Assembly: GCF_017163755.1 (NCBI RefSeq)
Contig: NZ_JAFIWC010000003.1
Span: forward strand, 1 to 64,000
Direction of reading: 5' to 3'
Source of the DNA: Xanthomonas sp.
Lineage (GTDB): Bacteria; Pseudomonadota; Gammaproteobacteria; Xanthomonadales; Xanthomonadaceae
DNA length: 64,000 bases
In this document: positions 1 to 64,000 of the stretch, piece after piece
Numbering within the stretch: the stretch's first letter is position 1
Layout of the letters: every line of letters begins with the position of its first letter
The notes under the pieces: generated by a model
What the model was told of the DNA's origin: nothing
Seen by the model: the letters and a program-made list of their open reading frames with translations, nothing else
Databases searched by the model: none
Position numbers and translations under genes: made by a program

Positions 1-74
1 GTGGTAGTTCAGTCGGTTAGAATGCTGGCCTGTCACGCCGGAGGTCGCGGGTTCGAGTCCCGTCCACTCCGCCA
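1..74 (+). tRNA. tRNA-Asp(GTC), 5' end cut by window edge
   Basis: Identical to the complete tRNA-Asp at 193-269 except that the first three acceptor bases lie outside the window. The anticodon loop reads CTGTCAC (anticodon GTC), the T-loop is GGTTCGAGTCC, and the encoded 3' end is GCCA. It forms a tandem pair with the second copy, 118 bases apart. Confidence 0.95.
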
Positions 75-83
75 GTTGTACCG

Positions 84-112
84 AAGCCCCTGAGAAATCG
101 GGGGTTTTCTTT
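84..112 (+). terminator. Rho-independent terminator after first tRNA-Asp
   Basis: A short GCCCC / GGGGT stem with an AT-rich loop is followed by TTTTCTTT. It lies just downstream of the first tRNA-Asp, so the two tRNAs may be partly uncoupled. Confidence 0.6.
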
Positions 113-192
113 CTCAAAGCGCCTGCGTTGCCGTACGGCACGCCGATGCGAGGGAAATCGCAGGCCTCGCCGCCTGCATCCGTTCAAAACGC

Positions 193-269
193 GGAGTGGT
201 AGTTCAGTCGGTTAGAATGCTGGCCTGTCACGCCGGAGGTCGCGGGTTCGAGTCCCGTCCACTCCGCCA
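193..269 (+). tRNA. tRNA-Asp(GTC)
   Basis: A complete 77-nt cloverleaf. Acceptor arms GGAGTGG and CCACTCC pair fully, the anticodon is GTC, and CCA is encoded. It is the second of two identical tandem copies and lies upstream of ppiD. Confidence 0.97.
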
Positions 270-280
270 GTTCAAAAGGA

Positions 281-314
281 AGCCCGTGGGTCGACGACCC
301 GCGGGCTTTTTCTT
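281..314 (+). terminator. Rho-independent terminator after second tRNA-Asp
   Basis: A strong hairpin with arms AGCCCGTGGGTCG and CGACCCGCGGGCT is followed by TTTTTC. It ends the tRNA transcript. The rest of the gap to ppiD (315-582) shows no convincing gene; it should hold the ppiD promoter, but no clear -35/-10 pair was recognised. Confidence 0.85.
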
Positions 315-582
315 TGCGTGCCGTTCGGCGCGGTGCGGCAAACGCCTGGACGAAAACAGGGGCCGCGCAAACGTTGCCGCGGGCCTGAGCGCGCCGGGTT
401 CTGCTCGCCGACCGGATGCGGCGGCCGCGGCCCCGCCGGCTTGCAGGCCTGGGCTGCGTCGCCGGCGCGGCTGGGGCGGGGCGTGGAGCCGGGCGTCCGC
501 ATCTGCCGGCGCGCCGTCTGCCTGGCAAGGGCTGAAGCGGGTTAAACTGCGCGGCTCGCCTACAGGCCTCGGTTCCCAACCA

Positions 583-2574
583 ATGCTGCAGAAACTTCGC
601 GAAAAGACCTCGGGCTGGATCGCCACCGCGATCATCGGCCTGTTGATGATTCCGTTCCTGTTCGTCATCGACAACAGCTATCTCGGTGGCGTCGGTGCCA
701 ACAACGTCGCCAAGGTGCAGGCGCCGCCGTCGTGGTGGCCGTCGGCGCCGGGCTGGTGGCCGGCATCGTTCCTGTGGAAGCATCACGAGGTGAGCACAGA
801 GCAGTTCCGCGAGCGCTTCGAGCAGGAGCGGCAGATGGAACGGCAGCGGCAGGGCGAGAACTTCGATCCGCGCGATTTCGAGAGCGCCGAGAACAAGCGC
901 AAGGTGCTCGACCGGCTGATCGACGAGCAGGTGATCAAGCTGGCGGCCGAGCAGGCCGGCGTGGTGATCGGCGACGGCGCGGTGCGCGACTACATCGCAT
1001 CGATCCCGGCGTTCCAGAACGACGGCAAGTTCGATCCGGAACGCTACCGCCTGGCGCTGGCGTCGGGTACGCCGCCGCGCACGCCGGCGATGTTCGAACA
1101 GCTGGTGCGCAACGAGCTGCAGCGGTCGGTGATCCCGGCCGGGCTGGCGCAGTCGGCGTTCGCGACCAAGCAGGAAACCGAGCGCCTGCTGAAGATGCTC
1201 GGCGAAACCCGCGACGTCGAGATCGCGCTGCTTCCGGAAGTACCGGCCGACACCGCGCCGGTCACCGACGCGCAGATCAAGCAGTGGTACGACGCGCACC
1301 AGGGCGACTTCAAGCAGCCGGAAAGCGTGTCGATCGAATACGTCGAGCTGAACGCGGCCGGCCTGCCGGCGCCCAAGCCGGCCGACGAGGCGACGCTGCG
1401 CAAGCGCTACGAGGACGAGAAGGCCCGCTTCGTCGAACCCGACCAGCGGCTGGCCTCGCACATCCTGATCAGCGCCGGCAGCGACGCCGCCGCGCAGAAG
1501 GCCGCCGAGGCCAAGGCCGCCAAGCTCGCCGCCGACGCCAGGCAGCCCGGCGCCGACTTCGCCGCGCTGGCGCGCGCCAATTCCCAGGACCCCGGCTCCA
1601 AGGACGCCGGCGGCGATCTGGGTTGGGTCGAGAAGGGCGTGATGGTCAAGCCGTTCGAGGACGCGCTGTTCGCGATGAAGCCCGGTGAGATCGCCGGCCC
1701 GGTGAAGAGCGAGTTCGGCTACCACGTGATCCAGCTGCGCGAGATCAAGGGCGGCCAGGGCAAGAGCTTCGAGCAGGTGCGCGACCAGCTCGCCGGCGAG
1801 CAGTTGCAGGCCGACAACGAGAAGGCCTTCAGCGACCTGAGCGGACGCCTGGTGGACCTGGTCTACAAGAACCCGAGCGCGCTGGCGCCGGCGGCCAAGG
1901 AGGTCGGGGTGCCGGTGCAGACGCTGGGGCCGTTCTCGCGCACCACCGCCAGCGGCATCGCCGCCAACCCGGCGGTGCTGCGCGCGGCGTTCTCCGACAC
2001 GCTGGTGCAGGACGGCACGGTCAGCGATCCGATCACCCTGGGGCCGAACCACAGCGTGATGATCCGCGTGACCCAGCACACCCCGGAGCAGGCGCAGCCG
2101 CTGGCCAAGGTGCGCGACCAGGTGATCGCCGCGGTGCGCGCCGACCGCAGCGCCAAGGCGGCGGCGGCCGCGGCCGACGCGCTGCTGGCGCGCCTGCGCA
2201 AGGGCGAGACGCTGCAGGCGCTGGCCGGGCCGGAGAAGCTGCAGGTCAGCCCGATGCCGGGCCTGCCGCGCACGGTGCCGATGCCCAGCCCGGAGGCCAA
2301 CCGCGCGATCTTCAGCGCGCCGCTGCCGGCCGAAGGCAAGCCGTCGGTGGGCAAGGTCGAACTGTCGGCCAATGGTCCGCAGGGCGGCGCCAAGCGCTAC
2401 GCGATATTCGTGGTCAACAAGGTGACGCCGGGCGACCTGAGCACGGTGCCGGCCGAACAGCAGGCGACGCTGAAGGACCAGCTGGCCCAGATCGACGGCG
2501 CGGCGGCGGCCAAGGCCTATGTCGACGCGATGCGCAAGCGCTTCAAGGTCACGGTGGAGGAGGCGCAGCTGTAA
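583..2574 (+). CDS. ppiD: Peptidyl-prolyl isomerase PpiD (SurA N-terminal / parvulin)
   Basis: An inner-membrane-anchored periplasmic folding chaperone that helps outer-membrane proteins leave the Sec translocon. The 663-residue protein has a short basic N-terminus, one membrane segment at about residues 12-29, then a SurA-like chaperone region. One parvulin domain lies at about residues 289-391, visible from ASHILI through GDLGWVEKG to EFGYHVIQL. The reading frame stays open upstream into the tRNA, but the ATG at 583 starts the typical MLQKLREKTSGW terminus, so it was chosen. The tRNA-Asp/ppiD order is usual in the family. Parvulin proteins of this type often have weak isomerase activity and act mainly as chaperones; that is family knowledge, not seen here. 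Confidence 0.93.
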   Translation: MLQKLREKTSGWIATAIIGLLMIPFLFVIDNSYLGGVGANNVAKVQAPPSWWPSAPGWWPASFLWKHHEVSTEQFRERFEQERQMERQRQGENFDPRDFESAENKRKVLDRLIDEQVIKLAAEQAGVVIGDGAVRDYIASIPAFQNDGKFDPERYRLALASGTPPRTPAMFEQLVRNELQRSVIPAGLAQSAFATKQETERLLKMLGETRDVEIALLPEVPADTAPVTDAQIKQWYDAHQGDFKQPESVSIEYVELNAAGLPAPKPADEATLRKRYEDEKARFVEPDQRLASHILISAGSDAAAQKAAEAKAAKLAADARQPGADFAALARANSQDPGSKDAGGDLGWVEKGVMVKPFEDALFAMKPGEIAGPVKSEFGYHVIQLREIKGGQGKSFEQVRDQLAGEQLQADNEKAFSDLSGRLVDLVYKNPSALAPAAKEVGVPVQTLGPFSRTTASGIAANPAVLRAAFSDTLVQDGTVSDPITLGPNHSVMIRVTQHTPEQAQPLAKVRDQVIAAVRADRSAKAAAAAADALLARLRKGETLQALAGPEKLQVSPMPGLPRTVPMPSPEANRAIFSAPLPAEGKPSVGKVELSANGPQGGAKRYAIFVVNKVTPGDLSTVPAEQQATLKDQLAQIDGAAAAKAYVDAMRKRFKVTVEEAQL

Positions 2575-2594
2575 CCGGCTGCCTCGTCCGCCTG

Positions 2595-2628
2595 CGAAAA
2601 AGCCCGGTTCGCCGGGCTTTTTCTTTTT
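2595..2628 (+). terminator. Rho-independent terminator of ppiD
   Basis: Hairpin AGCCCGG-TTCG-CCGGGCT preceded by an A-run and followed by TTTTTCTTTTT, 20 bases after the ppiD stop. The flanking A and T runs could let it work in both directions. Confidence 0.9.
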
Positions 2629-3106
2629 CGGTTCGAGCTATCGCGGGGAGGGGGAGGGCGTTGCGTTTCGCAGATCGACGCGCGGGCGAGCGGCGATCCG
2701 CACCTGTGGCCGATCGTTGACCAGGACGACGTGCGTCTAGCGGTTCTCCATCGGCCCCGAGGCGCCTTCCCGTTCACGACGTGCGCAGGCCGGTGCCGAG
2801 GTGGATGCGCGGAATGCGAAGCGCCGCGGCTGCGATCGGCACGAACGAGCGCTCAGGCATGCGGCTCGCGGTTCGGTGCCCGATCGGCCTGGCGACGGGC
2901 AAGGCTTCAACGCTGTTTGTCGGCGCAGCGACGCGTGTGCCGATGCGACGAAGCCAATGTCGGCGCTGTAATCGGCCGACGACCGCACGAGGGTGGTGGA
3001 AACGACGCGCAACCCCATGGCAGCCGGGCTGGTTCGGCCCCGGCGATGTCGGCGCGATGCCGGCGTCGCATAGCCGCAGTGCAGGGCGGCAGCGCCGCCC
3101 GCAGGC
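2629..3106. other. 478-bp intergenic stretch, no gene recognised
   Basis: GC-rich with several overlapping open frames on both strands (for example 2737-3393 minus, which runs into mltD). None has a recognisable motif, ribosome binding site, or plausible composition. No repeat or RNA gene was recognised. Confidence 0.5.
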
Positions 3107-4315
3107 TCATTCCTCGTAGGTGAGCACCATGCCCGGGCGCAGCACGCTGCGTGCGGACAGGCCGTTCTTGCTGAGCAGCGCCTGCACGTTGACGCCGTAG
3201 CGCTTGGCGATGGTCCAGGCAGTCTCGCCGTTGCGCACGGTGTGGGTGCGACCGGACGGATCGCGCTTGCGCTTGCGCGGCGGCGCGGCTTCGGCGACGG
3301 TCGCCACCACCGTGGGCTCGGCGACGGCGAGCGTGTCGCCCTGCGGCGCGACCATGGCGGCCGTGTCGGCGCCGTGCTGTCCGGCCGGCGCAAGCACCGG
3401 CAGCGCGCGGCGGATCTTGCGCGCGTTGCCCAGCGCCGGATTCAGGCGCGCCAGCTGCGGCGCCTGCAGCGCGCGCTGCCGCGCCCACTCGTCCAGGGCG
3501 ACGCCGGCCGGCAGCGTCTGCGCCTGCAGGATCGGCACCGGTCGGTCCAGCGACGCCATCCACTCGTCGCGGGTCTGCGCCTGTTCCAGCACGCAGGCCA
3601 GCGCATGCAGCTTCTCGACATAGGCGTAGGTGATCGGGGACAGGCCGGGCAGCTTCTCCGGTTGCGCGTTCTGCGCGTTCATGCCGGCGCGGCGCATCGA
3701 CTGCAGGATCCGGTACTCGCCGGCGTTGTAGGCCATGATCGCCAGTCGCCAGTCGCCGCCGAACATCCCGTGCAGCGTCTTCAGGTAGCGCACCGCGGCG
3801 CGGGTCGAATCCACCGCCGACAGGCGGCCGTCGTAGCCGCCTTCGACCGGGACGTCGTGGTTGCGCGCGGTGTCGGCGATGAACTGCCACAGCCCGGCGG
3901 GGCCGCCGCTGTTGCGCGCGGCCGGACGGTAGCCGCTCTCGACGAACGGGATCAGCGCAAATTCGGTCGGCAGGTCGGCCGCGCGCAGTTCGTCCACCAC
4001 GTAGCCGAACAGCGGCAGCACGTCCTCGTCGGCATTGGCCAGGTGCGCCGGCGCGCGCGAGAACTGCTGTTTCCAGCGCGCGTCGGTGGCGCCGCCGTCG
4101 CATTGCGCGTCGGCCAGGCCGTCGCGGAAGTTGGCCAGGATGTCGCGGCCGTTACGCGTGGTCGCCGCCGGCAGCGTCGCCGCATCCAGCGGCAGCACGC
4201 CCAGGCCGGCGATGGTCTGGTCCAGCGTTGCCCCGATCGGGGCGCCCGCCGCGTGTCCCGGGGATGCAGGGGCCGTCGCCAGCACCAGCATCGCCGCCCA
4301 CCACACCGACCTCAT
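3107..4315 (-). CDS. mltD: Lytic murein transglycosylase with LysM domain (MltD-like)
   Basis: Cleaves peptidoglycan glycan strands with formation of 1,6-anhydro ends. The protein has 402 residues. The N-terminus ([21 protein letters not shown]) is a signal peptide. An SLT domain follows, with the catalytic Glu at about residue 126 in FVESGY and the downstream GPAGLWQFI motif. The last 45 residues form one LysM peptidoglycan-binding module ([12 protein letters not shown]). Many MltD proteins carry two or more LysM repeats, so this is a short form. The ATG at 4315 overlaps the gloB stop as ATGA and was preferred over upstream in-frame codons. The two genes are translationally coupled, as the gloB/mltD neighbourhood is in many gammaproteobacteria. 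Confidence 0.9.
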
Positions 4316-5076
4316 GCGCGGAATTCGTCTTTCCAGCGCCGCAATTCGGCGAATACTTCCACCTCGTCGCGGGCGCCGCGGCCGAGCCGCGCGGACACCG
4401 CCTGCTGGATCGCGGCGGTGCCGGTACGCAGGAACGGGTTGCACGCCGTTTCGCTGGCGAGGGAGACGGGAACGGTGGGACGGGCGGCATGACGCATGGC
4501 CTGGGCTTCCTGATGGCGCTGCCGGAGGGCGGCGTTGGTGGGATCGACCGTGACGGCGAATGCCGCATTGGCCAGGGTGTATTCGTGTCCGCAGCAAACG
4601 AGGGTAGCGGCCGGCAGTGCGGCCAGTCGTTGCAGCGAACCCAGCATCTGGATCGGCGTACCTTCGAACATCCGACCACAGCCCAGGCTGAACAGCGTAT
4701 CGCCGCTGAACAGATGGCCATGGCCGAAATAGGCGATATGCGAGCGGGTGTGGCCGGGTACGGCGATCACCTGCAGCGTCCAGCCCAGCGCCTGCACGCC
4801 GTCGCCGTCGCCGACGCGGCGGCTGGCGAGGGGAATGCGCGGCTCGTCCGGCGCGTACACCGGCAGCTCCGGCCAGCGTTCGCGCAGCGCGGCGACGCCG
4901 CCGATATGGTCGTCGTGGTGGTGGGTCAGCAGCACCGCGGCGGGAGTCAGGCCTTGCGCTGCCGCCTCCAGTACCGGCGCGGCCTGGCCGGGATCGACGA
5001 TCAGCGCGCGCCCGTCCTCGGCGACGATCGCCCAGATGTAATTATCCTGGAATGCGGGCAGGGCGGTCAGTCGCAT
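4312..5076 (-). CDS. gloB: Hydroxyacylglutathione hydrolase (glyoxalase II)
   Basis: Hydrolyses S-lactoylglutathione to lactate and glutathione in methylglyoxal detoxification. The 254-residue length is standard for the family. The binuclear metal motif THHHDDH is at residues 51-57, after the usual N-terminal FQDNYIW, and the C-terminal NPFLR motif that helps bind glutathione is present. The start [13 protein letters not shown] (ATG at 5076) matches family N-termini, so the 13-residue upstream extension was dropped. It is divergent from the yafS-rnhA-dnaQ genes with 12 bases between start codons, the same order as in E. coli. Confidence 0.96.
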
Positions 5077-5088
5077 AGAATTGGCACC

Positions 5089-5748
5089 ATGCCTGCCGCC
5101 CCATTCCCTCGTCAAGCCGGCGTCTCATCTTGGTTTGATACGGCTGTGGCGCAAATGCTGCTCCAGGCCGAGCAGCCCTTGATCCTGGAGGCGCTGCTCG
5201 GCCGGCCGGCGCAGCCGTGGTTGTGGCTGTCGCCGGTGCCCTCGGCGCCGCCGCCGCGCGAACTTCCCGGGCGCGGCGTGCGCCTGCACCGCACCCCCGG
5301 CGGCTTCGCCGGCGACCTGAACTGCGCGCTGCCGTTGCCGCTGTCGTCGGAGAGCGTCAACGCGATCGTGCTGCAGCACGTCGCGGCCGCCGATGCCGCG
5401 GCGCTGCTGGAAGAATGCGAGCGGGTGCTGATGCCGGGCGGGCAGCTGTGGCTGTTCGCGCTGAACGCGATGAGCCCGTACCGCTTGCGCTGGCGCCGGC
5501 AGGGCCTGGTGGCGCACCACCCCGGACATTGGCGCGACCTGCTGGCGCGCGCCGGGCTACCCTGTATCGACGACATCCGCTACCTGGGCCCGGTCTGGCC
5601 CACGCGCGGCGGCGTCGGCTCGGCCACCTCCGGCGCGCCGCTGCGCGCGGTGTGCGTGCTGCATGCGGAAAAACGCACCGCGGCCGGCATCGGGCCGATC
5701 CCGGTGCGCGCGCCGGTGCGCTGGCGCGGTTCGGCCGCCTCCATTTGA
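5089..5748 (+). CDS. Class I SAM-dependent methyltransferase, YafS-like
   Basis: A predicted methyltransferase of unknown substrate, 219 residues. The methyltransferase-11 fold is suggested by the region [20 protein letters not shown] followed by [15 protein letters not shown], equivalent to motifs II and III. The glycine-rich first motif is weak. Position supports the identity: gloB, yafS, rnhA and dnaQ are adjacent in the same order in E. coli. The ATG at 5089 is 12 bases from the divergent gloB start. The long upstream open frame is antisense to gloB and was discarded. Confidence 0.8.
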
Positions 5749-5767
5749 TCTGCCACCCTGGACGTAC

Positions 5768-6226
5768 ATGAAGACAGTTGACATCCATACCGACGGCGCC
5801 TGCCTGGGCAATCCCGGGCCGGGCGGCTGGGCCGCGCTGCTGCGCTACAAGGGCCTGGAGCGCGAAGTCGCCGGCGCCGAGGCGCACACCACCAACAACC
5901 GCATGGAGCTGATGGCGGCGATCATGGCGCTGGAGACGCTGAGCGAGCCCTGCCAGATCGTGCTGCATACCGATTCGCAGTATGTGCGCCAGGGCATCAC
6001 CGAGTGGATGCCGGGCTGGGTGCGGCGCCAGTGGAAGACCGCCGGCGGCGATCCGGTGAAGAACCGCGACCTGTGGGAGCGGCTGCATGCCGCCGCGCAA
6101 CGGCACACGATCGACTGGCGCTGGGTCAAGGGCCACAACGGCGATCCGGACAACGAGCGGGTGGACGTGCTGGCGCGCAACCAGGCGCTGCGGGTGCGCG
6201 CCGGCGGCGCCGCGGTCGCGTCCTGA
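5768..6226 (+). CDS. rnhA: Ribonuclease HI
   Basis: Degrades the RNA strand of RNA-DNA hybrids, including R-loops and primers. It has 152 residues. The four acidic residues are visible as D9 (HTDGAC), E47 (NRMELM), D69 (HTDSQY) and D133 (RVDVLA), with H123 in KGHNG and the basic handle region GWVRRQWK. The ATG at 5768 gives the standard [10 protein letters not shown] start. It lies 19 bases after yafS and 32 bases before dnaQ, probably in one transcript. Confidence 0.97.
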
Positions 6227-6258
6227 TCCTTTCCACGCCTTATCCTGCAGCGAGCCCC

Positions 6259-6996
6259 ATGCGCCAGATCATCCTCGATACCGAAACCACCGGCCTGGAG
6301 TGGAAGAAGGGCAACCGCGTCGTCGAAATCGGCGCGGTGGAACTGCTCGAGCGCCGTCCCAGCGGACGCAACTTCCACAAGTACCTGCGGCCGGACTGCG
6401 ATTTCGAGCCCGGCGCGCAGGAGGTCACCGGCCTGACCCTGGACTTCCTCGCCGACAAGCCCGAGTTCCACGAAGTGGTCGACGAGTTCCTGGCGTTCAT
6501 CGACGGCGCCGAGCTGATCATCCACAACGCCTCCTTCGACCTGGGCTTCCTCGACTACGAGCTGTCGCGGCTGGGCGCGTCCTACGGCCGCATCCTCGAC
6601 CGCGCCTCGGTGATCGATACGCTGCTGCTGGCGCGCGAGCGCTTCCCCGGCCAGCGCAACTCGCTGGATGCGCTGTGCAAGCGGCTGGGCGTGGACAACT
6701 CGCACCGGCAACTGCACGGGGCGCTGCTCGACGCGCAGATCCTCAGCGACGTGTACATCGCGCTGACCTCCGGCCAGGAGGAGATCGGCTTCGCGCTGGC
6801 CGACGACCGTGGCGCCGGGCAGGCGCACGGCGCGGCGCTGTTCGACATGTCGGTGCTGCTGCCGCGGCCGCGGGTGCTGCCGACCCCGTCGGAGCTTGAG
6901 GCGCATGCGGCGCGGCTGGAGAAGCTGCGCAAGAAGGCCGGGCGTGCGCTGTGGGACGACGAGGCGCCGGTGCTGCCCGAGGCGGTCGCCGGCTGA
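6259..6996 (+). CDS. dnaQ: DNA polymerase III epsilon subunit (3'-5' proofreading exonuclease)
   Basis: The proofreading subunit of the replicative polymerase core, 245 residues. Exo I is DTETTG (D7, E9), Exo II is HNASFDLGFLDYEL, and Exo III is HGALLDAQILSDVY, making this a DEDDh exonuclease. The C-terminal segment from about residue 190 should carry the alpha-binding region. Adjacent rnhA is the classic arrangement; here both genes point the same way, whereas in E. coli they are divergent. Confidence 0.96.
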   Translation: MRQIILDTETTGLEWKKGNRVVEIGAVELLERRPSGRNFHKYLRPDCDFEPGAQEVTGLTLDFLADKPEFHEVVDEFLAFIDGAELIIHNASFDLGFLDYELSRLGASYGRILDRASVIDTLLLARERFPGQRNSLDALCKRLGVDNSHRQLHGALLDAQILSDVYIALTSGQEEIGFALADDRGAGQAHGAALFDMSVLLPRPRVLPTPSELEAHAARLEKLRKKAGRALWDDEAPVLPEAVAG

Positions 6997-7023
6997 GGCG
7001 CGCCACGGTGCGCGCCGCGCCGT

Positions 7024-7728
7024 TCAGTGGCAGCGCACCAGGATCGCGGTGATGTTGTCCGAGCCGCCGCCGTCCAGCGCCGCGGCGACCAGGGTGTCCA
7101 CGCACTCCTGCGCGCTGCAGTCGTCGTAGCCCAGCGTGGCGGCGATGCCGGTGTCGTCCACTTCCTCGGTCAATCCGTCGCTGCACAGCAGCAGCTGCAT
7201 GCCCGGGCGCAGCTCGCCGGTCATCGTGGCGACGTTGAGGTGCAGCGGGTCGGTCACTCCGAGCGCCTGGGTGACCACGTTGCGGTGCGGGTGCGCGCGC
7301 GCCTGTTCGGCGGTCAGCGCGCCCTGCGCGATGAGCTCCTGCACGTAGCTGTGGTCCTGGCTGAGCTGGGCCAGCTTGCCCTCGCGCCACAGGTAGGCGC
7401 GGCTGTCGCCGACCCAGGCCACTTCGAAGCGGTTGCCCTGCACCCGCGCGGCGACCACCGTGGTGCCCATCGGCAAGCTGTCGTTGCGCCGCCGCGAGGC
7501 GCGGATGATCTCCTCGTCGGCGATGCGGATCGCCTGCGCCAGCGGGGTGCCGCCGCGCACCTCGCGCACGATGGCCTCGCGTGCCAGCGCGCTGGCGACC
7601 TCGCCGCAGGCGTGTCCGCCCATGCCGTCGGCGACCAGCCACAGGCCCAGCTCGTTGTCGCCGTAATAGGTGTCTTCGTTGAGCTCGCGGCGCAGGCCGA
7701 CGTGGGTGAGGTGTCCGAATTCGATCAT
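7024..7728 (-). CDS. PP2C-type serine/threonine protein phosphatase (Stp1-like)
   Basis: A metal-dependent phosphatase that would reverse Hanks-type kinase phosphorylation. The 234-residue length matches the minimal bacterial PP2C. Motifs appear in order: RRELNEDTYY near the start, ADGMGGHACGE, WVGDSRAYL, LCSDGLTEEV, and GGSDNITAIL at the end, covering all aspartates that hold the two metals. No kinase or FHA gene is adjacent, so the partner must be elsewhere. It is convergent with dnaQ, 27 bases apart. Confidence 0.93.
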   Translation of the reverse strand: MIEFGHLTHVGLRRELNEDTYYGDNELGLWLVADGMGGHACGEVASALAREAIVREVRGGTPLAQAIRIADEEIIRASRRRNDSLPMGTTVVAARVQGNRFEVAWVGDSRAYLWREGKLAQLSQDHSYVQELIAQGALTAEQARAHPHRNVVTQALGVTDPLHLNVATMTGELRPGMQLLLCSDGLTEEVDDTGIAATLGYDDCSAQECVDTLVAAALDGGGSDNITAILVRCH

Positions 7729-7935
7729 TGCGCGCCCGCGGCTGGCCCGGCTTCCTGTCAGTCAAACGTCATCATCGCGGGCGAGCGGACATCCGGCAAT
7801 GATCATCCGGGGCCGGGCGCAGGCGGGGTTCAGCGGCCCGGCGCGGGCGTGCCCGGCGACGACGGGAAAACGCCCGCTTGTCCGCGCCGGGCAGGAACCG
7901 TATGATGCACGCCCCCGGTCCGCCGGGGACCACCC

Positions 7936-8026
7936 GGAGAGGTGGCAGAGTGGTTGAATGTACCTGACTCGAAATCAGGCAGGCGTTTATAGCGCCTCGG
8001 GGGTTCGAATCCCCCCCTCTCCGCCA
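7936..8026 (+). tRNA. tRNA-Ser(CGA)
   Basis: A 91-nt type II tRNA with a long variable arm. Acceptor GGAGAGG pairs with CCTCTCC, the anticodon loop is ACTCGAAAT (anticodon CGA), and CCA is encoded. Its last 20 bases are copied at 8169-8187. Confidence 0.96.
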
Positions 8027-8082
8027 AGTTTGAAAGTGTCGAGATATGGCCCAGCCGCGTGAGTTTCGCCGGCGTCTGGGAG

Positions 8083-8187
8083 GGGGTGAGAGCCCCGGGG
8101 TTCGACAGGTGGCGTAGCCACCTGCACGGCGCAGCCGCCCGTAGGGCGAGGCATCGAAGATGCCGAGTGAATCCCCCCTCTCCGCCA
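8083..8187 (+). repeat. Hairpin series ending in a second copy of the tRNA-Ser 3' end
   Basis: The segment after tRNA-Ser holds four short hairpins. They are GGGG/CCCC (8083-8096), CAGGTGGC-GTA-GCCACCTG (8106-8124), CGCCC-GTA-GGGCG (8136-8148) and GGCATC-GAA-GATGCC (8150-8164). It then ends at 8169-8187 with a 19-base copy of the tRNA 3' end, differing from 8007-8026 only by one fewer C. The distance between the two CCA ends is 161 bases. It could be a remnant integration site or a repeat like the 178-bp units after E. coli tyrT, which also contain tRNA 3' ends. No coding capacity was found. Confidence 0.7.
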
Positions 8188-8193
8188 GATTCG

Positions 8194-8226
8194 CAGAAGG
8201 CTCCCGTCTTGGGAGCCTTCTGTTTT
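8194..8226 (+). terminator. Rho-independent terminator of the tRNA-Ser transcript
   Basis: Arms CAGAAGGCTCCC and GGGAGCCTTCTG pair perfectly around a four-base loop (GTCT) and are followed by TTTTT. Its place after the repeated tRNA end implies that the hairpin segment is transcribed with the tRNA. Confidence 0.9.
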
Positions 8227-8310
8227 TGTGGGGAGGGCCGTTGCGCCCATGCCCACATGGCGTTAAGACGCCATCGCTACACTTTCCCTTTCCATTGCGC
8301 CGGAGTCCCC

Positions 8311-8715
8311 ATGTCCGAAATCCTGGTCCCCGTGTCCTTCGGCGAGTTGCTCGACAAGATCGCCATCCTGCAGATCAAGTCCGAGCGTATCGGCGACGAA
8401 GCCAAGCTGGCCAACGTGCGCGCCGAGCTGTCGGCGCTCGAGAAGACCTGGATGGCGCACCCGGCGGCCGGCGGCGACATCGTGCGGCTGCGCGCGGAGC
8501 TGAAGGCGGTCAACGAGCGGCTGTGGGTGATCGAGGACGAGATCCGGCTCAAGGAGCGGGCGCAGGCGTTCGACGAGGAGTTCATCAAGCTGGCGCGCAG
8601 CGTCTACTTCGAAAACGACGAGCGGGCGCGGATCAAGAAGGACATCAACCTGGCGTTGGGCTCCAGCTACGTGGAAGAGAAGTCCTACCAGGACTACCGC
8701 GCCGGCACCGCGTGA
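8311..8715 (+). CDS. DUF6165 family protein
   Basis: Function unknown; 134 residues. The sequence begins MSEILVPVSFGELLDKIAIL and is largely charged alpha-helix (IKSERIGDEAKLANVRAEL, LRAELKAVNERLWVIEDEIRLKER), suggesting an amphipathic helical or coiled-coil cytoplasmic protein. The N-terminal wording matches the DUF6165 family as I remember it, often found near LPS or polysaccharide genes, which fits the nearby GT9 and kdkA genes. The ATG at 8311 follows a CGGAG ribosome binding site. Confidence 0.75.
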   Translation: MSEILVPVSFGELLDKIAILQIKSERIGDEAKLANVRAELSALEKTWMAHPAAGGDIVRLRAELKAVNERLWVIEDEIRLKERAQAFDEEFIKLARSVYFENDERARIKKDINLALGSSYVEEKSYQDYRAGTA

Positions 8716-8769
8716 GAAGCGGGAGGCCTTGCGCCTCCCCCGAAACGCCCGCCTCGCCAGGCGCGGGCG

Positions 8770-9016
8770 ACCTGCACCGAGTCAGGCGCCGCACCACCGG
8801 CAGCGCCACCAGCAGGGCGGAAAGGCGATCGGCCAGGACAGCGCCCAGGCGCCCAGCCACGGCGCCCAGGTCGGGTACCGGGCCGACGCCGCGCAGCGTG
8901 CTGATCAGCGCGACCGCGCAGGTCATCAGGATCGACAGCAACAACGGCATCGCCCGGCCGGCATGGCGAGGATGCAGCCTGTGTGGGGAGAACGGGAGGA
9001 AACCGGACACGGGCAC
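8770..9016 (-). pseudogene. DUF2798-like small membrane protein, frameshifted
   Basis: The minus strand encodes HPRHAGRAMPLLLSILM..LISTLRGVG in one frame. At about 8868-8880 the similarity moves to another frame (PWLGAWALSWPIAFP), and at about 8815-8823 it returns to the first (ALLVALPVVRRLT). Joined, these give the two-helix pattern of DUF2798 proteins: a stretch ending in ISTLR, then WL-AW-SWP-AFP, then P-VRRL. Two compensating single-base shifts are needed, so it is either a decayed gene or contains sequence errors. The start is uncertain (GTG at 9016 in frame) and so is the 3' end. The remaining gap to 9208 holds nothing recognised. Confidence 0.55.
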
Positions 9017-9208
9017 TCCGTAAGCCGCCAGGTCGCAGGCGCTACCTGCACGCGCCCATCGGCACCGGCAGGAAACGGCCGCGGACGGATCCGGCGCGGT
9101 TGGCGCGTTGCTTGACGTGGACGCTTACGGCGGCGTCCGCAGGCCACCGGCGGTGGCGGATGCGCGCGGCGGTGCCGAGCCCGCGCGCTGCGGCGGCGCA
9201 CCGCCGCG

Positions 9209-10255
9209 TCAGCGCTGGTCGGCGCGGTAGCGCTCGAACGCGGCGATCGCGTCGTCCACGCCGATCAGCGCCATCACGCCGTCGAACTCGATCTTGGCGC
9301 CCCACTTGAGCCGCTCGGCCGGCTTGCCGAGGAACTTGCGCGCCGCCGCGTCGTACTTGTCCACGCAGTAACGCAGGTCCGAGTACGGGCCGCTGCGGCG
9401 CGGGTTGCTCGCCGCGTGCAGCCCGAGCACCTTGCTGCCGACGGCGTTGGCGATATGCATCGGGCCGGAGTCGGGGGTCATCACCAGTGCGGCGCGTTCC
9501 AGCAGCGCCGGCAGCTGTTTCAGCGTGTCCTTGCCGACCAGGTCCAGCGCCGGCGCGCGCATCGCCGCGACGATCGCATCGGCGGTGCTGCGTTCCAGCG
9601 CGCTGCTCCCGCCGCACAACACCACGCGCCAGCCCTGCGCGGCGGCGTGGTCGGCCACCGCGGCGTAGCGGTCGGCGTACCAGTTGCGGCGCACGTGGCT
9701 GGAACACGGCGAGATCAGCAGGGCCGGCGCGCCGTCGTCGGGCCACTGCGCGCGCGCCCAGGCGCGGGCGTCGTCGGGGACCGGCAACTGCCAGCTGACC
9801 TCGGTCTGGCGCAGGCCCAGCGGCTCGCAGAAGCTGCCGATCGCGTCGAGCACGTGGATCCCCGGGCGGTCGGGGATGCGTTCGTTGACGAACAACCCGT
9901 GCAGGTCCTTGGAACGGCTGCGGTCGTAGCCGATGCGCCGGCGCGCCGGCACGAACGCCGACAGCACGTTGGCGCGCAGCGCCACCTGCATCTGCAGCAG
10001 CGCGTCGAACCGGCCGGGCGGCAGCGCGCGGCGCAGCGCGCGCATGCCGGCCAGGCCGCTGCGCTTGTCGTAGTCGTGGAAGACCACCCCGGGCAGGCCG
10101 TCGAGCAGCTTGTGCCCGGCCTTGTCGATGATCCAGTGCAGCGGCGGGGCGTCCGGCCAGGCGCGCTGCAGGGTGCGCACCAGCGGCACCACGTGGGTCA
10201 CGTCTCCCAGCGCCGACAGGCGCAGCAGGCAGAGCGAGGGAGGCGTTGCGCGCAT
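9209..10255 (-). CDS. Glycosyltransferase family 9 (heptosyltransferase-like)
   Basis: Predicted to transfer heptose or a related sugar from an ADP-activated donor to the LPS core; 348 residues. Visible GT9 features are the N-terminal LRLSALGDVTHVVPL, the central basic stretch around FVPARRRIGYDRSRSKD, and the donor-site motif MTPDSGPMHIANAVGSKVLGLH. The ATG at 10255 gives the typical start just before the LRLSALGD motif. It is divergent from kdkA with 20 bases between starts, so the pair probably shares a regulatory region. The exact acceptor cannot be read from sequence. Confidence 0.9.
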   Translation of the reverse strand: MRATPPSLCLLRLSALGDVTHVVPLVRTLQRAWPDAPPLHWIIDKAGHKLLDGLPGVVFHDYDKRSGLAGMRALRRALPPGRFDALLQMQVALRANVLSAFVPARRRIGYDRSRSKDLHGLFVNERIPDRPGIHVLDAIGSFCEPLGLRQTEVSWQLPVPDDARAWARAQWPDDGAPALLISPCSSHVRRNWYADRYAAVADHAAAQGWRVVLCGGSSALERSTADAIVAAMRAPALDLVGKDTLKQLPALLERAALVMTPDSGPMHIANAVGSKVLGLHAASNPRRSGPYSDLRYCVDKYDAAARKFLGKPAERLKWGAKIEFDGVMALIGVDDAIAAFERYRADQR

Positions 10256-10275
10256 GGTGTTGTTAGACTCGCTGG

Positions 10276-11025
10276 ATGGTTGTATTCGACGCCACCGAAG
10301 CACTGACGCCGTACCGCGATGGCCGCGGCTATGGCGCCATTCTGTTCGACCGTCAACGGCTGCGGCAAGCCGATCCTGCGCTGTTCTCGGCCGAGAAGTG
10401 GGCCGAGCGTGCGCGCCCGGTCGGCGAGGGCGGGCGCGGCGGCGCCTGGTTCGTCGATGCGCCGTTCGGCGCCTGCGTGCTGCGCCAGTACCTGCGCGGC
10501 GGCGCGATCGCCCGCTTCAGCCGCGACCGCTACCTGTGGCGCGGCGCCGACCGCACCCGCAGTTTCGCCGAGTTCCGGCTGATGCGCGCGCTGCTCGGGC
10601 ACAAGCTGCCGGTGCCGCGGCCGCTGGCGGCCTGCTACCTGCGCCAGGGCCTGCGCTACCGCGCGGCGATCCTGATGGAGCGGCTGGAAGGCGTGCGCTC
10701 GCTGGCCGAGCGCGCGCGGGTGGCCGGACGCGGCGCGCCGTGGGAGGAAACCGGGCGGCTGATCGCGCGCTTCCACCGCGTCGGGCTGGACCATGCCGAC
10801 CTCAACGCGCACAACATCCTGTTCGACGGCAACGGCCGCGGCTGGCTGATCGATTTCGACCGCGGCGTGCTGCGCATCCCCGCCACCCGCTGGCGCGAGG
10901 AGAACCTGCAACGGCTGCACCGCTCGCTGCTGAAGGTGCGCGGCGAGCGCGGCGTCGACGAGGTCGAGAAGGACTACGCGCGGCTGCGTCGCGCCTACGA
11001 CCTGGCCTGGAACCGGGGCTACTGA
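10276..11025 (+). CDS. kdkA: 3-deoxy-D-manno-octulosonic acid kinase
   Basis: Phosphorylates the KDO residue of lipid A-KDO in the LPS inner core; 249 residues, the usual length. It belongs to the eukaryotic-like kinase fold of the WaaP/KdkA group. The catalytic loop [12 protein letters not shown] lies at residues 174-185 (D176), and the metal-binding DFD at 193-195. The N-terminal part has [18 protein letters not shown]. Xanthomonads make a phosphorylated single KDO, which fits. Its stop overlaps the next ATG as TGATG. Confidence 0.92.
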
Positions 11026-11783
11026 TGGCCTGGGCGCTGCGCTTCCAGGGCGTCGGCAACGCTTCGGCGGTGGAACTGGGCTCGCCGATGGCCACGATCG
11101 AGCGCGATGGCGCGCCGTGGCTGAGCATCGACTGCGGCGGCGAGGGCCTGAGCGCCTACCAGGCCCACTACGGCGCCATGCCGCAGGCTGTGTTCATCAC
11201 CCACGTGCACCTGGACCACATCGGCGGCCTGGAGCGGCTGTTCGTGGACGCATATTTCTCGCCGGCGCGGCGCGGCAAGGTGCGCCTGTACGTGCCGGCG
11301 CCGGTGGTGCCGCTGCTGCATCGCCGGGTGGGCGACTACCCCAACGTGCTGGCCGAGGGCGGCGCCAACTTCTGGGACGCGTTCCAGCTGATCGTGGTCG
11401 GCGACGCGTTCTGGCACGACGGGGTACGGCTGGAGCTGTTCCCGGTGCGCCACCATTGGCCGGAAACCGCCTACGGGCTGCGCCTGGCCGGCGCCCTGGT
11501 ATGGAGCGGCGATACCCGGCCGATCCCGGAAATGCTGAGCCGTTACGCCGGCGACGGCGAACTGGTCGCCCACGACTGTGGCGTTCACGGCAACCCGTCG
11601 CATACTGGGGTGGACGACCTGGAACGCGAATACCCCGCCGAGCTCCTGCAACGCACCATGCTCTACCACTACGCCAGCGCCGAGGATGCCCAGACCCTGC
11701 GCGCGCGCGGCCATCGGGTCGCGCGGCCGGGCGAATGCGTGGCGTTGAACGAACCGACCGCGGCGCAGGTCCAACCGGCATGA
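11025..11783 (+). CDS. MBL-fold metal-dependent hydrolase (RNase Z-like)
   Basis: A 252-residue metallo-beta-lactamase fold protein. The metal-binding motif is THVHLDHIGG (residues near 66-75), followed by a second-shell histidine in PVRHHWPETAYG, GDTRPIPEML, and a late HDCGVHG. This pattern resembles RNase Z / phosphodiesterase-type MBL proteins rather than glyoxalases. The substrate is unknown. It is translationally coupled to kdkA (TGATG) and to moaA (ATGA), so it sits physically between an LPS gene and the molybdopterin genes. Confidence 0.82.
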   Translation: MAWALRFQGVGNASAVELGSPMATIERDGAPWLSIDCGGEGLSAYQAHYGAMPQAVFITHVHLDHIGGLERLFVDAYFSPARRGKVRLYVPAPVVPLLHRRVGDYPNVLAEGGANFWDAFQLIVVGDAFWHDGVRLELFPVRHHWPETAYGLRLAGALVWSGDTRPIPEMLSRYAGDGELVAHDCGVHGNPSHTGVDDLEREYPAELLQRTMLYHYASAEDAQTLRARGHRVARPGECVALNEPTAAQVQPA

Positions 11784-12823
11784 ACGCGATCCTGCGCCCA
11801 CCCGCCGCGCCGCCGCCGGCGGCCGCCGTCCCGCTGGACCGGCTGGGGCGGCCGCTGCGCGATCTGCGCCTGTCGGTGATCGAGGCGTGCAACTTCCGCT
11901 GCGGCTACTGCATGCCGGCCGACAAGGTGCCGGACGACTACGGCTTCGACGCCGCCTCGCGGCTGTCCTTCGAGCAGATCGAGACGCTGGTGCGCGGATT
12001 CGTGCGCAACGGGGTCAGCAAGCTGCGCCTGACCGGCGGCGAGCCGCTGCTGCGTCGCGACCTGCCCGAACTGGTGCGGCGGCTGGCACGGATTCCCGGG
12101 CTGGACGACCTGGCGATGACCACCAACGGCTCGCTGCTGGCGCGGCATGCGCAGGCGCTGCGCCTGGCCGGTCTGCGCCGGGTCACGGTCAGCCTGGACG
12201 CGATCGACCCGGCGACCTTCGCGCGCATGTCCGGCGGCCGCGGCGAGGTGGCCCAGGTGCTGGCCGGGATCGATGCGGCGGTGGCGGCCGGGCTTGGCCC
12301 GGTCAAGCTCAATTGCGTGGTCCAGCGCGGCGTCAACGACGACCAGGTGCTGCCGCTGCTGGCGCATTTCCGCGGCAGCGGCCACGTGCTGCGCTTCATC
12401 GAGTACATGGACGTGGGCACCTGCAACGCCTGGCGCCGCGACAGCGTGGTGCCGTCGGCCGAGCTGCGCGACCGCATCGCCGCGCAGTGGCCACTGCGTT
12501 CGCTGGACCCGCACTACACCGGCGAGGTGGCCTCGCGCTACGCCTTCGCCGACGGCGGCGAGATCGGCTTCGTCAGCTCGGTCAGCACGCCGTTCTGCGG
12601 CGACTGCCACCGCGCCCGCGTATCGGCCGACGGACGGCTCTACACCTGCCTGTTCGCCGCCGCCGGCACCGACCTGAAGCCGGCGCTGGCCGACGGCGAG
12701 GATGCCCTGGCCGCGCGCGTGGAGCAGGTGTGGCGGCGGCGCGGCGACCGCTACAGCGAGGTGCGCGGCGACGCCCAGGCGACGCGCGGCAAGCACGTCG
12801 AGATGTTCCTGATCGGCGGGTGA
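11780..12823 (+). CDS. moaA: GTP 3',8-cyclase (molybdenum cofactor biosynthesis protein A)
   Basis: A radical SAM enzyme that converts GTP to 3',8-cyclo-7,8-dihydro-GTP, the first step of molybdopterin synthesis. It has 347 residues. The SAM-cluster motif CNFRCGYC has cysteines 37, 41 and 44, and TGGEPLLRRD follows. The C-terminal second cluster is indicated by FCGDCHRARVSADGRLYTC, and the protein ends in the conserved double glycine (IGG). The N-terminus has a proline/alanine-rich extension before LDRLGRPLRDLRLS. The start overlaps the preceding stop as ATGA. Confidence 0.96.
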   Translation: MNAILRPPAAPPPAAAVPLDRLGRPLRDLRLSVIEACNFRCGYCMPADKVPDDYGFDAASRLSFEQIETLVRGFVRNGVSKLRLTGGEPLLRRDLPELVRRLARIPGLDDLAMTTNGSLLARHAQALRLAGLRRVTVSLDAIDPATFARMSGGRGEVAQVLAGIDAAVAAGLGPVKLNCVVQRGVNDDQVLPLLAHFRGSGHVLRFIEYMDVGTCNAWRRDSVVPSAELRDRIAAQWPLRSLDPHYTGEVASRYAFADGGEIGFVSSVSTPFCGDCHRARVSADGRLYTCLFAAAGTDLKPALADGEDALAARVEQVWRRRGDRYSEVRGDAQATRGKHVEMFLIGG

Positions 12824-12828
12824 GCGGC

Positions 12829-13200
12829 ATGGACGACGCTTCGGCCGAGCGTGTGGTCGCGCTGGAACTGAGCCTGCTGGAGCAGGCCGTGCGCGCATCG
12901 GCCGAACGGCTCGACGGCTTGCTCGACGAGGACTTCGTCGAGTTCGGCGCCTCCGGGCGGCGCTTCGGCAAACGCGAGGTGCTGGCGGAGCTGCCGGGCG
13001 AGTCCGAGGTCCGTTACCGTGCCTGCGATCTGCAGGCGCGGTGGCTGGCGCCGGATCTGCTGCAGCTGACCTATCGCAGCGAGCGCAGCAGTGGCGACGG
13101 CAGCTTCCGGCACGCGTTGCGCAGCTCGCTGTGGCGCTGCCGCGACGGGCAATGGCGCATGCTGTTCCACCAGGGCACGCCGATCGTCGGCGAGGCCTGA
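12829..13200 (+). CDS. NTF2-like / DUF4440 family protein
   Basis: A 123-residue protein with the SnoaL/DUF4440 pattern. A helical start (VVALELSLLEQAVRA) leads to LDEDFVEFGASGRRFGKREVL, a middle strand LLQLTYRSER, then SSLWRCRDGQWRMLFHQGTPI. Members are small cone-fold proteins, some of them isomerases or hydrolases, but the substrate cannot be inferred. It lies between moaA and moaC, 5 bases after moaA, and is likely cotranscribed. A role in cofactor synthesis is not implied by the family. Confidence 0.85.
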   Translation: MDDASAERVVALELSLLEQAVRASAERLDGLLDEDFVEFGASGRRFGKREVLAELPGESEVRYRACDLQARWLAPDLLQLTYRSERSSGDGSFRHALRSSLWRCRDGQWRMLFHQGTPIVGEA

Positions 13201-13233
13201 GAACCCGCCGTGGGAGCGGCATCGCGACGCATC

Positions 13234-13740
13234 ATGAAGAAGAACCTGGCCAGGCAGGCGCCGCCGGCGCTGACCCATCTCGACCCGCAGGGGTTGCCGA
13301 CGATGGTCGACGTGTCGGCCAAGACCGTCACCGCGCGCGTGGCGGTGGCCGAAGCGCGGGTGCGCTTTCCCGCGGCGGTGGCGGCGCAACTGCGCGCCGA
13401 CGCCCTGCGCAGCGCCAAGGGCGGCATCGTCGATACCGCGGTGATCGCCGGCACGATGGCGGTCAAGCGCACGCACGAGCTGATCCCGTTCTGCCACCCC
13501 TTGCCGATCGACGGCTGCCGCTTCGCGATCGACTGGGCCTCGCCGCAGGTGCTGCGCATCGAGTGCAGCGTGCGCACGGTGCATCGCACCGGGGTGGAGA
13601 TGGAGGCGTTGACCGGCGCCAGCGTCGCCGCGCTGACCGTCTACGATATGTGCAAGGCGCTGACCCACGCGATGACCATCGGCCCGGTCCGGCTGCTGGG
13701 CAAGCGCGGCGGCAAGCGCGACGTCGGGAGCGTGGCATGA
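13234..13740 (+). CDS. moaC: Cyclic pyranopterin monophosphate synthase
   Basis: Converts the MoaA product to cyclic pyranopterin monophosphate; 168 residues. Conserved features are [16 protein letters not shown] near the start, [33 protein letters not shown], and KALTHAM. An in-frame GTG exists at 13210, but the ATG at 13234 gives an N-terminus closer to family length. It overlaps moaD by ATGA. Confidence 0.95.
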
Positions 13741-13982
13741 GCGTGCGCGTGAGCGTGCTGTACTTCGCCAGCCTGCGCGAGGCGGCCGGCATTGACAGCG
13801 AGCAGTGGCACAGCGATGCCGCCGACCTGCGCGCGCTGTACGCCGAACTGGACGCGCGGCATCGCCTGGGCTGGCCGCCGGAGCGGCTGCGCGTCGCGGT
13901 GGATGGCGCGTTCGCGGCGTGGAACGCGCCGCTGCGCGACGGCAGCGAAGTGGTGTTCATTCCGCCGGTTTCGGGAGGTTGA
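13737..13982 (+). CDS. moaD: Molybdopterin synthase small subunit (sulfur carrier)
   Basis: A ubiquitin-like sulfur carrier of 81 residues ending in the required Gly-Gly (PPVSGG), which is thiocarboxylated and donates sulfur within molybdopterin synthase. The start FASLREAAG is typical. Its stop is directly followed by moaE, and the two products form the MoaD2-MoaE2 complex. Confidence 0.95.
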
Positions 13983-13984
13983 CG

Positions 13985-14413
13985 GTGTCTGCGACGATAC
14001 GTTTCTGGCTGGCCGATACCGCGCTCGACGTGGCCGCGCTGCGCGCGCCGCTGGCGCATGCGCAGGCCGGCGCCTATGCCAGCTTCGAAGGCTGGGTGCG
14101 CGACCACAACGACGGCCGCGCGGTCGACGGCCTGCGCTACGAAGCGTACGCGGCCCTGGCCGAAGCCGAGGGGCAGCGCATCGCCGAGGAGGCGATGGCC
14201 AAGTTCGGGATCCTCGACCTGCGCTGCGCGCACCGCGTGGGCGAACTGGCGATCGGCGAGCTGGCGGTGTGGGTGGGCGTGGTGGCCGCGCATCGCGACG
14301 CGGCGTTCGCCGCCTGCCGCTACGTGATCGACGAGGTCAAGTCGCGGGTGCCGATCTGGAAGCACGAGCGCTATCGCGAGGGCGATGCCGGCTGGCTGCA
14401 TCCGCAGGCCTGA
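13985..14413 (+). CDS. moaE: Molybdopterin synthase catalytic subunit
   Basis: Adds two sulfurs to cyclic pyranopterin monophosphate to form molybdopterin; 142 residues. Typical motifs are GAYASFEGWVRDHN, LRYEAYAALAEAEG, HRVGELAIGE, and the catalytic-lysine region DEVKSRVPIWKHE. The start is a GTG two bases after the moaD stop. No moaB or mog gene is in this run. The operon appears to end here. Confidence 0.95.
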   Translation: MSATIRFWLADTALDVAALRAPLAHAQAGAYASFEGWVRDHNDGRAVDGLRYEAYAALAEAEGQRIAEEAMAKFGILDLRCAHRVGELAIGELAVWVGVVAAHRDAAFAACRYVIDEVKSRVPIWKHERYREGDAGWLHPQA

Positions 14414-14657
14414 GCCGCGGCCACCGGCCTGGGCGAGCGCAGCGCCAAACGAGGTGGCGGCCCGCCCGCCGACCTCGCTGCGCGCGGATCGACACGCGCC
14501 AAGCAAGCGCTGGCGTTGAAGGGATGTCTGCGCTGCCGCCGCGGTGGTGCCAGCCGCCGGGATCGAGCGTGGCGCCGCGAACTGCAGCGGGCGCGTCATC
14601 GCAGCCGGCAGCGCAAGGCCCGGCAGGAGGCGCCGATCGGCCATGCGTCGAAGAGAG

Positions 14658-14768
14658 GGTGGCGACCCCGCCGGCTGACCTCGGCGCCCGCGTCGATCGA
14701 TACCGTTGCTGCCTTCCGGCCCTGGCGGAGTTTTCGACCTAGCGTCGCGAGGGGCCGACGGGGCCACC
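14658..14768 (-). ncRNA. ffs: 4.5S RNA (bacterial small SRP RNA)
   Basis: Reading the minus strand, the segment holds the hallmark Ffh-binding tip GCCAGGGCCGGAAGGCAGCA at the apex of a long hairpin. The ends pair: GGTGGCCCCGTCGGC at the 5' end against GCCGGCGGGGTCGCCACC at the 3' end, with a small bulge. The length of about 111 nt suits the small gammaproteobacterial SRP RNA. Ends are set from the closing stem. The flanking gaps (14414-14657 and 14769-15148) show no gene. A weak TATACC box lies upstream of the 5' end, but no good -35 was seen. Confidence 0.9.
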
Positions 14769-15148
14769 ATAGAGACGGTATACACCGCGCCGAACAGCGC
14801 GGCCTTCCCTTCGAAATCCGCCGCCGGTGCGGAAGATGTCTGCGAGGGAATCGCATGGATCTGGCGGAGCGTATGCAGCCAACGGGTCGGCCGCGCTTCC
14901 TGCACGCAGCGGACAGCTGCCTGCCGGTGTGCGCGCATTGTAGACGGTCGCCGCGGTGGGCCGCTAGTGCGGGCGGGCGCACCTGCAGCCATGCCGTCGC
15001 TATGGCGGCGACTTCGCTGCCGCAGTGGGCGGCACCCGCGTCGCTTTCGCAGCCATCGTGCCGGTGGTGACGGCATCGCGTGCCAGGTTCGCAAGTTCGC
15101 CGTGCGAGCAAGACACCCCACGGCCGCACTCGCTCGCTGCCGGCTGCG
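14769..15148. other. 380-bp intergenic stretch upstream of ffs
   Basis: No gene, repeat or RNA was recognised. It should contain the ffs promoter on the minus strand. Open frames crossing it (for example 14516-15070 plus) run antisense through the 4.5S RNA and have no recognisable motif. Confidence 0.5.
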
Positions 15149-16252
15149 CTAGCCGCGATCGAGTTCGGCGACCGCGCGTTCGGCGATCGCCAGGCAGGCG
15201 GTGAGCCCGGGCGATTCGATGCCGAACAGGTTGACCAGCCCGGCCACGCCGTGCACGCCGGCGCCGTCGATGCGGAAATCGGCGGCGCCTTGGCCCGGCC
15301 CGGCGATCTTGGGCCGGATGCCGCAATAGGCCGGGCTCAGCGCGCCGTCCGCCAGCGCGGGCCAGTAGCGCCGGATTTCCGCGTACAGCGCCGGGGTAGG
15401 GGGCACGGCGCGGTAATCCGGCGCCTGGACCCATTCGACGTCCGGACCGAAGCGCGCGCTGCCGGCCAGGTCCAGGGTCAGGTGCACGCCGAGCCCGCCC
15501 GGGCTGGGCAATGGATAGACCAGGCGCCGGAACGGCGCCGGCCCGCGCAGCGCGTAGTAGTTGCCCTTGGCCAGGAAGGCGCCGGGCACGTGCGTGGGGT
15601 CAAGCCCGTGGATCCGCTGCGCGAGCGGCACCGCGCCATGCCCGGCGGCGTTGACCAGCGCGCGCGTGCGGAAGCGGGTCCGCTCGCCGGCGTGCAGGTA
15701 GTCCACCTGGAAGCCGTCGGCCAGCACCCGCACCTCGCCGACGCTGGCGCGCAGCGCGAGCATGGCGCCGGCCGCCTCGGCATCGCGCCACAGCGATTGC
15801 ATCAGGGCGTGGCTGTCGACGATGCCGGTTTGCGGCGAATGCAGCGCGGCGGCGCAGCGCAGCTCGGGCTCGAGCTGCCGCGCCTGCGCCGCCGGCAACC
15901 ATTGCAGGCCGTCCACGCCGTTGGCCAGCGCCTGTTGCCACAGTGCGTGCAGCGCGTCGGTCTGCGCGGCGTCGGCCACGATCAGCTTGCCGCACTTGCG
16001 GTGGGCCACCGCGTTGCGCACGCAGTAGTCGTACAGCAACGTCCTGCCGCGCACGCACAGCGCGGCCTTCAGCGAGCCGCTCGGGTAGTAGATGCCGGCG
16101 TGGACGACCTCGCTGCTGCGGGAACTGGTGCCGGTACCGATCGCCGCCTCGCTTTCCAGCACGCATACCTCGCGCCCCGCCAGCGCCAGTTGCCGGGCGA
16201 TGGCCAGGCCGACCACGCCGGCGCCCACGACGGTGCAGTCGATGTTCATCAC
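15149..16252 (-). CDS. FAD-dependent oxidoreductase (L-2-hydroxyglutarate oxidase-like)
   Basis: A DAO-family flavoprotein of 367 residues. The N-terminal dinucleotide-binding motif is [16 protein letters not shown], with the adenine-ribose acidic residue in VLESE. The segment [21 protein letters not shown] and the C-terminal [28 protein letters not shown] match the L-2-hydroxyglutarate oxidase (LhgO/L2HGDH) group, so oxidation of L-2-hydroxyglutarate or a related hydroxy acid is a reasonable guess. The gene is monocistronic. Its upstream region at 16260-16330 is distinctly AT-rich, consistent with a promoter shared with the divergent glycosyltransferase. Confidence 0.85.
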
Positions 16253-16455
16253 GCTCCTGTGCCTGCATGAAAATTTTGCACAAAAGTCTCACTTTCACAA
16301 AATAATAACGGCTGCGACCGGATATTTTCAGATGCAGTGCGCTGTATGCGAGTTCCAGCGGAGCACCCAGCCTATACACATTCAAGGGAGGCGACCTCCA
16401 CCCCACCTGCGGCCGCCGCGGCGCAGTCCGGAGGTCGTGGCCGAGGACACAGTGG

Positions 16456-17640
16456 ATGACTACGCGGTCGGTGGTGACGGCCTCGAACTACGAGGCTTGG
16501 CCTGAGGCGTTCAACGGCCAGGCGTTTGCGTTCCTCAACGTGATCCGGCAGCTCGAAGACACCGATATCCACGTGCCCGCCGGCCTGGAACACACCGCAG
16601 GCAGAGGCGTGCATCCGACCCTGCGCTATCTGCGCAAGGAACTGTTCCATCGCCTGTCCAGCGCGGCATGGACGCGCCTGGGCGGCGCGCCGCTGGCCAA
16701 CGCGGTGCCCTCGCCGATCGAGCGCGACCACGACCTGTTCTTCTACATGTGCCAGTTCCCGGCCGAACTGGGAACGCTGGGCGCATTGAAGCACTGGCGC
16801 CGGCGTTCGCATTGCGCGGTGGCGTACCTGCTGGAGACCTGGCCCGAGCTGCTCGCCTCGCAGCGCAGCCAGCTCAGGGTGCTGAACGAATTCGACCACG
16901 TGTTCCTGCTCAACGCCAGCTGCGTGGAGCCGATGCGCGACATGATCCGCACCCCGGTGAGCTTTCTTCCCAGCGCGTGCGACACGCTGCTGGCCACGCC
17001 GCTGCCCAGGCCGCCGGAGCGCAGCATCGACGTGCTCAGCATCGGCCGGCGCCAGGCCGCGGCGCACGACAACCTGCTGCGGCATGCCGCGCAGCATCCG
17101 GACTTCTTCTACGTGCACGACGTGGTCAAGGGCGGCGCGGTGCTGGATTGGGCGGCGCACCGCCTGCAGTCCGCGGCGATGATCAAGCGCGCCAAGTTCT
17201 TCCTGGCGTTCGACTTCGACGTGGACCGGGGCGGACACTTCAAGGGCGTGCGCAAGCGCGCGCTGGCCACGCGCTACTTCGAAGGCGCGGCGGGGGGCGC
17301 GGCCGTGCTGGGTTCGCGGCAGCAGTGCCCCGAGTTCGACGCGTGCTTCGACTGGCAGGACGCGGTGTTCGAAGTGCCGGCCGGGTGCGAGCGGATCGGC
17401 GAGTTCATCGCCGAGCTTTCCACCCAGCAGCGGCGCCTGGAGCGCGCCAGGCTCATGGGCATCTCCCAGAGCCTGCGCCGGCACGACTGGGCGCACCGCT
17501 GGGCCGCGATCCTCGACACCGTGGGCATGCGCCCCACCGCGCGGATGAACGAGCGGCTGGACACGCTCGGCGGGCTGGCGCGGATCGCCGAGCAGGCGCT
17601 GCAGCCGGAGGAAGCCAAGGCGGTGGGGATGACCGCCTGA
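16456..17640 (+). CDS. Glycosyltransferase (CgeB / GT1-like)
   Basis: A 394-residue predicted cytoplasmic glycosyltransferase. The C-terminal half carries the CgeB-type Glyco_trans_1_2 pattern: SIDVLSIGRRQ, then KFFLAFDFDVDRGGHFKGVRKRALATRYFEGAAGGAAVLG, then a late TQQRRLERARLMGISQSLRRHDWAHRW. There are no membrane segments. It is the first gene of a six-gene same-strand run with the sugar-nucleotide genes at 17685-21385 and the acyltransferase, so it probably adds the sugar made by that set. The ATG at 16456 follows a GAGGA box by eight bases. Confidence 0.8.
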   Translation: MTTRSVVTASNYEAWPEAFNGQAFAFLNVIRQLEDTDIHVPAGLEHTAGRGVHPTLRYLRKELFHRLSSAAWTRLGGAPLANAVPSPIERDHDLFFYMCQFPAELGTLGALKHWRRRSHCAVAYLLETWPELLASQRSQLRVLNEFDHVFLLNASCVEPMRDMIRTPVSFLPSACDTLLATPLPRPPERSIDVLSIGRRQAAAHDNLLRHAAQHPDFFYVHDVVKGGAVLDWAAHRLQSAAMIKRAKFFLAFDFDVDRGGHFKGVRKRALATRYFEGAAGGAAVLGSRQQCPEFDACFDWQDAVFEVPAGCERIGEFIAELSTQQRRLERARLMGISQSLRRHDWAHRWAAILDTVGMRPTARMNERLDTLGGLARIAEQALQPEEAKAVGMTA

Positions 17641-17684
17641 TCGCGTCAACGACTGATGCCGCAACGAAAGGGGGAAACGGATAA

Positions 17685-18458
17685 ATGAAGGCGGTGATCC
17701 TGGCCGGTGGACTCGGCACGCGTATCTCGGAGGAAACCTCGGTGCGGCCCAAGCCGATGGTCGAGGTCGGTGGCAAGCCGATCCTGTGGCACATCATGAA
17801 GATCTATGCCCATCACGGCATCACCGACTTCATCGTCTGCCTGGGCTACCGCGGCGAGGTGATCAAGCGCTTCTTCCTCGACTACCACTACATGGAGTCC
17901 GACGTCACCTGCGACCTGTCCAACAACACCATCGCGCTGCACAACATGCGCGCCGAGCCGTGGCGCGTGACTCTGATCGACACCGGCGCCAAGAGCATGA
18001 CCGGCGGGCGCCTGCGCCAGGTGCGCGCGCACCTGGAAGGGGAGGACGCGTTCTGCATGACCTACGGCGACGGCGTGGCCGACGTCGACATCGGCGCCTG
18101 CATCCGCCTGCACGAGCGCGAAGGCCGGCTGGCCACGGTCACCGCCGTGCAACCGCCCGGACGCTTCGGCGCATTGCGCGTGGAGGGCGGGCAGGTGACC
18201 GGCTTCCGCGAGAAGGCGGTGGACGGCGACGGGCTGATCAACGGCGGCTTCTTCGTGCTGCATCCGCGGGTGATCGATACGATCGACGACGACGCCACGC
18301 CCTGGGAAAGCACGCCGCTGGAGCGGCTGGTCGAGGCCGGGCAGTTGAGCGTGTACCGCCACGAAGGATTCTGGCAGCCGATGGACACGCTGCGCGACCG
18401 CAACTACCTCGAAGAACTCTGGGCCACCGAACGCGCGCCCTGGCGCGTATGGGAGTGA
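17685..18458 (+). CDS. rfbF: Glucose-1-phosphate cytidylyltransferase
   Basis: Makes CDP-glucose from CTP and glucose-1-phosphate; 257 residues, the family length. The nucleotidyltransferase signature is LAGGLGTRISEETSVRPKPMV, followed by GGKPILWHIMKIYAHHG. Then come LGYRGEVIKRFFLDYHY, TYGDGVADVDI with metal-binding aspartates, PPGRFGALRV, and FWQPMDTLRD. These are characteristic of RfbF rather than the dTDP-glucose enzymes. The next gene starts one base after its stop. Confidence 0.93.
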   Translation: MKAVILAGGLGTRISEETSVRPKPMVEVGGKPILWHIMKIYAHHGITDFIVCLGYRGEVIKRFFLDYHYMESDVTCDLSNNTIALHNMRAEPWRVTLIDTGAKSMTGGRLRQVRAHLEGEDAFCMTYGDGVADVDIGACIRLHEREGRLATVTAVQPPGRFGALRVEGGQVTGFREKAVDGDGLINGGFFVLHPRVIDTIDDDATPWESTPLERLVEAGQLSVYRHEGFWQPMDTLRDRNYLEELWATERAPWRVWE

Positions 18459-18459
18459 C

Positions 18460-19506
18460 ATGCGAATCCTGATCACCGGCAACATGGGCTATGTGGGCCC
18501 GGTCGTGGTGGCGCACCTGCGCCGGCGCTATCCGCAGGCGCACCTGGTCGGCGTGGACCGCGGCTGGTTCGCGCATTGCCTCACCGAGCCGCTGCGGCTG
18601 CCGGAGGTGCTGCTGGACCAGCAGTGGTTCGGCGACGTGCGCGACCTGCGCGCCGAGCAGTTGCGCGGGTTCGATGCGGTGGTGCACCTAGCGGCGATCT
18701 CCAACGACGCGATGGGCAACCGCTTCGAGCAGGTCACCGACGCGATCAACCATCGCGCCAGCGTGCAGGTCGCGCGCGCCGCCTCGGAGGCGGGCGTGCG
18801 CCATTTCGTGTTCGCCTCCAGCTGCAGCGTGTACGGCGCCGCCGCCGACGGCACGCCGCGCGACGAGCGCAGCGCGCTGGCGCCGCTGACCGCCTACGCG
18901 CGCTCCAAGATCGACACCGAGCGCGCGCTGGCCGGCCTGCACACCGACATGGTGGTGACCTGCCTGCGCTTCGCCACCGCCTGCGGCGCGTCGCCGCGGC
19001 TGCGGCTGGACCTGGTGCTCAACGATTTCGTCGCCAGCGCGCTGGTCCATCGGCGGGTCGACGTGCTTTCCGACGGCACCCCCTGGCGTCCGTTGATCCA
19101 CGTGCGCGACATGGCGCGGGCGATCGAGTGGGCGCTGTCGCGCGGGCCGGAGCAGGGCGGCCGCTACCTGGCGGTGAATGCCGGCGCGGCCGGCTGGAAC
19201 GTGCGCATCCGCGAGCTGGCCGAGGCGGTCGGCGCGGCCACCCCCGGCGTGGACGTGCGCATCGCCGACCAGGCGCCGCTGGACGCGCGCTCGTATCGGG
19301 TCGATTTCTCGCTCTACGAGCGGCTGGCGCCCGGGCACCAGCCGGCCGAATCGCTGGGCGAGGCGATCGCCGAACTCCACGCCCTGCTCACCCGGCTGGG
19401 CTTCGACGATCCGGACTTCCGCAATTCGCGCCTGGTCCGGCTGCGGGTGCTGCAGGCGCTGGTGGATTCGAACGCGCTCACCGACCAGCTGAGGGCCGCC
19501 GCATGA
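18460..19506 (+). CDS. NAD-dependent epimerase/dehydratase (extended SDR)
   Basis: A 348-residue extended short-chain dehydrogenase. The NAD-binding motif is GNMGYVG (G7, G10, G13) and the catalytic pair is Y146/K150 in AYARSK, with SSCSVYG upstream. It directly follows the CDP-glucose-forming gene, so a nucleotide-sugar 4,6-dehydratase or epimerase role is likely. The sequence is not the usual CDP-glucose 4,6-dehydratase (RfbG), which has a different N-terminal motif as I recall it. The substrate is therefore an inference from position. The 3' end overlaps the next gene by ATGA. Confidence 0.85.
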   Translation: MRILITGNMGYVGPVVVAHLRRRYPQAHLVGVDRGWFAHCLTEPLRLPEVLLDQQWFGDVRDLRAEQLRGFDAVVHLAAISNDAMGNRFEQVTDAINHRASVQVARAASEAGVRHFVFASSCSVYGAAADGTPRDERSALAPLTAYARSKIDTERALAGLHTDMVVTCLRFATACGASPRLRLDLVLNDFVASALVHRRVDVLSDGTPWRPLIHVRDMARAIEWALSRGPEQGGRYLAVNAGAAGWNVRIRELAEAVGAATPGVDVRIADQAPLDARSYRVDFSLYERLAPGHQPAESLGEAIAELHALLTRLGFDDPDFRNSRLVRLRVLQALVDSNALTDQLRAAA

Positions 19507-20087
19507 TCTTCCATCCCACCCCGCTGCGCGGTGCCGCAGTGATCGAGCCGGAGCGACGCGGCGACCAGCGCGGCTGGTTCTCGCGGCTGTTCTGCGAGAA
19601 GGAGATGCGCCAGGCCGGGCTGCAGGAGCGCTTCGTGCAGATGAACAATTCCAGCAGCGCCGACGCCGGCACGCTGCGCGGCCTGCACTACCAGTTGCCG
19701 CCGTCGGCCGAGGCCAAGACGGTGCGCTGCATCCGCGGCGCGTTCTGGGACGTGATCGTGGACCTGCGCCCGGATTCTGAAACCTACCGGCAGTGGTACG
19801 GGCTGGAGCTGAGCCCCGACAACGGCCTGGCGCTGTACGTGCCGCAGGGCTTCGCCCATGGCTTCATCACCTTGAAGGCCGACAGCGAAGCGCTGTACCT
19901 GTCCAGCGCCTTCTACGACCCGGCCTGCGAGCGCGGCCTGCGCTGGGACGACCCGGCCATCGGCATCCAGTGGCCGATCGCGCCGGAGACCGTGTCGGCC
20001 AAGGACGCGGGCTGGCCGGACTTCGATCCCGCCTTCCATGGCGTGGAGCAGTTGCGCGGCCTCGGCGCGGACCGGGCGTTCGCATGA
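19503..20087 (+). CDS. dTDP-4-dehydrorhamnose 3,5-epimerase-like protein (RmlC family)
   Basis: A cupin-fold sugar-nucleotide epimerase of 194 residues. RmlC features are ERRGDQRGWFSRLF near the start, the base histidine H62 in LRGLHYQ, VDLRPDSETY, YVPQGFAHGF, and the aromatic YDP plus RWDDPAIGIQWP at the C-terminus. No other dTDP-rhamnose genes (rmlA, B or D) are here. Since it sits in an rfbF operon, the real substrate is probably a 4-keto CDP-sugar. Overlaps at both ends show translational coupling. Confidence 0.85.
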   Translation: MIFHPTPLRGAAVIEPERRGDQRGWFSRLFCEKEMRQAGLQERFVQMNNSSSADAGTLRGLHYQLPPSAEAKTVRCIRGAFWDVIVDLRPDSETYRQWYGLELSPDNGLALYVPQGFAHGFITLKADSEALYLSSAFYDPACERGLRWDDPAIGIQWPIAPETVSAKDAGWPDFDPAFHGVEQLRGLGADRAFA

Positions 20088-21385
20088 TGATCGATCGCCT
20101 GCTGCGCGAACGCGCCGCGCAGGGGCAGCCGCTGCGCGTGGGCCTGTACGGCGCCGGCTTCATGGCCCGCGGCCTGATCAACCAGATCGCCAATTCGGTG
20201 CCGGGCATGCGCGTGGCCGCGGTGTGCAATCGCAACGTGGACAAGGCGCAGCGCGCGCTGCGCGAGGCCGGGCTGGAATCGCGACGGGCGGATTCGGCCG
20301 CGGCGCTGGAGCGCTGTATCGGCGCGGGCGAGCCGGCGGTGACCGACGATCCGGCGTTGCTGTACGCGTGCGGGCTGCTGGACTGCCTGGTGGACGCGAC
20401 CGGCGCAGTGGAATACGGCGCGGCGCTGACCCTGGGCGCGATCGAGAACGGACGCGACGTGGTCAGCATGAACGCCGAGCTCGACGCCACCGTCGGGCCG
20501 CTGCTCAAGCGCAAAGCCGATGCCGCCGGGGCGATCTTCAGCGGCTGCGACGGCGACCAGCCCGGTGTGCAGATGAACCTGTACCGCTTCGTGCGCTCGA
20601 TCGGCCTGACGCCGCTGCTGTGCGGCAACATCAAGGGCCTGCAGGATCCCTATCGCACGCCGGCGACGCAGGCGGCGTTCGCGGCCAGGTGGGGCCAGGA
20701 TCCGCACATGGTCACCAGCTTCGCCGATGGCACCAAGATCAGCTTCGAGCAGGCGATCGTCGCCAATGCCACCGGCATGTCGATCCTGCAGCGCGGCATG
20801 CGCGGGCTGGACCACCGCGAGCACGTGGACCGGCTGGTGGAGCGGTTCGACGCGGAGGAACTGAAGGCGGTCGGCGGCGCGGTCGACTACGTGGTCGGCG
20901 CCACGCCGGGCCCGGGCGTGTTCGTGCTGGCCAGCCACGACGACCCCAAGCAGCGGCACTACCTCAACCTGTACAAGCTCGGCGAAGGGCCGCTGTACAG
21001 CTTCTACACGCCCTACCACCTGTGCCACTTCGAAGTGCCGCTGTCGGTGGCGCGGGTGGCGCTGCTGCGCGACCCGGTGCTGCAGGCCCTGGCCGGCCCG
21101 CGGGTGGAGGTGGTGGCCACCGCCAAGCGCGACCTGAAGCAGGGCGAGGTCATCGACGGCCTCGGCGGCTACATGAGCTATGGGCAATGCGAGACCGCGG
21201 AGGTGACCGCCGAGGCGCGGCTGCTGCCGATGGGCGTGGCCGAAGGCTGCACCCTGCTGCGCGACGTCGCCAAGGACCAGGTGCTCGCATACGCCGACGT
21301 GCGCCTGCCGCCGGGGCGGCTGCTCGATGCGCTGCGCGAGGAGCAGTACGCCGTATTCGGGCGCGGCCGGCCGGTCGCCGCGTGA
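20084..21385 (+). CDS. NAD(P)-dependent oxidoreductase, homoserine-dehydrogenase-like, with SAF domain
   Basis: A 433-residue protein. The N-terminal Rossmann domain begins RVGLYGAGFMARGLINQIA, and LDCLVDATGAVEYGA and SMNAELDATVGPLL resemble homoserine-dehydrogenase-like oxidoreductases. The C-terminal part from about residue 340 (TAKRDLKQGEVIDGLGGYMSYG..GVAEGCTLLRDVAKDQVLAYADV) matches SAF domains, named for antifreeze, sialic acid synthase and flagellar proteins. Such proteins occur in polysaccharide clusters beside rfbF and RmlC-like genes, but I know no proven reaction. It may reduce or branch the keto-sugar. Confidence 0.75.
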   Translation: MMIDRLLRERAAQGQPLRVGLYGAGFMARGLINQIANSVPGMRVAAVCNRNVDKAQRALREAGLESRRADSAAALERCIGAGEPAVTDDPALLYACGLLDCLVDATGAVEYGAALTLGAIENGRDVVSMNAELDATVGPLLKRKADAAGAIFSGCDGDQPGVQMNLYRFVRSIGLTPLLCGNIKGLQDPYRTPATQAAFAARWGQDPHMVTSFADGTKISFEQAIVANATGMSILQRGMRGLDHREHVDRLVERFDAEELKAVGGAVDYVVGATPGPGVFVLASHDDPKQRHYLNLYKLGEGPLYSFYTPYHLCHFEVPLSVARVALLRDPVLQALAGPRVEVVATAKRDLKQGEVIDGLGGYMSYGQCETAEVTAEARLLPMGVAEGCTLLRDVAKDQVLAYADVRLPPGRLLDALREEQYAVFGRGRPVAA

Positions 21386-21399
21386 GGGACTGAGGCGGC

Positions 21400-22443
21400 A
21401 TGGCGAGCGCGCCGCGTCCGACCCTGGACGTGCTGCAGGGCGGACGCGCCCTAGCGGCACTGGCGGTGGCGCTGAGTCATTCGGTGCTGCCGACCGAGCA
21501 CTTCGTCGGGCCGATGCCCGATGCGCTGACCGGCGTGCTCGCATACGGCTACCTGGGCGTGGACTTCTTCTTCGTCCTGTCCGGTTTCATCATCCACTAC
21601 GTCAACGCCGACCGCGCCGCACGGCCCGGCTGGAGCTGGCGCTACGCCGAAAGCCGCCTGACCCGCATCTACATTCCGTACTGGCCGGTGGGGCTGGCGC
21701 TGGCGGCGCTGTATACGTTGCGTCCGGCCGATGGGCCCGGCTACGACTGGTCGTGGCCGGCGACGCTGACCCTGCTGCCGATCGGCGGCCAGGCGGCGCT
21801 GGGCGTGGCGTGGACGCTGGCGTTCGAACTCACCTTCTACCTGCTGGCGTGGGTGTTCTACCGCTGCGGGCGGCCGCTGCTGCTGGCGTCGGCATGGGCG
21901 CTGGCGATCGCGGCGAACGCGCTGTTCGGCGCGCCGTTCGAACAGCCGCTGGACCTGTCCGCGCGCTCGCTGCTGCTGAACCCGATCAACCTCGAGTTCG
22001 TGTTCGGCATGGCGGCGGCGGCCCTGGCGCAGACGCGGCGCTGCCCGCCGTGGCTGTGCGCGCTGTGCGCGCTGGCGGCGCTGGCCGTGTTCGCGGCGCT
22101 GGGGCTGCAGCGGCAGCAGTCGCCGTGGTTCGGCCTGGCCACCGCGTGCGCGATGGCGGGACTGGTGCAGATGGAGTGGCAGGGCAGGGTGCGCGTGCCG
22201 CGCTGGCTGGTGGCGCTCGGCGACGCGTCCTACGCCATCTACCTGATCCACATGCCGCTGCTCTCGCTCAGCTCGCGCGCCACGGCGCACCTAGGGCCGC
22301 TGGCGCTGTATCCGGTCAACCTCGCCATCGGCCTGGTGACGGTGGCAGCCGCGGGCCTGGCCTACCACTACCTGTTCGAGCGCCGCGCGTTGGCGCTGGC
22401 GCGGCATGCGCTGGAACGGCTGGCCGTGGCGCTTCGCCGCTAG
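21400..22443 (+). CDS. Acyltransferase family 3 membrane protein
   Basis: A 347-residue integral membrane protein with about ten hydrophobic segments. Family signatures are GGRALAALAVALSH with the catalytic-type histidine, YLGVDFFFVLSGFIIHYV, SRLTRIYIPYW, and YAIYLIHMPLLSL near the end. Such proteins O-acetylate LPS, O-antigen or exopolysaccharide sugars. It is the last gene of the sugar operon, 14 bases after the SAF oxidoreductase. Its 3' end overlaps the convergent PQ-loop gene by four bases. Confidence 0.9.
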   Translation: MASAPRPTLDVLQGGRALAALAVALSHSVLPTEHFVGPMPDALTGVLAYGYLGVDFFFVLSGFIIHYVNADRAARPGWSWRYAESRLTRIYIPYWPVGLALAALYTLRPADGPGYDWSWPATLTLLPIGGQAALGVAWTLAFELTFYLLAWVFYRCGRPLLLASAWALAIAANALFGAPFEQPLDLSARSLLLNPINLEFVFGMAAAALAQTRRCPPWLCALCALAALAVFAALGLQRQQSPWFGLATACAMAGLVQMEWQGRVRVPRWLVALGDASYAIYLIHMPLLSLSSRATAHLGPLALYPVNLAIGLVTVAAAGLAYHYLFERRALALARHALERLAVALRR

Positions 22444-22745
22444 CGCGGATCGGCACCGGCCGCCGCGCCGCCGCGCTGCGCTTCGATCCGCCGGCGTTTG
22501 CGCCAGGCCAGGTACTGCCCCACCAGCGCGGTGAGCAGCACCAGGCTGTTGGTGACCACGAACACCAGGTTGTCGACCAGCGCGCTGTAGGCGATGAACA
22601 GGCACGATGCGGTGATCTGGCCGACGAACAGCCAGCTGGATACGGCCTGGATATCGCTGGACTGCGATTGCTTGTAGATCTGCCGGCTCAGCGTGGCGAT
22701 CAGCACCGCGGTGGCCAGCCATCCGACGAGGTCTGTCAGGTTCAT
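22440..22745 (-). CDS. Small three-helix membrane protein, SemiSWEET/PQ-loop-like
   Basis: 101 residues with three hydrophobic helices (about residues 5-21, 36-58 and 61-80) and a basic, hydrophilic C-terminus. The pattern GWLATAVLIATLSRQIYKQ..DIQAVSSWLF resembles bacterial SemiSWEET half-transporters, in which a proline-glutamine pair ends helix 1; here that pair is RQ. Sugar export or import is possible but unproven. The gap upstream (22746-23034) shows nothing recognisable. Confidence 0.65.
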   Translation of the reverse strand: MNLTDLVGWLATAVLIATLSRQIYKQSQSSDIQAVSSWLFVGQITASCLFIAYSALVDNLVFVVTNSLVLLTALVGQYLAWRKRRRIEAQRGGAAAGADPR

Positions 22746-23034
22746 TGCGCAGCGCGGCCTGGTCTGGGAAACGGGCAGTGTGTTGGCCGCGGCGTGGTGG
22801 GCGGGTCAATGGGATGCGATGGTTTCGTCTGGATCGGACGCCGAGCGGTACGTCGGCGCGGCGCGGGAACGCGGATGCCCGCTTGCGCCACCGCAAGCCG
22901 TTCGCGCCGGCAGGTCCGCCCCCAGTGCGCATCGGCAATCGCTGTTCCATGAGCCGCTCGCTGGGTCGCCGAGCCTGCCGATGCCGATCTCCATGCGGAG
23001 CGGCCGCAGAGCCTGCAGGTTGTGCAAGATCCGC

Positions 23035-23421
23035 TTATTTTTCGCGATAGAAGATCATTCCGCCATGGTGCAGCTCGTCCTGGCTGACGAACGTACCGTC
23101 GGCAGTGAAGCCGGTGTCGTCCCAGTAGTCGATATGGTTCCCATCGACTTCGTAGCGTCCCTGGTACGCGCTCTTGCGCGTGCCGCGCGCTTCGTCGTAG
23201 CGACCGTTCGGTAGCAGTGCCTGGCGGATATGGCCATCGGCCGTGACCCACATGCCGACATAGGGATGGTGTCGCATCTTCTGGTTCCGTTGCGTGTCTG
23301 TGGCGGGTTGGTTGGGATTGGAAGCGGCCGCCTGCGCGCTCGCGGCGGCCACGGTGGCCGCGAGCAGGGCCGCTGCGGCGAGCGACGCCCACCTGCGTGC
23401 CGCGTTCGGTTCGCCGCTCAT
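23035..23421 (-). CDS. Atu4866-domain protein with signal peptide
   Basis: 128 residues. The first 32 or so residues form a signal peptide (ASLAAAALLAATVAAASAQA). The rest is a single Atu4866-type domain: HHPYVGMWVTADGHIRQ, LPNGRYDEARG, YQGRYEVDGNHIDYWDDTGF, ADGTFVSQDELHHGGMIFYR. It is predicted to be a small periplasmic beta-barrel of unknown function. The start overlaps the preceding gene by ATGA, so it is the last gene of the aldo/keto reductase operon. Confidence 0.85.
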   Translation of the reverse strand: MSGEPNAARRWASLAAAALLAATVAAASAQAAASNPNQPATDTQRNQKMRHHPYVGMWVTADGHIRQALLPNGRYDEARGTRKSAYQGRYEVDGNHIDYWDDTGFTADGTFVSQDELHHGGMIFYREK

Positions 23422-23969
23422 CGTTCGCCTCCGCCGGCGGGCGCCGGAACGCGGTGGAGCACGTCGTCGTAGGGGGCGAGATCTAGGAATGCATTGACCT
23501 CGACGGCCTTGCCGCCTGCCATGCGGAAGATCCAGACATAGCGGTTGCGGTAGGGGCGGCCGTCGCCGGCGACGGCTTCGCCTTCCCAATGGATGATGAC
23601 GTGGTCGCCGTCGGCCCAGACCCGTTTGGACACCGGGCGCACCGGCGTGCGCAAGCGGCTGACGAACGGCCGCACCGCGCGGGCCATGAACTCGTCGCGG
23701 CCCCGGTACGTGCCTGCGCTCGGTCCGGATCCTTCCACCGTCCACACGCTGTCGGCGGCGAGCATCTCGTCGAAGAAGCCCGTGCCGCCGGCCGCCCAGC
23801 GGTCGAACGCGGCGGTGACGGTGTGCCTGTTGCGCTCGGTCTGCATCGGCTCGGGCGCCGCAGCCGTCGCCACCGGCGCTGCCTGCAGCGCCATCAGCGC
23901 GGCCGTCCAGCCGAGCAGCATTCCGGCGACGGCAATGGCGGTTCTCTTGCTGAAGTTCATGCGGGCCAT
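23418..23969 (-). CDS. Secreted NTF2/SnoaL-like protein
   Basis: 183 residues. An N-terminal signal peptide (AIAVAGMLLGWTAALMALQAAPVATAA) precedes a SnoaL/ketosteroid-isomerase-like domain: AAFDRWAAGGTGFFDEMLAADSVWTV, YRGRDEFMARAV, HVIIHWEGEAVAGDGRPYRNRYVWIFRMAGGKAVEVNAFLD. An alternative start lies three codons in (23960). It lies 4 bases downstream of the aldo/keto reductase and is coupled to the Atu4866 gene. Function unknown. Confidence 0.85.
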   Translation of the reverse strand: MARMNFSKRTAIAVAGMLLGWTAALMALQAAPVATAAAPEPMQTERNRHTVTAAFDRWAAGGTGFFDEMLAADSVWTVEGSGPSAGTYRGRDEFMARAVRPFVSRLRTPVRPVSKRVWADGDHVIIHWEGEAVAGDGRPYRNRYVWIFRMAGGKAVEVNAFLDLAPYDDVLHRVPAPAGGGER

Positions 23970-23973
23970 GGCG

Positions 23974-25044
23974 TCACCTGCGCCCCTGCACGCTGGACGT
24001 GCCGAAGATCAACTGCTGCGCCATCGGCCGGCCGATGAAGTTCTGCGGGAAAATCGGCGCAAGCGCGCTGGCCTGGTCCAGCCGCTCCAGCTGGTCGCCG
24101 CTGAAGGCGATGCCCAGCGCCCCGAAATTGTCCTGCGCCTGCTCCAGAGTGCGCGCGCCCATCACCGGCGAAACCACCGCCGGATGCTGCAGCGTCCAGG
24201 CGAGCGCGACCTGCGAGCGCGACGCGCCCAGTTCCTCGGCGATCTCGCCCACCACATCCGCGATCGCCAGCGCGCGTTCGTTGAGATGGCCCGACGAGGC
24301 GATGACGCCCTTGCGCGTGGCCGAGACGTTCGCGGCGTTGTCGCCGGACAGGTCGGCGCGGCTGTACTTGCCGGTGAGGATCCCGCCGCCGAGCGGCGAC
24401 CAGGGCAGCACGCCCAGTCCCATCGCCTGCGCCATCGGCAGCAGTTCGTGTTCGACGCTGCGCTCGACCAGGCTGTATCCGATCTGCAACGCGACGAAGG
24501 GCGACCAGCCGCGCAGGTCGGCGAGGGTCTGCATCTGCGCCACCCGCCACGCCGGCGTGTTGCAGATGCCGACGTAGAGGATCTTGCCCGAGCGGACCAG
24601 GTCGTCCAGCGCGCGCATCACCTCCTCGGGCGTGGTGGTGAAATCCCAGGCGTGCACGTAGAGCAGGTCGATGCGGTCGGTGTCGAGCTGGCGCAGGCTG
24701 GTCTCGACCGAGCGCACGAGATTGAGCCGGTGGTTGCCGCCGGAATTGATGTCGGCCGGATCGCGCGCCATCGTGAACTTGGTGGCCAGCACGATGCGCT
24801 CGCGCTTGTCCTTGAGCAGGGCGCCGAGGATGCGCTCGGACTCGCCATTGGTGTAGTTGACCGAGGTGTCGACGAAGTTGCCGCCACGCTCGGTGTAGGC
24901 GTCGAAGATGCGCCGGGCCTCGCCCTGGTCGGCGCCCCAGCCCCAGTCCTGGCCGAAGGTCATGGTGCCCAGCGCCAGCGGCGAGACCCGCAGGCCGGAG
25001 CGGCCGAGCAGCCGGTAATGGTCCAGAGAAGAGGGTGCGGTCAT
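23974..25044 (-). CDS. Aldo/keto reductase
   Basis: An NADPH-dependent carbonyl reductase of 356 residues with a (beta/alpha)8 barrel. Family features are GRSGLRVSPLALGTMTFG, the catalytic aspartate/tyrosine stretch NFVDTSVNYTNGESERILG, the lysine in LATKF, and IDLLYVHAWDFTTTPEEVMRAL with the catalytic His. Near the end comes PVMGARTLEQAQDN. The ATG at 25044 was chosen because it gives the usual N-terminus. It is first in a three-gene operon and divergent from an AraC regulator, an arrangement like E. coli yqhC/yqhD. Confidence 0.9.
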   Translation of the reverse strand: MTAPSSLDHYRLLGRSGLRVSPLALGTMTFGQDWGWGADQGEARRIFDAYTERGGNFVDTSVNYTNGESERILGALLKDKRERIVLATKFTMARDPADINSGGNHRLNLVRSVETSLRQLDTDRIDLLYVHAWDFTTTPEEVMRALDDLVRSGKILYVGICNTPAWRVAQMQTLADLRGWSPFVALQIGYSLVERSVEHELLPMAQAMGLGVLPWSPLGGGILTGKYSRADLSGDNAANVSATRKGVIASSGHLNERALAIADVVGEIAEELGASRSQVALAWTLQHPAVVSPVMGARTLEQAQDNFGALGIAFSGDQLERLDQASALAPIFPQNFIGRPMAQQLIFGTSSVQGRR

Positions 25045-25196
25045 GATGCGGTCGCTCCTGGGCAGTGGTCGATGCGCTGCAATTTGCGCCGGAGCGGTGC
25101 CGGGGCGATAGTCGGCTTTTCCCGAATCCTTGCACGATCGTCCGAGACGTCGGTTTTCGCCTTCCGCGGCGCGGGAGGATGTGGAATAAGAGGCCC

Positions 25197-26078
25197 ATGA
25201 CCCCACTGCAGACGCTGATCGACCTCATCGCCCGGCACGCGCCGCACGACGGCACGTTCGGTGGCCGCCTTCCGGGCGTGAAGCTCATCCGCTCGTCCAC
25301 GCCGACCATGCCCATGCCGGTGATCTACGAGCCGACGGTCTGCTTCGTCGCGCAAGGGCGCAAGCGGGCGATGTTGGGAACGACGGCCTACAACTACGAG
25401 CCGGCGCGGCATCTGGTGGCGTCCGTCGGCCTGCCGGTGATGGGCGCGGTGACCGAGGCCACCGCAGCGAAGCCGTATCTGAGCCTTCAGCTGGACCTGG
25501 ACCTGGCCGAGCTGGGCGAACTCGCCATCCGGCATCCGCCGTTGCCCGGCGAACCGGTCGCCTTGCCGATGGGCCTGACGCTCGACCAGACCGGGCCGGC
25601 GCTGCTGGATGCGGTGGTGCGGCTGGCGCGCCTGCTCGACGCGCCGCGCGACATCGACGCGCTCGCCCCGCTCACCACCCGCGAGATCCTGTATCGCCTG
25701 CTGACCGGGCCCGGCGGCAACGTCATCCGGCACATGGCGCAGGCCGACAGCCGGCTCAGCCAGGTCGCACGCGCCATCGTGTGGATCCGCACGCATTTCC
25801 GCGAGGCGTGCCGCATCGAGGACGCGGCGGAGGTCGCGGGAATGAGCCGCTCCGCGTTCCACCAGCACTTCCGCACGGTCACCGCGATGAGTCCGATCGA
25901 ATTCCGCACCCAGCTGCGCATGCAGGAAGCGCGACGGCTGATGGTGAGCAGCGCGATGGACGCGGCCAGCGCCGGGTTCCACGTCGGCTACGACAGCCCT
26001 TCGCAGTTCAGTCGCGACTATTCGCGCATCTTCGGCACCCCGCCGGCCAAGCACGCGAAACTCCTGCGCGCGTCGTGA
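25197..26078 (+). CDS. AraC-family transcriptional regulator (YqhC-like)
   Basis: 293 residues: an N-terminal AraC_N sensor region (LPGVKLIRSSTPTMPMPVIYEPTVCFVAQGRK) and a C-terminal double helix-turn-helix. The latter reads RIEDAAEVAGMSRSAFHQHFRTVTAMSPIEFRTQLRMQEARRLM, then AGFHVGYDSPSQFSRDYSRIFGTPP. The ATG at 25197 follows AAGAGG by four bases; an ATG at 25179 sits too close to its GGGAGG. Regulators of this type respond to reactive aldehydes or electrophiles and activate the divergent reductase; that is inferred from the yqhC example. Confidence 0.88.
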   Translation: MTPLQTLIDLIARHAPHDGTFGGRLPGVKLIRSSTPTMPMPVIYEPTVCFVAQGRKRAMLGTTAYNYEPARHLVASVGLPVMGAVTEATAAKPYLSLQLDLDLAELGELAIRHPPLPGEPVALPMGLTLDQTGPALLDAVVRLARLLDAPRDIDALAPLTTREILYRLLTGPGGNVIRHMAQADSRLSQVARAIVWIRTHFREACRIEDAAEVAGMSRSAFHQHFRTVTAMSPIEFRTQLRMQEARRLMVSSAMDAASAGFHVGYDSPSQFSRDYSRIFGTPPAKHAKLLRAS

Positions 26079-26208
26079 GCGCCGAGCCTGGATACAGGCG
26101 GCGAGGGTTCGCCGGCGACCAGGTCGAGCCTGGTTGCCTGGCGGCCCGCGGCGGCACTCGGGCCGAACACGACGATTGAGCTAGAGCGCTTTTCCCAAGC
26201 GTCTTGCC

Positions 26209-26826
26209 TCAGCCTTCCAGCGCCAGCGGCACCACGCGCTGCAATAAGGCTTCGACCAGGGCCGGGTCGAAGTCCGGTTCGCGCGCAGCCATCAGGGCCA
26301 GGCCGTCGGAAAAGCACTGGATCATCGCGGCGGCCAGTTCCAGTTCGTCCGCAGCACGGGTTCGGCCCTGGCTGGCGTCGCGCTGCTGCAGCCAACCCAC
26401 GACCATCTGGCGCATGTCGCGGCCGTTGCGCTGCAGGTCGCGCGCGACGTGGACATCGCGCATGCCCAGCGCGGTGATCTCGCTCTGCAGGCCGACATGG
26501 AACGCGCTGACCTTGCGGCTGCGCCACAGTTCGAACGCCGATTGCAGCGCATCGGCCAGGCCGTCCGCGGCCTGGATCCGCGCCAGGCCCTGGCGGCTTT
26601 CCTTCAGGTGCTGTTCGATCAGCGCCAATACGATCGCGCGCTTGTTCTGGAAATAGTGATAGGGCAGGCCGGTGCTCAGGCCCGCACGCGCTGCGATCTT
26701 CGCCATCGACGCGGCCTCGAAGCCGTCCTCGATGAAGCACTCGCGCGCCGCGTCGAGGATGCGCTGGCGCTTTTGTTTGGCGTACTCGTTTTCCGAAGCG
26801 ACGTCGCTGCTGGCGAATGAAGGCAT
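26209..26826 (-). CDS. TetR-family transcriptional repressor
   Basis: 205 residues. The N-terminal helix-turn-helix is clear: KRQRILDAARECFIEDGF, then MAKIAARAGLSTGLPYHYFQNKRAIVLALI. The C-terminal ligand domain is unlike characterised ones, so the ligand is unknown. The ATG at 26826 was chosen because longer forms would extend over the palindromic site at 26877-26894. Divergent from the TonB receptor gene, which it probably represses along with itself. Confidence 0.88.
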   Translation of the reverse strand: MPSFASSDVASENEYAKQKRQRILDAARECFIEDGFEAASMAKIAARAGLSTGLPYHYFQNKRAIVLALIEQHLKESRQGLARIQAADGLADALQSAFELWRSRKVSAFHVGLQSEITALGMRDVHVARDLQRNGRDMRQMVVGWLQQRDASQGRTRAADELELAAAMIQCFSDGLALMAAREPDFDPALVEALLQRVVPLALEG

Positions 26827-26876
26827 GGATTCGCTCGCACGGTGGGATTGACGCCGATGGTAGCCCAGGGACGTAC

Positions 26877-26894
26877 GTTGAACGGTCATTCAAC
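26877..26894. promoter_or_regulatory. Palindromic operator candidate for the TetR repressor
   Basis: A perfect inverted repeat, GTTGAA-CGGTCA-TTCAAC, lies between the divergent tetR and TonB receptor starts. On the minus strand it directly follows a consensus -35 hexamer TTGACA (26900-26895), so it fills the spacer of a possible tetR promoter, where TetR operators usually sit. The matching -10 is poor. Binding is inferred. Confidence 0.55.
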
Positions 26895-26953
26895 TGTCAA
26901 CGGCGGCTCGCAAGATTGCCGGCTAATTCCTCCCCCCTTCAGGAACCATCACG

Positions 26954-29215
26954 ATGCGTCATCCTCTTTCCCGCGCCGTCGCCCTGGCGCTGGCCGCGTT
27001 GGCCGCCGGGCCGGCATTCGCGCAGGAAGCCCCGCAGGCAACCGCGACCCGCCAGGCGTCCGACCCGGTCACGCTCGATCAGGTCGTGGTGAGCGCGCAG
27101 AAACGCGAGACCAACCTGCAGGAAACGCCGATCTCGGTGTCGGTGCTCAACGACGAGGAACTGAAGGACCGCAGCGCGATTTCCCTCGGCAGCCTGGCCG
27201 ACGGTTCGATTCCCTCGCTGCGTGTCGCGCCGTTCGCCACCCGCAGCTCGGCGCTGAACATCGGCATACGCGGCATCGGCGCCAGCGGCGACGCCAACCA
27301 GCCGGCGCGCGACCAGGGCGTGGGCGTGTACGTCGACGGCGTGTTCCTCGGCCGCGCCCAGGGACTGGGCACCGCGCTGTACGACGTGGAACGCATCGAG
27401 GTGCTGAAGGGACCGCAAGGCACGCTGTTCGGCCGCAACACCGAAGGCGGCGCCATCAGCATCGTGACCAAGGCGCCGACCGGCGAATTCGGGCTGAGGA
27501 CCAGCTTCGGCGTCTCCAACTACGACGGCTACAGCAGCGGCATGCACCTGGATCTGCCGCGCGCGGGCCAGGTCAGCTTCAAGATCGACGCGGTGCAGGC
27601 ACGCCGCGGCGGCACCACCGACAACCCGATGCGCGGCCAGGAGGATTTCAACGGCTACGGCAAGCGCGGCGCGCGCCTCAGCGCGCTGTGGCAGCCGAGC
27701 GACAGCTTCGAGGCCCTGTACGCGCTGGACCATTCCTACGACGCGACCACGCCCTACCATGCCCAGTACCTCGGCGGCGGCAGCGCGCGGCGCGGCCCGC
27801 TGCTCGGCGCCGGCGCGCAGCGCGACCGGCGCGACGCGGCCATCATCGGCGTGCCGCAGGAAGAGAACGTCGGCAAGACCGATGGCCACCTGTTGAACCT
27901 GACCTGGACGCTGTCGGACGATCTGCAGCTGAAGTCGATCAGTTCGTACCGCCAGCTGGAGCAGGGCCAGTTCGACAACGGCCTGAACGACGCGATTTCG
28001 ACCTTCGCGCCGAATGGCGAGTTCGGCCGCTACAGCCTGGCCCAGTTCTACCAGCACCAGTACAGCCAGGAATTCCAGTTGATCGGCAACACCGCGCAGG
28101 TGGAATACGTCGCCGGCGCGTTCTACTACCACGAGACCGTGGGCGACAACGCGCAGACCCCGAACACCCTGCGCTGGAACGCCGACGGCAGCGCCTACAC
28201 CACGATCAACCAGCCGCTGGACCTGGGCAGGGTGCGCATCGACCGCGCCAGCAAGGCCGAGGCCGACAGCGTCGGCGTGTTCGGCCAGGCCACCTGGACC
28301 CCGGCCTCGATCGAGGACCTGCACCTGACCGCCGGCGGGCGCTGGACCCAGGACGACAAGGAAGGGCGGCTGCATACCTTGAACGGCGCGGCGTCGAACC
28401 TGGCGTTCGAAGGTTCGTGGAGCCGCTTCGACCCGATGCTCAACGTGGCCTACGACCTCGGCGAGGACGCGATGGTTTACGCCAAATGGAGCACCGGCTT
28501 CAAGGCCGGCGGCGCCAATTCGCGCTCGATCAGCTACCGCGCGTTCGCGCCGGAAGAAGTCGAAGCGATCGAGCTCGGCGCCAAGACCCAGTTCTGGGAC
28601 GACCGCGCGCGCCTGAACCTGGCGCTGTTCTCCGCCACGGTCAAGGACCGGCAGATGGATTTCTACCTGCCGCTGGGCCCGGGCCAGACCCGCACCGTGT
28701 CCGACACCACCAATGCCAGCACCGACGGCAAGTCCAAGGGCGCGGAGCTGGAACTGAGCGTCATGCCGCTGGACGGCCTGACCCTGAGCCTGGACTACGC
28801 CTACACCAAGGCCGATCCGCTGAGCGCGCCCAATCCGTACGTGGCCGGCAACCCGCTGGTCACCGTGCTGCCGTTGTACGCGCCGGAAAACGCCGGCAGC
28901 GTCGGCATCGACTACCTGCTGCCGCTGGGCGCATCGGCGCTGAAGTTCCATCTCGACGGCAACTGGTCCGACGGCTACTACACCAGCGAAGTCGAGCAGA
29001 CCCTCACCGACAGCTCCTTCGTCGTCAACGCGCGCCTGGCGCTGATCGACGTGCCGATGGGCGGCAGCGGGGCCACGGCGGAGTTCTCGCTGTGGTCGCG
29101 CAACCTGCTGGACGAGGAGCACCTGTTCTACACCAGCAACACCGCCAGCCTGGGCACCTACGGCATCTTCAACGACCCGCGCACCTTCGGGCTCGACGTC
29201 GCCATCCGCTTCTGA
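26954..29215 (+). CDS. TonB-dependent outer-membrane receptor
   Basis: 753 residues. Signal peptide MRHPLSRAVALALAALAAGPAFAQ, then a TonB-box-like DQVVVSAQKRETNLQETPISVSVL. A plug domain follows (GIRGIGASGD..VGVYVDGVFLGRAQG..VERIEVLKGPQGTLFGRNTEGGAISIVTKAP), then a 22-strand barrel ending FGLDVAIRF with the terminal aromatic. It imports a ligand using TonB energy. The substrate is not evident and there is no iron-uptake gene nearby. The downstream phosphatase starts 12 bases after its stop. Both genes have the same leader AGGAACCATCAC before or at the ATG, a likely shared RBS design. Confidence 0.93.
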   Translation: MRHPLSRAVALALAALAAGPAFAQEAPQATATRQASDPVTLDQVVVSAQKRETNLQETPISVSVLNDEELKDRSAISLGSLADGSIPSLRVAPFATRSSALNIGIRGIGASGDANQPARDQGVGVYVDGVFLGRAQGLGTALYDVERIEVLKGPQGTLFGRNTEGGAISIVTKAPTGEFGLRTSFGVSNYDGYSSGMHLDLPRAGQVSFKIDAVQARRGGTTDNPMRGQEDFNGYGKRGARLSALWQPSDSFEALYALDHSYDATTPYHAQYLGGGSARRGPLLGAGAQRDRRDAAIIGVPQEENVGKTDGHLLNLTWTLSDDLQLKSISSYRQLEQGQFDNGLNDAISTFAPNGEFGRYSLAQFYQHQYSQEFQLIGNTAQVEYVAGAFYYHETVGDNAQTPNTLRWNADGSAYTTINQPLDLGRVRIDRASKAEADSVGVFGQATWTPASIEDLHLTAGGRWTQDDKEGRLHTLNGAASNLAFEGSWSRFDPMLNVAYDLGEDAMVYAKWSTGFKAGGANSRSISYRAFAPEEVEAIELGAKTQFWDDRARLNLALFSATVKDRQMDFYLPLGPGQTRTVSDTTNASTDGKSKGAELELSVMPLDGLTLSLDYAYTKADPLSAPNPYVAGNPLVTVLPLYAPENAGSVGIDYLLPLGASALKFHLDGNWSDGYYTSEVEQTLTDSSFVVNARLALIDVPMGGSGATAEFSLWSRNLLDEEHLFYTSNTASLGTYGIFNDPRTFGLDVAIRF

Positions 29216-29226
29216 GGAACCATCAC

Positions 29227-30399
29227 ATGAAGAACCGCAAGCCACTGTTGGCCCTCGCCATCGCCGCCCTCGCGTTCGACGCGCAGGCGCAGCTGCCGAC
29301 CGACATCGCCGTCGAGCGCGTTTCGCCGACCAGGATCGCCGTGGTCTGGACCGGCGCGCTGGCCGCCGGCGAAAAACTCGACCTCGTGCTCGGCGATGCC
29401 CAGGGCAAGGTTCCCGGCAACGCCAGGCGGATCGACGATGCGCCCGGCACCCTCGGCCGCGTGGAGCTGGAACATGCCGCCGGCACGCGCCCGTACGTGC
29501 TGGTCGACGACAACCAAGGCCACCAGGAAGTCGTCGCCGAACGCGTGCTGTCGCTGGAAGGCGGGGTCAACTTCCGCGACCTCGGCGGCTACCGCACCAC
29601 CGACGGCCGCAGCGTCAAGTGGGGCCGGCTCTACCGTTCCGGCGTGATGAGCGACCTGACCGACGCCGACTACGCCTACCTGCAGAAGCTCGGCATCAAG
29701 ACCATCTGCGACCTGCGCTCGCAGGAAGAGCGAAAGGTCGAGCCGACCGATGCGCAGCGCATCGCCAACGGCGGCAACTACTACAGCCTCGACTACACGC
29801 TGGATTTCGATGCTGGCGGTTTCGCCAAGGCGTTCTCCACGCCGTCGGCCAACCCGGAGATGACCGCGCTGCGCGTATTCGGCAGTTTCTACCGGACGAT
29901 GCCGAAGATGTACGCGGCGCAATTCAGGCAGGCCTTCGCCGACCTGCAGCAAGGCAACGGCCTGCTGTTCAACTGCAGCGCCGGCAAGGACCGCACCGGC
30001 GTGCTGGGCGCGCTGGTGCTCACCGCGCTGGGCGTGGCCCCGGACACGGTCAGCGCCGACTACGCGCTGAGCGCGCTGGTCTATCCGAAGCAGGAAGCCG
30101 CACGCCAGGCCAAGCATGCCGCGTCCAAGGCCAAGGGCGAGCCCAAGGCCGACGGGCCGCACAGCGCAACGATGGAAGCGATGGGCAAGCTGCCGCCGGA
30201 AGCGCGCAAGGTGCTGTCGGGCACCGACGCCTCGCTGATCGCGGCCGCGTTCGACCAGATCCGCAACGACTATGGCTCGCTCGACGCCTACTTCGAGAAG
30301 GAACTGGGCGTGAGCCGCGAAGACCGCAAGCGCCTGCAGGAGATCTACCTGGAGCCGGCGCCGCGGGTGGCCGCAAGCAAACGGGCTGCGGTCCGCTAG
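29227..30399 (+). CDS. Secreted tyrosine-phosphatase-family protein (Y_phosphatase3)
   Basis: 390 residues with a signal peptide (MKNRKPLLALAIAALAFDAQAQ). Residues about 24-100 look like a fibronectin-type strand domain (VERVSPTRIAVVWTGAL). The phosphatase domain begins EGGVNFRDLGGYRTTDGRSVKWGRLYRSG, with IKTICDLRSQEER. The active-site loop is NCSAGKDRTG, with C250 and R256. The usual first histidine of the loop is asparagine (N249). Members act on phosphotyrosine or on small phosphorylated compounds. Its export and coupling to a TonB receptor suggest it strips phosphate from an imported molecule; this is inference. Confidence 0.85.
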   Translation: MKNRKPLLALAIAALAFDAQAQLPTDIAVERVSPTRIAVVWTGALAAGEKLDLVLGDAQGKVPGNARRIDDAPGTLGRVELEHAAGTRPYVLVDDNQGHQEVVAERVLSLEGGVNFRDLGGYRTTDGRSVKWGRLYRSGVMSDLTDADYAYLQKLGIKTICDLRSQEERKVEPTDAQRIANGGNYYSLDYTLDFDAGGFAKAFSTPSANPEMTALRVFGSFYRTMPKMYAAQFRQAFADLQQGNGLLFNCSAGKDRTGVLGALVLTALGVAPDTVSADYALSALVYPKQEAARQAKHAASKAKGEPKADGPHSATMEAMGKLPPEARKVLSGTDASLIAAAFDQIRNDYGSLDAYFEKELGVSREDRKRLQEIYLEPAPRVAASKRAAVR

Positions 30400-30493
30400 G
30401 ATGCAGAGGCTCGACGGTCATCGCTCACCGCCGCGGCGCCTGTCGGGACGGCCGCGGGCGGTGACACGTAGCACCCAGCGCTGGGTGTGGCAT

Positions 30494-31426
30494 TCACGGC
30501 ACGCCCCTGTCCCAAGGCGCCATGGGCGCGAATGACCGCACCAGTTCGTCGACGGCTACCCTGACCTTCGGCGCCAGATTGCGCGTGGTGGGCCACAGCG
30601 CGTGAATCGGAGAGCCCTTGACGCCCTGCGGCCCAAGCACCGCGATCAGCGTGCCGTTGCTCAACGCGTCGGCCACCAGCCAGGTCGGAAGCTGTCCGAT
30701 GCCCAGCCCATCTAGCACCGCCGCGCGCAATGCGTCCCCGTCGCTGATGGCGTGGCGACCCTTGATCCTGACGCTTACGATGCGATCGTCGATATCCTGC
30801 AACGTCCACGGCAGGAAGTGGCCACCTTGTCCAAAGGTGATGCAGTCGTGATGGGTTAGGTCCTCGATGGAAGCCGGGACCCCACGTTCTGCGAAGTATG
30901 CGGGCGCACCGCACACAACCGATCTTTGATCGCCCAGATGGCGCGATGAAAGCGAGGCGCTGTTGCCCGGATCGCCCAGACGCACCACTAGGTCGATGTG
31001 CTCTTCCAGCAGATCCACCGCCCGATCGGTAAACCGCACGTCCAGCACGAGCTTGGGGTGCAGCCGTGCGAGTCCGCATAGCACCGGCATGACCCATCTC
31101 CTGCCGAACGTCACCGGCAAGCTGACGCGCAGGAGGCCGGATACCTCGGCACGATGCGAAGCGGCCCGCGACTCAGCCTCGTCCAGTTCGGCGAGCACGC
31201 GCAGGCAGCTTTGGTAGAAGTCGGCACCTTCCGCCGTGAGCGCGAGCCGCCGTGTGGTCCGCTCCAACAGCCGCACGCCCAATCGCTGTTCGAGCATCGC
31301 CACGCTCTTTCCAATCGCCGACTTGGACAAGCCGATGCGCTGAGCGGCCGAAGTGAAGCTGCCGGCATCTACCGCTTGTACGAACGCGGTAATGCCGTGC
31401 AGGCGGGAGGCACTGTAGCTCGTCAT
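30494..31426 (-). CDS. LysR-family transcriptional regulator
   Basis: 310 residues. The N-terminal winged helix-turn-helix is typical: LHGITAFVQAVDAGSFTSAAQRIGLSKSAIGKSVAMLEQRLGVRLLERTTRRLALTAEG. The effector domain follows from about residue 90 (GLLRVSLPVTFGRRWVMPVL). Divergent from the alcohol dehydrogenase-like gene at 31539 with 112 bases between, the usual layout for a LysR regulator and its target. Codon use here is less GC-biased than in the core genes, hinting at more recent arrival. Confidence 0.92.
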   Translation of the reverse strand: MTSYSASRLHGITAFVQAVDAGSFTSAAQRIGLSKSAIGKSVAMLEQRLGVRLLERTTRRLALTAEGADFYQSCLRVLAELDEAESRAASHRAEVSGLLRVSLPVTFGRRWVMPVLCGLARLHPKLVLDVRFTDRAVDLLEEHIDLVVRLGDPGNSASLSSRHLGDQRSVVCGAPAYFAERGVPASIEDLTHHDCITFGQGGHFLPWTLQDIDDRIVSVRIKGRHAISDGDALRAAVLDGLGIGQLPTWLVADALSNGTLIAVLGPQGVKGSPIHALWPTTRNLAPKVRVAVDELVRSFAPMAPWDRGVP

Positions 31427-31538
31427 TCTGAGCCTATTGAGGAATTCGGGTCGTCAGTCTAGGGAAAATAATCCGCAACTGGCGCATACGAGTCCTCAAT
31501 AGACTGGGCAATCAAATTGTGCGAAGAGCTGAGGAGCG

Positions 31539-32579
31539 ATGAACATGAGCGCGAAATCGATGACGGTCTGGCAACTGTCGGACTTCGGTCTGAACAATCT
31601 GCAGATGGCTAAGCGGCCTGTGCCGCGTCCGGAGCCCGACGAGGTATTGGTCAAGGTCGCGGCGGTATCGCTGAACTATCGGGACGCCCTGGTCATCGGC
31701 GGCGGACTGTTGCCGCAGCGCCCTGTAATGCCGTTCGTGCCGGCGTCGGACATGGTCGGGCAGGTGGTCGCGCTGGGATCGCAAGTGAGCCGCTTCAAGG
31801 TGGGCGACCGGGTCATGGGCAACTTCTGGACCCAATGGCTGGACGGCGAGCCTCCGGCAGCGATGCGCAGGCATGGCTTGTCCCTGGGTGGGCCGCTTCC
31901 GGGTGTGCTTGCCGAATTCGTTGCGCTTTCCGAACAGGCCGCCGTTGCTGCGCCTACGTCGTTGTCGGATGAAGAGGCGTCCACGTTGCCTGTTGCAGCG
32001 CTCACTGCCTGGTTCGGGTTGGTGGAAGCGGGAGGGCTTCGGAAAGGGCAGACGGTGTTGGTCCAGGGTACGGGCGGCGTATCGTTGTTCGGCTTGCAGT
32101 TCGCCCGGGCGCTGGGCGCGCGCGTGATCGTGAGCTCGCGCAGCGACGAAAAGTTGGCCCGGGCCAGAGCACTGGGCGCCTGGGCCGGAATCAATACCGA
32201 GCAGTGGCCTGCCTGGTCCGAAGCGGTGGCCGAACTGACAGGCGGCAACGGCGTCGATCACGTTCTGGAGCTGCGCGGCGGCGACAACCTGGGCCAGTCG
32301 GTGCAGGCCTTGGCGGACTCCGGGCACATCCTGCAGATCGGTTTCATGGACGACACCCAGATACGGATGCCGGCGATTCCGCTTCAACTCCGGCGTGCCA
32401 CCTTGCGAGGTGTTTCTGTCGGGCACCGGCGTGCATTCGAGGAAATGAACTCGGCCATCGACCGGCACGGCATCAAGCCGGTCATCGACACGGTGTTTCC
32501 TTTTACCGAAGCTGCCGCGGCATTTGCGCGTCTTGGACAGGGGCCCTTCGGAAAAGTGGTCGTTCGTATCGGCGGATGA
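31539..32579 (+). CDS. Zinc-independent MDR-family alcohol dehydrogenase / quinone-reductase-like
   Basis: 346 residues of the medium-chain dehydrogenase/reductase family. The N-terminal GroES-like domain includes [14 protein letters not shown] and [19 protein letters not shown]. The NAD(P)-binding motif is [18 protein letters not shown], and the end is GKVVVRIGG. The zinc-ligand cysteines of classical alcohol dehydrogenases are absent, so it is a zinc-free reductase. It is likely controlled by the divergent LysR protein. Start ambiguity: M1 or M3 (ATG at 31539 or 31545). Confidence 0.88.
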
Positions 32580-32699
32580 CGTTCGAATCGCCGAAGAGCT
32601 GCAGTCACGCGATCGGCAGCTCGCCGTGGCGTAAGCAGCTGTAGCAGCTGTAGCGGCTGTTGTGGATGGCCGCCCTTCGGGTTGGCCGCTAGTCCTTTG

Positions 32700-32893
32700 C
32701 GCCTCGATGGCGCGTGACGGAGTCCCGTGGCGGCTGCTACCCAACGACTTCCACCTCGGGAGGCGGTCTATCAGCAAACCCAACGTTGGCTGCAGGCTGG
32801 GTGCTTTGAGGCCATGGTCACGATCTACGTTGGATCTTGCGCGTGGCTCACGGCGAACAAGGCCATCCGAGCGCGATCATCTTGGACGGCTGA
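32700..32893 (+). pseudogene. IS5-family transposase remnant
   Basis: Fragments of one transposase are readable in three frames: DGVPWRLLPNDF (from about 32716), REAVYQQTQRWLQAGCFEAMV (from about 32757), and HDLRWILRVAHGEQGHPSAIILDG (to about 32892). In intact IS5-family elements these segments follow each other in one frame, so at least two frameshifts have occurred, and both ends are missing. No terminal inverted repeats or target duplication could be identified. It lies next to tRNA-Ser(GGA). Confidence 0.7.
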
Positions 32894-32898
32894 ACAAC

Positions 32899-32928
32899 AA
32901 GAAGGCCACCTCGACGGGTGGCCTTCTT
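32899..32928 (-). terminator. Terminator hairpin downstream of tRNA-Ser(GGA)
   Basis: A perfect 12-bp inverted repeat, AAGAAGGCCACC and GGTGGCCTTCTT, around a six-base loop. On the minus strand it lies about 90 bases beyond the tRNA-Ser 3' end and is followed by a T-rich tract, so it probably ends that transcript; on the plus strand it is also usable. Confidence 0.7.
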
Positions 32929-33016
32929 GCCCACCTAGCCCAGCACATCAGGCGTAGCAGGTCTTTTAGTAGGGTACTCGGAATTGCTTGGCCGAAGCCA
33001 CTACCAATCGGATAAC

Positions 33017-33109
33017 TGGCGGAGAGAGGGGGATTCGAACCCCCGAAGCGCGGTTTAGACGCTTACACACTTTCCAGGCGTGCTCCTTCAACCACTCGGA
33101 CACCTCTCC
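33017..33109 (-). tRNA. tRNA-Ser(GGA)
   Basis: A 93-nt type II tRNA on the minus strand. The acceptor GGAGAGG pairs with its partner near the encoded CCA, the anticodon loop is CTGGAAA (anticodon GGA), and the long variable arm is present. Divergent from dnaX. Confidence 0.96.
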
Positions 33110-33248
33110 GGGCCTGCCGGCACCACATCGCCGCCGGCAGGGGCGGGATTCTAGCCGCCGCGGGGCTTTGCCACAAGCTGAACCTGCCGGTCGCGGACGC
33201 TGCGACCGGGCATGGCACAATGGCGGTTCAGATGAAGACGGTTGCCTG

Positions 33249-35102
33249 ATGTCCTACCTCGTACTCGCCCGCAAGTGGCGCCCGAAGCGGTTTGCCGAGC
33301 TGGTCGGGCAGGAGCATGTCGTGCGCGCGCTGGGCAATGCCCTGGATACCGGGCGCGTGCACCACGCGTTCCTGTTCACCGGCACCCGCGGCGTCGGCAA
33401 GACCACCATCGCGCGGATCTTCGCCAAGTCGCTGAACTGCGACCAGGGCACCAGCGCCGAGCCCTGCGGCCAGTGCCCGGCCTGCCTGGACATCGACGCC
33501 GGCCGCTACATCGACCTGCTGGAGATCGACGCCGCGTCCAACACCGGCGTGGACGACGTGCGCGAGGTGATCGAGAACGCGCAGTACATGCCCTCGCGCG
33601 GACGCTACAAGGTGTACCTGATCGACGAGGTGCACATGCTGTCCAAGGCGGCGTTCAATGCGCTGCTCAAGACGCTGGAAGAGCCGCCGGAGCACGTCAA
33701 GTTCCTGCTCGCCACCACCGACCCGCAGAAGCTGCCGGTGACGGTGCTGTCGCGCTGCCTGCAGTTCAACCTCAAGCGCCTGGACGAGGAGCAGATCCAG
33801 GGGCAGATGACCCGGATCCTGGCCGCCGAGCAGATCGAGGCCGATGCGTCGGCGATCGTGCAGCTGTCCAAGGCCGCCGATGGCAGCCTGCGCGACGGCC
33901 TGTCGCTGCTCGACCAGGCCATCGCCTACGCCGGCGGCGCGCTGCGCGAGGAGGTGGTGCGGGCGATGCTCGGCACCGTCGACCGCACCCAGGTCGCGGC
34001 GATGCTGGACGCGCTGGCCGAGGCCGACGGGCAGCGCCTGCTGCAGGTGGTCGCCGGGCTGGCCGAATTCTCGCCGGACTGGGGCGGGGTGCTCGAGGCG
34101 CTGGCCGAGGCGTTGCACCGGATCCAGGTGCGGCAGCTGGTGCCCGGCGCGGTGAGCGCGCTCGACGGCCTGGACCCGGCGCCGTTCGCCGAGCGCTTGC
34201 GCCCGGAAGTGGTGCAGCTGTGGTACCAGATGGCGCTGAACGGGCGCCGCGACTTGTACCTGGCGCCGAGCCCGCGCGCCGGTTTCGAGATGGCGGTGCT
34301 GCGCATGCTGGCGTTCCGCCCGGCCGGCAGCGGCGCGGTGCCGGCCGCGCCGGCGGGCGAAACGTCCACCGGCGCCCGCGCGGCGGCTGCGCCGGCGGCC
34401 AGCGCCGCAGCGGCCGCGCCGGCGCCGGCGTCCATGGCGGCGCCAGCATCCGTGGCGACGCCGCTTCCTGCGCCGACGCCGGCACCGGCGCGCCCTGCGG
34501 CGGTAGCGTCGCCGGCGCCGTCCGTGGCGGCACCGGTGCTGGATCCGCCCTGGGAGACCTCGCCTTCGCCGTCATCGCCCGCGCTCGCGCCGGCACCGCC
34601 GAGCGCGGCCATGCCACCGCCGAGCGCATCGGCGCCCGAGCCGGAGATGGCGATGATCCCGCCGCTGGCCGAGCCGGCCGCGCCGGCGGCCTCCCGCGCG
34701 CCGCGCGAACTGCATGCCGCCGAGGACTGGCTGGAGCTGGTCGCCGAATGCGGCCTCACCGGGCCGTCGCGGCAGCTCGCGGCGAACTCGGCGTTCGTCA
34801 GCTACGCCCAGGGCGTGCTGCGCCTGTCGCTGTCGCCCGGGTTCGAATACCTGCAGTCCGAGCGCTCGCTCGGCGAGTTGGCCAGCGCCCTGGCCACCGA
34901 GCTGGGCAACCGCCCGAAGATCGTCATCGAGACCGGCATCGCGGTCGATGCCGAAACCCTGCACGAGCGCTCGCACCGGCAACGCGGCGAGCGCCAGAGC
35001 GCGGCCGAAACCGCCTTCATGAGCGACCCCGACGTCCAGGCGCTGATCCAGCAGCAAGGCGCGCGGGTCGTGCCCGATTCCATCCGCCCTTACGATGAGT
35101 GA
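33249..35102 (+). CDS. dnaX: DNA polymerase III subunits tau/gamma
   Basis: Clamp-loader ATPase, 617 residues. The AAA+ domain has Walker A GTRGVGKT (45-52), the zinc module with C64, C73, C76 and C79, Walker B LIDEVHML, and the SRC motif (VLSRCLQF). Residues about 360-525 form an Ala/Pro-rich linker, then a C-terminal tau domain (AEDWLELVAECGLTGPSRQLA). I saw no A-rich slippery heptamer in the linker, so a gamma form by frameshifting as in E. coli is not supported. The ATG at 33249 gives the standard MSYLVLARKWRP start. Confidence 0.96.
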   Translation: MSYLVLARKWRPKRFAELVGQEHVVRALGNALDTGRVHHAFLFTGTRGVGKTTIARIFAKSLNCDQGTSAEPCGQCPACLDIDAGRYIDLLEIDAASNTGVDDVREVIENAQYMPSRGRYKVYLIDEVHMLSKAAFNALLKTLEEPPEHVKFLLATTDPQKLPVTVLSRCLQFNLKRLDEEQIQGQMTRILAAEQIEADASAIVQLSKAADGSLRDGLSLLDQAIAYAGGALREEVVRAMLGTVDRTQVAAMLDALAEADGQRLLQVVAGLAEFSPDWGGVLEALAEALHRIQVRQLVPGAVSALDGLDPAPFAERLRPEVVQLWYQMALNGRRDLYLAPSPRAGFEMAVLRMLAFRPAGSGAVPAAPAGETSTGARAAAAPAASAAAAAPAPASMAAPASVATPLPAPTPAPARPAAVASPAPSVAAPVLDPPWETSPSPSSPALAPAPPSAAMPPPSASAPEPEMAMIPPLAEPAAPAASRAPRELHAAEDWLELVAECGLTGPSRQLAANSAFVSYAQGVLRLSLSPGFEYLQSERSLGELASALATELGNRPKIVIETGIAVDAETLHERSHRQRGERQSAAETAFMSDPDVQALIQQQGARVVPDSIRPYDE

Positions 35103-35108
35103 GCCACT

Positions 35109-35429
35109 ATGCGCGGCAATATCGCCCAACTGATGCAACAGGCGCAGAAGATGCAGGAAAACCTGCAGCGCGCCCAGGAAGAACTGGCCAACCTGGAAGT
35201 CACCGGCAGCGCCGGCGGCGGCATGGTCAGCGTGACGCTGACCGGCGCCAAGGAATGCCGCAAGGTGCGGATCGATCCGAGCATCCTCTCCGACCAGGAG
35301 ATGGCCGAGGACCTGATCGCCGCGGCCTTCAACGACGCCTCCAACAAGGTCGATGCCGAATCCAAGCAGCGCATGGGCTCGGCCACGGCCGGCATGCAGC
35401 TGCCGCCGGGCATGAAGTTGCCGTTCTGA
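35109..35429 (+). CDS. ybaB: YbaB/EbfC family nucleoid-associated protein
   Basis: A 106-residue dimeric DNA-binding protein. The start [27 protein letters not shown] is the long helix, and [20 protein letters not shown] is the central sheet. It lies between dnaX and recR as in most gammaproteobacteria. The sequence ends PPGMKLPF, typical of the family. The stop overlaps the next ATG as TGATG. Confidence 0.95.
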
Positions 35430-35704
35430 TGCCCAACGGCAAGCCAGGCGACCACCCGCTCAGCGACCTGCGCTACGGGCGCGGCACGGGCTACGGCGAG
35501 GAATTCGACACGCTGGCGCTCGCGCTGCTGGAGCGTCCGGGCAGCCATCACGCCGAAGTCGAGCGCATCGTGAGCTACATGCCTTCGGTCTACGTGGCGA
35601 CGCAGGAAGACATCGCCAGCGCGCTGGCGCAGGCGTTGCCGCGCCTGCGCGCGCTGCTGCAACAGTGCGACGGCGCCGGGCCCGAGAACACGCACGACGC
35701 ATGA
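35429..35704 (+). CDS. Small hypothetical protein between ybaB and recR
   Basis: 91 residues, no family recognised. The sequence has a helical middle and end ([46 protein letters not shown]) and no signal or membrane segment. It overlaps ybaB (TGATG) and recR (ATGA), so translation is coupled to both, which supports it being real. Many other bacteria have ybaB and recR directly adjacent. Confidence 0.7.
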
Positions 35705-36315
35705 CCGCACCGCTGCTCGAACAACTGATCGACGCGCTGCGGATCCTGCCCGGCGTCGGGCAGAAGACCGCCCAGCGCATGGCCTACCACGTGCTCGAGC
35801 GCGAGCGCGAAGGCGGCCAACGCCTGGCCGAGCTGCTGGGCAAGGCGATCGAGCGCATCGGCCATTGCGCGCAGTGCCGCGATTTCAGCGAGACCGAGAT
35901 CTGCGCGATCTGCGCCAGCGCCGGCCGCGACCGCCAGCAGCTGTGCGCGGTGGAATCGCCGGCCGATCGGCTGGCGATCGAGCACGCCACCGGCTACCGC
36001 GGCGTGTACTTCATCCTGCAGGGCCGGCTGTCGCCGCTGGACGGCATCGGCCCGCGCGAACTGGGCCTGGACCGGCTCGCCGCGCGCCTGGCGCAGGGCG
36101 AGATCGTCGAACTGATCATCGCCACCAATTCCACCGTCGAAGGCGAAGCCACCGCGCACTACCTGGCGCAGCTGGCGCGCCAGCACGGCGTGCGTCCGAG
36201 CCGACTGGCGCAGGGGTTGCCGCTGGGCGGGGAACTGGAATACGTCGATCGCGGCACCTTGTCGCATGCGTTCGGCAGCCGCAGCGAAGTGCCCAAGGGC
36301 GGCGCCGCCGAGTAG
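35701..36315 (+). CDS. recR: Recombination protein RecR
   Basis: Part of the RecFOR mediator that loads RecA on gapped DNA; 204 residues. A helix-hairpin-helix opens the protein ([17 protein letters not shown]). The C4 zinc finger is [16 protein letters not shown]. The Toprim domain follows: [35 protein letters not shown]. The Walker-like [16 protein letters not shown] motif is at the end. The start ATG overlaps the upstream stop. Confidence 0.96.
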
Positions 36316-36404
36316 CGCGACATACGGGACGCGGCCGCCGGGCCACGACCGTAGCGTCGAATTGGGCTATAACGCTCGCCTACTTCCGCTTCCAGATCCC
36401 GCCC

Positions 36405-36752
36405 ATGGACACCATCTTCGGCAAGATCATTCGCCGCGAAATTCCCGCCAGCATCGTCTACGAAGACGACGAGGTGCTCGGCTTCAAGGACATCGCGCCG
36501 CAGGCGCCGGTGCACGTGCTGTTCATTCCCAAGCAGGTGGAGATCGCCACGCTGGACGACGCGCGTCCCGAGCAGGCGGCGCTGATCGGCAAGCTGGCGC
36601 TGGCCGCGGCCGCGTATGCGCGCGAGCAGGGCCTAGCGCAGGACGGCTACCGGGTGGTGATGAACTGCCGCGAGCACGCCGGCCAGACCGTGTTCCATCT
36701 GCACCTGCACCTGCTCGCCGGTGCGCCGCTGGGACGCTTCGGCACGGCGTGA
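36405..36752 (+). CDS. hinT: HIT-family nucleotide-binding protein (HinT-like)
   Basis: A purine-nucleoside phosphoramidase of the HINT branch, 115 residues. The start DTIFGKIIRREIPASIVYEDD is typical, and the histidine triad is in TVFHLHLHLLAG. It is the last clear gene before the integron cassette region. Monocistronic or cotranscribed with recR (90-base gap). Confidence 0.94.
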   Translation: MDTIFGKIIRREIPASIVYEDDEVLGFKDIAPQAPVHVLFIPKQVEIATLDDARPEQAALIGKLALAAAAYAREQGLAQDGYRVVMNCREHAGQTVFHLHLHLLAGAPLGRFGTA

Positions 36753-37152
36753 TGCGGTGGCGGCCTTCCAGCGCGCTGAGCGGCTGGTGATGGCGTTGTC
36801 GGGACCAGGGACCAGGGACCCGAGTGGTCGAGGCGCGGCGAGGAAGCCAGCTGATGCATGGGTCCGCGTGTGTCGGTAGCCCTGGGCACCGCCGCGCCTT
36901 GATGGCGGACAGCACTAATGTCCTGCAGAACAAAGAGTTGGCACTGCCCGCGACATCCGCTCTTTGACTAGGGAATTGGTCCCGCCGACCTCCTGCTCTG
37001 AGAAAAGCCGCTTATAGGCTGCCGTTCTCCATCGGAGCGACATTGCCCGTCCAGGCTAGGGCTGTAGGTCCGCAGCGTTTGCCACGCGTTCGCGCATACC
37101 GGCAGTACGTCGCGGCAGCGCCGGTGGAGTTGTCATGAAAATTCTTGTTGGA
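36753..37152. other. 400-bp region between hinT and the integron cassette
   Basis: No gene recognised. It opens with a heptamer repeat (36801-36823), then has lower GC than neighbouring core DNA. It may be the decayed remainder of a further cassette, since it adjoins an attC site, but no additional attC was found in it. Confidence 0.5.
36801..36823. repeat. GGGACCA heptamer tandem repeat
   Basis: Three head-to-tail heptamers (GGGACCA, GGGACCA, GGGACCC) 48 bases after the hinT stop. Related arrays are at 47156-47192 and 54860-54881. Confidence 0.8.
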
Positions 37153-37210
37153 GGCTAACACCTGAATTAACCCGTGCCGCGAGCCGATCGGGTTGAATGG
37201 ATTGTTAGGC
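37153..37210 (-). other. Integron attC site (cassette recombination site), 58 bp
   Basis: On the minus strand it begins GCCTAACAATCCATTCAACC and ends GGGTTAATTCAGGTGTTAGC followed by C. These ends pair as in attC: RYYYAAC / GTTRRRY core sites and the inner ATTCAA-type arms with the usual unpaired base. One core position departs from consensus (GTTAGCC). It begins 10 bases after the stop of the gene at 37220, exactly where a cassette's own attC should be. Confidence 0.85.
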
Positions 37211-37219
37211 TGCACGCTT

Positions 37220-37705
37220 TTACTCTGCTGAGTAGATGGTGGCTTGGCGCACCAAGAGCTGCCAAGTACCACTTGCATCCGTCCAGATCTCGGTTGTACG
37301 ACGCCGGACCTGCTTGTTGGCGAACTTGGCTTTCCCCACGGGAGTCAAAGTCTCTTCTCCCATGAGGAGGACCTCATGCTCACCGCGGAGTGCGGCATAC
37401 TCAATTGACCGATTGAGGGTTGTGTAGTCAATCAAGCCCGTGCGGAGATTCTTAAGGGCGTCTGCTTTCCTGGCGATCTTGTTGAATGGATTATTGACAA
37501 CCGCGTCATCCGCGAAAAGGCTTTCAAAAGCCACTGCGTCTTTCTTGAGAATCGCATTGTCAAAGCGGGTCGCGGCCTCGAGGGCAGCCGCTATCCGAGG
37601 CTGTTTCACGGATTCCTTCGCCTGCGGTGTCGTTGCGCGCCAACCTGCGATGGCCGGAGCCGTCACTACAGCGAGCGCTAAGAAGACCAAGCATCTACGC
37701 ATCAT
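37220..37705 (-). CDS. Integron cassette gene: secreted DUF4440/NTF2-like protein
   Basis: 161 residues. A signal peptide (MMRRCLVFLALAVVTAPAIAG) precedes an NTF2-like domain: AAALEAATRFDNAILKKDAVAFESLFADDAVVNNPFNKIARKADAL, TTLNRSIEYAALRGEHEVLLMGEE, RRTTEIWTDASGTWQLLVRQATIY. The ATG at 37705 follows AGGAGA by six bases. Codon use is clearly less GC-rich than in surrounding core genes. Flanked by attC at 37153-37210 and 37747-37862, it is a single mobile cassette. Function unknown. Confidence 0.88.
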   Translation of the reverse strand: MMRRCLVFLALAVVTAPAIAGWRATTPQAKESVKQPRIAAALEAATRFDNAILKKDAVAFESLFADDAVVNNPFNKIARKADALKNLRTGLIDYTTLNRSIEYAALRGEHEVLLMGEETLTPVGKAKFANKQVRRRTTEIWTDASGTWQLLVRQATIYSAE

Positions 37706-37746
37706 CTTGAATCTCCTGACAGGGTGGAGAGGACGTATTGTGGTCA

Positions 37747-37862
37747 GCCTGACGCCTGAATTAAGCCGGCCCACGCAGGGCGGCGACTGAGGGCGAATAT
37801 AGCCGAAGGCGTGCACCTAGGCGCGGCCCTGCCGTGGGTTCGGCTTGAATGAATTGTTAGGT
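37747..37862 (-). other. Integron attC site upstream of the cassette gene, 116 bp
   Basis: On the minus strand it starts ACCTAACAATTCATTCAAGC and ends CGGCTTAATTCAGGCGTCAG followed by GCT, with complementary inner arms and a long central part. This is the classical attC form with the same ATTCATTCAAG / CTTAATTCAG arms as known cassettes. The crossover triplet is GTC instead of GTT, which may block further recombination. It would have belonged to a preceding cassette now lost. Confidence 0.82.
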
Positions 37863-37931
37863 CTCACTCGCGAAGATCGGCAAACCGGTTATGCGCACAG
37901 CACTATCCGCCGTCAAGGCGCAACGCCGGAC

Positions 37932-37963
37932 AAAAAAAGCCGCTCGATGAGCGGCTTTTTTTG
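37932..37963. terminator. Bidirectional terminator after slp
   Basis: AAAAAAAGCCGCTC-GAT-GAGCGGCTTTTTTT. A and T runs on both sides of an 8-bp GC stem make it work on either strand; it closes the minus-strand slp transcript 18 bases after the stop. Confidence 0.92.
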
Positions 37964-37980
37964 CGATCCGTCAGCGGCGC

Positions 37981-38508
37981 TTACCACCAGCCGCGACGAT
38001 AGCCCCAGCGCGGGCCCCACGGATCCCACGGGCCCCAGGGGCCGTACGGGTAGGCGGGCACCACCTCGACCTGGCGCACCACCGGCCACAGGTAGACCAC
38101 GTCGGCGCTGATCTTCGGCAGGCGGTAGTCGTACTCGCCGATGCGGGTGTTCTCGTAGCCGGAGACGTGGCCGATGAAGGTCACCTCGCGGCCCGGCTCG
38201 AACACGGCCGGATCGTAGAAGCCGGCGCGGCACGCGATGAAGCGTCCGTCGCTGGCGTCGGCCGAGCTGCTGTCCGGACGGCCGCTGCCGTTCAACGGCC
38301 GCGCCAGCATCTGGAAGCAGGTCTCGCCCTGCGCCGGCTTGGTCTGGATGATCTTGCCGCCCCAGCGCACCGGCGAACCGACCTGCTGGCCGGCGACCGA
38401 GTCGCGCGGGGTGACGGTGGCGAACTGGCCCTGCAACGGCTTGGGTGCGGTCACGCAGGCGCCCAGGGCGAGGGCGGCCACCACGGGTAACAGCAGACGA
38501 ATCTTCAT
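37981..38508 (-). CDS. slp: Slp-family outer-membrane lipoprotein
   Basis: 175 residues. The signal peptide ends in a lipobox LGAC (acylated Cys at residue 18). The body matches Slp: VRWGGKIIQTKPAQGETCFQMLARPLNGSGRP, VTFIGHVSGYENTRIGEYDYRLPKISADVVYLWP. The C-terminus is an unusual Trp/Gly/Pro-rich tail (PYGPWGPWDPWGPRWGYRRGWW), not part of the core domain. It overlaps the tgpA stop by ATGA and is thus the last gene of the moxR operon. Confidence 0.9.
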   Translation of the reverse strand: MKIRLLLPVVAALALGACVTAPKPLQGQFATVTPRDSVAGQQVGSPVRWGGKIIQTKPAQGETCFQMLARPLNGSGRPDSSSADASDGRFIACRAGFYDPAVFEPGREVTFIGHVSGYENTRIGEYDYRLPKISADVVYLWPVVRQVEVVPAYPYGPWGPWDPWGPRWGYRRGWW

Positions 38509-40451
38509 CGGGATGCTCCGGTTCGCGGACGGTGCCTGCGCAGGTCGCGCAACAGTGAAGCGCTGTCCGAATCAGCGCCAGCGTAGCGCGAATCGGCGAA
38601 ACGCTGGCTGAGCGACAGCAGCGCCGGGTCGGGAATCACGCGCTGTACACGCCGCGCCCAGTCCAGCGCCGGCTCGTGCGCCTCGCGCGCCAGGCCGAGC
38701 CGCGCGTAGCGCTTGCCCAGGCGCCGCCAGGCGCGCAGCAACGGATCGCGCTCGCGCTCGCCGCGCGCCAGCAACCAGGCCATCGCGCCCAGCGTGAGCG
38801 CGGCGAAGCCGGCGAAGATCCCGATCAGCTGCGCCGGCTCCAGCTTGCCGATGCCCAGGCCGCTGAGCAGCCGCTGCTGGCGGTTGGCGTCGAACGACAG
38901 CACCAGGTCGTTCCAGCCGCGCCTCAGCCAGTCGCCGACGTCGCGCAGCTGCCAGTCGCCGCCGGCCAGGCCGCCGCCGCCGTCGCCGAGCCGGTCCTCC
39001 AGGGTGTCGTAGATCCGCTCCGGCGCCACCGCCGCGGTCGGGTCCACGCGCACCCAGCCGCGCTGCGGCAGCCATACTTCGGCCCAGGCGTGCGCGTCCA
39101 TGCGCCGTATCACCCAGTAATCGCCGAGCGGATTGCGGGTGCCGCCGGCATAGCCCGTGACCACCCGCGCGGGGACGCCGGCGCCGCGCATCAGCGCCAC
39201 GAACGCGGAGCTGAAATGTTCACAAAAGCCGGCCTTGTACTGGAACAGGAACTCGTCGATGCCGTCGCGGCCCGGCAACGGCGTGTCCAGGGTGTAGGCG
39301 AAGTCGCGGCGGATCCAGCGCAGCGCGCGGTTGACGATCGCCACGTCGTCGCGCCCGGCCTGCTGCCGCCACTGCCGGGCCAGCGCCAGCGTGCGCGGGT
39401 TGTAGCCGGGCGGCAGCTGCAGCGCCTGCCGGCGCTGCGCCGCCGGCAGCGTGGCCTCGAAGCGCTGCGGCGGCGAGGAGCGCAGGCGCCAGCGGCTCAG
39501 CGCGCTGAGCGGGCGCGCGCTGTTGAGCACGTAGTCCGACGACAGCCGGGTACCGTCCGGCGCGGCCAGCGGCAGGTCCAGCGCGATCACCTGGCGGCGG
39601 TCGGTGGGCTCGATCTCGATCTCGTAGTCCCACGCCGCGCCGCCCGCCTGCGTCGCCGGCGGCGGCTGGTAGTCGTGCCAGCGCTGCGCGCGCCAGGTGC
39701 GCCCGTCGAACTCCCACAGCACCGGGCCGCGCCAGTAGCGCTGGTCCGGCGCCGGCACCTTGCCGAAGAACTGCACCCGCGCCGCCGGGCTGTCGTCGGC
39801 CATCAGGTCCAGCCATTGCCCCGGGGTCATCGTGTCGGACAGTCCGGGCCGCGCCAGCGCGCGTTCGGGGACGCCCCACAGCGGCGAGCCCAGCCGCGGG
39901 AACAGCCAGAACGCGGCCAGCGCCAGCGGCAGCCCGATCGCCAGCAGCCGGCCCACGCCGCGCAGCTGGTCGCGCGCCGGCCGCTCGTCGCTGCGGCCTT
40001 CCTGGTCGGCCAGGCGCTGCATGCACAGCAGCGCGGCGATCACCGCGGCCAGCGCCAGCAGCATCGTCAGCGGCCCCTGGTCGAGCAGGAAGGCGGCGAA
40101 CGGCGCGAACAGGGCGAAGCCGAGCAGGCTGCGCGCATCGCGCAGGGTCTTCAGTTCCGACGGCTTGATCGCCAGCATCGCGGCCAGCATCGCGCAGCCG
40201 GTGTCACGGCCGAAGCGCATGCCGATCTGCCAGTAGATCGCCGCCAGCATCGCCGCCACCAGCAGCAGCCGCAGCGGCGCCGGCATCGGCCGCCACCACG
40301 AACTGGCGCCGACCAGCAGCGTGGCGCCGCCGAACACCAGCATCAGCGCGCCCGGCAACTGCAGCAGCAGCGGCAGCAGCACCAGCAGGCCGGCGCCCAG
40401 GGCCCAGCCGCGGCTGGCGCGGGTCAGCGCGGGCGAGGAGGACTCAGCCAT
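38505..40451 (-). CDS. tgpA: Transglutaminase-like membrane protein TgpA (DUF3488/DUF4129)
   Basis: 648 residues. The first 190 or so residues contain about six hydrophobic segments (DUF3488). A periplasmic transglutaminase-like domain follows with a catalytic triad in KAGFCEHFSSAFVALMRGAG, DAHAWAEVW and RVDPTAAVAP. One more membrane helix lies near residue 550, then a cytoplasmic DUF4129 tail. It has 8 bases of overlap with the DUF58 gene. In Pseudomonas TgpA is essential and probably acts on cell-wall-associated substrates; the exact substrate is not known. Confidence 0.93.
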   Translation of the reverse strand: MAESSSPALTRASRGWALGAGLLVLLPLLLQLPGALMLVFGGATLLVGASSWWRPMPAPLRLLLVAAMLAAIYWQIGMRFGRDTGCAMLAAMLAIKPSELKTLRDARSLLGFALFAPFAAFLLDQGPLTMLLALAAVIAALLCMQRLADQEGRSDERPARDQLRGVGRLLAIGLPLALAAFWLFPRLGSPLWGVPERALARPGLSDTMTPGQWLDLMADDSPAARVQFFGKVPAPDQRYWRGPVLWEFDGRTWRAQRWHDYQPPPATQAGGAAWDYEIEIEPTDRRQVIALDLPLAAPDGTRLSSDYVLNSARPLSALSRWRLRSSPPQRFEATLPAAQRRQALQLPPGYNPRTLALARQWRQQAGRDDVAIVNRALRWIRRDFAYTLDTPLPGRDGIDEFLFQYKAGFCEHFSSAFVALMRGAGVPARVVTGYAGGTRNPLGDYWVIRRMDAHAWAEVWLPQRGWVRVDPTAAVAPERIYDTLEDRLGDGGGGLAGGDWQLRDVGDWLRRGWNDLVLSFDANRQQRLLSGLGIGKLEPAQLIGIFAGFAALTLGAMAWLLARGERERDPLLRAWRRLGKRYARLGLAREAHEPALDWARRVQRVIPDPALLSLSQRFADSRYAGADSDSASLLRDLRRHRPRTGASR

Positions 40452-41400
40452 GCGGCAGCAGCGCCAGCGCGCGCAGGCACAGGTGCTGGTGTTGCGCGCC
40501 GCGGCCCGGCCCCAGCGGCGGCTGCCCGGGCAGCAGCAGGCGGTAGCGGCGGCCGTCGCGCTCGGCCTCGTTGACCCAGCGTGCCAGCCGCGCGATGCGG
40601 CGCTCGTACGGCAGCGACGGCAGCGCGCGCCAGTCCAGCACCACGTCCACCCCGATCGGGCGCTCGTACTCGCGCACCAGCAGGGTGTCGCGCCGCGCCG
40701 AGTGCTTCCACGAGATCGCGCGTGGCGCGTCGCCGGCGCGGTAGGGGCGCAGCTGGTGCAGTTCCTCGCCGAGCGCGTGCAGCCGGGTCTGGGTCGGGTT
40801 GCCGTCGCCGCCGGGCAGCGGCGGCCCGTCCGCCTCCGGCTGCGGGTACACCAGCAGCGGGGCGTCCGGCCAGAACCAGGCCCAGGCCTGCAGCAGGCCC
40901 AGCGGCTGGGTGGTGGAGACGCGGATGCGCTCCAGGTCCAGCCAGCCGCGGCGCTCGGTCGGCAGGCTGAGGTCGGCTTCGCCGCCGCCATCGCCGCCCA
41001 GGTCCAGGTAGGTGTACTGCTGCGCGTGCGCCACGCGCACGCCGCGCCGGCGCCGCGCGTCGCGCGCGGCCAGCGACAGGCGCAGGCGCAACGGCGTGCC
41101 GGCGGCGACCGGTTCGGCCGACAGCGCGTCCAGGCGCAGGCCCGACAGCTGCAGGTGGGCCACGATCGCGCTGGCCACGCCGGCGGCGCCGAGCAGCATA
41201 GCCAGCAGCAGCGCCGGGTTGTTGTTGTAGTTCAACGCGCCGAGCAGCATCGCGCCGAGCAGCAGCGCGATGAAGCCGCCGAACGGCGTCGGCAGGATGT
41301 AGATGCGGCGGCGGTCCAACTGCACCGGCAGCGGTTCGGGGTCGCGCGGCCGCGCCAGGTGCGCCAACGTCCGCCGCCACCGCTGCAGGCGCGTACGCAC
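40444..41400 (-). CDS. DUF58 domain protein
   Basis: 318 residues with two hydrophobic segments near the N-terminus (TPFGGFIALLLGAMLLGAL, ALLLAMLLGAAGVASAIVA). It then has an Ig-like strand region and the DUF58 motif GEELHQLRPYRAGDAPRAISWKHSARRDTLLVREYE. The start is probably the GTG at 41400, five bases after the moxR stop, since no ATG lies nearby in frame. It is always found beside moxR and tgpA and is thought to work with the MoxR ATPase in envelope assembly. Confidence 0.88.
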   Translation of the reverse strand: MRTRLQRWRRTLAHLARPRDPEPLPVQLDRRRIYILPTPFGGFIALLLGAMLLGALNYNNNPALLLAMLLGAAGVASAIVAHLQLSGLRLDALSAEPVAAGTPLRLRLSLAARDARRRRGVRVAHAQQYTYLDLGGDGGGEADLSLPTERRGWLDLERIRVSTTQPLGLLQAWAWFWPDAPLLVYPQPEADGPPLPGGDGNPTQTRLHALGEELHQLRPYRAGDAPRAISWKHSARRDTLLVREYERPIGVDVVLDWRALPSLPYERRIARLARWVNEAERDGRRYRLLLPGQPPLGPGRGAQHQHLCLRALALLPHG

Positions 41401-41405
41401 GGCGT

Positions 41406-42359
41406 TCAGTCCACCGGCACGCTGTGCAGGATCGCCTTGGCCAGCGACTGGCCCGACGCGGATTCCTGTTCGGCCACCAGCCGGTGTTCGGCGACCGCCA
41501 CGAACAAGGCCTGCACGTCCTCGGGCAGCGCATGCGCGCGGCCGAGCAGCAGCGCATGCGCCTTGGCCGCGCGCAGCAACGCGATGCCGGCGCGCGGCGA
41601 CAGGCCCACGCGCACCCCGGCATGCTGGCGGCTGCGCGCCAGCAGCGCCTGCACGTAGCCGACCAGCGCCTCGCTGGCGTGGACCCGGTCCACCGCATGG
41701 CGCAGCGTCGCCATGTCGGCGTCGCTGAGCATCGGTTGCGCCTGCGCGATCAGGTCGCGGCGGTCGCTGCCGCTGAGCAGCGCGCGTTCGGACTCGGCAC
41801 TGGGGTAGCCGAGCGCCAGCCGCAGCAGGAACCGGTCCAGCTGCGAGTCCGGCAGCGGGAAGGTGCCCGACAGGTCCACCGGGTTCTGCGTGGCGATCAC
41901 GAAGAACGGCGAAGGCAGCGGATGGGTCACCCCGTCCAGCGTCACCTGCTGCTCGGCCATCGCTTCCAGCAGCGCGCTCTGCGTGCGCGGCGGGGCGCGG
42001 TTGATCTCGTCGGCCAGCAGCACGTGGGCGAACACCGGCCCGGGATGGAACTGGAACTGCCGCGACTGCGCGTCGTACACCGACACGCCGAGCACGTCGG
42101 CCGGCAGCAGGTCGGAGGTGAACTGCACGCGCTGGAAGCTCAACCCCAGGCTCGCGGCCAGCGCGTGCGCCAGGGTGGTCTTGCCCAGTCCGGGCAGGTC
42201 CTCGATCAGCAGGTGTCCGCCGGACAGCAACGCGACAAAGGCAAGCCGCACCTGCTGCGGCTTGCCCAGTACCAGCGAATTGACCTGCTGCTGCGCCTGC
42301 GTGAGGGACTGGCGCAGCGTTTCGGTTAGCATTTCCGGCAAGCGGGGCGGAGTAGGCAT
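41406..42359 (-). CDS. MoxR-family AAA+ ATPase
   Basis: 317 residues. Walker A is EDLPGLGKTTLAHALA, Walker B is VLLADEINRAPP, sensor 1 is FFVIATQNP, and the arginine-finger region is LPDSQLDRFLLRL. MoxR proteins act as chaperones for the DUF58/transglutaminase module next to it. It is the promoter-proximal gene of the four-gene operon 42359 to 37981. Confidence 0.94.
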   Translation of the reverse strand: MPTPPRLPEMLTETLRQSLTQAQQQVNSLVLGKPQQVRLAFVALLSGGHLLIEDLPGLGKTTLAHALAASLGLSFQRVQFTSDLLPADVLGVSVYDAQSRQFQFHPGPVFAHVLLADEINRAPPRTQSALLEAMAEQQVTLDGVTHPLPSPFFVIATQNPVDLSGTFPLPDSQLDRFLLRLALGYPSAESERALLSGSDRRDLIAQAQPMLSDADMATLRHAVDRVHASEALVGYVQALLARSRQHAGVRVGLSPRAGIALLRAAKAHALLLGRAHALPEDVQALFVAVAEHRLVAEQESASGQSLAKAILHSVPVD

Positions 42360-42396
42360 CGCGTTCTCGCAACGGGTTTAGGGGAGTTTAAAGGCA

Positions 42397-44244
42397 ATGC
42401 AGGGCGAACAACGCGCGCGAAGCGTCTTCCTGGTGCTGTGGACGCTGGTCACGGCGGCCAAGCTGCTGGTGGCCGCCCGCTTGCCGTTGTTCGTCGACGA
42501 AGCGTTCTATTGGCAGGAGGGCCAGCATCTGGCCGCCGCGTATTCGGACCTGCCCGGACTGACCGCCTGGCTGGCGCGCCTGGGCGTGGCCGTGGGCGGC
42601 GACCACCTGCTGGCGCTGCGCGCGCCGTTCCTGCTGTTGGCGGCGCTGATGCCGTGGCTGATCGCGCGCATCGCCACGCGCTGGTTCGGCGCGGTCGCCG
42701 GCTGGCGCGCCGGCAGCCTGACCCTGCTGATGCCGCTGTCCGGCACGCTCGGCATCCTGGCCCTGCCGGACGTGCCGATGGCGCTGGCGACGATCCTGTG
42801 CATCGACGCCAGCGCGCGGCTGCTGCGCCAGATCGATGCGATGAGCGCCGTTGAACTGGCGCTGGGCCTGGCGCTGGGGGCGCTCAGCCACTACCGCTTC
42901 GCCGGCATGGTCGGGGTCGGCTGCATCGCCCTGCTGCTGATCCCGCAGGGCCGCAGGATGCTGCGCGATCCGCAGGTCTGGGTGGCGCTGGCGATGGGCC
43001 TGGTGGCGTGGCTGCCGTTGCTGGCCTGGAACGTGGACAACGGCGAGGCGGGGCTGAAGTTCCAACTGGTCGATCGGCATCCGTGGAGCTTCCAGCCCAA
43101 CGGCATCTGGTTCGTGCTGATCCAGGGCCTGCTGGTGACGCCGCTGCTGGCGGTGGCGCTGTGCAACGTCGCGCTGGTCGCCACCCGCGGCGGCGGCAGC
43201 GGCGGCGCCCGCGTGCAGTGGCGCTATTTCGGCCTGCTCGGCGGGATCTCCACGCTCGGCATCTTCGTCGCCGGCTTCTTCACCGACGCCGAGCGCATCA
43301 GTTTCCATTGGCCGCTGCCCGGCTACCTGGCCCTGCTGATCGCCGCGCCGGTGATCCTCGGCGGCTGGCCGAAGCGGCTGCGCCGCACCGCCTGGGCGCT
43401 GACCGGGCTCGGCCTGGTCGGCGCGTTCGCCTACTACCTGGCGGTGTCGGTGCCGTCGGTGCGCGAACACGCCGCCGGCAACAAGTACTACCCGCGCAAC
43501 TTCGCCGGGTGGGGGCCGCTGGCCGCGGCGGTGCGCGAGGAACTGGCGGCGATGCCGCCCGGCGCGCGGGTGCTGGCCGACAACTTCAAGGTCGGCGCCG
43601 AACTGGGCTTCGAACTGGGCGATGCGCGCATCGAGGTGCTGCCGCACGCGTTGAACGAAAAGCACGGCCGCAGCGCGCAGCTGCGGCAATGGGGCCTGCT
43701 CGGCGACGGCCGGCGCGATGGCCCGCGGCTGCTGGTGCTGTCGCCCAGCGACCTGAAATACCGGCTGCTGCTGCAGCGCTACCACGAGGTCTGCGCGCTG
43801 GTCGGGCCGCTGCCGCCGCCGCGGGTGGTGTCCAACGACCACGGCAGCCAGCGCTTCCTGCTGTTCCGGCTGCCGGCGCAGCGCCTGCCGGGGCCGTGCG
43901 TGCTGCCGGCGATGGCGTGGATCAACACGCCCGCCAGCGGCGACCACGTGGCGCCGCATTTCGACGTGTCCGGCTGGGCGTTCAAGGACGGCGCGGGTAT
44001 CGCGCGGGTGGACGTGCTGCTCGACGGCAAGGTGGCGGCGCAGGCCGAGTATGGCCAGCGCTACGACGTCACCGCGTTCTGGAAGATCTCCACCGACACG
44101 CAGCATCCGCACGTGGGGTTCCGCACCCAGCTCGATACCCAGGCGTTGGCGCCCGGCACCCATTGGCTGGGCCTGCGCCTGCACGGCCACGACGGCAGCG
44201 TCGAGGACTGGTGGGAGCAGCCGATCGTGCTGCGCCAGCGCTGA
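42397..44244 (+). CDS. PMT/GT39-type membrane glycosyltransferase (ArnT-like)
   Basis: 615 residues. About ten membrane segments in the first 360 residues. The GT-C signature is the acidic pair in PLFVDEAFYWQEG in the first extracytoplasmic loop. A soluble C-terminal region follows, with an Ig-like strand domain at about residues 510-612 (HFDVSGWAFKDGAGIARVDVLLDGKV). It likely transfers a sugar from a polyprenyl-phosphate donor to a protein or lipid in the periplasm. The neighbouring GT2 gene could make that donor. Confidence 0.85.
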   Translation: MQGEQRARSVFLVLWTLVTAAKLLVAARLPLFVDEAFYWQEGQHLAAAYSDLPGLTAWLARLGVAVGGDHLLALRAPFLLLAALMPWLIARIATRWFGAVAGWRAGSLTLLMPLSGTLGILALPDVPMALATILCIDASARLLRQIDAMSAVELALGLALGALSHYRFAGMVGVGCIALLLIPQGRRMLRDPQVWVALAMGLVAWLPLLAWNVDNGEAGLKFQLVDRHPWSFQPNGIWFVLIQGLLVTPLLAVALCNVALVATRGGGSGGARVQWRYFGLLGGISTLGIFVAGFFTDAERISFHWPLPGYLALLIAAPVILGGWPKRLRRTAWALTGLGLVGAFAYYLAVSVPSVREHAAGNKYYPRNFAGWGPLAAAVREELAAMPPGARVLADNFKVGAELGFELGDARIEVLPHALNEKHGRSAQLRQWGLLGDGRRDGPRLLVLSPSDLKYRLLLQRYHEVCALVGPLPPPRVVSNDHGSQRFLLFRLPAQRLPGPCVLPAMAWINTPASGDHVAPHFDVSGWAFKDGAGIARVDVLLDGKVAAQAEYGQRYDVTAFWKISTDTQHPHVGFRTQLDTQALAPGTHWLGLRLHGHDGSVEDWWEQPIVLRQR

Positions 44245-44289
44245 GATAGGATGGCGCGCCTCCACGCCCGCCGCGCCGACTCTTTCGCC

Positions 44290-45264
44290 ATGACCCTACC
44301 CGCCGTTTTCCCCGCCGTGCGCATCGCGGTGATGGTGCCCTGCCACAACGAAGCGGCCACCATCGGCGGCGTGGTCGCCGATTTCGCCCGCCACCTGCCT
44401 GGCGCCAGCGTCCACGTCTTCGACAACAACTCCAGCGACGGCACCATCGGCATCGCGCGTGCGGCCGGCGCGCAGGTGCGCCAGGTCGGCCCGCAGGGCA
44501 AGGGCAACGTGGTGCGGCGCCTGTTCGCCGACATCGAGGCCGACGTCTACGTGCTGGTCGACGGCGATGCCACCTACGACGCGGCGATGGCGCCGGTGCT
44601 GGTCGAGCGCCTGCTGCGCGACGGCCTGGACATGGTGGTCGGCGCGCGCCGCAGCGGGCAGGCCGCCGCATACCGCGCCGGCCATCGCCTCGGCAACGTG
44701 CTGCTGACCCGCTGCGTGGGGCTGCTGTTCGGGCGCAGTTTCGACGACATGCTGTCCGGCTACCGGGTGTTCTCGCGCCGCTACGTCAAGTCGTTTCCCG
44801 CGCATGCGGCCGGCTTCGAGACCGAGACCGAGCTGGCGGTGCACGCGCTGCAGCTGCGCATGCCGGTGGCGGAGGTGGCGACCGGCTACGGCGCGCGCCC
44901 GCACGGATCGCAGAGCAAGCTGCGCACCTGGCACGACGGCGCGCGCATCCTGCTGACGATCGCGCGCCTGTTCAAGGCCGAACGGCCGCTGCTGTTCTTC
45001 TCGCTGGGAGCGGCGGCGTGCGCGCTGGCGTCGCTGCTGCTGGCGTTGCCGCTGCTGCTCACCTACCTGGATACCGGGCTGGTGCCGCGCTTTCCGACCG
45101 CGATCCTGTGCGCGGCGCTGATGCTGCTCGGGTTCCTGCTGCTGGCCTGCGGGCTGATCCTGGACACGGTCACCCGCGGCCGCATCGAGGCCAAGCGCCT
45201 GGCCTATCTGGCGGTGCCGGCCTTGCCGCTGCACGAGGCGCGCGCGCCGGAATCGGGCGAGTGA
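44290..45264 (+). CDS. GT2 glycosyltransferase with C-terminal membrane helices
   Basis: 324 residues. The GT2 nucleotide-sugar domain has VMVPCHNEAATIGGVV, VFDNNSSDGT, and the DXD motif in LVDGDATYD. A later DDMLSGYRVFSRRYVKSF and two C-terminal helices (LFFSLGAAACALASLLLALPLLLTYL, LCAALMLLGFLLLACGLIL) follow. This is the layout of polyprenyl-phosphate sugar synthases such as dolichol-phosphate-mannose synthase. The in-frame ATG at 44251 was passed over because 44290 gives the usual short N-terminus. Overlaps the next gene (GTGA). Confidence 0.9.
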   Translation: MTLPAVFPAVRIAVMVPCHNEAATIGGVVADFARHLPGASVHVFDNNSSDGTIGIARAAGAQVRQVGPQGKGNVVRRLFADIEADVYVLVDGDATYDAAMAPVLVERLLRDGLDMVVGARRSGQAAAYRAGHRLGNVLLTRCVGLLFGRSFDDMLSGYRVFSRRYVKSFPAHAAGFETETELAVHALQLRMPVAEVATGYGARPHGSQSKLRTWHDGARILLTIARLFKAERPLLFFSLGAAACALASLLLALPLLLTYLDTGLVPRFPTAILCAALMLLGFLLLACGLILDTVTRGRIEAKRLAYLAVPALPLHEARAPESGE

Positions 45265-47111
45265 GCGCGGGCACGCAGGCCGCAGTGCCGCGGCCGGGCC
45301 GGCGCCGGCGCCTGGCGCAGGCGCTCGATCGGCGCTTCGGATTCCACAGCCGCGGCAACGTCGCCGCCGCGGGCGTGGCGGTGGCGCTGCTGTGCGGGCT
45401 GCTGTCGCTGTGGCTCGGCCAGGACGCCAACTGGGACCTGCGCAACTACCACTTGTACAACGGCTACGCCGCGTTGCACGGGCGCCTCGGCCTGGACCTG
45501 GCGCCGGCGCAGCTGCAGAGCTACTTCAATCCGTTGCTGGACGTGCTGCACTACGCCTTGATGACCGGGCTGCCGGCGCCGCTGGCCGGGTTCGCGATGG
45601 GCGCGCTGCACGGGCTGGCGTTCCTGCTGCTGGCCGGCATCGCCTGGCAAGTGCTGGATCCGCGCCTGGACCGCGCGCGACTGGCGCCGTGGCTGGCCCT
45701 GGCCGGCATGTGCAGTGCCGCGTTCCTGTCCGAACTCGCCGGCACCATGGGCGACAACACCAGCGCGCTGCCGGTGCTGGGCGCGCTGCTGGCCGCGCTG
45801 CACGCGCAACGCCGGCAACAGGTGGCCGGGCAGGGCGTGGCCATCGCGTACTGGGCGCTGGCCGGCGCGTTGCTCGGCCTGGCGCTGGCATGCAAGCTGA
45901 CCAACGCGCTGTTTGCGCTTGCGCTGGGGGTGGCGGCGCTGGCCGCCGGCGGGCGGGCGCGGCAGCGCGTAGGCGGCGCCGCGGTGCTGACCGCGGCCAC
46001 CGTGGCCAGCTTCGCGGCGCTGGCCGGGCCTTGGCTGCTGAGCGTATGGCAGACCTTCGGCAATCCGCTGTTCCCGCAGTTCAACAGCCACTTCCTGGCG
46101 CCGCTGGCGCAGCCGGTGGCGGTCAGCGATACGCGCTGGCTGCCGCAGGGCGGGTTGCAATGGCTGAGCTGGCCGGTGCTGTTCTCGATCGAACCGAACC
46201 GGGTCAGCGAAGTGGCCCTGCCGCAGATCGTCTGGCCGTTGCTGTACCTGCTGGGCCTGGCCTCGCTGCTGCTGTTCGCGCTGCGCCGACGTCGGCGCGA
46301 GGTGGCCGGCGACGTGGTCGCGCCGGCGTGGTGCGCGCTGCTGGTGTTCTTCGTGGTCGCCTTCGTGGCCTGGCAAGCGACGTTCAGCATCCAGCGCTAC
46401 CTGGTGGTGCCGGAGCTGCTGGCGCCGTTGCTGCTGTGGGTCGGAGTGCGGCGGGTGCTGCCGCTGCGCATCGCGGCACCGGCGGCGCGCTGGACGCTGA
46501 TCGCTTGCGCGCTGGTCGCGCTGCATGGCCGCGGCGACTGGGGGCACGAGCGCTGGGCGCGCGAGGCGTTCCGGGTGCAGGCGCCGTCGATGCCGCAGCC
46601 GGCGCGCAGCGTGGTGCTGCTGGTCGGCGACGAACCGCAGTCCTGGCGCGTTCCATCGCTGCCGGCGCAGGCCGTATACGCGTCGGTCGCGTCCAACTTT
46701 CCCGAATCGCCGGCCTATGCCGGGCGCGTGCGGTCCATGGTCGCCGCGCGCGGCGACGCCTACGCGATGCTGCCGGCGGCGGTGGACCGCAACGCCGAGC
46801 GGCTGCTGCGCGTCAATGCGCTGGCCGAGCGCCTGGGGCTGACCCGGGGCCCGGACTGCACGCTGATGCGCCGGCTGGCGCGGCGCCCGGTGCGCGCGCT
46901 GCTGAGCGAGGCCGGCGGGCGCTGCCGATGGACGATGATCCCCGGGCGCGGAACCGATATCGCGGCCGGCAACCGGCAGTACGCGGCGCTGGCCGACCAG
47001 CGCCTGGCGCGCTACGGCCTGGCCCTGGAGCCGGACTCGTGCCGGGTGTACTCGGCGCTGATCGGCCGCACCGACTTCCCCTACCAGTGGTGCCGCCTGC
47101 GCCAGCGCTAG
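45261..47111 (+). CDS. Multi-pass membrane protein, possible GT-C glycosyltransferase
   Basis: 616 residues from a GTG that overlaps the GT2 stop. Some ten or more hydrophobic segments cover residues 35-430, followed by a soluble C-terminal third. An aspartate lies early in the first loop (LGQDANWDLRNYHLYNGY), in the place where GT-C enzymes have theirs, and LAGTMGDNTSALPVLG recalls the GT-C fold. No named family was recognised with certainty. Its coupling to the GT2 gene suggests use of the same lipid-linked sugar. Confidence 0.7.
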   Translation: MSAGTQAAVPRPGRRRRLAQALDRRFGFHSRGNVAAAGVAVALLCGLLSLWLGQDANWDLRNYHLYNGYAALHGRLGLDLAPAQLQSYFNPLLDVLHYALMTGLPAPLAGFAMGALHGLAFLLLAGIAWQVLDPRLDRARLAPWLALAGMCSAAFLSELAGTMGDNTSALPVLGALLAALHAQRRQQVAGQGVAIAYWALAGALLGLALACKLTNALFALALGVAALAAGGRARQRVGGAAVLTAATVASFAALAGPWLLSVWQTFGNPLFPQFNSHFLAPLAQPVAVSDTRWLPQGGLQWLSWPVLFSIEPNRVSEVALPQIVWPLLYLLGLASLLLFALRRRRREVAGDVVAPAWCALLVFFVVAFVAWQATFSIQRYLVVPELLAPLLLWVGVRRVLPLRIAAPAARWTLIACALVALHGRGDWGHERWAREAFRVQAPSMPQPARSVVLLVGDEPQSWRVPSLPAQAVYASVASNFPESPAYAGRVRSMVAARGDAYAMLPAAVDRNAERLLRVNALAERLGLTRGPDCTLMRRLARRPVRALLSEAGGRCRWTMIPGRGTDIAAGNRQYAALADQRLARYGLALEPDSCRVYSALIGRTDFPYQWCRLRQR

Positions 47112-47155
47112 CAAATCGGCAGGGATACGCATCCTGCTGTTGCTGTTGCGAGTCC

Positions 47156-47192
47156 GGGTCCCGGGTCCCCGGTCCCGAGTCCCGAGTCCCGA
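47156..47192. repeat. GGGTCCC / GAGTCCC heptamer tandem repeat
   Basis: Five tandem heptamers (GGGTCCC twice, CGGTCCC, GAGTCCC twice). Located between the convergent membrane-protein and maf genes. Same family as arrays at 36801-36823 and 54860-54881. Confidence 0.8.
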
Positions 47193-47194
47193 CC

Positions 47195-47767
47195 TCAAGG
47201 CACCGCAAATCCCGCCTCGCGCAGCAGCCCCGACAGCGCGATCAGCGGCAGCCCGACGAGCGCGGTCGGGTCCTGGTTGTGGATCGCGACGAACAGGCCG
47301 ATGCCCAGGCCCTCGCACTTGAAGCTGCCGGCGCAGTCCAGCGGCCGTTCGGCGGCCACGTAGCGCGCGATCTCCTCGCCGGACAGGGCACGGAACTGCA
47401 CCTCGGTCAGGTCGATGGCGGCCAGCGCGCGGCCGCCGTGCAGCAGGCACACCGCGGTATGGAAGCGCACGCGGCGCCCGGACATCGCCGCCAGCTGCGC
47501 GCATGCGGCCTGCGCATGGCCGGGCTTGCCCAGCGCCAGGCCGTCCAGGTCGGCGACCTGGTCCGAGCCGATCACCCAGGCGTCCGGGGCCTGAACGGCG
47601 ACCGCCGCGGCCTTGGCCCGCGCCAGCCGCTGCGCCAGCGCCCGCGGGGCCTCGCCCGGCAAGGCGGTCTCCGCGACCTGCGGGCGGGCGGTATCGAACG
47701 GCAGCCGCAGCCGCTGCAGCAGTTCGCGGCGATAGGCGGAGGTGGAGGCCAGGATCAGGCGCGGCAT
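47195..47767 (-). CDS. Maf family nucleotide pyrophosphatase (YceF-like)
   Basis: Hydrolyses non-canonical or modified nucleoside triphosphates; 190 residues. The start is LILASTSAYRRELLQRLRLPFD, followed by GSDQVADLDG with the catalytic aspartate. Because it adjoins yceD and rpmF, as yceF does in E. coli, it is likely the 7-methyl-GTP-type member. Divergent from yceD with 134 bases between. Confidence 0.92.
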   Translation of the reverse strand: MPRLILASTSAYRRELLQRLRLPFDTARPQVAETALPGEAPRALAQRLARAKAAAVAVQAPDAWVIGSDQVADLDGLALGKPGHAQAACAQLAAMSGRRVRFHTAVCLLHGGRALAAIDLTEVQFRALSGEEIARYVAAERPLDCAGSFKCEGLGIGLFVAIHNQDPTALVGLPLIALSGLLREAGFAVP

Positions 47768-47901
47768 CGGCGGTCGTCGGGGCGGCGGCGGAAGCCGGGG
47801 CCGGCAGTCTGCGGCGAGGCGCGCGGCCGGGGCAAGCGGATGACAGGGGTGCCCGGGACGGTTTGACAGCGCCCCCGGCAGTCCTTAACATTCTGCGGCT
47901 T

Positions 47902-48411
47902 ATGTCCGCGAACGTGCCCGAACTGTTGGATGCCTGGCGGATGGTCGCAGCGCGCCGGATGTTCGAAGGCCGGCTGCCGCTATCGGCGATGACCCGTCTC
48001 CAGGACAGTCTGGCCGATACCGAAGGCGAATGCCGGTACACGCTGGAATTCGGCCGCGACGAAGTATTGCAAGTGTCCTATGTCGAACTGGGTATCGAGA
48101 CCGCGCTGCCGCTGATCTGTCAGCGCAGCCTGCAGCGCTTCCTGCTGCCGGTGTCGATGGTGCAGCGGATGGGGCTGATCCGCGACGAGGCCGACGAGGC
48201 CGCGTTGCCGCCGGAGTACGAGGCCCTGCTGGTGCCGGACGATGGCATGCTGCGGCCGCAGGATCTGGTCGAGGACGAACTGGTGCTGGCGGTGCCGCTG
48301 GTGCCGGTGGCGCCCGGGAGCGAGGCGGTCGAACAGGACTGGCCGGCGACCGAGGAAGAGTTGAGCAAGGCCAACCCGTTCGCGGCGTTGGCGGCGCTGA
48401 AGAAACAGTAG
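47902..48411 (+). CDS. yceD: YceD / DUF177 family protein
   Basis: 169 residues. Conserved parts are YTLEFGRDEVLQVSYVELGIETALPLICQRSLQRFLLPV and a C-terminal SKANPFAALAALKKQ. Known to be linked with 23S rRNA accumulation and cotranscribed with rpmF. The ATG at 47902 gives the standard N-terminus; the open frame upstream is antisense to maf. The gene is 99 bases before rpmF. Confidence 0.92.
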   Translation: MSANVPELLDAWRMVAARRMFEGRLPLSAMTRLQDSLADTEGECRYTLEFGRDEVLQVSYVELGIETALPLICQRSLQRFLLPVSMVQRMGLIRDEADEAALPPEYEALLVPDDGMLRPQDLVEDELVLAVPLVPVAPGSEAVEQDWPATEEELSKANPFAALAALKKQ

Positions 48412-48510
48412 CGGCCGGCGCCCCGTCCGCTGCCTGAGGCTGTTGCCGGACGCGCGCGTCCTGCGCGACGTAAACGACAGATGTAAACGAACCGAGTTTG
48501 GAGCAATCCC

Positions 48511-48705
48511 ATGGCAGTGCAGAAATCCCGTGTCACCCCGTCCCGCCGCGGCCAGCGCCGTTCGCACGACGCCCTCAGCGCCAAGCAGCTGTCGACCGAT
48601 CCGACCAGCGGCGAGATCCACCTGCGCCACCACATCACCGCCGACGGCTACTACCGCGGCAAGAAGGTGATCGCCAGCAAGACCTCGCAGGTCGAAGAAG
48701 ATTGA
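48511..48705 (+). CDS. rpmF: 50S ribosomal protein L32
   Basis: 64 residues, [20 protein letters not shown] at the start, as in other L32 proteins. It lies in the yceD-rpmF-fab order, without plsX between it and fabH. A GC hairpin at about 48752-48779 without a T-run lies before fabH. Confidence 0.97.
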
Positions 48706-48801
48706 TACGGCCCGACCCGTCGCGCAGCGGCGGGCGGTGCACCCATCTTCACAGGCCGCGCCGCGTCGGGGCGGCCTGCGTAACAGGCAGCAGGAACCAG
48801 C

Positions 48802-49785
48802 ATGAGCAAGCGGATCTATTCAAGGATCGCGGGCACCGGCAGCTATTTGCCTGAAAAGGTGTTGACCAACGACGACCTGTCGCAGATGGTCGACACCAGC
48901 GACGAATGGATACGCAGCCGCACCGGCATCCGCGAGCGGCATATCGCCGCCGCCGGCCAGACCGCGGGCGACCTGGGCTACGAAGCCGCGCTGAAGGCGA
49001 TCGAAGCGGCCGGCATCGACCCGGCCGAGCTGGACATGATCGTCGTCGGTACCACCACCCCGGACCTGATCTTCCCGTCCACCGCCTGCCTGATCCAGGC
49101 GCGGCTCGGCATGGGCGGCGGCGCCGCGATGGACGTCAACGCCGCCTGCTCGGGCTTCGTCTACGCGCTCAGCGTGGCCGACAAGTTCATCCGCTGCGGC
49201 GATGTGAAGACCGTGCTGGTGATCGGCACCGAGACCCTCAGCCGCATCGTCGACTGGACCGAGCGCACCACCTGCGTGCTGTTCGGCGACGGCGCCGGCG
49301 CGGTGGTCCTGCGTGCCGACGAGGACACCGGCATCCTCAGCACCCACCTGCACGCCGACGGCAGCAAGAAGGAACTGCTGTGGAACCCGGTCGGCATCTC
49401 CACCGGGCTCGGCGACGGGACCGGCAACGCGGCCGCGGGCGGCATCCAGATGAAGGGCAGCGAGGTGTTCAAGTACGCGGTCAAGGCGCTGGACGCCGTG
49501 GTCGACGAGACCCTGGAAGCCAACGGCCTGGACAAGCACGACCTGGACTGGCTGATCCCGCACCAGGCCAACCTGCGCATCATCGAGGCCACCGCCAAGC
49601 GGCTGGAGATGCCGATGGAGCAGGTGGTGGTGACGGTGGACATCCATGGCAACACCTCGTCCGCGTCGGTGCCGATGGCGCTGGACGTGGCGGTGCGTTC
49701 GGGCCGCGTGCAGCGCGGCCAGTTGCTGCTGCTGGAGGCCTTCGGCGGCGGCTTCACCTGGGGCTCGGCGCTGCTACGCTACTGA
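48802..49785 (+). CDS. fabH: Beta-ketoacyl-ACP synthase III
   Basis: Starts fatty-acid synthesis by condensing acetyl-CoA with malonyl-ACP; 327 residues. The triad is C116 (NAACSGF), H254 (IPHQANLR) and N284 (HGNTSSAS). The start [12 protein letters not shown]-like [19 protein letters not shown] is usual. A GC-rich inverted repeat (GCAACGGCC/GGCCGTTGC) at about 49789-49817 follows the stop. The next gene is not fabD but a glutathione transferase. Confidence 0.97.
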
Positions 49786-50155
49786 TCGCGCAACGGCCGG
49801 CGGCGCGTCGGCCGTTGCGGCGGCGTCCGCCGCGGCACACCGCTCCCGCGGGAACGGCGAGAATCCGTCCTTCCGATCCACGGCCAGCGCTTGCGGCTCA
49901 AGCGGTGCGGTACGCATCGCGCCGCCTGCGCTGCGTCCCTGTGCCCGTTGCGCTTGCGGCACCGCCAGGCGCTGTGCGCCGCCGCGGGGTTGGAACAGCC
50001 GCCTTGGCGAACTTCCAGCGCGCCCGGATCGCCGCTGGCGCCGGCGGCCGATCCGCCGCGTTCGCGAAGATGTCGCGCATGTCGATTTCCGTTGCCGCCG
50101 ATCGTCGCATGGCCAGGCAAGGCATCCGCCTTCGCCATTGTCCCGAGGATCGACG
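49786..50155. other. 370-bp gap between fabH and gst
   Basis: Contains the inverted repeat just after fabH and no recognised gene. Open frames here on both strands have no motifs. It should contain the gst promoter; no clear promoter was recognised. Confidence 0.5.
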
Positions 50156-50815
50156 ATGACCTTGCAGCTCTACGCCCATCCGTTCTCGTCCTACTGCCAG
50201 AAGGTCCTGACCGCGCTGTACGAAAACGGCACGCCGTTCGAGTATCGGCAATTGTCCAGCGACGACCCGCAGCCGATGGCCGAACTCGCCGCGCGCTGGC
50301 CGATGCAGCGCTTCCCCGTGCTGGTGGACGAGGGCCGCACGATCGCCGAGTCGACGATCATCATCGAGCATCTGGCGTTGCGCCATCCGGGACCGGTGCA
50401 GTTGCTGCCGCCCGATCCGCACGCGGCGCTCGAGGTCCGTTTCATGGACCGCTTCTTCGACAACTACCTCGCCACGCCGCAGCAGAAGCTGGTCTTCGAT
50501 TGCCTGCGCCCGGAGGGCGAGCGCGACCCGCGCGGCGTCGCCGACGCGCGCGCCATGCTCGACACCGCCTATGCGTGGTTGGACCGGACCATGCAAGGCC
50601 GCACCTGGGCGGCCGGCGATCGTTTCAGCCTGGCCGACTGCGCCGCCGCGCCGTTCCTCTTCTATGCGGACTGGACGCATCCGATCGCCGCGTCGTTCGG
50701 CAACGTCATCGCCTACCGCACGCGCCTGCTGGCGCGGCCCTCGTTCGCGCGCGCGGTGGACGAGGCGCGGCCCTATCGCGCGTACTTCCCGCTGGGAGCG
50801 CCCGACCGCGATTGA
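50156..50815 (+). CDS. Glutathione S-transferase family protein
   Basis: 219 residues. The N-terminal thioredoxin-like domain is LQLYAHPFSSYCQKVLTALYENGTPFEYR, with the glutathione-contact Pro and Ser pair in RFPVLVDEGRTIAESTIIIEHLA. The C-terminal helical domain has RTWAAGDRFSLADCAAAPFLFYADW, the N-capping box motif. A serine or cysteine near position 11-14 (SSYC) could be the thiol-contact residue. It splits the fab cluster and shows no functional link to fatty-acid synthesis. Confidence 0.9.
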   Translation: MTLQLYAHPFSSYCQKVLTALYENGTPFEYRQLSSDDPQPMAELAARWPMQRFPVLVDEGRTIAESTIIIEHLALRHPGPVQLLPPDPHAALEVRFMDRFFDNYLATPQQKLVFDCLRPEGERDPRGVADARAMLDTAYAWLDRTMQGRTWAAGDRFSLADCAAAPFLFYADWTHPIAASFGNVIAYRTRLLARPSFARAVDEARPYRAYFPLGAPDRD

Positions 50816-51321
50816 GCGTTGCGGCGACGGGGATGCCCACACCAGGGCGTCGCGCGTGCTGCGGGGCCTGCGTCCCAACTGCACCGCTTTTCCAAAGAAC
50901 AGCGATCGTTGCCGCGCGCGCGATGCGCTGTTCGCGAAGCAACGGTTGCGGGCATGTACGCGGCTGCGGGCCCGGCGCGCGGAGCGTCGAGGGCCGCTGC
51001 GCTGTAGGGCGCGCATGCGCCGGTGCGCATCCATGTGCGTCACGCCGGCCCGAAACAGCCGGCGCGGTTCCGAGGCCGGCCATGCGGGCGTGCGCGTGGC
51101 ATGCGGTCGCAGCGACGCGTGCCGCCAGCGCCACCGCGGCGCAATGGCTTGACCGGTCCGGCGTCGGCGGCGCGCACCTGCGGCGCAATGTCGGGCGGCA
51201 TCGTCACGCCACGGTCGAGGAGGCCGGCGGCGCGCCGGCGCGCGCACATACGCCCGGGTACAGACGTACGGCCGGTTTCGCCCTTATCATCGCCGCTCGT
51301 TTTTCGCTGTTGGGCTTTTCC
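50816..51321. other. 506-bp gap between gst and fabD
   Basis: No gene recognised; very GC-rich. A possible -10 box TATCAT lies at 51285-51290, 31 bases before fabD, but the -35 is weak. The presence of a gap this long in the fab cluster suggests insertion of the gst segment. Confidence 0.45.
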
Positions 51322-52266
51322 GTGACCGATTCCACTTTAGCCTTCGTCTTTCCAGGCCAGGGTTCGCAGTCGCTGGGCATGCTGGCCGAACTGGCCGAGC
51401 TGCACCCGCAGGTCCGCGACACCTTCGTCGAGGCCTCCGATGGCGCGGGCGTCGATCTGTGGGCGCTGGCGCAGGGCGGTCCGGAGGAAATGCTCAACCG
51501 CACCGAATACACCCAGCCGGCGCTGCTGGCCGCGGGCGTGGCGGTGTGGCGGCTGTGGCTGGCGCAGCGCGGCGCGCGTCCGGCGTTGCTGGCCGGGCAC
51601 AGCCTGGGCGAATACACCGCGCTGGTCGCGGCCGGCGCGCTGTCGCTGCGCGACGGCGCGCACCTGGTACGGCTGCGCGGGCAGCTGATGCAGGACGCGG
51701 CGCCGGCCGGCGTCGGCGCGATGGCCGCGGTGATCGGCGCCGAGGATGCGCTGGTGCAGGACGCCTGCGTGCAGGCCGCCGGCAGCCAGGTGGTGGTCCC
51801 GGCCAACTACAACTCTCCCGGCCAGATCGTCATCGGCGGCGATGCGGCCGCGGTCGACCGCGCGCTGGCGCTGCTGGCCGAGCGCGGCGTGCGCAAGACG
51901 GTGAAGCTGGCGGTCAGCGTGCCGTCGCACACCCCGCTGATGCGCGAGGCGGCCAACCGCCTGGCCGAGGCGATGCGCGGGCTGGCCTGGCACGCGCCGC
52001 AGCTGCCGGTGGTGCAGAACGTCGATGCCCGCGTGCACGACGGCGTCGATGCGATCCGCCAGGCGCTGGTCGAGCAGCTGTACCTGCCGGTGCGCTGGAC
52101 CGAGTGCGTGCAGGCGCTGGCCGCGCGCGGCGCGACCCGTATCGCCGAGTGCGGCCCGGGCAAGGTGCTCACCGGCCTGATCAAGCGCATCGACAAGTCG
52201 CTGGAGGCGCGGCCGCTGGCCACCCCGGCCGACTTCGCCGGCGCGCTGGACGAATGGGTCCACTGA
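51322..52266 (+). CDS. fabD: Malonyl-CoA-ACP transacylase
   Basis: Loads malonate from CoA onto ACP; 314 residues. Start GTG at 51322, giving TDSTLAFVFPGQGSQSLGM. The nucleophile is S94 in AGHSLGEYTA, the histidine is H203 in PSHTPLM, and GPGKVLTGLIKRI is near the end. The GTG was chosen since the open frame upstream has no conserved sequence. Confidence 0.96.
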   Translation: MTDSTLAFVFPGQGSQSLGMLAELAELHPQVRDTFVEASDGAGVDLWALAQGGPEEMLNRTEYTQPALLAAGVAVWRLWLAQRGARPALLAGHSLGEYTALVAAGALSLRDGAHLVRLRGQLMQDAAPAGVGAMAAVIGAEDALVQDACVQAAGSQVVVPANYNSPGQIVIGGDAAAVDRALALLAERGVRKTVKLAVSVPSHTPLMREAANRLAEAMRGLAWHAPQLPVVQNVDARVHDGVDAIRQALVEQLYLPVRWTECVQALAARGATRIAECGPGKVLTGLIKRIDKSLEARPLATPADFAGALDEWVH

Positions 52267-52351
52267 TCTTCCTGCCGGGCGCCCCTTGCGGGTGCCGCCG
52301 GCCTCGTCCCCCAGGCGCCTGCGGCGCCGCCCGTTCCCGAGGAAACAGCAG

Positions 52352-53095
52352 ATGAGCAAGCCATTGCAGGGCGAGATCGCCTTGGTCACCGGCGCCAGCC
52401 GCGGCATCGGCGCGGCCATCGCCGACGAGCTGGCCGCACAGGGCGCCACCGTCATCGGCACGGCCACCTCCGAAAGCGGCGCGCAGGCGATCGCCGCGCG
52501 CCTGGCCGCGTCCGGCGGCCACGGCCGTGCGCTGGACGTCACCGACGCGGCGGCGGTGGACGCGCTGATCGATGCGATCGGCAAGGAGTTCGGCGCGATC
52601 TCGATCCTGGTCAACAACGCCGGCATCACCCGCGACAACCTGCTGATGCGGATGAAGGAAGAGGACTGGCAGGCGATCATCGACACCAACCTGACCAGCG
52701 TGTTCCGCACCAGCAAGGCGGTGATGCGCGGGATGATGAAGGCGCGCAAGGGCCGCATCGTCAACATCGCCTCGGTGGTCGGCGTCACCGGCAATCCCGG
52801 GCAGTCCAACTACGCGGCGGCCAAGGCCGGGATCATCGCCTTCTCCAAGTCGCTGGCCAAGGAGATCGGTTCGCGCGGCGTCACCGTCAACGTGGTCGCG
52901 CCGGGCTTCATCGACACCGACATGACCAAGGCGCTGCCGGACGCGCAGCGCGCCGCGCTGCTCGAGCAGATCGCGCTGGGCCAGCTCGGCCAGCCGTCGG
53001 ACATCGCGCATGCGGTGGCGTTCCTGGCCGGCCCGGCAGCCGGCTACATCACCGGCGAAACCCTGCATGTGAACGGCGGCATGTACATGCCGTAA
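52352..53095 (+). CDS. fabG: 3-oxoacyl-ACP reductase
   Basis: NADPH-dependent reductase of the SDR family, 247 residues. Motifs are TGASRGIGAAIAD, NNAGITRDN, SVVGVTGNPGQSNYAAAKAG with the Ser-Tyr-Lys triad, and a C-terminal GETLHVNGGMYM. The ATG at 52352 follows GAGGAAACAGCAG. It is 86 bases after fabD. Confidence 0.97.
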   Translation: MSKPLQGEIALVTGASRGIGAAIADELAAQGATVIGTATSESGAQAIAARLAASGGHGRALDVTDAAAVDALIDAIGKEFGAISILVNNAGITRDNLLMRMKEEDWQAIIDTNLTSVFRTSKAVMRGMMKARKGRIVNIASVVGVTGNPGQSNYAAAKAGIIAFSKSLAKEIGSRGVTVNVVAPGFIDTDMTKALPDAQRAALLEQIALGQLGQPSDIAHAVAFLAGPAAGYITGETLHVNGGMYMP

Positions 53096-53250
53096 GCATA
53101 GGACGCAAGGAGCGCGCCTAAGTGGTTGATCGGCTGGGTCTTTCGCAGCGATGCAAGCACCCGCTGGTTTCCACTACACTATCCACCGCGGCCATCGCAG
53201 CCCGATGGCGTTTTTGAACCACCACTACTCCATCTGGAGCGATATCCCAA

Positions 53251-53490
53251 ATGAGCACCATCGAAGAACGCGTCAAGAAAATCGTCGTCGAGCAACTCGG
53301 CGTCAAGGAAGAAGAAGTCACCAACAGCGCATCGTTCGTCGATGACCTGGGTGCGGACTCGCTGGACACCGTCGAGCTGGTGATGGCGCTGGAAGAAGAA
53401 TTCGAGTGCGAGATCCCGGACGAAGAAGCCGAGAAGATCACCTCGGTGCAGCAGGCCATCGACTACGTCAAGGCGCACGTCAAGAGCTGA
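53251..53490 (+). CDS. acpP: Acyl carrier protein
   Basis: 79 residues, highly acidic. The phosphopantetheine site is S37 in [11 protein letters not shown]. Starts [21 protein letters not shown]. It lies 155 bases after fabG and 125 before fabF, both gaps long enough for their own signals. A candidate -10 TACACT lies at about 53175-53180. Confidence 0.98.
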
Positions 53491-53547
53491 AGATCGTTCT
53501 TGATCGCGATCGGCGCCGCAGGGTCCGGTCCGCGTGACAATCCCATG

Positions 53548-53574
53548 GGGCCGCGCATGCGGCCCTGTGCTTTT
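53548..53574 (+). terminator. Hairpin between acpP and fabF, possible attenuator
   Basis: Stem GGGCCGC-GCAT-GCGGCCC (53548-53565) followed after five bases by TTTT. It is weak for a full terminator and may lower fabF transcription relative to acpP, which is needed in large amounts. Confidence 0.5.
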
Positions 53575-53615
53575 ACAGCGTCAAATCCGCGCAGCTGCGG
53601 TGAGGAGATTTCGCA

Positions 53616-54851
53616 ATGAGTCGTCGCGTCGTCGTAACCGGCATGGGCCTGATATCGCCGTTGGGCAATGACCTGGCCAGCAGCTGGGACGGGATCGTCA
53701 ACGGACGTTCGGGCATCGGCCCGATCACGCAGATCGATGCCTCGCAATTCACCACCCAGATCGCGGGCGAGATCAAGGATTTCGACCCCACCTTGTTCGT
53801 GTCCGCCAAGGACGTGAAGAAGATGGATCCGTTCATCCACTACGGCATCGGCGCTGCGTTCATGGCGCTGGACGATTCCGGGCTGGAGATCAACGAAGCC
53901 AACGCCGAGCGCATCGGCGCGATCATCGGCTCGGGCATCGGCGGGCTGCTCGGCATCGAAGAGCAGACCATCAAATTCCACCAGGGCGGGGCGCGCAAGA
54001 TTTCCCCGTTCTACGTGCCGGCCACCATCATCAACATGCTGCCGGGCCAGCTGAGCATCCTGCGCGGGCTGAAGGGCCCGACGTTCTCGGCGGTGTCGGC
54101 CTGCGCCACGTCCAACCATTCGATCGGCACCGCGATGCGCATGATCCAGTACGGCGACGCCGACGTGATGGTCACCGGCGGCGCCGAGCGCGGTTCGGCG
54201 CCGACCTCGGTCGGCGGCTTCTGCGCGATGAAGGCCATGTCCACCCGCAACAGCGATCCGACCCGCGCCTCGCGGCCGTGGGACAAGGACCGCGACGGCT
54301 TCGTGCTCGGCGACGGCGCCGGCATCCTGGTGCTGGAAGAGTACGAGCACGCCAAGGCGCGCGGCGCGCGCATCTACTGCGAGCTGGCCGGTTCCGGCGC
54401 CACCTCCGACGCGTTCCACATGACCGCGCCCAGCGACACCGGCGAAGGCGCCGCGCGCTGCATGGCGATGGCGATCAAGGACGCCAAGCTCAACCCCGAC
54501 CAGATCGACTACCTCAACGCGCACGGCACCTCCACGCCGCTGGGCGACCTGGCCGAGACCCTGGCGATGAAGCGCGCGCTCGGCGACCACGCCTACAAGA
54601 CCATGGTCAGCTCGACCAAGTCGATGACCGGCCACCTGCTGGGCGCGGCCGGCGGCGCCGAGGCGATCTTCTCGGTGATGGCGATCCACACCGGCATCAT
54701 CCCGCCGACCATCAACCTCGACGAGCCGGGCGAAGGCTGCGACCTGGACTACGTGCCGAACGTGGCGCGCGAGAAGAAGATCGACGTGGCGATGTCCAAT
54801 GGTTTCGGCTTCGGCGGCACCAACGGCACGCTGGTGTTCAAGCGGATCTGA
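53616..54851 (+). CDS. fabF: Beta-ketoacyl-ACP synthase II
   Basis: Elongating condensing enzyme, 411 residues. The triad is C163 (SACATSNHSI), H303 (NAHGTSTP) and H340 (KSMTGHLLGAAG). The start is RRVVVTGMGLISPLGN. The TaqI-like ending SNGFGFGGTNGTLVF is the family glycine motif. Follows acpP in the canonical order. Confidence 0.97.
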   Translation: MSRRVVVTGMGLISPLGNDLASSWDGIVNGRSGIGPITQIDASQFTTQIAGEIKDFDPTLFVSAKDVKKMDPFIHYGIGAAFMALDDSGLEINEANAERIGAIIGSGIGGLLGIEEQTIKFHQGGARKISPFYVPATIINMLPGQLSILRGLKGPTFSAVSACATSNHSIGTAMRMIQYGDADVMVTGGAERGSAPTSVGGFCAMKAMSTRNSDPTRASRPWDKDRDGFVLGDGAGILVLEEYEHAKARGARIYCELAGSGATSDAFHMTAPSDTGEGAARCMAMAIKDAKLNPDQIDYLNAHGTSTPLGDLAETLAMKRALGDHAYKTMVSSTKSMTGHLLGAAGGAEAIFSVMAIHTGIIPPTINLDEPGEGCDLDYVPNVAREKKIDVAMSNGFGFGGTNGTLVFKRI

Positions 54852-54859
54852 GTGGGGGC

Positions 54860-54881
54860 GGGACTCGGGACTCGGGACTCG
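54860..54881. repeat. GGGACTC heptamer tandem repeat
   Basis: Three exact copies of GGGACTC beginning 9 bases after the fabF stop. Third member of the set with 36801-36823 and 47156-47192; all three lie in intergenic DNA just past coding regions. Confidence 0.85.
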
Positions 54882-54935
54882 TAGAGCCTGCCTGCGCGTT
54901 CGGTCGCGTCCACTGCGGCCAGTACGACCGTAGAC

Positions 54936-54990
54936 GTCCTTCTCCCGCATGCGAGGGGAAAAGGTGCCCAAAGCGCGGATGAGGGGACGC
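54936..54990. repeat. Degenerate REP-like intergenic repeat
   Basis: CCTTCTCCC and GGGGAAAAGG around a short loop, then AAGGTGCCCAAAGCGCGGATGAGGG. This resembles a dispersed palindromic repeat I know from Xanthomonas and other GC-rich proteobacteria (GGATGAGGG with GGTGCCC arms). One degraded copy is seen here. The rest of the fabF-pabB gap holds nothing else. Confidence 0.6.
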
Positions 54991-55208
54991 TTCTGCCAGC
55001 CCGATCCGCTCGGGCGGCGCCTGCCGCCATGCGCGCGGGCGGATTGTCTCGCAGAGCGGCGGACCTGGGCCCGGCCCTCGCAGCCGCGCGGTATCTGCAT
55101 CCAGCGCATCCCCGCTGCGCAATACTGCAGGCCCGGCAACGGTTCGGGCATGGCGCCATCCAGCCGCGCCCGCATCCCCGTCACCTGATCCTCCCTTCCG
55201 GATATCCG

Positions 55209-56558
55209 ATGCTGCGCACCGTCCCGCTGCCCGCCGACACCGACCTGCTGGCGCTGCACCGCCTGTCGCCGCAGCGCTATCCGCTGCTGCTGGAATCGGC
55301 CGCGTCCGGCACCGCGCAAGGGCGCTGGGACCTGCTGCTGATGACCGACGGCGGCGGCCTGCGGCTGGACCGCGACGGCACCACCCGGGACCTGCAGGGC
55401 GACGCGGCCGAAGGCGATTTCCTGTCCGCACTGGATGCGCGCTGGCGGGCGGCGCGTTGCGCGCGCGAGGAACCGCGCTGGCCGTTCCGCGGCGGCTGGG
55501 CGTTGCTGCTGGACTACGAACTGGCGGCGCAGGTGGAGCCGGTGCTGCGGCTGCCGCAGGACGCGCGCGGCACCCCGCTGGCGCTGGCGCTGCGCTGCCC
55601 GGCCGCGGTGCTGCGCGACCGCGCCAGCGGCGAGTGCGTGGCGCTGGCCGAGGCCGATCACGGCGCGTTGCTGGACACGCTGCTCGCCGACCTGCGCGCC
55701 ATGCCGGCGATCGCGCCGCTGCCGGCGTGGACCGCGCCGCAGGCGATCGACGAGGACCCGCCGCAGCGCTTCGTCGACGGCGTGCGCCGCATCCTCGACT
55801 ATCTGCGCGCCGGCGACGTGTTCCAGGTCAACCTGTCGCGGCGCTGGGTGGCGCGCTTCGCCGCCGCGCTCGACCCGGCGGCGCTGTACGCGCAGCTGCG
55901 CACCGCCAATCCGGCGCCGTTCGCGGGGCTGTTCGTCGGCCACGGACGTGCGGTGGTCAGCTCGTCGCCGGAGCGGCTGGTGTCGGTGCGCGGCGAAGTG
56001 GTGGAGACGCGCCCGATCGCCGGCACCCGCCCGCGCGCGCCGGGCGACGACGAGGCCGCGCGCATCCGCGAACTGGTCGGGCATCCGAAGGAGCGCGCCG
56101 AGCACGTGATGCTGATCGACCTGGAGCGCAACGACCTGGGGCGGGTGTGCGCGCCGGGCAGCGTCGAGGTCGACGAACTGATGACGGTGGAGAGCTACGC
56201 CCATGTCCACCATATCGTCAGCAACGTGCGCGGGCGCCTGCGCGCCGGCGTGACCCCCGGCGAGGTGATCCGCGCCACCTTCCCCGGCGGCACCATCACC
56301 GGCTGCCCCAAGGTGCGCTGCATGCAGATCATCGCCGAGCTGGAGCAGGGGCCGCGCGGCGCCTACACCGGCGCGTTCGGCTGGCTGAACCGCGACGGCG
56401 ACCTGGACCTGAACATCCTGATCCGCACCGCCGAAGTGGACGGGGCGCAGGCGCAGTTCCGCACCGGCGCCGGCATCGTGGTCGACTCGCAGCCCGAGCG
56501 CGAGCTCGACGAAACCCGCGCCAAGGCGCGCGGCCTGCTGCGCGCGCTGGCGCCGTGA
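55209..56558 (+). CDS. pabB: Aminodeoxychorismate synthase component I, PIAGT type
   Basis: Uses chorismate and ammonia to make aminodeoxychorismate for folate synthesis; 449 residues. The chorismate-binding domain covers the C-terminal 260 residues: VFQVNLSRRW, SSSPERLVSVRGEVVETRPIAGTRPR, HVMLIDLERNDLGRVC, TFPGGTITGCPKVRCMQII. Position 271 in the PIAGT motif is Ala where most PabB have the nucleophilic Lys (PIKGT). This is the form described for Stenotrophomonas. The long leader upstream of the ATG at 55209 was not included. pabA is not in the window. Confidence 0.88.
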   Translation: MLRTVPLPADTDLLALHRLSPQRYPLLLESAASGTAQGRWDLLLMTDGGGLRLDRDGTTRDLQGDAAEGDFLSALDARWRAARCAREEPRWPFRGGWALLLDYELAAQVEPVLRLPQDARGTPLALALRCPAAVLRDRASGECVALAEADHGALLDTLLADLRAMPAIAPLPAWTAPQAIDEDPPQRFVDGVRRILDYLRAGDVFQVNLSRRWVARFAAALDPAALYAQLRTANPAPFAGLFVGHGRAVVSSSPERLVSVRGEVVETRPIAGTRPRAPGDDEAARIRELVGHPKERAEHVMLIDLERNDLGRVCAPGSVEVDELMTVESYAHVHHIVSNVRGRLRAGVTPGEVIRATFPGGTITGCPKVRCMQIIAELEQGPRGAYTGAFGWLNRDGDLDLNILIRTAEVDGAQAQFRTGAGIVVDSQPERELDETRAKARGLLRALAP

Positions 56559-56632
56559 GCGCCGGCGCCGGGGTAACGGCCGGGGCGGCCGCGCGGTATC
56601 CTGCACCCCGCTGAATTCGCATCGAGGTGGCT

Positions 56633-59332
<2,700 letters not shown>

Positions 59333-59336
<4 letters not shown>

Positions 59337-59686
59337 GTGCGATGAGCGGACGCCAGGGCATCCTGTCGCTGGCGGTGAAGGACAAGGCGGCGCTGTACAA
59401 CGCCTACATGCCGTTCGTGAAGAACGGCGGCATCTTCGTGCCCACGCCCAAGCGCTATTTCCTGGGCGACGAGGTATTCCTGCTGCTGACCCTGCCCGAT
59501 TCCAGCGAACGCCTGCCGGTGGCCGGCAAGGTCATCTGGGTGACCCCGATGGGGGCGCAGGGCAACCGCACCGCCGGCATCGGCGTGCAACTGCCGGACA
59601 ACAGCGAGGGCGAGACCATCCGCACCAAGATCGAGACCCAACTGGCCGGCACCCTCAACGCCGACAAGCCCACCCAGACCATGTAG
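59333..59686 (+). CDS. pilZ: PilZ-domain protein (type IV pilus PilZ)
   Basis: 117 residues: a minimal PilZ fold with KNGGIFVPTPKRYFLGDEVFLLLTLPDSSERLPVAGKVIWV and GIGVQLPDNSEGETIRTKIE. The RxxxR motif of c-di-GMP-binding PilZ proteins is absent, and the second motif is altered to NGGIFV, matching Xanthomonas PilZ proteins that do not bind c-di-GMP but work in type IV pilus assembly. It is coupled to holB by ATGA, as in related genomes. Confidence 0.95.
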
Positions 59687-59763
59687 CGCGCCGCGCAGGC
59701 GCGGCGCCCGCGGGGGCCGTTGACGCCAGCGATGGCGGCCCTATAATGTGCGGCTCGCGACAC

Positions 59764-59838
59764 GGGCGGTTAGCTCAGCGGTAGAGCATTGCCTTCACAC
59801 GGCAAGGGTCGCAGGTTCGAACCCTGCACCGCCCACCA
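59764..59838 (+). tRNA. tRNA-Val(CAC)
   Basis: 75-nt cloverleaf. Acceptor GGGCGGT pairs with ACCGCCC, the anticodon loop is CTTCACACG (anticodon CAC), T-arm GGTTCGAACC, and CCA is encoded. Confidence 0.95.
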
Positions 59839-59852
59839 CGCGACAGACGATC

Positions 59853-59882
59853 AAGGCCACCTCCGCGGGTGGCCTTTTCGTT
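59853..59882 (+). terminator. Rho-independent terminator of tRNA-Val
   Basis: AAGGCCACC-TCCGCG-GGTGGCCTT followed by TTCGTT. Fourteen bases beyond the tRNA. The sequence between here and 60127 has no recognised gene. Confidence 0.8.
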
Positions 59883-60127
59883 GTGCGGTTTGGTCGCCGC
59901 CGCCATGGCCGCGCCGGAGGCCGCGGGCTGCGCCGATGCACTGCAGGCGCTATTCGCCGACAAGGCAGAAAGCCGGTGCCTGCGTGCCGCGTTGCGAAGG
60001 TGGTGCAGCGGCGAATGCATGCACTTCTTTCAGGGCGGGCACCAACATCGAATTGGCGTCTTCTTGGGAGGCCGTGCCGCGCGCTTGGGCTCACGGTTCG
60101 CTCACGGCGGACATCGATACTGCGGCC

Positions 60128-60892
60128 ATGCCTGAAGGTCCTTCGATCGTCATCCTGAAAGAAGAGGCGGCCGCGTTCGCGGGCCGCAAGGTGCTGCGGG
60201 TGTCCGGCAACAGCAAGCAGGACCTGGCGCGGATGCTCGACCGCAAGATCCTGTCGCTGCGCAGCTGGGGCAAGCACTTCCTGATCGAGTTCGACGGGTT
60301 CAGCGTGCGCATCCATTTCCTGCTGTTCGGCAGCTACCGGATCAATGCGCGCAAGGACGCGCCGGCGCGGCTGAGCCTGGGCTTCGCCACGGGCGAGGAG
60401 CTGAACTTCTACGCGTGTTCGGTCAAGTTCATCGAGGGCGCGCTGGACGAGGCCTACGACTGGCGCGCGGACGTGATGAACCCGGACTGGGACGCGGCGC
60501 AGGCGCGGCGCAAGCTGCGCCTGCGGCCGCGCACGCTGGCCGCCGATGCGCTGCTGGACCAGGACGTGTTCGCCGGGGTCGGCAACATCATCAAGAACGA
60601 GGTGCTGCACCGCATCCGCGTGCATCCGGAGAGCGAGGTCGGGGCATTGCCGCCGCGCAAGCTGGCCGAGCTGGTGACCCAGGCGCGCGAGTACAGCTTC
60701 GATTTCTACCACTGGAAGAAGGCCTTCGTGCTGAAGAAGCACTACCAGGTGCATACCAAGACCACCTGTCCGCGTGACGGCCACCTGCTGACCTACCGCA
60801 AGCATCTCGGCAAGGCGCAGCGCCGCGCGTTCTTCTGCGAGCATTGCCAGCGGCGGTATGCGCTGGAGGCTTCCGATCCAGGGGCGGCTTAG
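60128..60892 (+). CDS. Fpg/Nei-family DNA glycosylase (endonuclease VIII-like)
   Basis: 254 residues. The protein begins MPEGP after processing-type PEGP (Pro1/Glu2), the catalytic N-terminus of the family; GVGNIIKNEVLHR and the helix-two-turn-helix are present. The zinc finger is CPRDG (C214) then CEHC (C237, C240). The usual second cysteine of the first pair is replaced by Asp (D217), so metal binding may differ. Lysine or other residues for substrate choice do not settle Fpg against Nei, but the shorter length and absence of the long 8-oxoG loop favour Nei. Confidence 0.88.
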   Translation: MPEGPSIVILKEEAAAFAGRKVLRVSGNSKQDLARMLDRKILSLRSWGKHFLIEFDGFSVRIHFLLFGSYRINARKDAPARLSLGFATGEELNFYACSVKFIEGALDEAYDWRADVMNPDWDAAQARRKLRLRPRTLAADALLDQDVFAGVGNIIKNEVLHRIRVHPESEVGALPPRKLAELVTQAREYSFDFYHWKKAFVLKKHYQVHTKTTCPRDGHLLTYRKHLGKAQRRAFFCEHCQRRYALEASDPGAA

Positions 60893-61683
60893 GAAGCAGG
60901 TGGAGTTTGTGGACGGTGCGTTTGCACCGGGCGCGACCGTTGCGCACTGTCTGCCGTCACCGATCCGTGTTGGGCTCCGACCGGCGACGTTGCAAGCCGC
61001 CGCGATGGCTGCGTCTAAAGGTTCAAGCTAGAGTTCCGCGGCCGCGTCGGCGCGTCGCTCCCGGCTTGTGGTAGGACCCTCGATATCGCAACTCGAGGCG
61101 ATGTCGTGCTTGGTGCTCGGCTGCAGTCTCAGTAACTCCAGTAGTGATGAAGCCGATCAAGTCACCACCGCGATAGCCTGCCTGCCGGCAGCGGCTTGAT
61201 CGACTCAATGGGCGCTTAGGCTCACTTAGGTTACGCCGGCGCGAATGCTCGGCGGCTCGGTGCTGGGTTCGGCAAATCCCTGTGCCGAAACTCTGCGTCA
61301 GCTATGGCGTGTTGCCGTCACCCGTCAAAGACCTGCTCGCCCCGACTTCGATGCGAAACTGGAACTAGCACGGTGGAAGCCGCGGGTCGATCGACTGGCG
61401 AAAGGGGGGAATAGGCCCCATTGACAAGCCGCGAATAGCTGCCGAGAATCCATTGACCGTTAAGGGGATGTAAAGACGGCTTGATCCATCGGCAAGTGCT
61501 GCATATTCAGCTGGTTCAACTCCGGCTTTCTTTGGTTGGCTATTGCTGCCGCGATAAGCAATACGCGCCACAGCGGTCACCAATGTCATCAGCCATAGCG
61601 TTTCGTGGTGTTTACGGCTCTAAAGCTACAGGGGAGGCGTGGATAAAGCGCTTTAATCGGCAATTTCTCGAAGGAACTGAGAT
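60893..61683. other. 791-bp region between nei-like gene and RHS gene
   Basis: GC falls clearly from about 61,100 onward. Only short open frames exist (up to about 80 codons), none with a recognisable motif. It may be a junction of transferred DNA carrying the RHS gene. No repeat, att site or integrase was found. Confidence 0.5.
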
Positions 61684-64000
61684 ATGCGTCTTCGCGGTCC
61701 GGCTGGTCGCGGCATGGGATTATCGTGCGGCTTGATGTTCTCTTTATCCTTAGTGCTTTCCGGGCCCTGCAGTGCCCAAGCGGTTGGCCTGGATGATCAA
61801 TACAAGAAGAAGCTGGCAGATGCCCAGCAAATCTCTTCTGGTGTGGAGTTCGGTGATCAGATAGGCCTGCGCGACGGTTCCCTGGCGTTCAAGGCGACCG
61901 ACGTCGAATTGCTAGGTACCGGCCCAGACATCAGGATCGTGCGTACGGCCACCGTGCACGACAACCGCCTGTCCAAGCTGCCGACCGCGAACAAGTTCGG
62001 CGCGTGGGATCTGGAAGTGCCCCGGATAAAGACCATAACTGCCAATGGCAGCAACTATGATCGAGGCAGCACCATATCGCCCACAAGCCCGGTGGGCTGG
62101 CAGGTGGCGGCGCCGGACAAGAACGCCCGTTGCAGCAGCTTCACCCTGCCCGCGGATGTGACCTATGAAGACCGGTCAGTGGAATTCTTCGTTCGGGACT
62201 GGTGGTTCGGGTACTTCCTGGTCGATACCGAAGGTAACGAGCACAAGCTGCTGCATCGCTCCGCCAGCTTGCCCGGATCCGAGCACAAAATCGGTACGAA
62301 GGACGGCTGGGTCGTGGACTGCCTCGGCTCGACCTCAAACGGCGAACCCGGGGAGGCATTCTTGGCCACCGCTCCCGATGGCACCCGGTACTGGTTCGAT
62401 TACCTGGCCTATACCGAGGTGCCAGGCCTGTCGATGCCGTTCGAAGACATGCCACCGAAAGGCTACACGCTGATATTCACGTTGCATCGTCGCGCAGCGG
62501 CCATGCTGGTGACCCGCATCGAGGATCGACACGGAAACTGGGTCAGGTATTCCTATACCGCGGGACGGCTTTCCTCGATTGTGGCAAGCGACGGACGCCA
62601 ACTAACCGTAGCTGGCCAGGCAGGGATCACTGCGATTTCAACAGGAACCGGCCGCACATGGACGTACGGCTACGCGGATGCCGAGCAGACGCAACTCAGC
62701 ACAGTTACTCGTCCCGATGGCTCATCGTGGCGCTACGAGGGAAACTTCGCCGGCAATATGTTCTCTCTGAGCCCCTTCAAAGGGTGCGACCAAACGATAC
62801 CCGGCGGAACATTGAACGGCACTCCGCGCACGTTGAACGTGACATCGCCATCCGAAGCGCGCGCGACATTCAGCCTGAATGCTCGGGCATTCGGTCGGTC
62901 TTATGTAAGCAAGCACTGCATCACCAGCATATATGCCCCGGACATAGTGATGAATCCGAAGCTATATGAGTCCCTGGCGATGACGAGTAAGTCCGTTTCC
63001 GGTCCGGGGGTCTCTGCCACGTGGCAATACACCTACTCCGATCACGGCGGAAGTTACCTGGAGGATTGTGCGTCGGTCGCCTGCACCACTCGCGTGTGGA
63101 CGGATGTCGTCGAGCCCGACGGGTCGAGAACGCGTAATGTATTCTCGAACAAGGTGGATCAGCTCGAGAACAGTCTGGTCAGGCAGGAATTTTACGCGCC
63201 ATCGGGCAACATGCTCAGATCGCGCGACATCGTCTATGCCGTGCCAGCGGCTGACGGAACCCATGCTTACCCCTGGCCGCTGCAATATGGAATCCAACCG
63301 GATGATGCTGGCAACTATTTGGTCAACCAGCGCTTGAGCCCCGTTGTCCAGGAGGTGATCAATGAGAGTGGCGCCGCGTTGGTCCTGCACAACACCGCCT
63401 TCGATCAATGGGGAAGGCCTGTGTCTACGGCCCGGTACAGCCCATGGCATTCCCGTACGGATACAGTGACCTATTACGATGATCTGCCAAGGTGGATTAT
63501 TGGCCAGGTCAAGAGCGTCGTTAACGGAAACACGGGGCAAACGGTTTCCCATACCGAGTTCGATTCGAGGTCCCTCCCGTCCAAAATATGGCAGTTCGGG
63601 AAGCTGCAGCAAACGTTGACCTACAACAGCGACGGCACTGTGGCCGCGGCCAAGGATGGCAAAGACAACACGACTACGCTTTCGTCGTGGAAGCGCGGCA
63701 TCGCCCAATCGATCAAGTATGCCGACGGTACGGCCACATCCTCGACCGTCAACGACGATGGTTGGATTACCGCAACCACCGACGAGAATGGCTATGTCAC
63801 TGCCTATGGCTACGACCCGATGGGACGGCTAGCCAGCATTGTTCATCCTGGCGGCGACGGCATTGCCTGGAACGCCACCACGCAAGCGTTCGAGCAGGTG
63901 GCTGCGGCAGAATACGGGCTCCAGGCGGGGCATTGGCGGCAGACGGTCGCCACCGGCAACGCGCGCAAGGTGACCTACTTCGATGCCTTCTGGCGTCCGG
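61684..64000 (+). CDS. RHS/YD-repeat protein, 5' part (runs off the window)
   Basis: 772 codons are inside the window and the frame remains open at the end. The N-terminus is a signal-peptide-like MRLRGPAGRGMGLSCGLMFSLSLVLSGPCSAQA; alternative ATGs lie at 61714 and 61732. YD-type repeats are visible, such as DRHGNWVRYSYTAGRLSSI, VVEPDGSRTRNVF, AFDQWGRPVSTARYS, and DENGYVTAYGYDPMGRLASIVHPGG. RHS proteins form a large hollow shell and carry toxic C-terminal tips delivered to other cells, but the tip here is outside the window. Codon use is less GC-rich than in core genes. No VgrG, PAAR or immunity gene is visible. Confidence 0.88.
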   Translation, partial: MRLRGPAGRGMGLSCGLMFSLSLVLSGPCSAQAVGLDDQYKKKLADAQQISSGVEFGDQIGLRDGSLAFKATDVELLGTGPDIRIVRTATVHDNRLSKLPTANKFGAWDLEVPRIKTITANGSNYDRGSTISPTSPVGWQVAAPDKNARCSSFTLPADVTYEDRSVEFFVRDWWFGYFLVDTEGNEHKLLHRSASLPGSEHKIGTKDGWVVDCLGSTSNGEPGEAFLATAPDGTRYWFDYLAYTEVPGLSMPFEDMPPKGYTLIFTLHRRAAAMLVTRIEDRHGNWVRYSYTAGRLSSIVASDGRQLTVAGQAGITAISTGTGRTWTYGYADAEQTQLSTVTRPDGSSWRYEGNFAGNMFSLSPFKGCDQTIPGGTLNGTPRTLNVTSPSEARATFSLNARAFGRSYVSKHCITSIYAPDIVMNPKLYESLAMTSKSVSGPGVSATWQYTYSDHGGSYLEDCASVACTTRVWTDVVEPDGSRTRNVFSNKVDQLENSLVRQEFYAPSGNMLRSRDIVYAVPAADGTHAYPWPLQYGIQPDDAGNYLVNQRLSPVVQEVINESGAALVLHNTAFDQWGRPVSTARYSPWHSRTDTVTYYDDLPRWIIGQVKSVVNGNTGQTVSHTEFDSRSLPSKIWQFGKLQQTLTYNSDGTVAAAKDGKDNTTTLSSWKRGIAQSIKYADGTATSSTVNDDGWITATTDENGYVTAYGYDPMGRLASIVHPGGDGIAWNATTQAFEQVAAAEYGLQAGHWRQTVATGNARKVTYFDAFWRP

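Follow-up and report, generated by a model that had tools for sequence, protein, structure and literature searches.

A CALIN-type segment between hinT and slp in a Xanthomonas genome

Why does a Xanthomonas genome carry what looks like an integron gene cassette between hinT and slp, and how might it have arrived there? An initial annotation, made from the sequence of a 64,000-nucleotide stretch ("the window"), had described two attC sites of 58 and 116 bp around a single gene for a signal-peptide-bearing NTF2-like protein, in the order expected for a cassette (the gene, then its own attC). To it, the segment looked like a lone, CALIN-type outpost (attC sites lacking an integrase) or else an off-target insertion that is now fixed; it saw no intI gene in the window, and suggested that an unusual crossover triplet might have frozen the upstream attC. 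The checks that it proposed were a search with attC covariance models, folding of the bottom strands, and a comparison of the hinT-slp interval across genomes. We report these checks here. The locus is laid out as follows:

36405..36752, + strand: hinT, encoding a HIT-family protein (PF01230, E = 3.4e-24; reading frame checked); left flank
36753..37152, no strand: about 400 bp between hinT and attC1, with no clear counterpart in the spacers of relatives
37153..37210, - strand (top strand): attC1, 58 bp, the site of the intact cassette; R' core GTTAGCC at 37159-37153
37159..37752, - strand: complete cassette unit, 594 bp from crossover to crossover, read from the attC core sites
37220..37705 (stop included), - strand: cassette gene, 161 amino acids, with a signal-like start and DUF4440 (NTF2/SnoaL-like)
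37747..37862, - strand: attC2, 116 bp, left by an upstream cassette that lacks its gene; the triplet at the crossover is GTC (top) or GAC (bottom)
37863..37921, no strand: decayed junction from attC2 to the slp terminator, with a weak gapped alignment to the spacer of genome G006
37931..37963, - strand: slp terminator hairpin, outside the insert; an inverted repeat with an equivalent hairpin in the spacers of relatives
37981..38508, - strand: slp, encoding an outer membrane lipoprotein of the Slp family (PF03843, E = 1.2e-43); right flank

Two attC sites and one complete cassette

We searched the window with two covariance models, R1 and R2 (R2 describes the full hairpin structure), which were built from 45 aligned attC sites of other genomes and include no sequence from the window. 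Both sites were matched: attC1 scored 59.5 bits with R1 (E = 6e-14) and 54.3 bits with R2, and attC2 scored 62.2 bits (E = 1e-14) and 64.1 bits. R1 gave just one other match in the window at E ≤ 10 (11.8 bits, E = 0.66), and R2 gave none across the window besides attC1 and attC2, which lie 536 bp apart. These scores rule out chance palindromes.

The recombinogenic (bottom) strand of both sites is the + strand, and at both sites it folds somewhat better than the top strand. For attC2, the energies are -29.6 vs. -25.6 kcal/mol. For attC1, they are -9.8 vs. -9.0 kcal/mol, which is a small margin (0.8 kcal/mol), and in the R2 alignment of attC1, several inner-stem pairs and one outer-stem pair are broken. 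Because the margin is small and the inner stem departs from the model, attC1 looks worn.

The unpaired extra G of an attC marks its bottom strand. Here, TTAA faces TTGAA, and the surplus G falls on the bottom strand. We first considered that the gene might be reversed relative to its attC, but we dropped this idea because of that G and because of the layout in genome G011, where the bottom strands of the array are on the + strand, to the left of intI (also on +), so that the cassettes run on the - strand, as they do here. The cassette polarity in the initial annotation is correct: the order on the - strand is attC2, the cassette start at 37752, the gene (37705-37220), and attC1, with 9 bases between the stop codon and attC1. 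(The crossover of an attC falls between the first and second bases of the R' core; PMC12901181.)

We confirmed the crossover triplet of attC2: it is GTC on the strand of the gene, with GAC in place of AAC on the bottom strand. Among 154 candidate attC sites (151 distinct) that we collected by motif from relatives, AAC appears in 138 and GAC in 3; this understates the variants, as the motif favours AAC and was picked with the window's sites already seen. (We scanned 18 loci, and 5 of them had no candidates.) With GAC, the bottom strand retains a G·T pair, and the outer stem is lost from the fold predicted for the top strand. Given the kept pair and the three similar sites, the proposal that GTC froze attC2 is unproven. 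Nor is it needed: the loss of the integrase suffices to immobilise attC2, since without an integrase nothing would move.

The cassette gene encodes a DUF4440 protein (PF14534, 44.7 bits, E = 2e-11) whose N-terminus is charged and then hydrophobic, which resembles a signal peptide by eye. It is probably a periplasmic or secreted NTF2-like protein. Its sole match in NCBIfam is TIGR02246, at 13.9 bits, which is under the cut-off of 33.95, and we found no related solved structure at E ≤ 0.1. A simple scan found no sigma-70 promoter for the gene. Because the gene lies downstream of the slp terminator and on the same strand, its expression would depend on transcripts that pass the terminator or on a promoter that belongs to the gene itself.

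Homologues of the cassette protein are encoded in Pinirhizobacter (70% identity), a gammaproteobacterial MAG (59%), Pseudoxanthomonas (63%), and a Pontibacter assembly (32%). All four of these loci are outside the genus, and the DNA fetched around them contains no convincing attC (the best match was 15.1 bits, E = 0.084). The Pseudoxanthomonas homologue (L061:8001-8467) matches in two frames near its end, as if it were frameshifted. At E ≤ 1e-15, we found the protein in 2 of the 299 relatives searched, including this genome itself; the other is G296 (66% identity). We did not find the gene in other genomes of the genus.

The insert and its edges

We compared the hinT-slp stretch with 41 genomes, including its own, and 39 of the 41 matched somewhere. 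The gap between hinT and slp, which we took between fixed anchor points and for which some ends had to be extrapolated, is about 64-115 bp in all 19 same-genus relatives, including the slp terminator. Between the same anchors, the gap in this genome is 1223 bp. (In G020, from another genus, it is 442 bp.) So, the insert between the convergent hinT and slp genes is seen in this genome only and is absent from 19 same-genus relatives, and the compact gap in those relatives rules out ordinary intergenic DNA. The initial annotation had named two outcomes that would refute it, sub-threshold scores of both sites with attC models and a segment that aligns as ordinary intergenic DNA in close relatives; with our models and these 19 genomes, we saw neither.

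Neither edge of the insert is an attC crossover that abuts recognisable host DNA, and the spacers are too diverged for the joins to be placed at the level of single bases. On the slp side, the alignment to the G006 spacer suggests that part of the junction (about 37903-37921) may still be the original slp-hinT spacer. If the original spacer does reach to about 37903, little would survive of the cassette to which attC2 belonged.

On the hinT side, the roughly 400 bp before attC1 has no match at E ≤ 1e-8 in the relatives and none among the plasmid matches listed. The single recurring piece among the matches listed is at about 36792-36845, which occurs twice in G017. For three open reading frames that overlap this region, there is no match in Pfam at E ≤ 0.1. 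Possibly, the region is a decayed cassette or debris from the insertion.

We also searched the segment for known RNA families, and none was above its gathering score. There were six sub-threshold matches at E ≤ 1; the best of these, Leu_leader at 37885-37962 (26 bits vs. 50), we take to be the slp terminator hairpin. Elsewhere in the window, 7922-8091 matches the sX4 small RNA family and overlaps a tRNA-Ser gene.

The integrase and attC sites in the rest of the genome and genus

We found no intI that reaches the family cut-off in this assembly, the window included, and none at E ≤ 1e-30. The best match to TIGR02249, on another contig, scores 74.2 bits vs. the cut-off of 265, and all 14 control genomes likewise yield matches below the cut-off. 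The segment is not a complete integron, which would have intI, attI, and Pc next to its cassettes, as there is no intI over the cut-off in the genome. Rather, it is a CALIN by definition: it has two attC sites, one complete cassette, and no integrase that we could find. Across the genus, intI matches at E ≤ 1e-30 occur in 9 of 20 genomes, and matches above the cut-off in 5 of the 20. In 8 of those 9 genomes, intI adjoins ilvD (within about 1.1 kb); in G009, it is about 6 kb away. Besides the initial annotation, it is this arrangement of ilvD and intI in the relatives on which the assignment to Xanthomonas rests.

The ilvD gene of this genome is at C64:50765-52531, and three attC matches lie at C64:48798-49923, so attC remnants persist at its own ilvD site. 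Overall, we counted 13 attC matches in the genome at E ≤ 0.1. Besides the three at ilvD and the two at hinT-slp, there are two each on contigs C2, C27, and C41, and one each on C74 and C43. Those on C2 at 46295, on C27 at 40799, and on C74 score above 55 bits, while those on C2 at 3759, on C41, and on C43 score below 40 bits. (The higher-scoring of these scattered sites are at C2:46295-46353, C27:40012-40858, and C74:121685-121743, in loci L097, L098, and L006.) The cassette is therefore "lone" within the window, as annotated, but not within the genome, which has attC sites on at least three other contigs besides the one with ilvD. We examined the sites on C74 and C2 for an empty site in relatives and found no interpretable one.

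At least 17 of 20 genomes from the genus have attC sites at E ≤ 1e-6, with at least 274 sites in total when up to 150 candidates are scored per genome. In at least 12 of the 20 (G000, which is this genome, and G003, G004, G006, G007, G008, G010, G011, G013, G015, G017, and G019, taken from the best matches), there are attC sites away from ilvD, meaning over 50 kb away or on a different contig. G000, G015, and G019 are counted by contig, and because their assemblies are incomplete, the distance to ilvD may be shorter in these three.

Two observations concern the neighbours of these other sites. One of this genome's attC sites lies beside an FBPase gene (L097:6852-8354). In G004, the matching gene has attC sites on that side too (G004:C1:21033-24047), so the CALIN site appears to occur in more than one species. 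Also, genes for SnoaL/NTF2-like proteins are found near the attC sites at ilvD (L005:8289-8639) and at the FBPase site (L097:8806-9207). Judging by these family assignments, the SnoaL/NTF2 fold recurs near the attC sites of this genome.

Where did the cassettes come from? The attC2 sequence shares 92% identity with a long attC of G007, 87% with one of G015, and, over part of its length, 81% with one of G004. Because attC2 matches the attC of three genomes from the genus at 81-92%, the genus's own cassettes are a likely source. In the best 20 of 65 matching plasmid records, sequence next to catB3/catB8, aadB, and aac(6')-IIa genes shows 79.5-82.6% identity to the attC1 stretch. These 20 matches touch attC1 only, and we rejected a plasmid source.

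How the segment may have arrived, and comparison to known systems

The account that we think quite probable is that of a small CALIN, now decayed, comprising an intact cassette and the attC of a second one, which was inserted at hinT-slp by an integrase that was later lost. An integrase linked to ilvD, or one supplied from outside, would once have acted in this lineage, and circular cassettes or a piece of an array would have been inserted at hinT-slp, at a site that is neither attI nor attC. Loss of the integrase would then have left the cassette fixed where it is, with decay at both ends of the insert afterwards. It is this sequence of insertion and loss that we infer; the attC sites, their polarity, the absence of the segment from the 19 relatives, the lack of an integrase match over the cut-off, and the remnants at ilvD were observed. 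Several results count against this account: neither edge of the insert joins recognisable host DNA at an attC crossover, the 400 bp beside attC1 is unexplained, the cassette gene is missing from our searches of other genomes of the genus, and a weak inverted repeat near the edges would allow for a different vehicle, although its right arm may overlap the original spacer.

The extra DNA beyond attC1 would fit another route, in which part of the ilvD array (two neighbouring cassettes and flank) was moved by some means other than the integrase, for example by transposition, within a non-autonomous element that ends in inverted repeats, or by illegitimate recombination. There is an inverted repeat near both edges of the insert (36894-36912 and 37903-37921; 19 nt, of which 17 match), and of 300 simulated regions of the same length (first-order Markov), 2 had a repeat of equal quality whose arms were separated by more than 200 bases. 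However, we chose this repeat post hoc. Its pattern is found at two places elsewhere in the genome, with 2 mismatches each, which is the same number as for a reversed control, and part of its right arm can be aligned to the normal G006 spacer. We did not see a target duplication by eye, and Pfam gave nothing at E ≤ 0.1 for five further open reading frames within or next to the insert, so there is no transposase domain among these five. Overall, we consider relocation without the integrase to be unlikely. The more specific idea that the 19-nt repeat marks the ends of a non-autonomous element, which carried both attC sites and the cassette out of an array, seems highly improbable; if it were true, there would be a second, integrase-independent vehicle for the spread of cassettes in the genus.

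Alternatively, hinT-slp might be an ancient site for arrays that was kept here alone and lost in all of the sampled relatives. CALIN positions can be common to different species (PMC12444791), and the counterparts in G004 of this genome's FBPase-side attC are on the same side. But the gap in the 19 same-genus genomes, with its terminator, is too short for an attC and a gene, and many independent clean losses would be required. We doubt this strongly.

Our preferred explanation is integrase-mediated insertion followed by loss of the integrase, and off-target (attG) insertion of a cassette is plausible, with junctions that have since decayed. The consensus for the crossover is G^WT. Loot et al. 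reportedly described attG-mediated insertion of cassettes into genomes (2024, Nat Microbiol). As with attG insertion, the cassettes here are at a chromosomal site that is neither attI nor attC; the joins at hinT-slp are too diverged to show a junction catalysed by an integrase. More broadly, this is cassette DNA outside the home array, in one genome only, with no integrase found, and private insertions of this kind would be a natural place to test the off-target insertion route if close strains with an empty site exist.

The segment also resembles the CALINs outside of ilvD that were described by Colombi et al. (2025, PMC12444791), which are found in about 50% of Xanthomonas genomes: it has at least two attC sites, no adjacent intI, and is away from ilvD. 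In many Xanthomonas genomes, the integrase has been inactivated (PMC12444791). As in the published CALINs, the cargo is of unknown role, and some of that cargo has signal peptides, which are present in 11.6% of cassette proteins (PMC12444791). The same paper sets the conserved positions of CALINs against attG insertion in E. coli, which was scattered in experiments. Among the positions it gives are lamG, secF/secD, recD, an oxidoreductase gene, and a plasmid, along with an unnamed outer membrane protein gene in X. oryzae and two unnamed positions in X. translucens. The position of this segment differs from the named ones, although the unnamed outer membrane protein gene might be slp, and hinT, slp, and lipoprotein do not occur in the main text of PMC12444791. 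Our literature searches returned nothing relevant that links hinT with CALIN and attC, or integron with NTF2 or SnoaL. We found no description of this position or of this cargo; the kind of element is already known and is common in the genus.

Finally, the chromosomal integron at ilvD in Xanthomonas was described by Gillings and colleagues (as given in PMC12444791). The segment at hinT-slp differs from it in its locus and in having no intI that we could find, but it has the same type of attC, and the ilvD integron is the likely pool from which its cassettes came.
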